Source: Anaerolineae bacterium (lineage in GTDB: Bacteria > Chloroflexota > Anaerolineae > Aggregatilineales > J027). From it: DNA of 32,352 nucleotides. Positions within the stretch are counted from its first letter, which is position 1, and every line of letters begins with the position of its first letter. Below the pieces are notes generated by a model that did not search any database, was not told where the DNA came from, and was given only the letters and a program-made list of their open reading frames with translations. Where the stretch lies: contig JAJTXY010000042.1 in NCBI GenBank assembly GCA_021463865.1, forward strand, positions 1 through 32,352. The letters are read 5' to 3'. Shown here piece after piece: positions 1 to 32,352 of the stretch. The position numbers were made by a program, and so were the translations under genes.

Positions 1-1118
1 GGTTCGCGGAAATTATCAAAGGTGGGCACGTTGTCATAGAGGAAACGATAAAATGGCCCAAAGCGTCCGGTTGCCAAGATGAAGCCTGCCAGACTCAGCA
101 CCGACCAAAAGGGTACAGAGCGGAATACAGGATGATGTTTGAGCAATTTACGGCGTTGCAGCCATCCGATCATCGCAGCCATAGCTGCTATCAATGGCAA
201 AAAGCCGATGTAGGCCGTATCCTCAAAATAGACTCCGCGCCCTTTGGTCAGATATGACCCATCGGCGGGCGTGCCAAAAAAATGGGGCGTAAACATCGTG
301 AAAATGCGTGCCGGGGCATACGAAAGATTGGTGAGAACCTCATAATCTACCCCGCCTGACCGCTGGGATTCGCGCAGGAATTCTTGGGTCAATACAAGTT
401 GAATAGCGGCGACCCCTAGCCCCAATAACAGCGCGATGCCACAAAAAACAAGGGCTAGGAAGCGTAATTTGAGGGCGACGGGACGCACGGGCCAGCGGGT
501 GTACCACAACGCAAATAGGCCCAACCCAACAAGGCCATACCATGTGGTTTGGGCATGGCCCGCCAACAACTGCATCCCGGTAATCAGCCCCATCAAGCCT
601 ATATCACGCAGGCGACGCTGTTCAAGGATACGCAGGGTAATCCAAAACATCCAAGGAATCCATGCTGCCGCGTCGGTGGAGGGGAAAGAACCAAATCGCC
701 CGATATAGTAATTGCCGAGCGCGAATGAGAGTACACTGATTCCCCGACCCAATGGTGAAAACCCCAAGCGACCCGTAAATAACCACATGCCCAAGCCAGC
801 CCAAAACACATGCAGAATGGCAATCAGTCCCATTGCATAATAATCGCTGAGGAAGAAATGCAGCCAGTTGGGGGGATAAAAAATGGCGCTTTGATAATTG
901 GCAATTAAGGGTGCGCCGCCGCCGACATAGGGATTCCAGAACGGTATCCGCCCCTCGCGGATTTCATCAAAAGCGAACTGTCGCCAAGGATAAAATTGCA
1001 ATGAGGGCAGCCCCCAAAATAAAGCCCGCCCAAAAATGAGGGGATAGAACAGCAGCACCGTTGCGATTGCCAGAATCGCCAGCGGCAGCCATTGGGTAAT
1101 TTCACGTCGTTTCGTCAA
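1..1118 (-). CDS. YfhO-type multi-membrane protein, C-terminus cut by window edge
   Basis: The reading frame is open from a TTG at 1116-1118 to the left edge, about 372 residues, so the gene continues outside the window. The TTG overlaps the TGA of the upstream gene as TTGA, and GAGGTC lies just before it, which is why I choose this non-ATG start. The protein has an N-terminal membrane helix (LAILAIATVLLFYPLIFG), then an outside-facing segment with FWNPYVGGGAPL and ANYQSAIFYPPNWL, then many hydrophobic helices. The pattern 'P-W-N-P-x3-G-G-x-P-x-x-A-N...Y-P-P-x-W-L' is typical of the YfhO family. In Firmicutes such proteins act as GT-C glycosyltransferases on surface polymers; that role here is inference. 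It is similar in layout to the gene at 2736-4766, making it the second member of a repeated two-gene cassette. Confidence 0.8.
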   Translation of the reverse strand, partial: MTKRREITQWLPLAILAIATVLLFYPLIFGRALFWGLPSLQFYPWRQFAFDEIREGRIPFWNPYVGGGAPLIANYQSAIFYPPNWLHFFLSDYYAMGLIAILHVFWAGLGMWLFTGRLGFSPLGRGISVLSFALGNYYIGRFGSFPSTDAAAWIPWMFWITLRILEQRRLRDIGLMGLITGMQLLAGHAQTTWYGLVGLGLFALWYTRWPVRPVALKLRFLALVFCGIALLLGLGVAAIQLVLTQEFLRESQRSGGVDYEVLTNLSYAPARIFTMFTPHFFGTPADGSYLTKGRGVYFEDTAYIGFLPLIAAMAAMIGWLQRRKLLKHHPVFRSVPFWSVLSLAGFILATGRFGPFYRFLYDNVPTFDNFRE

Positions 1119-2743
1119 GGCAAGACCTCATAAATTTGATAACCCGCCTTGTCATAAATCAGCCGTGTATCAGCAGTCCACAGCGGCGGTGTATCACGCT
1201 CAGTTGCGGCCAATGCACGCTCGGTTGGGCCATAGAGAATATAACGAATTCCCACCGAACGATAAAGGGATTGACGCTGCTCGGTGGTCATTTCATCACG
1301 GAAAAAACGCTCAACTTCGCGTTTGCGGCGGTCAGAATAGATGGTTTCTGGCCCATGCCCCAAAAAGGGACGCAGATTGGTATACACTGGCAGGGCATTG
1401 CCTGTTTCCATCGCGCCCAATACAACTGTTTCGTTCGGTGTGTGTGCATCCAGCCAGCGGAAAGCGTCTAGCTGTGCTACTGGCTCGAATACAGGCGTGT
1501 CGTAATTGAGGGCGCTGAAAAATGTGCCAATGAAAAATAACAAACTGCTCAGGGAGGTCAGCATAATGACGGCTAACTTTGACCGCCGCCATTTTACAGG
1601 ATGCGCCCCAGTCCATAATTTCAAACCCGCCGCTGCCAAAATTGCGAGTGGGATGAGTACCCCTTCTGCCAAACGCCGCTGCACGTTAATCGGTAGATAA
1701 ACGAGAATGGGCACGATGAGTACCCAGCCAATCAATAAGAGGGGGCGTAATTCATTGGAATGGCTCTTTTTCCATGCCCACCGTCCCCCTATCCATGCCA
1801 AAGTCCCTAAGATGAGATAGGCGAATAGGTATTGCAGCGGATGAGGGGATTCTAGTAGATTTTGTTTTGACCACTGGGCAAAGGCCGGATTGTTATTAAA
1901 TGAAATTAGGAAATAGGCCAAGAATGGCAACGTCACCACAACCGCGACAGCACAGCGCAGGGCAAGTTGGATGGGAAAACGGCGGGTGCGTGCCCAAACT
2001 GCTAACCCCCATGCCCCAAGCAGGGCGTCAATCAGCACAAGATAGAAGGTGACGGATAGGCCCACCACGAGCCAGCATAATCCTGCTAACAGTGCCCATT
2101 TGACCCACGCCTGCCATTTTTCCAGTGCCAACGACTTAAACAGGGCGATGAATCCAGCGAGGAGGGCGGTACGGGCCAGTGCGATATGGGGCAAACCCAA
2201 CAGCACCAGCCATGAAAAACCTTCTGGGATATAAAATTCGGGCGGCAGACTGCCTGTCAGAACCACCAACCACCCCAACCCGCCGCCGAGGGTCGCAAAA
2301 ATTAGGGCGAGAAAACGGGTCGAGGGGGCACGCAAAAATAGGGCGATAAAGCGGTAGGTCGTCAATATCAGCGCAAAATTGAAGATGACACGTAGGATGT
2401 GAAATACTGCAATCACTACCCCCACCAGCGCCGGATCATCCTCTGCCATGAACAAGCCGACGACCTGACCGGGGATGATATACGGGTAGTAAAGCAGGCT
2501 TACGCTGTCATGTTTCTCAGGGGAGTAGAACAAATAAAAATCCCAGATGCCTCTTGCCCCCAAGCGCATTTTGCCCAGATACGCATTGCCATCCTCGACC
2601 CCGAACAGTGATCCACTAAACCGCCAATCGTTGCCTTGCCCTTGCCACGCAATGAAATATGGCAGGACGGTCAGCGCAATCAATAGGATGGCATAGAGGC
2701 TGACGCGCCGCCATTCTTGTCGGGAAATGTGTAGGTTAGACAT
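1115..2743 (-). CDS. GT-C-like polytopic membrane protein (cassette copy 2)
   Basis: This protein of about 542 residues has many hydrophobic helices and a soluble C-terminal domain of about 110 residues. I start at the ATG at 2743 (MSNLHISRQEW), which has GGGAG upstream. A TTG in frame at 2761 would lengthen it by six residues and is less likely. After the first helix there is an acidic motif in an outside loop (EDGNAYLGKMRLG), a place where GT-C glycosyltransferases keep their catalytic acidic residue. Further on are ILVYLPINVQRRL and a C-terminal 'FRWLDAHTPNETVVL...GHGPET' block, of the kind found in ArnT/PMT-like proteins. The same blocks occur in the protein at 4785-6455, so the two are paralogues. 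The start overlaps the preceding YfhO-type gene by 8 nt. Sugar donor and acceptor are unknown. Confidence 0.8.
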   Translation of the reverse strand: MSNLHISRQEWRRVSLYAILLIALTVLPYFIAWQGQGNDWRFSGSLFGVEDGNAYLGKMRLGARGIWDFYLFYSPEKHDSVSLLYYPYIIPGQVVGLFMAEDDPALVGVVIAVFHILRVIFNFALILTTYRFIALFLRAPSTRFLALIFATLGGGLGWLVVLTGSLPPEFYIPEGFSWLVLLGLPHIALARTALLAGFIALFKSLALEKWQAWVKWALLAGLCWLVVGLSVTFYLVLIDALLGAWGLAVWARTRRFPIQLALRCAVAVVVTLPFLAYFLISFNNNPAFAQWSKQNLLESPHPLQYLFAYLILGTLAWIGGRWAWKKSHSNELRPLLLIGWVLIVPILVYLPINVQRRLAEGVLIPLAILAAAGLKLWTGAHPVKWRRSKLAVIMLTSLSSLLFFIGTFFSALNYDTPVFEPVAQLDAFRWLDAHTPNETVVLGAMETGNALPVYTNLRPFLGHGPETIYSDRRKREVERFFRDEMTTEQRQSLYRSVGIRYILYGPTERALAATERDTPPLWTADTRLIYDKAGYQIYEVLP

Positions 2744-4766
2744 GGGATGTTTTTCTCCCAATGAAAGCCAACCCTATGAGGCCAATCAAGCCTACTCCGC
2801 TGACTGCCATGCCGATATATTGGGATTTGGGGGTATATTCATACTCCCTGTCAGATGATTTTTTCCAATCGGCGGTATCAGCGAAGGCATGGATATTGGA
2901 GTTTGGCGGTGTAATAGAAACACGATTTGGCCCGTGCCATGTAATGCGAATATCGGGTGCAATCCGAGTGTTGCGATATACATACACATCCCCAACTTTG
3001 CCAATTTGCTCTAATCCATCCGCCTGAATTTCAAAAGCAGCGACGACATGGGTAACACGCCAATTGGCTAATCCCTGCACATCTAGTACCGCGTTTTGGT
3101 TGATCGTGGCAAGGTCATCTTCGTCGGCGTCATCGGGCAAATCAAAAGCGGGAATGGTGACACTGTAGCCTTTGGCTTTGACCCCTGTGATGCGTTCGGC
3201 TTCTTGGACATAACTTTCTAATTGGAAAGGGTCAATGCCATCAAATTGCGGGATATGCCAATAGGCCGCTGCTTGTTGGGGCAGGCTGTAACTCGGTGAA
3301 TAAACCCGCTCGACACCATCTGCTTTGAGCATCTCGGCAAGCGGGCGATATTCGTCCAGCCATTCGCGCCGATTGCGCCATTCGACCATTGAGCGCCCTA
3401 CCCACAAAACATCCACGAGCATAAGCAGCAAGAAGGTGATTTGAAAGATACGCATTGGAATTAAGCGCCATGCCCCCAATAAAATCAACCCGACACTCAG
3501 CGGCAGGGCAATCAAACCGATTAGAGCTTCGGTAGGGAGAGCTTCGGCAAGGGCAAATAGGCTACTAACCCAACACACTACACTAAAGCCCAGTGTGCCA
3601 ACGGCGGCTAATCGAATGGCCCGTTTTTTCAAGACCTCCGGTGAAATTTCGCCTAACCATTGCAACCCCCACCCCGCTATATAGGGCAAAATGAGCGCCA
3701 CAATCAGCCATGCCCGCGCCGGAACTCGAAACCAAAGGAGCGACGGGAAAAGTCGTACCGCCGATGTCCATAGTAGGCTGTTTTGGCCCATGCCCCACCA
3801 CGCCGCAATGATGATAACCACCACCCAAAAAGCCATTGGGCGGGGACGCATCATCAACGCGATGAGGGCTACTAGAAATATTCCCACCCCAACATACAAC
3901 ATTTTTTCAGGGTTGGCTTCATGATTGGCGATGATAAGGCTCAAAAATTCGCCCGTCTCGATACTTGAAATACCCGCTTCATCCTCACCAATACGATTGC
4001 GGGATAGATCGGGGGTTATATCAAGCAGGGGTAGCCATTGGACAGCAGTCAGCAAAATCGCCAGACCCCCCGCGACAACGGCCCATCCGAACATATGTCG
4101 CCAATTTTTTTCGGGCAGGCGGGTGATTAAATAAATGGCATAGGCCAGCGCAAATAGATAGATATAGATTGCCAACCGGACATCGCTGAGAAAAATTAGG
4201 GCCGCGAAGATAGCCAGTAGAAGGCTGTTGCGGCGGCGTTGTTCGGGTTGATGAATCAAACGCCACACCGCCCAATAGAGCCATGCCTGCCAACTTACCG
4301 CATACAATACATCTAGGTGACCCGCGCCAATGGCTGCCGATAACCGCGGGGCAAGGACATAAGCCAAAGCCACCCCTGCCGCCGGGATTTTTTCGAAGCC
4401 CGTTTGTCTGGCCCAAAGCCACGCGCCCGTACCCGCCATTATCAAGGTCATCCAAATGAGCAAATTGAGGCTGAGGGTCACTGGCAAGACGATGACCAAC
4501 CACTGCGGCGGATACCATACCTTATTGAGGGGGTTTGCGGCAAACGGCTGACCGCTCATGATCTGATTGCGCCACAGCGGAAGGGTGCCATCTTCCCGAA
4601 CGGATCGTTGCAAAAACAGGGCGTTGGGCCAATGACTGGTTACGGCGTCGGAAAATTTGGCATCGGGGGTAAAAGGCATAGCATTGGGGCTAATACCCCT
4701 TGCTACCATAAAAACAGCGGTCAGCAGTGCTAATCCGCCGATTACGAGTGGAAGTGCCTTTGGCAT
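2736..4766 (-). CDS. YfhO-type polytopic membrane protein (cassette copy 1)
   Basis: This 676-residue protein starts at ATG 4766, 18 nt after the stop of the upstream gene. A first membrane helix is followed by an exterior segment with TLPLWRNQIMSGQPFAANPL and WYPPQWL, the YfhO-family signature, and then by about a dozen hydrophobic helices. A large soluble domain (roughly residues 455-640) follows, and a last membrane helix (IGMAVSGVGLIGLIGLAFIG) ends in a short basic tail. In Gram-positive bacteria YfhO-type proteins transfer sugars from lipid carriers to lipoteichoic acid; the substrate here is unknown. The gene lies between two paralogous GT-C-like genes with tight spacing, so the four genes probably form one transcript and work on the same envelope polymer or glycolipid. 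Confidence 0.8.
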   Translation of the reverse strand: MPKALPLVIGGLALLTAVFMVARGISPNAMPFTPDAKFSDAVTSHWPNALFLQRSVREDGTLPLWRNQIMSGQPFAANPLNKVWYPPQWLVIVLPVTLSLNLLIWMTLIMAGTGAWLWARQTGFEKIPAAGVALAYVLAPRLSAAIGAGHLDVLYAVSWQAWLYWAVWRLIHQPEQRRRNSLLLAIFAALIFLSDVRLAIYIYLFALAYAIYLITRLPEKNWRHMFGWAVVAGGLAILLTAVQWLPLLDITPDLSRNRIGEDEAGISSIETGEFLSLIIANHEANPEKMLYVGVGIFLVALIALMMRPRPMAFWVVVIIIAAWWGMGQNSLLWTSAVRLFPSLLWFRVPARAWLIVALILPYIAGWGLQWLGEISPEVLKKRAIRLAAVGTLGFSVVCWVSSLFALAEALPTEALIGLIALPLSVGLILLGAWRLIPMRIFQITFLLLMLVDVLWVGRSMVEWRNRREWLDEYRPLAEMLKADGVERVYSPSYSLPQQAAAYWHIPQFDGIDPFQLESYVQEAERITGVKAKGYSVTIPAFDLPDDADEDDLATINQNAVLDVQGLANWRVTHVVAAFEIQADGLEQIGKVGDVYVYRNTRIAPDIRITWHGPNRVSITPPNSNIHAFADTADWKKSSDREYEYTPKSQYIGMAVSGVGLIGLIGLAFIGRKTSHV

Positions 4767-4784
4767 AACCTACTACTGGACTTC

Positions 4785-6455
4785 CTATCGTGGTTCACGT
4801 AAGACGTACAGGGTCACATCCCCAAACTGCTCGGTCAATGTGGCGCGGTCTTCGATCTTTTGGCGGCATTCTTCCACGCCGGGGCGAATGGTTTGAGCCT
4901 TCTTGTCAACGAGGCCCATTTCTTCTTCGCGTGGCCCCCACACAACATAATGGATGTTGAAATCCACCGCATCCGAGAACAGGGTTTCACAATCTTTACC
5001 CTCAAAAAAGTCTTTGACTTGGCGTTCACGCAATTTGGCGGGCACAGTCTCATAAGGATGACCATAAACCACCCGCACACTGGCTTGGGCCGGAATCCAC
5101 CTGCCAATATCAGGGCTACTGAGAACAACCTCATCTTCTCTGGCGTTGATCTCAAGCCAATCAAAGACATCCATATAATTTTTCTCAATGAGAATACCCG
5201 CGTCTGCACCAGCCTCTCGATTAGAGACAGCCCCAAACAGCGGAATAAATAAGACTATAAAATTACTGGGCATGAGGAACACAAACAGTAGAATAAGGGC
5301 CAATCGCTGGCGTTTAACCGGGATATGGGTCATCCAATAATCTTCAATGGCGCGGATGCAAAAGTAGACCAATGGAATGATGAGGCCAATAAATAGACGA
5401 CGCTGCAAATTGAAGGGCATATAGACCAAGATGATATTGACAGTTAACCACAATAACATCAATTGGTCACCATCGCGCTCGAATAGGCGGACGGCGCGTA
5501 CAATGGCCGGGGTTGCCACCAGCAATAGCAGACCAAACGCCATCAGCGTCAAAAACACATTCGGCGAACGGGTGATGTTCTGTTCGTTAAACTTGCCCAT
5601 CGTCTCGTTAAAGTCAAATACCAGCAGATAATAGAGGGCAAACGGGAAAGTCGGCAGCAAAACCATTGAACTCCACCGTACCTCGTGCCAAGGGATGTCG
5701 CGCCGTTTGTAGGCTGTAATGAGGATAAACAGCACCAATGCCCCACCAAAACTGACGAGTGCGGGGGGCTGAACGATGGCAAGAATGATGGAATAGAGAA
5801 TCGCCGCAAGACCGCCATTTTCTACACTCGGCGCTTCGTTATAACCGGGTCGAAATACTTGCAGAAAAATCCCGGCCAATAATGCCAATAGGCCAATCGA
5901 AAGCGGGAAGTGCGGATTCACTAATGCAGCATAAAAAGGAAAGGCTTCCGGCACATTCAAATCTGGGGCAAGGGCCTTGTCATCGAAGAATAACACGACC
6001 CATCCTAATCCAGAGGCTAAGGCGAGGAAAATAAAAAACAGGCGGCGTGGGCGCAAACGTTTCCATATAACGGCCCCCAATTGATAGAGAGCGCTGAACA
6101 TAAAAATGGAGGTAGCGACCCGTGCTAAGTGAAATACCACCACAATTGAAAGCCCAACAATGCGGGCAATTTGGCCTAGCAATAAATAAAAGGTAAATAA
6201 TCCAGCCCGGTCATGGACTTCGGGGGTGTGCATAAGTTCAAACAACCAATAGCCGTCTAGCCCCTGACGGATTTTGGAAAAATAGGTTGCCCCATCTTGA
6301 GGATTGGAGAGGACACCTAGAAATTGCCATTTATTGTCGGAAGCAATCGAAGCCCAAGCATAGGGCAATAGCGCCAACGTCACGAGTACACCCGCAAAGA
6401 TTGCTACCCATCGCCATTCGTGGCGCGAAATGTCATCTTTCCTGAACGGCTGCAT
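4785..6455 (-). CDS. GT-C-like polytopic membrane protein (cassette copy 1)
   Basis: This 556-residue protein starts at ATG 6455 with AAAAGGG upstream, and is the first gene of the leftward operon. It shares with the 1115-2743 product the N-terminal ISRxEWRxV block, the loop motif (PQDGATYFSKIRQG), ILVYMPFNLQRRL and the C-terminal 'FDWLEINAREDEVVL...GHPYET...FF...WGP' block. This identifies it as a diverged paralogue. The layout (polytopic core with an outside acidic motif after TM1 and a C-terminal soluble domain) fits the GT-C glycosyltransferase fold, but I cannot assign a substrate. Together with the next gene it forms the first copy of the cassette repeated downstream. An alternative is a polymer flippase or ligase-like membrane protein. 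Confidence 0.8.
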   Translation of the reverse strand: MQPFRKDDISRHEWRWVAIFAGVLVTLALLPYAWASIASDNKWQFLGVLSNPQDGATYFSKIRQGLDGYWLFELMHTPEVHDRAGLFTFYLLLGQIARIVGLSIVVVFHLARVATSIFMFSALYQLGAVIWKRLRPRRLFFIFLALASGLGWVVLFFDDKALAPDLNVPEAFPFYAALVNPHFPLSIGLLALLAGIFLQVFRPGYNEAPSVENGGLAAILYSIILAIVQPPALVSFGGALVLFILITAYKRRDIPWHEVRWSSMVLLPTFPFALYYLLVFDFNETMGKFNEQNITRSPNVFLTLMAFGLLLLVATPAIVRAVRLFERDGDQLMLLWLTVNIILVYMPFNLQRRLFIGLIIPLVYFCIRAIEDYWMTHIPVKRQRLALILLFVFLMPSNFIVLFIPLFGAVSNREAGADAGILIEKNYMDVFDWLEINAREDEVVLSSPDIGRWIPAQASVRVVYGHPYETVPAKLRERQVKDFFEGKDCETLFSDAVDFNIHYVVWGPREEEMGLVDKKAQTIRPGVEECRQKIEDRATLTEQFGDVTLYVLREPR

Positions 6456-6490
6456 TTGTTTTTAACCCTTTTCTTCTGTGCCGTGCGCTT

Positions 6491-6520
6491 TTGGTCGCAG
6501 AATTCACCCTGTAGTATAAT
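6491..6520 (+). promoter_or_regulatory. Probable promoter of the zinc-ribbon/NACHT operon
   Basis: TTGGTC (6491-6496) and TATAAT (6515-6520) are separated by 18 nt, matching the housekeeping sigma-70 consensus well at the -10. Transcription would begin about 6527, only a few bases before the ATG at 6535, so the mRNA would have almost no leader. The -10 overlaps a -10 on the opposite strand. Confidence 0.5.
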
Positions 6521-6541
6521 CAAGCCTATTCAAAATGCGAA
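6513..6541 (-). promoter_or_regulatory. Probable promoter of the leftward GT-C/YfhO operon
   Basis: On the minus strand TTCGCA (6541-6536) and TATACT (6518-6513) are spaced by 17 nt, about 60 nt upstream of the ATG at 6455. The -10 shares bases with the rightward TATAAT, so the two promoters face away from a common core. Confidence 0.4.
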
Positions 6542-7260
6542 CTCTGGACATCAAGATGCCTAACATACCCAACGCCTTGTATACCCTGCAAACTTATGAA
6601 CTTGCAGTAGACCATGCCCGTGCCCGGATTACTGAGATTGAAGCCGCGCTGACGGGCGATGAAGACCTAAAATCTGCACAGACGGCTCACGAAAACAGTG
6701 AGACTGCCGTGCAAGAGTGTCAAACCACTATAAAAAATCTTGAGGAAGATTTAAAACGGCTCCAATTAAAAATTGCTGAGGTGAATGAATTGCTCTACGG
6801 CGGCTCCATTCGTAATCCCAAAGAACTGCAAGAACGCCAAGATGAAATCACCTCCCTCCAGAATCGGCAGTCCGATGTAGAGACCCATATCCAAGAATTG
6901 ACGGCAGATCTGGAGAAATTGCGGGCCGAACATCGCAGCAACCAAGAGGTTTTAACGGTGGCGATCTCGCAGCGGGATAAAAACCACGCCGAGTTAATCA
7001 TTGAGCGCAATCAATTGGATACCCAGATCAAAACCAACCTCCGCAAACGCAAAGCCGCCCTCGAAGAAGTTCCCGAAACGATATACAAACAATATCAGGC
7101 CCTCCGCAAGAAAAAACATGGGCAGGCCGTCGCTTTGATGCAAAATAGTCAGTGCAGTGCTTGTGGCATTGAACAGACATGGGCACACGCCCAACATGTC
7201 CATGCCAATGAGGGTTTGATCTATTGCGAAGGGTGTGGACGTATTTTAGTCAGCCGTTAG
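6535..7260 (+). CDS. Coiled-coil protein with C4-type zinc ribbon (DUF164-like)
   Basis: This 241-residue protein consists mostly of long charged helices with heptad character (about residues 20-190). It ends in a zinc ribbon with Cys207-x2-Cys210 and Cys231-x2-Cys234. This architecture, including a central 'IRNPKELQ' turn, matches the widespread bacterial C4-type zinc-ribbon family (Pfam zf-RING_7/DUF164). Its exact role is not settled; nucleic-acid or chaperone-like functions have been suggested. Start choice: ATG 6535 lies very close to the predicted transcription start, so translation would be nearly leaderless; a second in-frame ATG at 6556 is possible and would remove seven residues. 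It is the first gene of the rightward operon, 22 nt before the NACHT-like ATPase gene. Confidence 0.85.
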   Translation: MRTLDIKMPNIPNALYTLQTYELAVDHARARITEIEAALTGDEDLKSAQTAHENSETAVQECQTTIKNLEEDLKRLQLKIAEVNELLYGGSIRNPKELQERQDEITSLQNRQSDVETHIQELTADLEKLRAEHRSNQEVLTVAISQRDKNHAELIIERNQLDTQIKTNLRKRKAALEEVPETIYKQYQALRKKKHGQAVALMQNSQCSACGIEQTWAHAQHVHANEGLIYCEGCGRILVSR

Positions 7261-7282
7261 AATTTTAAAGGGGGACGCTCCT

Positions 7283-9910
7283 ATGGATTTTGACCCGATT
7301 TCATATGGTCTCGGCTTTCTCTCAGCTTCGGGCATATCCCTTGGCTTGTGGCGTTATCGCGCCCATATTGCCAAAGTTCAGGCCAGCGCCGAAGGACAAG
7401 CCGAACGAGGCCGTGAATTCCTCAAGCGGACTGCCGATGCCCGTTATATCACGGACTTGACCATCTATTTGCAGCAGTATCACATCATGGGGAGTCAGGT
7501 GAATCTCTCCGAAGTGTTGATTGAGCCGCTGGTTTTGGCGGAGTCGAATCATGCGGTGCTGATGGAAGAAGATGAGGATGCGCTGGTCGGTGGACCAACA
7601 CGGGTTATCCCCCGTACCCATGATTTCCCGGAACTTTATGCCCCCTTTAATCTGGAAACCATTCCATTGGCGGATTTGGTGGTGGGCGACCCGTATGTGG
7701 CGATTCTCGGTATCCCCGGCAGCGGCAAAAGCACGGCCCTCGCCACTTTGGGGTTGATGGCAGTTGGCGCGGTGGAATTTCAATCTGACCAAGATCGCAT
7801 TGATGAAGCGATTGAGACTCAATTTAAGGGCCTGTCCGATTCCGAGCGGGAACGCCGTTTGAAAGAATTCCAAGAAGCCCAAAAGCGTGCTATTGAACAA
7901 CTACGTATCCTGAAAAAATCCGAGACCGAGGGGACGGATGTTTTGAATCCCCCCAAAGCCGACCCGAAAAAATTCTTCCCGGTGTTTTTCCATATCGGCG
8001 ACATTGACCTCGATTTGAATTTATATGGCATCGAAGTTGACCCCGCCGAGCCGATTATCCATGCCTTCCAGCAATATATGACATTGGTGACAGGGCAAGC
8101 CGCGCCGCCAGTGGTTTATCAACAATTGGGGCAGGGCAACTGCCTAGTTTTGATTGATGGATTTGACGATTTGTTCCCAGCCGACCTGCCCAAAGCCTAT
8201 ATGTGGCTGCGCAATTTCATGGAGGCCTATGGACACAACCGCATTATCATCACTGGCCCGGTGACGGGTTATGATCCTTTGTTGCAATTGGGTTTTACCC
8301 CCACTTTCATCAAGCCATGGTCGCCGCGTGATGTCGAAAATTCGATTCAACGTTGGATCCAAATTTGGCCTTCACTCGTCGGCGCACGCGAAAGTCGCAA
8401 CAAGAAAAAGGCCGGGGTTATCCAGATTGATGACAAGACCCGCATCCGCCTGTTAGCCGATAATCGCAACCGCACCGCTCTCGAAATCACCCTCAAAACC
8501 TATGCGGCACTGGCGGGCGAGGAACAAGAATTGGGTCGGCGCGGGTGGTTTGAGCGTTATGTGCGTAATTTTATTCCTGCCGATGTCGCCCCAGCCCCAT
8601 TAATCCTGCGTGAAATTGCTATGGTCATGCAGGATAAGGGGATGCAGTTGAATGAGGCCCAACTCACTTCGATTGCCAGTACCCATTTGATGGATGCCCA
8701 AGACAAGCCGATTACCAATATTGACCAATTTGTGAAGGGCATCATCAATAGCGAGTTGATGGTCAAACGGGCGGGCGACGCCTATGCTTTCCGTCATCCA
8801 TTGATGATGGCCTATCTCGGTGGGGAACGGCTTATTCGGGATATGCGTCAGCGCTTGGCCGAAGTAGCAGCCCTCCCCAATTGGCAGCAGTCGGTTGGAT
8901 TCGCCGCTGCCGAATTGGATTTGACAACCGCCGTCTATCAAAAACTCTCGACCCCACCTGATTTGTTGTTCTCCAATCTGTTTGCAGTGGTGCGCTGGTT
9001 GCCCGATGCAGCGCCATCGGCGAGTTGGCGTGCGGAAATTTTGAAGCGACTGGGGGCGGCGCTTATGGCTGTCAGCCAATATCCGACCATCCGCGAACGG
9101 GCATTGGCGGCCTTGATTGCCTCCCGTGATAAAAATATTCTCTTTATTTTGCGGCAGGCCATTCGCAACGCTGACCCTGTGATTCGTAAACTGGCCTGTA
9201 TTGGCATGGGGGCATTTGGCGATACGGATGCCCTTAAAGATTTGCGCCCGATGCTGGTGGATGATGATACCGATGTCCAACTGGCGGCAGGGCTGGCATT
9301 AGGGGCAATCGCCACCGATACGGCATTGGAGTATATGGTTGAAGGCCTATTGCAAGGCGAAGAACCCCTGCGTCAGGCGGTGGCTGAGGCGTTGGCGGCT
9401 ATTCCCGGTCATGGACATGATGTTTTGCAGGACGCGATTGACCACGACGACATGATGGTGCGACGGGCGGCAGCCTTTGGTTTGGCCCGTATTCCCACCA
9501 CATGGGCACTGGTCGGCCTGTATCGGGCCATGTTGGAAGATGGACAGTGGTATGTGCGCTCGGCAGCGGAACGGGCTTTTGCGATGGCTCGCGCTCCTGA
9601 ACGGACTGGCCCGCGTTCCTTCCCCCGTATCGAGCAGCTCTCGTGGCTGGCGACCTATGCGGCTGAAATGGGTGAAGGCGTCCCTGAAGGGGATAAGGCT
9701 CGTCAGTTGGTGGTGCGTGCCCTGCAAGAAGCCCAACCCCCACGCCGCAAACGGGCTGCCTATACATTAGGGCAGGTTGGCGGTTTGACGGGAATTAAAC
9801 CCCTCTATCTGGCTTTAATGGACAAGGATGAGCGCGTGCGGACGGCGGCCTATGAAGCCCTCAGCATTGTGCAAATGCGGGCCTCTGCGCCACTTCCCGG
9901 TTTGACCTAA
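7283..9910 (+). CDS. NACHT-like STAND ATPase with C-terminal HEAT repeats
   Basis: This 875-residue protein starts at ATG 7283 with AAAGGGGG upstream. Residues 5-24 are weakly hydrophobic followed by basic residues, a possible membrane anchor. A P-loop GIPGSGKST lies at 143-151 and a Walker B LVLIDGFDDL at 288-297. The segment RIIITGPVTGYD occupies the sensor-1 place; NACHT proteins usually have 'TSR' there, so the arginine seems absent. Between Walker A and B is a charged helical insert (about 165-230). A helical winged-helix-like middle leads into HEAT repeats from about 600 to 870 (e.g. 'PVIRKLACIGMGAFG', 'DVQLAAGLALGAIA'). STAND ATPases are signal-sensing switches; the ligand is unknown and no effector domain is recognisable. 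The next genes encode two small membrane proteins, suggesting a membrane-bound complex. Confidence 0.8.
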   Translation: MDFDPISYGLGFLSASGISLGLWRYRAHIAKVQASAEGQAERGREFLKRTADARYITDLTIYLQQYHIMGSQVNLSEVLIEPLVLAESNHAVLMEEDEDALVGGPTRVIPRTHDFPELYAPFNLETIPLADLVVGDPYVAILGIPGSGKSTALATLGLMAVGAVEFQSDQDRIDEAIETQFKGLSDSERERRLKEFQEAQKRAIEQLRILKKSETEGTDVLNPPKADPKKFFPVFFHIGDIDLDLNLYGIEVDPAEPIIHAFQQYMTLVTGQAAPPVVYQQLGQGNCLVLIDGFDDLFPADLPKAYMWLRNFMEAYGHNRIIITGPVTGYDPLLQLGFTPTFIKPWSPRDVENSIQRWIQIWPSLVGARESRNKKKAGVIQIDDKTRIRLLADNRNRTALEITLKTYAALAGEEQELGRRGWFERYVRNFIPADVAPAPLILREIAMVMQDKGMQLNEAQLTSIASTHLMDAQDKPITNIDQFVKGIINSELMVKRAGDAYAFRHPLMMAYLGGERLIRDMRQRLAEVAALPNWQQSVGFAAAELDLTTAVYQKLSTPPDLLFSNLFAVVRWLPDAAPSASWRAEILKRLGAALMAVSQYPTIRERALAALIASRDKNILFILRQAIRNADPVIRKLACIGMGAFGDTDALKDLRPMLVDDDTDVQLAAGLALGAIATDTALEYMVEGLLQGEEPLRQAVAEALAAIPGHGHDVLQDAIDHDDMMVRRAAAFGLARIPTTWALVGLYRAMLEDGQWYVRSAAERAFAMARAPERTGPRSFPRIEQLSWLATYAAEMGEGVPEGDKARQLVVRALQEAQPPRRKRAAYTLGQVGGLTGIKPLYLALMDKDERVRTAAYEALSIVQMRASAPLPGLT

Positions 9911-9920
9911 AGGATCATCA

Positions 9921-10412
9921 ATGGCGTCTGACCCTGCTGTTATAAAACACCGCCGTGAGTTTCGGTATAAAATTATCCTGCCGATTGCCCTGAGTGCATT
10001 GGGGATGATTTTGCTGCTGTTTGTATTGCCGATTGTGTTGGTCTCAACCGATACGATTAGCGCAGGGCAAATCTCCACTGTTGCCAGCATTATGCTGGTG
10101 ATTTGTATACTCATTCCCCTCGTGCTTGTATTTCTAGCATTAGATGTGCTATTTATTATGTTGGCCTATGGCTCGGCCCAAATTCCGGCTAAAATCTATG
10201 GGCCGCTGCAATCCATACGGCGCTTGATACAACGAGTCAGTGGTATTACCATCCGAGCAGCGGATAAAATCAACCAGCCTATGTTAGCGCTGAATGCACG
10301 GGTGGCGCGTTGGGAATATTTCATCGGTCATATGCTGGGGCTGTCGAAAAAGCCACCGGAAAATAATCCGCCCGAAACGGGACAGGCTGCATCTAGTGGG
10401 GAAAACACATGA
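9921..10412 (+). CDS. Two-helix membrane protein, function unknown
   Basis: This 163-residue protein starts at ATG 9921 with AAAGGA upstream, 10 nt after the ATPase gene. There is a basic N-terminus (KHRREFRYK), a hydrophobic helix at about 15-38, and a long hydrophobic stretch at about 50-78 that gives a second membrane segment. An amphipathic helical region follows, then a Pro/Asn/Glu-rich tail. By the positive-inside rule both ends are cytoplasmic. I do not recognise the family. The gene overlaps the next one by ATGA, so both products are probably made together and may tether or regulate the NACHT-like ATPase. Confidence 0.75.
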   Translation: MASDPAVIKHRREFRYKIILPIALSALGMILLLFVLPIVLVSTDTISAGQISTVASIMLVICILIPLVLVFLALDVLFIMLAYGSAQIPAKIYGPLQSIRRLIQRVSGITIRAADKINQPMLALNARVARWEYFIGHMLGLSKKPPENNPPETGQAASSGENT

Positions 10413-10627
10413 GCAATAACAAGAAATCGAATACGGATTTGTACATTCGGGGCAGCATCGCCGGGCTGGTTATTGGCCTTCTGGCAGCCTATTTTTATGC
10501 CAAAGCCGCCGACGAAAATGGCAATGATAAAGGCATCAGTTCCAGCGATTTTGTGAAACTCGGCTTGGCGATTTTGGGTATTGTGCGCCAAGTGACCGAA
10601 CTTGGAACTGGCCCCGGCAAGAAATAA
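10409..10627 (+). CDS. Small single-helix membrane protein
   Basis: This 72-residue protein starts at ATG 10409, overlapping the previous stop as ATGA, which strongly supports translation. A basic N-terminus (MSNNKKSNTDLYIRG) leads into one membrane helix (SIAGLVIGLLAAYFYAKA, about residues 16-33). A soluble tail contains a second moderately hydrophobic helix (FVKLGLAILGIVRQV, about 48-62). No known domain is recognised. The position directly behind the ATPase and the two-helix protein suggests it belongs to the same complex. Confidence 0.75.
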   Translation: MSNNKKSNTDLYIRGSIAGLVIGLLAAYFYAKAADENGNDKGISSSDFVKLGLAILGIVRQVTELGTGPGKK

Positions 10628-10652
10628 GGTATTGCAGGCAACTGCCCGCCGA

Positions 10653-11816
10653 ATGCTTCGCCTTCATCCGCGAATGCTAAACTATGGAACATGGGCGCTG
10701 CGCTGTGGGGTCCTGTTCCTGCTCATCTATTTTTGGGCGGCCCCGCGCTATTATCCACTCGACCCCGCCTCCAAAAAATCTGCCCCCCCTTTTCATTTAG
10801 GCCCGCCGCAGCAGGTTGAGACCACTGACCCGCGCGTGTGTGCCCATACCCGCCTAACCGATGAGGTAGAGGATGCCAAGATTTTAGAAACCCTGCGCAT
10901 GGTACGCGAAATGGGTGCCAGTTCGATTGTTGAGTTCCTGCCGTGGGCCTATGTCGAACGTGAACGCGGCCATTACGAATGGTATCACCCTGACCGCATT
11001 ATCGAATACGCCGAAAATCAGGGACTTAAGGTCATTGCGCGGATTGGCTTTGTACCGGGGTGGGCACGCCCAAGTGATACCCAATCTACGCTCAATTATC
11101 TGCCCGAAAGCGAATTCCCCAGTTTTGCCAAATATGTTGGCGCATTTGCGGCCCGTTACAAAGGCCGGGTGGATCAGATTATTATTTGGAACGAACCCAA
11201 CCTCAATTTCGAATGGGGTGAACGTCCGCCCGACCCCGAAGGCTATACCCGTCTACTCAAAATGGCTTATGAAACTGCTCATTCCGCTAACCCGGATGTG
11301 ATGATTTTGAACGCGGCCCTTGCCCCAACCCTCGCGCCCCCCGGTGGTATGAATGGCGGATGGGATGATCTCGATTTTTTGACGCGCATGTACGAAGCAG
11401 GCGCAGGCGACTATTTTGATGCTCTAGCGGTGCATACCTACGGTTTTACGTTTCCGCCCCAAGCCGACCCCGCACCTGATAGACTCAATTTTCGGCGGAT
11501 TGAACTGCTGCATGAGGTGATGATGCAATACGGCGATGGAGATAAACCTGTCTATATCACCGAAACGGGTTGGAATGACCACCCGCGCTGGTTGTACGGC
11601 ATCCGTCCGGCCCTGCGGATTAATTACACGCTGGAAATGTTGGAGATGACCAAGCAGTATACGTGGCTGAAAGGTATCTGTTTGTGGGTGTTTCGATTCC
11701 CTGCCCCCACCAATCGCTACCCCGATTATTTCACCTTTGTTTCCCCTGATTTTGAATCCAAGCCCATTTATGACGCCGTCCAAGCCTATGCGCGTGGATG
11801 GGAACAGCCGCAATGA
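10653..11816 (+). CDS. Membrane-anchored clan-A glycoside hydrolase-like protein
   Basis: With the start at ATG 10653 this is a 387-residue protein. No good ribosome site is visible at any candidate; an in-frame TTG at 10602 would overlap the previous gene, and another ATG lies at 10674. An N-terminal helix (about residues 13-30) anchors the protein, with the catalytic domain outside. The (beta/alpha)8 domain shows IIWNEPN, with Glu181 as the expected acid/base, and VYITETGW, with Glu304 as the expected nucleophile. Both are where clan GH-A enzymes (GH5/GH39-like) place them; AVHTY between them also fits. The substrate is unknown. The gene overlaps the solute-binding protein gene by ATGA, suggesting that sugar release and ligand binding are linked. 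Confidence 0.8.
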   Translation: MLRLHPRMLNYGTWALRCGVLFLLIYFWAAPRYYPLDPASKKSAPPFHLGPPQQVETTDPRVCAHTRLTDEVEDAKILETLRMVREMGASSIVEFLPWAYVERERGHYEWYHPDRIIEYAENQGLKVIARIGFVPGWARPSDTQSTLNYLPESEFPSFAKYVGAFAARYKGRVDQIIIWNEPNLNFEWGERPPDPEGYTRLLKMAYETAHSANPDVMILNAALAPTLAPPGGMNGGWDDLDFLTRMYEAGAGDYFDALAVHTYGFTFPPQADPAPDRLNFRRIELLHEVMMQYGDGDKPVYITETGWNDHPRWLYGIRPALRINYTLEMLEMTKQYTWLKGICLWVFRFPAPTNRYPDYFTFVSPDFESKPIYDAVQAYARGWEQPQ

Positions 11817-12637
11817 GACGCCGAATTCAATGGCTTTCGACTAAACGTGCATTCGTGTCGGGGGTTGCCCTGCTCTCATTTTTAGTTGTGACCAGCAGCG
11901 CGTGGGCCTTAGTACGCGGCGGCAATGGCCCAACCGATGCGACATGGGAACGCATTCACCGCGATGACACGCTGGTTGTTGGCATAGACCCCAGTTTTCC
12001 CCCTTTCGGCATTTTTGGCGAAAATCAGGTGGAGGGCCTCGATGCGGATTTGGCGCAGGCCCTTGCCGAAAAAATGGGCGTGGCCCATGTGCGTCTGGTG
12101 GTCTTGGGTTATGACGGCCTATATGATACACTGGCGCTTGGCTTTGTGGATGTGTTGATTTCGGCCCTACACCCTGAAGCGCGACGTAAAGCCGTAGTCC
12201 TGTATACCAAGCCTTATTTTGACGCTGGGCAGGTATTTGTGGGCCATGCCGATACCCCCCTGCCCGCAAATTTTGACGAATTGACGGGTGCAACGTTAGC
12301 GGTTGAATTGGGGTCAGAGGGCGATAGCCAAGCACGCCGCTGGTTAGAGGATGTTGAGCAGCCGCCATTTGAATTACACCGACTGATGGCCTCGGAAGAC
12401 GCTATGCAAGCGATCTTGGTGGGTCAAGCGGATTGGGCATTGGTGGATGCGATCAGCGCTCGCCTGTTTGCCAAAGATCACCCTGAATTAGTGGTCAGTT
12501 CGATACCCCTCATATCCGATCCCTATGTCATGGCGGTGCGGCGCAGTGATTGGCGGCTCTATCTGGAACTCAGCCAAGCCCTTGATGCACTGCGACGATC
12601 AGGTCAACTGTACGAGATCATTGCTCGCTGGCTTTAA
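11813..12637 (+). CDS. Exported family-3 solute-binding protein
   Basis: I start at ATG 11813, which overlaps the previous stop (ATGA) and has GGGAA upstream; an in-frame start at 11798 is less likely. The 274-residue product has a signal peptide: basic MRRRIQWLSTKR, a hydrophobic core, and possible cleavage after AWA near residue 35. There is no lipobox cysteine. The mature part matches the bacterial extracellular solute-binding protein family 3: 'LVVGIDPSFPPFGIF', 'GLDADLAQALAEKMG', 'YDGLYDTLALGFVDVLIS' and 'TGATLAVELGSEGD'. Family members usually bind amino acids or similar small polar ligands for ABC transport. No permease or ATPase gene is nearby, so it may feed a distant transporter or serve as a sensor. 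Its 3' end overlaps the convergent guanylate kinase gene by 4 nt. Confidence 0.85.
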   Translation: MRRRIQWLSTKRAFVSGVALLSFLVVTSSAWALVRGGNGPTDATWERIHRDDTLVVGIDPSFPPFGIFGENQVEGLDADLAQALAEKMGVAHVRLVVLGYDGLYDTLALGFVDVLISALHPEARRKAVVLYTKPYFDAGQVFVGHADTPLPANFDELTGATLAVELGSEGDSQARRWLEDVEQPPFELHRLMASEDAMQAILVGQADWALVDAISARLFAKDHPELVVSSIPLISDPYVMAVRRSDWRLYLELSQALDALRRSGQLYEIIARWL

Positions 12638-13653
12638 TCAGTTTGTGGCATAGCCTCGATCTGCGTCAGGATTTCCATGATATGGGTATCTAGATGTAGA
12701 TTGGCGATGGGAATAAACCCCCATCCTTCGGGTAGTTCGTGGAGATCATGTGCCACAAGCAGCACGTAGATAAAATTCGTCTCAATGGCCGTAGCTTTGC
12801 GTGTGACGCGAATCAATTGGGCTGGCTCAAATCCAATATCCACTTTGCGGGTTGGTGAATCGGGCCGGGTTGGATAAATCTCCACCCCCAATTCGACACG
12901 CAGATAGCCTTGAATGGCCTCAAAAGGGAGTTTTTCGGCGGGTACTTTGATTTTGGGGAATTCGCCATGCTTTTGCAATAGGCAACCGTTTTGAACGACG
13001 AGTCCCGTGACGTACTGCTGAATGAGTGTCGGATTCCATCCTATGACAGCATCAGCGGCGAAACGGGTTTGGGCATTCTTCTCACACTCGCCAGTGACAA
13101 TCCCGATCATTTCTTCGATGCTGGCCTCAAGTTGGCCCTCTTGGTTCACAATCACATAGTCGTATTCATCGGCAAATTCATGTTCAAATTCCGCCCTGCG
13201 CAGGCGTGTATTCAATTCCTCGTCCGAAACCTCTGAGCGTTTACGCATCCGATTTGCCAATAGGTTTTTGTCGCCAGCCTCGATAAAAACCAAAACAACC
13301 TGCTCGCCAAATTCCTGCTTTAACTGCATCGCCCCTAAAACGTCTATATCGGCGATAAGCGGTTGGCCGTTGCGGATGGCGTCTTGGATGGTGGCACGCG
13401 GCACACCATAGACACTGGCATCGTGAATAATTTGCCATTCGATCAAGGCTTTTTCGAGGATACGGCGGCGAAATTCGGCTGCGGAGAGGAATTCATGTTC
13501 ACGTCCTTCTTGCTCATCGGCACGTGGGGGGCGCGTTGTGGCGGTGGGTAACTGCTTGAGGTGCGGCATCGCCTTTAGGACACCACGCATGATTGTGTTT
13601 TTTCCAACACCCGCTGGGCCAGATAAGATAAACAATAATCCACAGGGCTGCAT
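12634..13653 (-). CDS. gmk: Guanylate kinase with a C-terminal Nudix-like extension
   Basis: This 339-residue protein starts at ATG 13653. Residues 1-190 are a guanylate kinase (GMP + ATP to GDP + ADP): P-loop GPAGVGKNT (12-20), TATTRPPRADEQEGREHEF for GMP binding, VYGVP, DIDVLGAMQLKQ and RMRKRSEVSDEELNTRL (lid). YDYVIVN closes the domain. A normal enzyme is about 190-210 residues long, so residues 200-339 are extra. That part contains VPAEKLPFEAIQGYLRVELGV, which resembles a Nudix box whose catalytic glutamates are mostly missing. The kinase assignment is firm and the extension assignment is weak. The gene ends inside the convergent solute-binding gene with no visible terminator. Confidence 0.88.
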   Translation of the reverse strand: MQPCGLLFILSGPAGVGKNTIMRGVLKAMPHLKQLPTATTRPPRADEQEGREHEFLSAAEFRRRILEKALIEWQIIHDASVYGVPRATIQDAIRNGQPLIADIDVLGAMQLKQEFGEQVVLVFIEAGDKNLLANRMRKRSEVSDEELNTRLRRAEFEHEFADEYDYVIVNQEGQLEASIEEMIGIVTGECEKNAQTRFAADAVIGWNPTLIQQYVTGLVVQNGCLLQKHGEFPKIKVPAEKLPFEAIQGYLRVELGVEIYPTRPDSPTRKVDIGFEPAQLIRVTRKATAIETNFIYVLLVAHDLHELPEGWGFIPIANLHLDTHIMEILTQIEAMPQTD

Positions 13654-13712
13654 GGGGGTTCAGTATCCTCTTTCCAATCATCAATGGCTTACTGGCGGAC
13701 TAGGTTAATCCC

Positions 13713-13721
13713 ATTTTACCA
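13713..13721 (-). promoter_or_regulatory. Possible extended -10 of the guanylate kinase promoter
   Basis: On the minus strand TGGTAAAAT lies about 60 nt upstream of the ATG at 13653 and resembles an extended -10 (TGn plus TAAAAT). No good -35 is seen at the usual distance. Confidence 0.25.
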
Positions 13722-13767
13722 GAGCGTCTATTAGGCGGCATGGTGTATTTGTCTGAAAACAGGTTTC

Positions 13768-13785
13768 TTTTTCGTTAACGAAAAA
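13768..13785. repeat. 18-bp perfect palindrome
   Basis: TTTTTCGTTAACGAAAAA is identical to its own reverse complement. It sits directly next to the terminator stem of the large surface-protein gene and supplies that terminator's T-tract on the minus strand. It could also be a protein-binding site ahead of the guanylate kinase gene. Confidence 0.6.
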
Positions 13786-13811
13786 AATAGGCCGCTGTGA
13801 CACGGCCTATT
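13781..13811 (-). terminator. Rho-independent terminator of the large surface-protein gene
   Basis: AATAGGCCG (13786-13794) and CGGCCTATT (13803-13811) form a perfect 9-bp stem with an 8-nt loop. On the minus strand the stem is followed by a run of T (complement of 13781-13787). It lies 25 nt past the stop codon at 13836. Confidence 0.88.
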
Positions 13812-13835
13812 GCAAGAATTCAGGTTGGGTGGGCA

Positions 13836-16800
13836 TCAGTCTACGATGCTGATGTTGTCAATGAACCACCCGTCGTCCACTTGAGCGTCTAACATGGCAT
13901 CCAAACGGAAGCGGATGGTGATATTACTGCCAGCGAAGGAGGTCAGGTCAACGGTACGCTGTGTCCATGCCGGGTTGTCGGTGGCTCGGCGATAGACCTC
14001 TGTCCATGTAAACCCTTCATCCGTCGAGACTTCGATGATGGTGTAGTCAATCAAGTCCAGCGATACACTGTCTTGCCAGATCAGGGCTGGGTTGACCGTA
14101 CCTGCCAAACTCACTTGGCCTTCCAACGTTACGCTGGTGTCGGTCAAATCCTCATAGTCAACTGGCGTACCCCCCGGACGGTTGCTGGGTGGGCTGTCGT
14201 GGAAGACCAAGCTGCCCGTATAGAGACCCAGTTGGAAGAGCGCACTTCCGGTATTTTCATAGTAGTCAACCGTGATGGTGTTCGCCCCTGCCGGGAATGT
14301 ATAGCTAAAACTGTAGAAGGTGGACGGATCAAGGGCTGACCCGCTATTACAGCTTGTCCAATAGGTGGCAGGACTAATCAGTGTTACTGGCCCTGTACCG
14401 TTCTGATTCGTGACTTGGAAAGCGTCGCTTCGATAACCCATGATCTGATACGTCGTCGGATAGTCGAGTTGGATCGTCATCTGGAAGCGTGCCCCCCACG
14501 TGTTGCCATCACCAATGCCAACCCCAGAGGGATAGCTGGTGCCCCAGTTGAAGTCCAAACGATCCGGATAGGTGGTCGTGGTCGTGGCCGTGCCGAGGTT
14601 GGCACTCGCTGAACAGGTACCAGTCACGTTATTGTACCAGCGGGCTAGCCATGGGCCGGGGCCGATTAGCGAACCCGTTGAGAACTGCTGGCGGAAGTTC
14701 ACTTGGACACGTGCCATCCCGGTGTTTTCAACATATTGGATTCGGAGTACGTGATCCCCGGCTGGGAAGGTGCGGGTCACGGTAGTGGTTGAGCCGCCGG
14801 AGCAGCCCCAGTTATTGACAAAGCGGACACCGTTGTCGTACATTCGGATACCGTCATCGGCAAAATAGCTGATGATCAGTGTCGTATCTACCGGGAAATT
14901 CACGGTTCGTGTGAACTCAATGGCGAATAGGTCGGTGGTGGGTGATACATAGGCTGGCCCGGAGTTATTGCTCCAGTCGAACGCGATTTGACCACCCGCA
15001 ACCGGATAGGTGCCGCGATTGGTCGAACCCGATGGCAACGAGTTGACATTCAGATTCGGGAATGAGCAGGTGGCACTGGTTGGGAAACGTTGGATGTAGG
15101 TTGCGTCCCATGTGCCCGGCCCCAAGGCATCGGTGTCATTGCCACTGCCAATGCTGCGCGGTTCCAGCACGGTTCCCCAGTTGTGATCGTACACCCAGTC
15201 ACCGGGAGAGAGAGTTTCCATCGTCTCAAGATAGGGGTCGGCGGTGTATTGGGTTTCGATGCCATTACGATCCACCACTGAGATGTCATCGAGATACCAA
15301 CCATCGTCGGGGGTACTCCCGGCAAGCGCGTCCAAGCGGAAACGGATACGGATGATCTGGTTGATGTAAGGAACCAGATTGACCTGTTGACGTACCCAAC
15401 CCCGATTGGTACTGCTCAAGCGGGTGGTTGGTCCCAATGTTTGGGTAGCTGTCCAGCCAATGGGCTGCCAACCCGTTTGCGGAACCCCTTGATTATTCAC
15501 CCGCATATACTCAACCACTACACGGTCATTGGTAGCCATCTCGTAGTGTTCCCAGTAGTACAGGGTTGGCTCAACAGTGCCAGTAAGATTGATGTTGTAA
15601 CGCAGTTCAATGATGGAGTTGGTGTCCAATGTGTAATTGCCCGCTGGACTTTCGGTAATCGCCGCTACGCCACTGTGATGGTCATTCGTCGAGACGGCCC
15701 AACTGCCACCAACATACCAGTTGTTGAGGTTGCCTTCAAAGTCGTCGGCAAATGGCAGATTGATGGTTAAGTCGGTGCTGGCCTCACGAATGCAGATATC
15801 ATCAAGATACCAGCCGTCACGAACGTCGGCATTGACACGTGCATCCAAACGGAAGCGGAGACGCAGGTCGGTTTGCCCAATCCATGGCGAAAGTTCAATC
15901 ACATCGCGCTGCCAACTGTACATATAATTGAAGTTCGGCGAATAGTGAATGTCCCAGCGCGGCAGAGTGGTTTGTCCATTCGTGAACGACCAAAGATTCG
16001 TGTTCGTCCAGTTCGCGCCGCCGTCAGTCGAGACCTCGACATGAATCGCATCACCCACGCCGATTTCCCAGCGGTGCCAGAATTCCAAGACGGGACGGAC
16101 GACGGTTGGGAAGCCGCTCGGTGGTGGATTACTGAGGTCAATGTTGGGGATCAATTCAAGCGTGCTATCGCTGTTTGGCGCGTAATTGCCAGCAGGGCTG
16201 TCAGTCCATGACTGAGTACCAGCATGAGCGGTATTGTTGGTGACGCCCCAATTGCCGCCTGCGATCCAGTTACCGCCACCGGCTTCAACATTATCGCACC
16301 AATTTGGACGGATGCTTCCGCTGGGCCGATTGCGGATTTGGAAGTCATCTACGTACCAGCCATCCGCTTCCGCACTGTTGTTACTTTGAATCCGGAACCG
16401 TAAGTAGATACGGCTGCGGCGTGCGGCATCATTCACCACATCGGCGGGAATGGGCACGACGATTTGACTGTAGGCCATTTGCGTCTGATTTTGCGCTAGA
16501 TAGGTTGCCGTTCCATTCGGCGTAATCATGCGCCAAGTGGTGCGGTCATGCGAGATTTCTAGATAGATCGCATCCCCAGAGGCAAGATCGTAGCTGTGCC
16601 AGAAAGCGAACTGTGGTTCGTCCAGTACAGCCGTGCTGAGATCAATGCGCCCATCCAATTCCAAAATATTGTTATTGCTGGAGGCATAAGGTCCTGCTTC
16701 GCTGTCGGTCCAGCCAGTGGGAGAGCTGTGGGGATTTTCAGAGGATAGTGTCCAGCCACCGCGATTCACCCAGTTGAGATCATTATCCATCGCATCCGAG

Positions 16801-18248
16801 AAACCAAGCGTGTAGACAGTTTCAATCCGGTTGTCTACTGTGATGTCATCCAAATACCAGCCATCCGCATTGGTGGCCGAAGAATCGGTAATCAGGATAA
16901 ACCGGATTTCAATATACTGACCTCGGAAGTCTTGGGTTGCCCCCAGATCGTCCGTAAAGTTCGCAAGGTCAAAACTTTGACGATTATACGTTGGGGAAGC
17001 CGTTGGGCCAGTGTGTACAGTACGATCATACCAGCGGCCTAGATTGGCGCTGCCGGCCACGCTGACAACCGCACGGTCATATTGGCCGAGGTCGAAAGCA
17101 TCCGAGAATTCCAAGAAGGGATTGTTGATACCCTGTAGTGTCAGGTTGATACGACCACGATAGCGCAAAATACAGTTTTGACCACTGGTATAGGTGGTGT
17201 TGATGGGCGGGCTGTCATGCCAAGCGGTGGGTGGTGAGTTGGGCAGCCAAGTGACCAACGACCAGTTGCAGTCAGCCGTATTGCCCGATTGCCCGGATTT
17301 AAACAAGCTAACTTCGAGCATCGCGCCGCTGCCTGTATCGCGGTGTTGAATCACAATTGGCACCGCACGGGTAGAAGGATTAGTCCAGTTGACCTCGACA
17401 TAGTTCGTACCTGTTGGGCTGTAGTTCCAGTCTTGGCTGTTAACCAGTTGGGTGCTTCCGTCCACAAAAATACGTACCCCGTCGTCACGGCGATAGCGGA
17501 AGGTATAGGCCCCTTGGGCAAGCATGACGGAGTTTGAAAACCGCGAGCAGAAGTCGGTACTGACACCAGCCGCAGGTGAACTACCAGTTGTAGTCCAATA
17601 GGCATGGGTTGCACGCGGGAATTGAATAAGTTGTTCCTGCGTGGTGGTGGTTGGGGGGGTTGAATAGCTACCATCCGTCGCGCTGAAAATATTCCCATTG
17701 TTACAGGTAGACAAATTCCACCATTGGGCATTCCACGGCGCTAGATTTGGATCGGTGAAGACATCGGCGAAGTCGGTTTGCCAGTTGTTAGGATCAGTTG
17801 CTGTATCCTTCCATGGGGCATCCCGATCTTGATCCTGCGGTGTGCTGGTTGGTCCGGCGGTTGCTCCGCTCGGTTCTGGTGTAAAAGTATAGGTCGCAGT
17901 CGCATTTGGAGCGCTGGTGGGTGGCAAACCCGGATTATTCTGCGGGGCGGGGGTGTTGGTGATGAGATCAACATCAGCCGGTGTGTAGGAGGCCACCGCA
18001 GTGACCAAGTTCCAAAATTCATTTGCTTCCAATGGGTCTTGCGGAGTTGTAGTTTGACCCAACAGATCATAAACCGTTCGGCTAAACACGTTGCCAATCG
18101 CTGGCCCGGTGATGGTTAGAATGGCGATAAGGCCAATAAAGGCCAACGCCAAAATCATCACGTATTCAAGCAACGCCTGACCACGTAGTTTACCCCCACG
18201 TTTGGATGTGGGTGTTTTTTTGACCTGTTTGGCTTGATGATCGGACAT
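13836..18248 (-). CDS. Giant surface protein: Flp-pilin-like N-terminus, PA14 and MAM-like repeats
   Basis: This 1470-residue protein starts at ATG 18248 with AGGAGAGGA upstream. Residues 1-23 are basic and end in Gly23, followed by QALLEYVMILALAFIGLIA. Glu at +5 and Tyr at +6 after that glycine match the class III (Flp/Tad) prepilin cleavage site. After the helix comes a Thr/Pro-rich stalk (about 90-150). A PA14-like domain follows (about 155-315, 'YTFRYRRDDGVRIFVDG'), then MAM-like/jelly-roll domains ending in DGWYLDDI-type motifs near residues 461, 628, 810 and 980. Two more PA14-like domains (about 1005-1340) precede a last MAM-like domain ending 'DDGWFIDNISIVD' at the C-terminus. PA14 and MAM folds usually bind carbohydrate or protein, so an adhesin is likely. 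It is monocistronic with its own terminator; no tad genes are nearby. Confidence 0.85.
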   Translation of the reverse strand: MSDHQAKQVKKTPTSKRGGKLRGQALLEYVMILALAFIGLIAILTITGPAIGNVFSRTVYDLLGQTTTPQDPLEANEFWNLVTAVASYTPADVDLITNTPAPQNNPGLPPTSAPNATATYTFTPEPSGATAGPTSTPQDQDRDAPWKDTATDPNNWQTDFADVFTDPNLAPWNAQWWNLSTCNNGNIFSATDGSYSTPPTTTTQEQLIQFPRATHAYWTTTGSSPAAGVSTDFCSRFSNSVMLAQGAYTFRYRRDDGVRIFVDGSTQLVNSQDWNYSPTGTNYVEVNWTNPSTRAVPIVIQHRDTGSGAMLEVSLFKSGQSGNTADCNWSLVTWLPNSPPTAWHDSPPINTTYTSGQNCILRYRGRINLTLQGINNPFLEFSDAFDLGQYDRAVVSVAGSANLGRWYDRTVHTGPTASPTYNRQSFDLANFTDDLGATQDFRGQYIEIRFILITDSSATNADGWYLDDITVDNRIETVYTLGFSDAMDNDLNWVNRGGWTLSSENPHSSPTGWTDSEAGPYASSNNNILELDGRIDLSTAVLDEPQFAFWHSYDLASGDAIYLEISHDRTTWRMITPNGTATYLAQNQTQMAYSQIVVPIPADVVNDAARRSRIYLRFRIQSNNSAEADGWYVDDFQIRNRPSGSIRPNWCDNVEAGGGNWIAGGNWGVTNNTAHAGTQSWTDSPAGNYAPNSDSTLELIPNIDLSNPPPSGFPTVVRPVLEFWHRWEIGVGDAIHVEVSTDGGANWTNTNLWSFTNGQTTLPRWDIHYSPNFNYMYSWQRDVIELSPWIGQTDLRLRFRLDARVNADVRDGWYLDDICIREASTDLTINLPFADDFEGNLNNWYVGGSWAVSTNDHHSGVAAITESPAGNYTLDTNSIIELRYNINLTGTVEPTLYYWEHYEMATNDRVVVEYMRVNNQGVPQTGWQPIGWTATQTLGPTTRLSSTNRGWVRQQVNLVPYINQIIRIRFRLDALAGSTPDDGWYLDDISVVDRNGIETQYTADPYLETMETLSPGDWVYDHNWGTVLEPRSIGSGNDTDALGPGTWDATYIQRFPTSATCSFPNLNVNSLPSGSTNRGTYPVAGGQIAFDWSNNSGPAYVSPTTDLFAIEFTRTVNFPVDTTLIISYFADDGIRMYDNGVRFVNNWGCSGGSTTTVTRTFPAGDHVLRIQYVENTGMARVQVNFRQQFSTGSLIGPGPWLARWYNNVTGTCSASANLGTATTTTTYPDRLDFNWGTSYPSGVGIGDGNTWGARFQMTIQLDYPTTYQIMGYRSDAFQVTNQNGTGPVTLISPATYWTSCNSGSALDPSTFYSFSYTFPAGANTITVDYYENTGSALFQLGLYTGSLVFHDSPPSNRPGGTPVDYEDLTDTSVTLEGQVSLAGTVNPALIWQDSVSLDLIDYTIIEVSTDEGFTWTEVYRRATDNPAWTQRTVDLTSFAGSNITIRFRLDAMLDAQVDDGWFIDNISIVD

Positions 18249-18626
18249 AATCCGTTATCCTCTCCTAAGCCTACCTAAATGACATTAAACAGATAGGATG
18301 TTTTTGCATGAACGTTTTTGCTTAGGCTAAGTCCCTAATCGCTGAATTGCTGTCGAGATAGCACACAAGCATAGGGGTTGAAAAAATCTTCTAACCACCT
18401 GTCTTAATGTTACCTGACTACCCGGCAAATAATCGCGCATATTTGTAGAAAATTTGTCGGAAGTCCTTGACAAAAAGGCCTGACAAAAGGCCGCTACAAC
18501 ATAGCCGCTTCACACTTTTGCAAGGCGTGTAGGGTGTGTTAGCCTAGAAATTGTAGGTACGATTGCACCACAGCGTTAGCTTAGTTCAAATTGAATTTGG
18601 GGGCAATCTATTTAGGAGGAAAATCA
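18249..18626. other. Divergent intergenic region between surface-protein gene and folD
   Basis: These 378 nt carry no convincing ORF. They should hold both divergent promoters, but I find no confident -35/-10 pair. Visible structure: an inverted pair TTTGTC (18453-18458) / GACAAA (18469-18474), an imperfect tandem repeat at 18468-18492, and several related TTAGCCTAG/CTTAGGCTAAG-like words at 18264-18326 and 18540-18546. The region is AT-richer than its neighbours. Confidence 0.5.
18468..18492. repeat. Short imperfect tandem repeat in the surface-protein/folD spacer
   Basis: TGACAAAAAGGCC is followed at once by TGACAAAAGGCC, two copies differing by one A. The first copy also contains a TTGACA box (18467-18472) and forms an inverted pair with TTTGTC just upstream. 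Its place in the divergent spacer suggests an operator, but this is unproven. Confidence 0.4.
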
Positions 18627-19514
18627 ATGGCAACCCTTATTGATGGCAAAGCTGTCGCGGATCGTTTGCATCATCAAACAGCCGAGGCGGTTGAAAAAAT
18701 GGTCGCACAACACGGCATTCGTCCCGGTTTGGCGGCAGTTTTGGTAGGAGAAAACCCCGCTTCGCAGACTTACGTGCGGATGAAACGCAAGGCTTGCGCC
18801 GAGGTAGGGATTGAATCGTTCGGTTATGAACTACCCGCCAGCATCACCCAAGCCGAATTAGAAAATGTGGTGCGTGATCTCAACGCTGACCCGCGTGTAC
18901 ACGGCATTTTGGTACAACTGCCCTTACCCGACCATCTCGATTCTGAGGCGGTTTTGAGCCTGATTAGTATTGAAAAAGACGTGGACGGCTTTCACCCACT
19001 GAATATTGGACGGTTGGCAATGAAAGGCCGTGAGCCGCTCTTTATGCCCTGTACGCCGCACGGCTGCATGGTCTTGTTAGAGGACGTGGGGGCGAAATTC
19101 GATGGTGCGAATGCGGTGGTGTTAGGGCGCAGCAATATCGTTGGGATGCCTGCTGCGCTGATGCTGGTTAAACGCAATGCCACTGTCACGATTGCTCACA
19201 GCCGCACCCGTGATCTGCCCGGTATCTGCCGCCAAGCCGATATTTTGATTGCGGCAGTGGGTCGGGCGGAAATGGTCAAGGGCGATTGGATTAAGCCCGG
19301 CGCGACGGTAATTGATGTCGGGGTCAATCGTGTGGATGACCCTACCAGCAAGAAGGGCTATAAGTTGGTTGGGGATGTAGCGTTTGATGAAGCCAAAGAG
19401 GTGGCGGGCGCGATTACCCCCGTACCCGGCGGTGTTGGCCCGATGACAATTGCCATGCTGTTGAAAAATACCCTAAGCGGTGCGGAGTTGATGCTGGCGA
19501 AAACGGTCAAATAG
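18627..19514 (+). CDS. folD: Bifunctional methylenetetrahydrofolate dehydrogenase/cyclohydrolase
   Basis: This 295-residue protein has the usual FolD length. ATG 18627 is preceded by AGGAGG at a perfect distance, so I reject the in-frame TTG at 18591. FolD converts 5,10-methylene-THF to 5,10-methenyl-THF and then 10-formyl-THF in the cytoplasm, supplying one-carbon units for purines and formylmethionine. Signatures: [15 protein letters not shown] with catalytic Lys53, [34 protein letters not shown], the dinucleotide-binding [14 protein letters not shown], and [18 protein letters not shown] at the C-terminus. It leads a short cluster with a phospholipase-like gene and a purine-related deaminase. 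Confidence 0.96.
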
Positions 19515-19604
19515 GGTAATATCCCGCCGGATATAGGTAGACCCCACAAAGGAAGGTGTACTTTCTATACCGGCGCAAATATCACTCTGTTTGGGAAAAT
19601 TATC

Positions 19605-20267
19605 ATGCGATTTGGTGAGGGGCATGAACACCTAATGCGTCAAGCGGTTGCCGATTTTGAGACGCAAGGTGGAAAAATGCCCCCCGATGTTCAATTGGAT
19701 TGGTTGATTTTGGGAAATGTCCGCACGGATATTCCCAACATTCAGGCCGATAAACGTGTATCTGCGTGGGAAATCATCATCATGGCGGTGCGTGGGGCAT
19801 CCTGTAAATATGGCGATCATCCCTCCCATGCCATGCGCTGTCGCAAACAAAAAGTTGCCGAGGCCTATCCGCTTTTGCGTGAGACTATCAAACGCGGCTT
19901 CATCAAAGGCTGTGATAGCAGTTTGTCGTGGGAAGACCGCGCCCTCGCATTTGGCAGCGCCTTGCACACCCTCCAAGACAGCTATTGCATTGCCCACGCT
20001 GGACGGGTGGATAATGCCGTGCCAACTTCCCCCATCATCGCCATGTACACCTATCCCAGCAAGCAGCACCCGATTACGACCCAACGCGATAACGTTTGGC
20101 AGGATGAGGGACAGACGGCCTTTAAACCTGAAGCCGCCGCCGCGATTACTGCTACCGTCGCCGCCCTACATATTTTTGCCAGCCAATCAGTAGATGAAAT
20201 TGACGCATTTTTAGATCGCTATGTGACGTTTCGGGAGGATATTGCCGAGACGTTAAGTCCGGTTTAA
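19605..20267 (+). CDS. Zinc-dependent phospholipase C-like hydrolase
   Basis: This 220-residue all-helical protein starts at ATG 19605 with GGGA upstream. Metal-ligand-like residues follow the order of the zinc phospholipase C / S1-P1 nuclease fold: His7/His9 near the N-terminus, Asp42 in GNVRTDIP, His72 in GDHPSH, and HTLQDSYCIAH giving His121, Asp125 and His131. The H-x3-D-x5-H spacing is the same as in Bacillus cereus phospholipase C. The last ligands of that family (a later His and Glu) are not obvious. No signal peptide is seen, so it would act in the cytoplasm, unlike classical phospholipase C. The substrate is unknown. Confidence 0.6.
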   Translation: MRFGEGHEHLMRQAVADFETQGGKMPPDVQLDWLILGNVRTDIPNIQADKRVSAWEIIIMAVRGASCKYGDHPSHAMRCRKQKVAEAYPLLRETIKRGFIKGCDSSLSWEDRALAFGSALHTLQDSYCIAHAGRVDNAVPTSPIIAMYTYPSKQHPITTQRDNVWQDEGQTAFKPEAAAAITATVAALHIFASQSVDEIDAFLDRYVTFREDIAETLSPV

Positions 20268-20285
20268 TCACCGCAGGAAAATATT

Positions 20286-21647
20286 ATGTCAACCCTTCTC
20301 GTTAAAAATATTCATACCCTTGTGACAATGGATGCCACCCGCCGTGAAATCCCCAACGGTGCGATTCTGGTGCGGGATAACGTGATTGAACATGTGGGGA
20401 CAACTGCTGAACTTCCCTCTACGGCTGATGAAGTGTTGGATATGAAAGGCCACCACGTCGTCATGCCGGGGTTGGTCAATACCCATCATCATCTGTATCA
20501 AAGCCTGACCCGCGTTATCCCACTGGCCCAAAATTATGAATTGTTTGACTGGCTGAAGACCCTCTACCCGATTTGGAAAGGGTTGCATCCCGAAGCCATC
20601 AAGGTCAGCACCAAGATTGGTCTGGCAGAATTGATGCTGTCCGGCTGCACCACCGCCAGCGATCACCTCTATATTTATCCCAATGACTGTACGCTCGATG
20701 ACCAGATTGAATCGGCTCAAGCCATCGGGATGCGCTTCCATGCCAGTCGTGGCAGTATGAGCGTGGGCGAGAGTCAAGGTGGGTTGCCACCAGATTCGGT
20801 GGTCGAAAAGGAGCCGTTCATCCTCAAGGATTCGCAGCGCTTGATTGAGACCTATCACGATGCCAAGCGTTATGCCATGCTGCGAATTACCCTTGCGCCA
20901 TGTTCCCCCTTTACGGTGTCCGTAGATTTGATGCGTGAATCGGCGAAGATGGCCCGCAGCTATCCCGCCGTTCGCTTGCATACCCATCTCGCCGAAACCA
21001 AGCCGGATGTCGCCTACAGCATCGAGAAATTTGGCCTTGCCCCCGGTGATTACGCCGAAGAAGTTGGGTGGGTTGGTGAGGATACATGGCACGCGCATTG
21101 TGTCCATCTCAGCGACGACGCCATTGAAAAATTCGGACGCACGGGTACAGGTGTGGCCCACTGCCCGACCAGCAATTTACGTCTCGGCAGCAATATCGCA
21201 CGGATACGCAAAATGTTGACACACGGCGTTCCGGTTGGCTTGGGGGTGGATGGTTCAGCCTCGAATGACAGCGGACATCTGTTGGCTGAGGCTCGGATGG
21301 CACTATTGAGCGCACGGGCAGGCGGCGATCCGGCGGGTTTGACGGCACGTGAGGCACTGGAATTAGGCACACTTGGCGGGGCGCGGGTCTTGGGTCGTGA
21401 CGACATCGGCAGCATCGCACCGGGCATGGCGGCGGATTTTATCGCCATCAATGTCAACACTGTCGCGTTTGCTGGGGCACATCATGATATTGTTGCTGCG
21501 GTAGTGTTCTGCACCCCTGCCACTGTGGATTACAGTGTTATCAACGGGCGGGTGGTCATCCGCGAAGGCCACATTACCACATTGGAAATTGAACCCGTCA
21601 TTGAACGCCACAATCAAATCGCTCGGACTTTGTTCAACGGTGAATAA
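20286..21647 (+). CDS. Amidohydrolase, probable 8-oxoguanine deaminase
   Basis: This 453-residue protein starts at ATG 20286 with AGGAAA upstream, 18 nt after the previous gene. It is a metal-dependent amidohydrolase of the TrzN/AtzA/cytosine-deaminase-like subgroup. Metal ligands are His67 and His69 (PGLVNTHHHLYQS), His234 (HTHLAE), His271 (HAHCVHL) and Asp322 (GVDGSASND), with Glu237 as the likely proton shuttle. The combination of HLYQSLTRV, FDWLKTLYPIW and 'SRGSMSVGESQGGLPPD' is typical of 8-oxoguanine deaminases, which turn 8-oxoguanine into urate and ammonia. A related guanine- or pterin-like substrate cannot be excluded. It is likely co-transcribed with the phospholipase-like gene. Confidence 0.8.
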   Translation: MSTLLVKNIHTLVTMDATRREIPNGAILVRDNVIEHVGTTAELPSTADEVLDMKGHHVVMPGLVNTHHHLYQSLTRVIPLAQNYELFDWLKTLYPIWKGLHPEAIKVSTKIGLAELMLSGCTTASDHLYIYPNDCTLDDQIESAQAIGMRFHASRGSMSVGESQGGLPPDSVVEKEPFILKDSQRLIETYHDAKRYAMLRITLAPCSPFTVSVDLMRESAKMARSYPAVRLHTHLAETKPDVAYSIEKFGLAPGDYAEEVGWVGEDTWHAHCVHLSDDAIEKFGRTGTGVAHCPTSNLRLGSNIARIRKMLTHGVPVGLGVDGSASNDSGHLLAEARMALLSARAGGDPAGLTAREALELGTLGGARVLGRDDIGSIAPGMAADFIAINVNTVAFAGAHHDIVAAVVFCTPATVDYSVINGRVVIREGHITTLEIEPVIERHNQIARTLFNGE

Positions 21648-21662
21648 TTTTTAAGTGGATTA

Positions 21663-21700
21663 GGGGTGGCGGAAATCATTTGATGTTTTTTTCGCCCCCC
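21663..21700. terminator. Long hairpin after the deaminase gene
   Basis: GGGGTGGCG (21663-21671) pairs with CGCCCCCC (21693-21700) with one bulged U. The intervening bases can extend the stem (AAATCAT/ATGTTTT). No T-tract follows, so it may be a weak terminator or an mRNA 3'-end stabiliser that separates the deaminase gene from the nuo operon. Confidence 0.45.
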
Positions 21701-21756
21701 ATATGTTAGAATTTGCCCCGCGTTAATTTTTGCGCGAACCTTAAGTTTATGTAATG

Positions 21757-21785
21757 TTGTCAAGCCGTTGACCCTGCGTTATACT
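21757..21785 (+). promoter_or_regulatory. Probable promoter of the nuo operon
   Basis: TTGTCA (21757-21762) and TATACT (21780-21785) are separated by exactly 17 nt, each one base away from consensus. Transcription would start near 21792, leaving a leader of about 87 nt before the nuoA ATG at 21879. Confidence 0.65.
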
Positions 21786-21878
21786 TTCGCGCTGTAATTC
21801 ACAAACGCTTATTCACGGCATTATTAAAATTCGCTTTACACATGCAAACCAAGTGTTTGGCAGTGGAGAACGTGTCGC

Positions 21879-22238
21879 ATGGAACTAAATCAATGGGCCT
21901 TTGTCGGAGCATTCCTTTCAATTGCATGGCTGCTCCCGCTTGCGCCAATCATTATGAACTACTTCATCGCACCCAAACGCGCCAACCGCATCAAGAACGA
22001 TGTGTATGAGTGCGGGATCGAGACGGTAGGCGACACATGGGGACAGATCAAAGTGCAATATTATTTGTACGCGATTATTTTCCTTGTGTTTGACGTGGAA
22101 ATGATTTTCTTGTTTCCATGGGCAGTGGCCTACGCCAAATTAGACTTTTTCTCGTATATGGCCGGGGCCATTTTTATCCTGCTATTGGTCGAAGGTCTAG
22201 CCTATGCGTGGAAAAAGGGCGCGTTGGAGTGGTCATAG
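21879..22238 (+). CDS. nuoA: NADH-quinone oxidoreductase subunit A
   Basis: This 119-residue protein starts at ATG 21879 with GGAGAA upstream. There are three membrane helices. The loop NDVYECGIETVGDTWGQIKV carries the conserved Y-E-C-G motif near the quinone cavity, and FDVEMIFLFPWAVAYAK is the family signature of helix 2. NuoA is a membrane subunit of respiratory complex I that sits beside NuoH at the junction with the peripheral arm. It leads the operon, but the usual next genes nuoB, C and D are missing, and nuoH follows after 72 nt. Confidence 0.95.
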   Translation: MELNQWAFVGAFLSIAWLLPLAPIIMNYFIAPKRANRIKNDVYECGIETVGDTWGQIKVQYYLYAIIFLVFDVEMIFLFPWAVAYAKLDFFSYMAGAIFILLLVEGLAYAWKKGALEWS

Positions 22239-22261
22239 AGGTACAGGAAATACTCACCCAA

Positions 22262-22280
22262 ATCGGCTGCACAGGCCGAT
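22262..22280 (+). other. Small hairpin between nuoA and nuoH
   Basis: ATCGGC (22262-22267) and GCCGAT (22275-22280) form a 6-bp stem with a 7-nt loop, followed by ATTTTG. It could tune the relative level of nuoA and the downstream genes. It is too weak to call a terminator. Confidence 0.3.
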
Positions 22281-22310
22281 ATTTTGTGTGTAGATCGGGA
22301 GTAACGAACT

Positions 22311-23540
22311 ATGTATTATGTGAGTGAGCTTTTAAAAGACGCTGGCCTGAGCGACGGCCTAGCCAATACGCTGGGGATTTATATCAGCGTGATTTTGCTG
22401 GCGACGGTGTTCTTGCTGCTGCCCATTTTCACTATCTGGGTTGAACGTAAAGTGGCGGCCCGTTTCCAAAACCGCGTGGGGCCAAACCGCGTGGGGCCGT
22501 TTGGCTTGCTGCAATCCATCCCTGACGTAGTGAAATTGCTAGGCAAAGAATTGATTTTCCCCCGCAATGTTGATCGTATCCCCTATATGGTGTCTCCTGT
22601 CTTGATGGTCATGTCGGTGGTCATGACGGTGGCCGTTGCGCCGCTTGGCCCCAATATCATCGGGACCGACCTTTCCATCGGGGCGCTTTATTTTATCGCC
22701 ATTAGCTCCCTTGCGACGATCGGCGTGGTTATGGCGGGTTGGGGCAGCAACAACAAATATGCACTGTTGGGGGCTTTCCGCACAGTCGCTCAATTGATTA
22801 GTTATGAAATCCCACTGGTCTTCACCCTGCTTGTTCCGGTCATGCTGGCTGGCACGATGAGTATGCAAAAGATCGTGGATTTTCAGGGCGACAATTATTG
22901 GGTGTTTTTCTATGCCCCGGCTGCATTTATCATCTTCGTCTTGAGCAATCTCGGTGAAGTAGGCCGTTCACCCTTCGACCTGATTGAAGCGGAATCGGAA
23001 TTGGTCGCTGGGTTCATGATTGAATACAGCGGTATGGCCTTTGCGATGTTCTATCTGGCTGAATTCCTGCACGCTTTCTTGATCGGTGTGTTTGCCGCAA
23101 CCCTGTTTATGGGCGGCTGGCAAGGCCCGTTTGTCCAAGATGTACCCGCGCTAGGCATTCTCTATCTGACGGCGAAGGCGTTTTTCATCTACTTCTTGAC
23201 GATGTGGGTTCGCTTGACCCTGCCGCGCTTCCGTATTGACCAGATGATGGCGTTCAACTGGAAATTCCTTGTACCCGTGTCCATCGCCCACCTCCTGATT
23301 ACAGGTTTCTTGTGGAAAGTGCTGCCAGAGCCGAATGTGACAGGCAATGTATTTGAGCGTCTGTTTAATGGAGAAGCACTGCTGCGTATGGGGGTGATGT
23401 TCGGGATTAGCGCCCTCCTATTGGTCTATTCACTGCGGATGCTGCGGAATGCGATTTTGCGGGTGCGGGAAGAAACCACCGCCAAATTACGTGAGGCCTA
23501 TCCAACGGCCCATCCGACTACCGCCCCCGCCGGGGATTAA
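22311..23540 (+). CDS. nuoH: NADH-quinone oxidoreductase subunit H
   Basis: This 409-residue protein starts at ATG 22311 with GGGAG upstream. It is the membrane subunit that forms the quinone-binding chamber. The signatures are WVERKVAARFQNRVGPNRVG, PFDLIEAESELVAGF with its conserved acidic residues, and EYSGMAFAMFYLAEF, followed by LRFRIDQMM-type sequence (LPRFRIDQMMAFNWK). It is longer than the roughly 325 residues of the E. coli protein. The additions are an internal stretch before the last helix (NVTGNVFERLFNGEALL) and a charged tail after it. nuoI, which usually follows nuoH, is absent. Confidence 0.96.
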   Translation: MYYVSELLKDAGLSDGLANTLGIYISVILLATVFLLLPIFTIWVERKVAARFQNRVGPNRVGPFGLLQSIPDVVKLLGKELIFPRNVDRIPYMVSPVLMVMSVVMTVAVAPLGPNIIGTDLSIGALYFIAISSLATIGVVMAGWGSNNKYALLGAFRTVAQLISYEIPLVFTLLVPVMLAGTMSMQKIVDFQGDNYWVFFYAPAAFIIFVLSNLGEVGRSPFDLIEAESELVAGFMIEYSGMAFAMFYLAEFLHAFLIGVFAATLFMGGWQGPFVQDVPALGILYLTAKAFFIYFLTMWVRLTLPRFRIDQMMAFNWKFLVPVSIAHLLITGFLWKVLPEPNVTGNVFERLFNGEALLRMGVMFGISALLLVYSLRMLRNAILRVREETTAKLREAYPTAHPTTAPAGD

Positions 23541-23571
23541 TTTTTTGTGACTTGTTGAGAGGATTTTGCAC

Positions 23572-24165
23572 ATGGAAATTACATGGCAAACAATAGCCTT
23601 TGCTGCTTTCGCGGTGATGACACTCGGCGGCGGGTTGATGGTGGTCATCAGCCGTAATCTGTGGCACTCCGCACTGTTTCTGATGTTGAGTTTTTTTGGG
23701 ACATCCGGCTTGTTTGTATTGCTGGTTGCGCCCTTCCTCGCTGCGGTACAGGTGTTGGTTTACATCGGCGCGATTGCCATTTTGGTCTTGTTCGCTATCA
23801 TGTTGACCCGCCGGATGATGGGTTTGGAAGAAACCCAAAATACCCAGTGGCCTGCTGCGGCTGCGGTAGCGGTGATTTTGTTTATCATACTGGTGATTAC
23901 CGTATCGCCGTTGGTAGATGAAAAAGCCGTAACGGACATCTTTGGCGACAAGGTGGCAAACTTCAACGCTAATCTGCCCGTTGACCCGGATGCTAAAGAC
24001 AGTGGTGTCGTCGCCAACCAAGACCTGAACATCGTAACAGTCGAGGCGATTGGCGAGGCCCTTGTAACCCGCGACGGGTTTGTGCTGCCATTTGAATTGG
24101 CCTCTATTTTGCTGACAGCGGCGCTCATCGGGGCGATTGTGGTTGCCCGCGAAGACGAAGCCTGA
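23572..24165 (+). CDS. nuoJ: NADH-quinone oxidoreductase subunit J
   Basis: This 197-residue protein starts at ATG 23572, nine bases after GAGAGG; an in-frame TTG six bases earlier is less likely. It has five membrane helices. LAAVQVLVYIGAIAILVLFAIMLT is the helix 3 signature, whose pi-bulge takes part in coupling. The extra-membrane loop between helices 4 and 5 (DEKAVTDIFGDKVANF...NIVTVEAIGEAL) ends in TRDGFVLPFELASILLTAALIGAI, the usual ending. NuoJ is an integral subunit of the complex I membrane arm. Confidence 0.95.
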   Translation: MEITWQTIAFAAFAVMTLGGGLMVVISRNLWHSALFLMLSFFGTSGLFVLLVAPFLAAVQVLVYIGAIAILVLFAIMLTRRMMGLEETQNTQWPAAAAVAVILFIILVITVSPLVDEKAVTDIFGDKVANFNANLPVDPDAKDSGVVANQDLNIVTVEAIGEALVTRDGFVLPFELASILLTAALIGAIVVAREDEA

Positions 24166-24187
24166 TTTTTTTCGAGGAGCAGAAATT

Positions 24188-24496
24188 ATGGTTCCGTTGT
24201 GGTTCTATCTGGTGGTATCGGCGGCGCTGTTTGCGATTGGCGCGTATGGCGCACTGGCACGGCGTAACGCGATTGCCATTGTGATGTCGGTTGAGTTGAT
24301 GCTGAACGCGGCCAATATCAATCTGGTAGCTTTTTGGCGCTATCTCAATCCCTTTGAAATTAATGGGCAAATCTTCGCGGCGTTCGTGTTTATCGTCGCC
24401 GCCGCAGAAGCCGCCGTCGGTCTGGCACTGATTATCGCAATCTACCGCAGCCGCCAGACGGTCATTGTTGAAGACGTTAACATGCTGAAGTGGTAG
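24188..24496 (+). CDS. nuoK: NADH-quinone oxidoreductase subunit K
   Basis: This 102-residue protein is the usual length for NuoK. ATG 24188 has GAGGAG upstream; longer starts would overlap nuoJ. There are three membrane helices. The two membrane-buried glutamates of the proton pathway are present, in SVELMLNAANINLV and AAAEAAVGLAL. NuoK lies between NuoJ and the antiporter-like subunits. Confidence 0.96.
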   Translation: MVPLWFYLVVSAALFAIGAYGALARRNAIAIVMSVELMLNAANINLVAFWRYLNPFEINGQIFAAFVFIVAAAEAAVGLALIIAIYRSRQTVIVEDVNMLKW

Positions 24497-24549
24497 ACCC
24501 GTCGCAGCAGATGTAGGTATTCTGCCGCGCACTAGTCTGGAGAACACGT

Positions 24550-27027
24550 ATGGATGTAAATTGGCTAGACGCAAATTATCTGCCGTGGCTCATCCCGGTG
24601 CCGCCGCTAATTAGCTTTATGCTGATTATTTTGTTTACCGGGCGCAATAAAGTTCTAAGTCACTCCATTGGGGTAGGTTCGGTGGTGTTGTCTTTCTTGA
24701 TGGCCTTTGGCGTTTTTCTAAAAGCCACTGGCACAGATGATTTTGGCCCCAACGCCTATGGGGATAGCATCAAATGGATGGATGTTGGCCTCAGTGAGTT
24801 CAGGATGGGTGTGTTGGTTGACCCCCTGACCGCTGTGATGCTGTTCATGGTGCCGATTGCGATTTTGATGATTTTTGTCTACAGCGTCGGCTATATGGGC
24901 GCGTACCCGGATGATGACCCACACAAAATTCGTTATTCCCGCTTCTTTGCCTATCTGAGCCTGTTCGCGGGTGGGATGTTGACGCTGGTGGTGGCGGATA
25001 ACTTGCTGCTGATGTTTATGGGCTGGGAAATCATGGGGCTTTGCTCCTATCTGCTCATCGGCTTCCTCTTTGAGAAGAAGAGCGCCCAACAAGCAGCCGT
25101 GAAAGCCTTTATGACCACCCGCGTCGCCGACGTGCTGATGCTGGTCGGAATTGGTTATTTGTATGCCGAAGCCGGCACACTCAGTTTCCGCGACATCCTC
25201 TACAATGCTGAAGTTTTGGAGCGATTGGGTAACTCTGATTTGACTGGGTATCTTGGTCTAAGCGCCGCCTCGATTATTGGCCTGCTGCTGGTCATCGGTA
25301 CAATCGGTAAATCCGCCCAATTCCCGCTGCACGCATGGCTGCCCGACGCGATGGAAGGCCCGACCCCTGTTTCTGCTATGATTCATGCGGCAGCAATGGT
25401 GTCGGCTGGTGTGTACGCCGTGATTCGCATGTTCCCCCTCTTAGAAGCAGGTGGCAATCCCCATCACGCCGAATACACCGCCCCACTCATTTTAATGGGG
25501 GTGATTGGTTCTATCACAGCCCTCGGCGCGGCGATTTTGGGTGTCGGTCAAAATGACATCAAGCGCGTGCTGGCCTATTCGACAATTTCACAGCTTGGGT
25601 TTATGGTGGCGGCGCTCGGCATTGGTGCTTACGTCGCGGCGGCCTTCCACCTAATTACCCACGCATTTTTTAAGGCCCTTTTGTTCATGAGTTCCGGTGC
25701 GGTTATTCACGCGATGGAGCATGGCGAACACGCCGCCGAACATGGACATGACGAGCATCACGCCCATCATGACGAACATGCCCACGACGCACACGCGCAT
25801 GGACACAGCAGCTATACATGGGCTGACCTGAACGCGAAGATTGAACACGGCATCGAAGCGGGCCATTTGCAACCCGGCGAACGTACCCCCTATGGCGCGG
25901 ATTATGTTGGGCCAAATGGTGAACTACCGGATGATGCCGAATGGAAAACCAGTATTCCACAGGGTTTAAAACCCGATTTTGTGGCGAAACCCAATAACAT
26001 TGCCCTGATGGGCGGCCTGATTAACAAGATTCCCGTGACCGCCTATGCGATGTTGGCAGGGTCAGCCAGTCTGGTAGGTTTTCCGTTGATTACAGCGGGG
26101 TTCTGGTCAAAAGACGAGATCATTGCTGATGCGATGACCTTTATCACCAACAGTGGACAATTTGAAGGTCATTCGCCTTGGTTGCATATGCTAGTGTTCT
26201 TCTCTTTGGTTATTGCGGCGACCTTTACCGCCTTCTACACCACCCGCATGTGGTTATTGACCTTCTGGGGTAAGCCACGCAGCGCAATGGCGGAACACGC
26301 GACGCTAATGAACCACGTAGATGAAGAGGAACTCGCCCAAGCACAAACCCCGCTCAAGAGATTTTGGTTGCAATATAGCAACAGCGCCTTGATGCAAGGG
26401 CCGCTGGTGGTTTTGGCCTTCTTTGCGATTTTTGCGGGTTTTGTCGGAATTCATGGCGATTTCCCGGTGTTGGAATGGTTTACAGGTAGCCATAATTTCT
26501 TCCATGAATTTGTTGGTCCATCCCTGCTGCATGAGCCAGCGACAATCCCCTTCAAGATATGGCCTGTGCTCGTGTCGGTCTTAGCTTTCAGCATCGGGGC
26601 GGGCTTTGCGTATCTCGTATATGGTGTACCACGCGACAGCTACGAAAAAGACCCCGTGCAAAACATGGTCGGCGATCCAGTTTGGCAAGCGCTCAAGGAT
26701 CGTTTCGGCTTCGATACGCTCTATCTGGCGACCTTCTATCGCGGCTTTGAATGGTTCGGGCGTGTATTCTCCTATCGCAAAGTGGATAAAGAAACGATTG
26801 ACGGCATTCTTGAAACCGTCGCGGTGGTCTTTAACAACATCGGCGAGGCCATTAAACGCTTCAACCATGTGATTATTGACGGTGTGGGTGATGGTATCCC
26901 ACAACTCATCGGACTGAGCGGACGCTGGTTCCGCAATCTACAAAGCGGGCGTGTCCAGCAATATCTGCTCTTCACGGCAGTCATGCTGCTCGCAATCGGT
27001 CTGTTTTTCGTATTGCGGGTACTCTAA
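24550..27027 (+). CDS. nuoL: NADH-quinone oxidoreductase subunit L, enlarged
   Basis: This 825-residue protein starts at ATG 24550 with GGAGAA upstream; typical NuoL is about 610-660 residues. It is an antiporter-like proton-pumping subunit at the far end of the membrane arm. Key residues are kept: Glu160 (GWEIMGLCSY), Lys254 (GKSAQFPLHAWLPDA) and Lys521 (FWSKDEI). Two additions explain the length. The first is a His-rich segment at about 388-484 between VIHAM and ALMGGL, with 13 His in residues 391-419. The second is an extension of the C-terminal lateral helix, where an IDG motif occurs twice (750-752 and 776-778) between FDTLY (721-725) and SGRVQQY (799-805). The second addition fits a complex I with an extra antiporter-like subunit. 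Confidence 0.95.
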   Translation: MDVNWLDANYLPWLIPVPPLISFMLIILFTGRNKVLSHSIGVGSVVLSFLMAFGVFLKATGTDDFGPNAYGDSIKWMDVGLSEFRMGVLVDPLTAVMLFMVPIAILMIFVYSVGYMGAYPDDDPHKIRYSRFFAYLSLFAGGMLTLVVADNLLLMFMGWEIMGLCSYLLIGFLFEKKSAQQAAVKAFMTTRVADVLMLVGIGYLYAEAGTLSFRDILYNAEVLERLGNSDLTGYLGLSAASIIGLLLVIGTIGKSAQFPLHAWLPDAMEGPTPVSAMIHAAAMVSAGVYAVIRMFPLLEAGGNPHHAEYTAPLILMGVIGSITALGAAILGVGQNDIKRVLAYSTISQLGFMVAALGIGAYVAAAFHLITHAFFKALLFMSSGAVIHAMEHGEHAAEHGHDEHHAHHDEHAHDAHAHGHSSYTWADLNAKIEHGIEAGHLQPGERTPYGADYVGPNGELPDDAEWKTSIPQGLKPDFVAKPNNIALMGGLINKIPVTAYAMLAGSASLVGFPLITAGFWSKDEIIADAMTFITNSGQFEGHSPWLHMLVFFSLVIAATFTAFYTTRMWLLTFWGKPRSAMAEHATLMNHVDEEELAQAQTPLKRFWLQYSNSALMQGPLVVLAFFAIFAGFVGIHGDFPVLEWFTGSHNFFHEFVGPSLLHEPATIPFKIWPVLVSVLAFSIGAGFAYLVYGVPRDSYEKDPVQNMVGDPVWQALKDRFGFDTLYLATFYRGFEWFGRVFSYRKVDKETIDGILETVAVVFNNIGEAIKRFNHVIIDGVGDGIPQLIGLSGRWFRNLQSGRVQQYLLFTAVMLLAIGLFFVLRVL

Positions 27028-27046
27028 AAAGGAGACTTGAACTCCA

Positions 27047-28888
27047 ATGGGAAGTTTCATCTCAAATGTTCTTAATTTCTTGATTCTATGGCCTGCAATT
27101 GGCGCGATTGTGGTGGCCCTGCTGCCCAGCAATCAGCCCAATTTAGCACGCTGGGTCGCGCTGGGGATGAGTATTCCGTCGCTGATTATCTCCATCGGGC
27201 TGTTTTATGCGGTCATGAATGGCGATCCAACGGCGAGTGGTTATCATCTTGAATATGTCAGCGAATGGTTCCCGGAAATCGGCGCGAACTGGCATGTGGG
27301 GGTAGACGGCATCTCAGTCACGATGGTGCTGCTGACCGCCCTACTCACCCCGATTGCCCTGTTGATTGCGTTTGAACACACTGAGAATACAAAAGTGATT
27401 CTCGCGTTGATCCTGTTCCTACAAATGGGCTTGGTCGGCGTATTTGTGGCGCTCGATATGGTGCTGTTCTTCCTGTTTTGGGAAATCGGCCTCGTCCCGA
27501 TGTACTTCATTATCAACCAATGGGGTGGCGCGAATCGCAAGTACGCCTCGATGAAGTTCTTCATCTATACGATGGCCGGGTCGCTCGGTTTGCTGTTAGC
27601 CATCCAATTGATCGGCTTCACCGTCGGTGATGTCAAAGGCTTGAACGGCCCGACCTTTGATATCCAAACATGGCACGAAGTCTGGCCTCAGATTGGCCGT
27701 GAAACAAATTTGCCGGGCGAAAATCCGGGCGAGATTCTAGGCGTTAGTTATACCGCCGTTAAATATTATGCCTTCCTCGGCTTCTTTATTGCCTTTGCGA
27801 TCAAGATTCCGGTTTGGCCCTTCCATACATGGTTGCCCGATGCTCACACCGAAGCACCTACTGCGGGTTCGATGCTGCTGGCGGGTGTCTTGCTGAAATT
27901 AGGGGCGTATGGGTTTATCCGATTGGTGATCCCCCTATTCCCCGAAGAACTTGCCAGCCCACGCACTTTATTGAGTGTCTCAGACTTAAATTTCACCTTT
28001 GCCCAAGTAATGGCAGGGTTGGGAATGTTGGGGATTGTCATGGGGGCGTTCTCGGCATGGGCACAGGACGACCTCAAGAAATTGGTCGCCTATTCCTCTG
28101 TTAATCACATGGGTTTTGTGGTGATGGGTATTGCGGTGATGGGTGTTTGGTACAGTGTCATGTGGGCGCAATCCCCCGATGTCAATGACCCCGTGCTGGC
28201 GCTCCAAATGGCGGGTCAGGGATTAGAGGATGAGGACATCGCCAAGTATCGAGACCAAACCCAACTCCAAGCGGCGACTATTGACGAGCTTACCAGTGAT
28301 GACCAAAAGGCATTGGCCCAAGTCAAATTGGACGCTGAACTCGACATGGATGAGAACATGCAAAGTGCCAATGTCGCCCTCAACGGCGCGGTGCTGCAAA
28401 TGTTTAATCATGGTCTGAGCGCGGCAGCCATGTTCTTGTTGGTCGGGGCGCTCTATCACAAAGCCCATACCCGTGACCTGCGGCGCTTCGGCGGCCTGTG
28501 GCACATTGTCCCGGTGTTTGGCGGCTTGTTCGTCTTCACCAGCATGGCGAGTCTCGGTCTGCCCGGTCTCAATGGGTTTACCAGCGAGTGGATGATTGTT
28601 TCCGGCGCATTCCCATACTTTGAGGTGATGGTACTGATTAGCACGATTGGTTTGCTGCTGACGGGTGCGTATATCCTCAAAGGGATTCAGAAGGTGCTGC
28701 AAGGCCCACCGAACCCGGACTGGATTGAATATCACGAACATCACCACAGCTTGGAAATCTCGTACCGTGAAACGATTGCCATTGCACCATTGGTCGCGTT
28801 GATGTTGATTACAGGACTGTATCCTAACTGGATTTTGCCTGTCATTAACGAGCGCGTCTATCATATCTTTTCGGCATTTATTCGGTAA
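27047..28888 (+). CDS. nuoM: NADH-quinone oxidoreductase subunit M, copy 1
   Basis: This 613-residue protein starts at ATG 27047, with AGGAG about 12 nt upstream. All pumping residues are present: Glu146 (FWEIGLVPMYF), Lys253 (FAIKIPVWPFHTWLPDAH), Lys284 (LLKLGAYGFIR) and Glu514 (GFTSEWMI). A charged, mostly acidic insert of about 70 residues lies at about 374-445 between VNHMGFVVMGI and GAVLQMFNHGL, where NuoM normally has only a few residues. It contains Gln/Asp/Glu-rich helices (QGLEDEDIAKYRDQTQ). The reading frame stays intact through the insert and on into good NuoM sequence, so it is not a frameshift. Confidence 0.95.
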   Translation: MGSFISNVLNFLILWPAIGAIVVALLPSNQPNLARWVALGMSIPSLIISIGLFYAVMNGDPTASGYHLEYVSEWFPEIGANWHVGVDGISVTMVLLTALLTPIALLIAFEHTENTKVILALILFLQMGLVGVFVALDMVLFFLFWEIGLVPMYFIINQWGGANRKYASMKFFIYTMAGSLGLLLAIQLIGFTVGDVKGLNGPTFDIQTWHEVWPQIGRETNLPGENPGEILGVSYTAVKYYAFLGFFIAFAIKIPVWPFHTWLPDAHTEAPTAGSMLLAGVLLKLGAYGFIRLVIPLFPEELASPRTLLSVSDLNFTFAQVMAGLGMLGIVMGAFSAWAQDDLKKLVAYSSVNHMGFVVMGIAVMGVWYSVMWAQSPDVNDPVLALQMAGQGLEDEDIAKYRDQTQLQAATIDELTSDDQKALAQVKLDAELDMDENMQSANVALNGAVLQMFNHGLSAAAMFLLVGALYHKAHTRDLRRFGGLWHIVPVFGGLFVFTSMASLGLPGLNGFTSEWMIVSGAFPYFEVMVLISTIGLLLTGAYILKGIQKVLQGPPNPDWIEYHEHHHSLEISYRETIAIAPLVALMLITGLYPNWILPVINERVYHIFSAFIR

Positions 28889-28921
28889 TCAGCCGGCTGG
28901 CTAAAATAGGAGTTTATTTTG

Positions 28922-30601
28922 ATGGAAACTCAGTTCAGCGGCATTCTTACAGGCATTTTGGCCTTTCCCTTTGTCGCCGCGATCATCATTCTGTTTATTG
29001 ATAAAGAACAGAAAGAAGTGATTCGCACCATCGCGGCCTTCGCTACCGGAGCAAGTTTGATTCTGGCGGCGCTGGTCTTTTTCACCTATGACACCGAGGC
29101 GGCCCGAACTGCGAATGCTGGTCTCATTGACAGCGGTAGTGGACTGCTGACCTTCCAATTTGTGGATAAGGTGACATGGATTAAGGAACTCGGCGTCAGT
29201 TATCAACTTGGTGTAGATGGTTTGGCGGCCCCGATGGTGCTGCTGACGGGTCTCGCCAGTTTTGCCGGGGTGATGATTTCATGGGGCATCGAAGATCGGG
29301 TACGCGAATTTATGGCGTTTTTCCTGCTCTTGGTTGCCGGGGTATACGGTGTATTTATCTCCACCGACCTCTTTCTGCTGTTGTTCTTCTATGAACTCGC
29401 CATCTTCCCGATGTACTTCCTGATTGCAGGCTGGGGCTGGGTCGAACTGCGCGAATACGCCTCCATGAAACTGACCCTGTACATCTTGATCGGGTCGGTG
29501 ATTGCATTGGTCGGCATTTTGGTGCTGTATTTTGAGGCCGGGGCATTCTTCACCGAACATCCCGAACTCCAACCTGCCACCTCTGAGACTGCCTACAGCT
29601 TCGATTTCAACCATATCCAGTATGCGGCTCAACAGGGTGCATTTAATGAGGCCAATTATCTCGGCTTGGGTGACGGGGTGACGATTGCCCGCTTCTGGTT
29701 CCCCTTCATTTTCTTGGGGTTCGCGGTGCTGGCTGGTATCTTCCCTTTCCACAACTGGTCACCCGATGGTCACGTCGCCGCGCCAACCGCTGTTTCGATG
29801 ATTCACGCGGGGGTGTTGATGAAATTAGGGGCTTTGACCGCCATCCGTTTGGGCGTTCAATTGCTGCCAGATGGGGCGCGTGTCCATCTCCCTTGGATAG
29901 TCTTCCTTGCGCTGGTCAATGTGGTGTATGGCGCGTTTATCGCCTTCCGCCAGCGTGACTTCAAATACGTTATCGGGTTTAGCTCGGTGTCGCACATGGG
30001 GTTGGTTAGCTTGGGTGTGGCGACGATGAACACGACGGGTATGACGGGTGCGGGCCTGCAAATGTTCTCACACGGTGTCATGACGGCTCTCTTCTTCTCC
30101 TGCGTCGGCATGGTTTATGACCGAGCGCATACCCGCGATATTCCCAGTTTGGGCGGGTTTATCAAGAAAATGCCGCTGGTCGCAATCGCCTTCATTATCG
30201 GCGGTTTGGTCAGCATGGGTATGCCGGGCCTGAGCGGGTTTGTCGCCGAATTCCCGATCTTTATTGGGGTCTGGCGCGGGATTCCGCAGGCAATTATTGA
30301 TGCGTCCCCAACTGGATTGACCAAAGGCGGTGCGAACTACTATGGCTTCATCGCTATTGCCGCTGCACTGGGTATTATTCTAACAGCCGCCTATGTGCTG
30401 CGTGTTGTGGGGCAGGTTTTCTTTGGCGAGTTCGACGAAGAAAAATTCCCCGACATCCCCCCCATTCGAATTCAGGATCGCGTAGCAATTTATATGCTAA
30501 CGGCGTGGCTGATTGTTTTGGGCGTATATCCGAAGCTCATGTCGGATATGATCGAAAGCGCCGTCCAGCCGGTAGTCGGGTTACTGACCGGCAGCAAGTA
30601 A
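28922..30601 (+). CDS. NADH-quinone oxidoreductase subunit M, copy 2, lacking the TM7 lysine
   Basis: This 559-residue protein starts at ATG 28922 with AGGAG upstream; a TTG three bases earlier is in frame but less likely. It is a NuoM-type antiporter-like subunit: FYELAIFPMYFLIAG (Glu158), PFHNWSPDGHVAAPTAVS, LMKLGAL (Lys301), FSSVSHMGLVSLGV and GMPGLSGFVAEF (Glu443). The segment FAVLAGIFPFH (267-277) aligns with FAIKIPVWPFH of copy 1, so Leu270 takes the place of the central TM7 lysine. It lacks the acidic insert of copy 1 but has a longer loop before that helix (about residues 203-255). The cytoplasmic tail is acidic (FGEFDEEKFPDIPP). It is placed between nuoM and nuoN. Confidence 0.93.
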   Translation: METQFSGILTGILAFPFVAAIIILFIDKEQKEVIRTIAAFATGASLILAALVFFTYDTEAARTANAGLIDSGSGLLTFQFVDKVTWIKELGVSYQLGVDGLAAPMVLLTGLASFAGVMISWGIEDRVREFMAFFLLLVAGVYGVFISTDLFLLLFFYELAIFPMYFLIAGWGWVELREYASMKLTLYILIGSVIALVGILVLYFEAGAFFTEHPELQPATSETAYSFDFNHIQYAAQQGAFNEANYLGLGDGVTIARFWFPFIFLGFAVLAGIFPFHNWSPDGHVAAPTAVSMIHAGVLMKLGALTAIRLGVQLLPDGARVHLPWIVFLALVNVVYGAFIAFRQRDFKYVIGFSSVSHMGLVSLGVATMNTTGMTGAGLQMFSHGVMTALFFSCVGMVYDRAHTRDIPSLGGFIKKMPLVAIAFIIGGLVSMGMPGLSGFVAEFPIFIGVWRGIPQAIIDASPTGLTKGGANYYGFIAIAAALGIILTAAYVLRVVGQVFFGEFDEEKFPDIPPIRIQDRVAIYMLTAWLIVLGVYPKLMSDMIESAVQPVVGLLTGSK

Positions 30602-30617
30602 TTAGGAGAGCGTAACT

Positions 30618-32189
30618 GTGCCTGAATTGATGCAGTTTAATACTGACGATACACGTGGTTTTCTGGCGATTTTGCCGGAAATCTTGATGACCATCTTGGT
30701 ACTGATTGTCATCTATATGGACTTGTTTTTGCCGCCCAGCCGCCGCAAGAGTGTTGGCTATATGGCGGGGGTCGGGATGCTGGTCATTGGAGGTCTGGCT
30801 TGGCTGCTTGTGCCCGCCGATGGTCTAAAAGTTTCCGAACAACTCGTGTTGGGTGGGATGGTTCGCAGCGACGACCTTGCCAGAATCTTTAAGGTGATGG
30901 TGGCGTTGGTCGGTGGTCTAACCTGCCTGATGGGGATGGGCGACATCCGCCTGCGCTATAAAGGCGAGTTCTACGCCTTGATTATCATCGCCACGATGGG
31001 AGCCAGCCTGTTGAGCAGTGCCGCCGATTTGGTGATGGTGTTCATCTCGCTTGAAACCCTCTCGATTAGCCTGTATGTGCTGTCGGGTTTTGTACGCCGT
31101 CCCGAAACCCCCGATCCGACCCAAGAGGCCTTTGCCAGCCGTAGCGCCGAAAGTGGGATGAAATATTTCTTGTTTGGTGCGTTCACTTCGGCCTTCTTGC
31201 TCTATGGCCTCAGCCTGCTTTATGGCTTTTCCGGTGGTCACACCAATATTTACCGAATTGGACAAGCGTTAGCCGTTGGTGAACAAGATACGGCTCCGAT
31301 TATTTTGGCGCTCATGATGGTCGTTGTCGGTTTCGGTTTTAAGATTAGCGCCGTGCCGTTTCATTTCTGGACACCCGATGTGTACGAAGGTTCACCCACC
31401 CCGGTGACTTCTTTCATCTCGGTGGTTTCCAAAGCGGCTAGTTTTGCGGTCTTGACCCGTTTCCTGTTGGCGGTTTTCCCACCAGAACAGTTGATTAGTG
31501 TCCCACTGGATCAGTATAAAGAATTCAGCGAAATCTGGGTGCAGTTGTTCTCGATTCTCGCCGTCATCACCATGACACTTGGCAACATTGTCGCCCTAAG
31601 CCAGCGTAATATCAAACGCCTGATTGCCTATAGCTCGATTGCCCAAGCGGGATATACCTTAATGGGTGTCGCGGCGATTGCCACCACCAAATCCGGTGAC
31701 GGCGCGGCGGCGGTGGCGTACTATATGTTCATGTACGTTTTCACCAATACACTGTTCTTCGCCTGCCTCATCCTGTTTACCAATGCCACTGGCTCAGAAA
31801 CCATTGCCGATATGGCAGGTCTCAGCCGTCGCAATCCTTGGTTGGCGATGGGTATCACAATCGCTCTGCTCTCATTAGCAGGGATTCCCCCCACAGCGGG
31901 ATTCGTTGGCAAGTTCTTGCTGTTCCGCGCCGCTGTGGATTCTGGCCTGACATGGCTGGCGGTGTTTGGTGTGTTAAACGCAATCATCGGCCTCTACTAC
32001 TATCTGGTAGTCATCAAAGTGATCTATGTTGACCGCAGTCCCGATGATGAGAAGCCGATTGATCTGCCCGCCCCCTATGGATTTGTGATGGCCGCCAGCG
32101 CTGTCGCAGTCGTCTTGCTCGGCACGTTCCTGATTGGCCCGATTGTCAACTGGGCATCCGAAGCCGGACTCGACTTGTTCCGTCTGTAA
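30618..32189 (+). CDS. nuoN: NADH-quinone oxidoreductase subunit N
   Basis: This 523-residue protein starts at GTG 30618, eight bases after TAGGAGAG. The next in-frame ATG (30630) has a poorer distance to that site. It is the third canonical antiporter-like subunit. Conserved residues: Glu146 (SLETLSISLYVL), Lys242 (FGFKISAVPFHFWTPDVYEG), Lys272 (VVSKAASFAVL) and Lys432 (FVGKFLLF). The signature YSSIAQAGYTLMGV and the GIPPTAGF turn are present. It is the last gene of the operon and is followed by a strong terminator. Confidence 0.96.
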   Translation: MPELMQFNTDDTRGFLAILPEILMTILVLIVIYMDLFLPPSRRKSVGYMAGVGMLVIGGLAWLLVPADGLKVSEQLVLGGMVRSDDLARIFKVMVALVGGLTCLMGMGDIRLRYKGEFYALIIIATMGASLLSSAADLVMVFISLETLSISLYVLSGFVRRPETPDPTQEAFASRSAESGMKYFLFGAFTSAFLLYGLSLLYGFSGGHTNIYRIGQALAVGEQDTAPIILALMMVVVGFGFKISAVPFHFWTPDVYEGSPTPVTSFISVVSKAASFAVLTRFLLAVFPPEQLISVPLDQYKEFSEIWVQLFSILAVITMTLGNIVALSQRNIKRLIAYSSIAQAGYTLMGVAAIATTKSGDGAAAVAYYMFMYVFTNTLFFACLILFTNATGSETIADMAGLSRRNPWLAMGITIALLSLAGIPPTAGFVGKFLLFRAAVDSGLTWLAVFGVLNAIIGLYYYLVVIKVIYVDRSPDDEKPIDLPAPYGFVMAASAVAVVLLGTFLIGPIVNWASEAGLDLFRL

Positions 32190-32211
32190 ACCCAACGATT
32201 ACGCTCTCCAC

Positions 32212-32244
32212 GCCCTGCTTCTGAATTAGAGGCGGGGCTTTTTT
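32212..32244 (+). terminator. Rho-independent terminator of the nuo operon
   Basis: GCCCTGCTTCT (32212-32222) pairs with AGAGGCGGGGC (32228-32238) in an 11-bp stem with two G-U pairs and a 5-nt loop. Six T follow at once (32239-32244). Confidence 0.92.
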
Positions 32245-32247
32245 GTT

Positions 32248-32294
32248 TATAATCTAGTAGTGCATCAAGAAAGTAACTCAAGATAAGGTATACT
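32248..32294 (+). promoter_or_regulatory. Possible promoter region of the last, partial gene
   Basis: TATAAT (32248-32253) lies right after the terminator, and TATACT (32289-32294) lies closer to the next ATG. Neither has a good -35 at the usual spacing, so I cannot choose between them. Confidence 0.25.
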
Positions 32295-32314
32295 CCAGTC
32301 AAAAGGAGTGACGG

Positions 32315-32352
32315 ATGCGTAGACAAAAATATCCGGTGGTGTTGAGCGCGGC
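32315..32352 (+). CDS. Start of an unidentified gene, cut by window edge
   Basis: ATG 32315 has an excellent ribosome site (AAAAGGAGTG) seven bases upstream and opens MRRQKYPVVLSA before the window ends. Twelve residues are too few to name the gene. The basic start followed by 'YPVVLSA' resembles the first residues of some IS630-type transposases, but this is a guess. Confidence 0.45.
   Translation, partial: MRRQKYPVVLSA

Follow-up and report, generated by a model that had tools for sequence, protein, structure and literature searches.

Models of complex I assign to a TM5-Glu/TM7-Lys pair in each antiporter subunit the role of a switch relaying the signal along the arm, and mutation of the TM7 lysine of NuoM stops the enzyme. 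The form designated 2M complex I was reportedly named by Chadwick et al. in 2018 (ISME J) and carries two NuoM genes between nuoL and nuoN, in the order L-M1-M2-N. Published work already covers the 2M complexes with their gene order and longer NuoL (PMC7117926, PMC9040806, PMC6606698, and PMC8004040), and the available parts of these four papers hold no statement that M2 is of the type serving elsewhere as the sole NuoM. No statement that M2 or any other NuoM lacks the TM7 lysine was found in the literature searched, a scope that leaves the founding 2M paper outside, and an earlier notice is possible.

The window analyzed here is a 32,352-nucleotide stretch, contig 37 of a 4.9 Mb genome whose closest named relatives are Chloroflexi/Anaerolineae MAGs, e.g., CFX10 and CFX5. 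It contains a plus-strand cluster read as nuoA-H-J-K-L-M1-M2-N, in which H, L, N, and both Ms were assigned by Pfam or NCBIfam (nuoH by Pfam) and A, J, and K by eye. The nuoA, nuoH, nuoJ, and nuoK genes occupy 21879..24496 and are followed by nuoL (24550..27027), which encodes a long lateral helix (stretch 26710-26946) together with the TM7 lysine and TM8 histidine. Next are nuoM1 (27047..28888), a canonical Lys-type NuoM with its TM7 Lys253 at 27803-27805, nuoM2 (28922..30601), and nuoN (30618..32189), which has its TM7 lysine (31341-31343). The gene order, the longer NuoL lateral helix, the lack of nuoF near the cluster, and the placement of nuoBCDI on another contig with nuoCD fused all match the 2M complexes. 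A family search of contig 37 yielded no NuoF family gene.

The nuoB and fused nuoCD genes were located on contig 59, away from the window cluster, beside a 532-aa 4Fe-4S gene that is taken as nuoI. The stretch L221 3103-8387, next to nuoB and nuoCD, holds both this 532-aa protein, which exceeds in length the 164-aa NuoI-like frame found on contig 1, and a 1165-aa frame for which neither Pfam nor NCBIfam gave a match. Another complex I is encoded on contig 1 of the same genome; it includes members of the NuoD and NuoF families, and its NuoM carries the TM7 lysine. A third complex-I-like set lies on contig 32 (L207), where frames resembling NuoL, NuoN, and NuoH occur with a member of the 49-kDa family.

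The nuoM2 gene, the second of the two NuoM genes, is an open reading frame on the + strand that encodes 559 aa and ends in a stop codon, with AGGAG before its ATG. Its product scores 441.4 bits against TIGR01972 (NDH_I_M), above the curated cut-off of 263.8; the NuoM of Prevotella P0002 scores 404.4 bits. NDH_I_M, not TIGR01974 (NuoL), is the best family for the nuoM2 product, which lacks a C-terminal lateral helix. With canonical NuoM/Nqo13/ND4 of E. coli and P. denitrificans, M2 shares the family, the fold, the TM5 and TM12 glutamates, the TM8 lysine, and the histidine of the wire. It differs from them at TM7, where copy 2 reads FAVLAGIFPFHNWSPDGH and copy 1 (27047-28888) reads FAIKIPVWPFHTWLPDAH.

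Leu270 (29729..29731, CTG, + strand) takes the place of the ion-pair lysine. In alignments free of gaps around this site it matches E. coli Lys234 and its P. denitrificans counterpart, Lys232, in agreement with the sequence-only reading, which had placed it at E. coli Lys234 and had also listed Glu158, Lys301, and Glu443 as kept. That reading had left open whether the leucine is conserved within its clade. Among 137 copy-2 rows, position 270 is Leu in 131, Thr in 6, and Lys in none, the Thr rows all belonging to one genus (f18, g51). In the alignment of 131 copy-1 rows, all 116 that cover the TM7 site have lysine and the other 15 are fragments or gapped there; an apparent loss of lysine in some M1 copies was an artefact of dropped insertions relative to the query. 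A larger alignment of 358 NuoM rows comprises 176 Leu, 6 Thr, and 156 Lys rows, 18 without the site, and 2 frame-shifted fragments. Some organisms are present twice, once per collection. Reduced to distinct core sequences, the counts are 146 for Leu, 5 for Thr, and 131 for Lys, with 18 lacking the site and 1 fragment. The 80 named loci had been picked by six peptide patterns, and the TM7 stretch lies outside all six.

Of 400 Chloroflexota genomes, 99 contain the exact DNA pattern of the Leu-type motif, a lower bound because the pattern misses Thr and Tyr variants, and none contains the identical pattern with a Lys codon at 270. No lysine stands at the TM7 position and the close relatives lack it too. 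A sequencing error or single-strain change as the origin of Leu270 is already refuted by these row and genome counts and merits practically no credence.

The leucine belongs to a set of linked substitutions. Gly272 (29735..29737, +) replaces proline at the +2 position, with Gly in 136 and Ser in 1 of 137 M2 rows and Pro in 116/116 covering M1 rows. In the alignments, Ser280 in TM7b (29759..29761, +) replaces the channel leucine (E. coli Leu244, Paracoccus Leu242), and His295 in TM8 (29804..29806, +) is gained where canonical NuoM has Leu. Arg/Lys349 of canonical NuoM is Tyr in M2. Read together, positions 270/280/295 are K/L/L in 154/156 Lys rows, L/S/H in 171/176 Leu rows (with L/S/A in 3 and L/A/L in 2), and T/V/L in 6/6 Thr rows. 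Position 270 is thus never Lys, and position 280 never Leu, in the 182 Leu/Thr rows; His295 is missing in 11 of them (6 T/V/L, 3 L/S/A, 2 L/A/L). The co-occurrence of this triad does not amount to independent covariation, because the rows share one ancestry.

His295 lies 16 residues after a conserved Trp, the same spacing as the TM8 histidine of the window NuoL (E. coli His254, the NuoL/MrpA switch histidine), and M2 and this NuoL have MIHA in common. NuoL has the TM7 lysine and no TM8 lysine, whereas M2 is the reverse, and the likeness is one of position, not of membership. The residue at the position of NuoL Ser150, the partner of His254 near the ion pair, reads Met164 in M2.

Residues of the proton path are largely retained. 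At Glu158, the TM5 ion-pair glutamate (29393..29395, +; E. coli Glu144), 179 of the 182 Leu/Thr rows have Glu and the other 3 have Asp, and at His284, the uptake-channel histidine (29771..29773, +; Paracoccus His246 by column), 174 have His and 8 have Tyr. The histidine of the lateral wire, His358 (29993..29995, +), and the terminal glutamate of TM12, Glu443 (30248..30250, +; E. coli Glu407), are kept in 182/182 rows each. The central TM8 lysine, Lys301 (29822..29824, +; E. coli Lys265), is kept in 174, with Asn in 4 and Ala in 4. The view of the sequence-only reading that one module is shut off from the usual relay of protons is not supported by the rows. His284, Lys301, His358, and Glu443, matched by column to the residues credited in the literature with conduction from N-side to P-side, persist in most of them, and the loss concerns the Lys partner of the ion-pair switch.

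Counted as distinct sequences, losses of Lys301 amount to 8/131 outside the list of loci with a single M, 0/13 on that list, and 0/3 from Bacteroidales. The 167 loci outside the list include nine that end before any M1 (L022, L047, L064, L065, L077, L092, L093, L110, L203) and four in which a Lys-type M1 is labeled M2 (L169, L174, L176, L177). The confinement of the loss to this group is suggestive and leans toward a module that carries protons, the numbers being too few for a real difference. Leu-type M2 proteins with Ala or Asn in place of the TM8 lysine (L166, L167, L172, L205, L068, L171, L203, and L204) keep the TM5 and TM12 glutamates and possibly mark a further step of decay into a spacer.

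Purifying selection acts on M2 as it does on M1, with dN/dS values of 0.057-0.125 for M2 and 0.013-0.094 for M1 over eight comparisons each; three of the eight involve one organism encountered twice, and a ninth, saturated pair was excluded.

To place the two types, sampling was extended to class relatives (150 genomes) and the phylum (301 genomes), and 40 further stretches were parsed, two of them from the window's own genome. In an unrooted tree of 58 rows with the signature columns removed, the Lys and Leu/Thr types split once with 100/100 support, Bacteroidales grouping with the Leu type and M1 with the Lys type. Judged from this tree and the alignments, the Leu/Thr-type NuoM is one old clade and not a strain quirk. 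Lysine is probably the older state because NuoL and NuoN have the TM7 lysine, and the change from Lys to Leu would have occurred once. Since the Leu type stands beside a Lys-type NuoM in 2M loci, the two Ms represent different old lineages and not a recent duplication.

The sequence-only reading had set the missing lysine in the frame of a four-antiporter complex, and the distribution of the clade does not support a peculiarity confined to a spare fourth module. A Leu-type protein is the sole NuoM between nuoL and nuoN in 13 Chloroflexota genomes (G317, G338, G364, G414, G417, G422, G432, G439, G446, G456, G462, G468, and G475). A second L-M-N region was read in 12 of these 13 (not G432) and has a Lys-type NuoM in 12/12. 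Outside the phylum, the three best matches in a plasmid collection are Prevotella nigrescens, Bacteroides finegoldii, and Phocaeicola massiliensis records, labeled plasmids there, whose NuoM reads GFGVLGALFPFHTWSPDGH and is the only NuoM beside L and N; the adjoining NuoL and NuoN keep the TM7 lysine. Among the plasmid matches listed (30 of 385; 60 of 387 records), the Leu type occurs in these three Bacteroidales only, and the other two plasmid NuoM proteins read, from Rubrobacter and Shinella, have the TM7 lysine. A scan of viral contigs with the Prevotella NuoM as query gave no match.

These records connect the clade to the headless 11-subunit complex I of Bacteroides/Prevotella (PMC7002350 and PMC6560451, both available in part). 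The comparison uses the three records above, not the B. fragilis or P. bryantii sequences of those papers, and in it all three Bacteroidales NuoM proteins are Leu-type with the same triad. The Bacteroidales complex differs from that of the window in having one M, a short NuoL brace, and Ala instead of Gly at the +2 position. The P. bryantii Nuo subunits named as detected in the available part of PMC6560451 exclude NuoM. According to the available part of PMC7002350, deletion of nuo in B. fragilis gave no activity or colonization defect and the operon is poorly expressed; pumping by a Leu-type complex is therefore unproven.

Lack of nuoEFG was considered as a cause of the Leu type and rejected. 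In 13/13 one-M genomes the surrounding 10 kb of the Leu-type nuoM are free of NuoF family genes, although two of them, G456 and G446, have one on the same contig at about 14 and 19 kb, and none lies within 20 kb on the same contig in 17/17 genomes with a two-M Leu-type nuoM. The absence of NuoF does not separate the types, because 9/10 genomes selected for a Lys-type one-M cluster also have no NuoF near that cluster (in G310 it is 7 kb off); distances were compared by eye and some contigs are short.

Placement of copy 2 in a longer arm is supported by the NuoL brace. The lateral-helix span is 78-82 residues in 82/83 two-M rows and 52-54 residues in 23/27 rows without a second M, a brace about 27 residues longer in 2M loci. 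The window NuoL, at 80 residues, has the insertion of ~26-28 residues that characterizes 2M complexes, and the two Bacteroidales NuoL proteins measured have a brace of 53 residues. The 83rd two-M row, L138, has a span of 90 and a frame-broken M1. Single-M exceptions are the window genome's own contig-1 complex (L206 15831-18242), with one NuoM beside NuoL and a span of 82, and a Rubrobacter marinus plasmid (L219 2130-3953), with one NuoM and a span of 77; L200 (17) and L207 (25, a different complex-I-like set) are not comparable. The available part of PMC9040806 likewise describes NuoL insertions in further complexes of its organisms. Incorporation of both Ms in one complex is predicted from the gene order and the length of the brace. 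The 2M cluster of Chloroflexus aggregans is transcribed, as stated in the accessible portion of PMC8004040. In two loci (L138 5114-6653 and L036 2-1469) M1 extends over three overlapping frames with M2 intact, reflecting frameshifts or sequencing errors.

The model of M2 has the fold of a plain NuoM (3rko_C, Z 45.9, rmsd 2.1, 495 aligned). Its pLDDT falls to 57 at residues 271-280 and 49 at 281-290, the M1 model has 58-66 round TM7b, and the TM7 helices end two residues before the site in both (268 in M2, 251 in M1). No distance supports a Glu158-His295 contact, because the model is weak at residues 271-290.

The nuoM2 product is best explained as a proton module with a rebuilt gate that pairs Glu158 with the TM8 His295, an evenly balanced prediction drawn from sequence. 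The Leu-type subunit would still carry protons along His284-Lys301-His358-Glu443, with Glu158 released from the hold of the lysine. Because the gained His295, at the position of the mobile NuoL His254, would take over switching together with Ser280, the module would open and close by a water-mediated Glu/His contact in place of the Glu-Lys salt bridge. Three studies, each available in part, bear on this mechanism. In Nqo13, the ion pair lies ~14 Å from the main Lys-His-Glu proton path and tunes that path by its field (PMC11496545), and in NuoL, the TM8 residue His254 moves back and forth from the release side to the Lys-Glu pair (PMC13358369). In the purified Paracoccus enzyme, K232Q and L242A, at the positions that are 270 and 280 in M2, each abolish NADH:quinone activity, and impaired variants are still coupled (PMC9802314). 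A working Leu/Ser type would therefore need compensation. In 2M lineages that also lack Lys301 the module would probably be a non-pumping link, and a spacer is the better guess there.

The main rival is a structural spacer or charge relay, in which the Leu-type NuoM passes a conformational or electrostatic signal and moves no proton; a 2M complex would therefore pump no more than a normal one, and a one-M Leu-type complex one proton fewer. It would account for the missing Lys-Glu switch in the whole Leu/Thr clade, for the replacement of the channel leucine at 280 in 182/182 rows, where Ala abolishes Paracoccus catalysis, and for the loss of Lys301 in eight distinct sequences, none on the one-M list (L203 ends before a possible M1). 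The spacer is nevertheless rather unlikely, given the full retention of His358 and Glu443, the near-complete retention of Lys301 (174/182), the purifying selection on M2, and the preservation of the Leu type as the only M beside L and N. In the published work available in part, moreover, blocking mutations in canonical NuoM stop the whole enzyme, not one module.

Use of another ion, with a module lacking the ion-pair lysine carrying Na+ or K+ or exchanging it for H+, is improbable. The accessible text of PMC6560451 suggests a Na+/H+ role for the headless Prevotella complex, and M2 has polar residues, Ser280 and Thr185, at two positions that are nonpolar in M1. Against this, M2 retains the residues of the proton wire, and the acidic residues gained relative to M1 at the comparison thresholds (129, 178, 400, 503, and 545) fall in loops or helix ends in the model. 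There is similarly little to commend the idea that an ordinary Glu-base pair is re-formed by a lysine or another base reaching into the pocket from a different site of the subunit or from an adjacent one (NuoN, M1, or NuoL). Position 257 of M2 is commonly Arg or Lys (119/137 rows), but this residue sits near the start of TM7, 13 residues before 270, and the other bases gained within M2 relative to M1 (128, 343, 345, and 520) are modeled in loops or helix ends.

More broadly, it is tentatively proposed, with doubt somewhat outweighing confidence, that in an old complex I lineage including at least some Bacteroidales a Glu-His switch with a NuoL-type TM8 histidine replaces the Glu-Lys switch of NuoM. 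If so, at least two solutions would exist, of which the "essential" ion pair is one, and the 2M complexes of Chloroflexota would be hybrid arms in which the two kinds of switch, one each, work in series. A natural clade without the TM7 lysine, changed also at a second fatal position, offers a ready test of whether the pair itself, or some switch there, is needed, and suggests that part of a textbook proton switch may have been rebuilt in nature. The Leu-type NuoM is relevant as well to the additional proton that 2M complexes are assumed to pump per cycle, for which a lower H+/e- ratio due to the lost lysine is possible and not implied, and to the headless complex I of gut bacteria, itself poorly understood.

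Three further features of the window were observed. About 78 residues of M1 (28139-28372), between the conserved MGVWYS and VALNGAVLQMF, are absent from M2. A His-rich loop of NuoL (25708-25809; HAMEHGEHAAEHGHDEHHAHHDEHAHDAHAHGHS) is a possible metal-binding stretch. On the minus strand, 13836-18248 holds a 1470-aa frame with a pilin-like N-terminal segment and, by eye, apparent repeated units.
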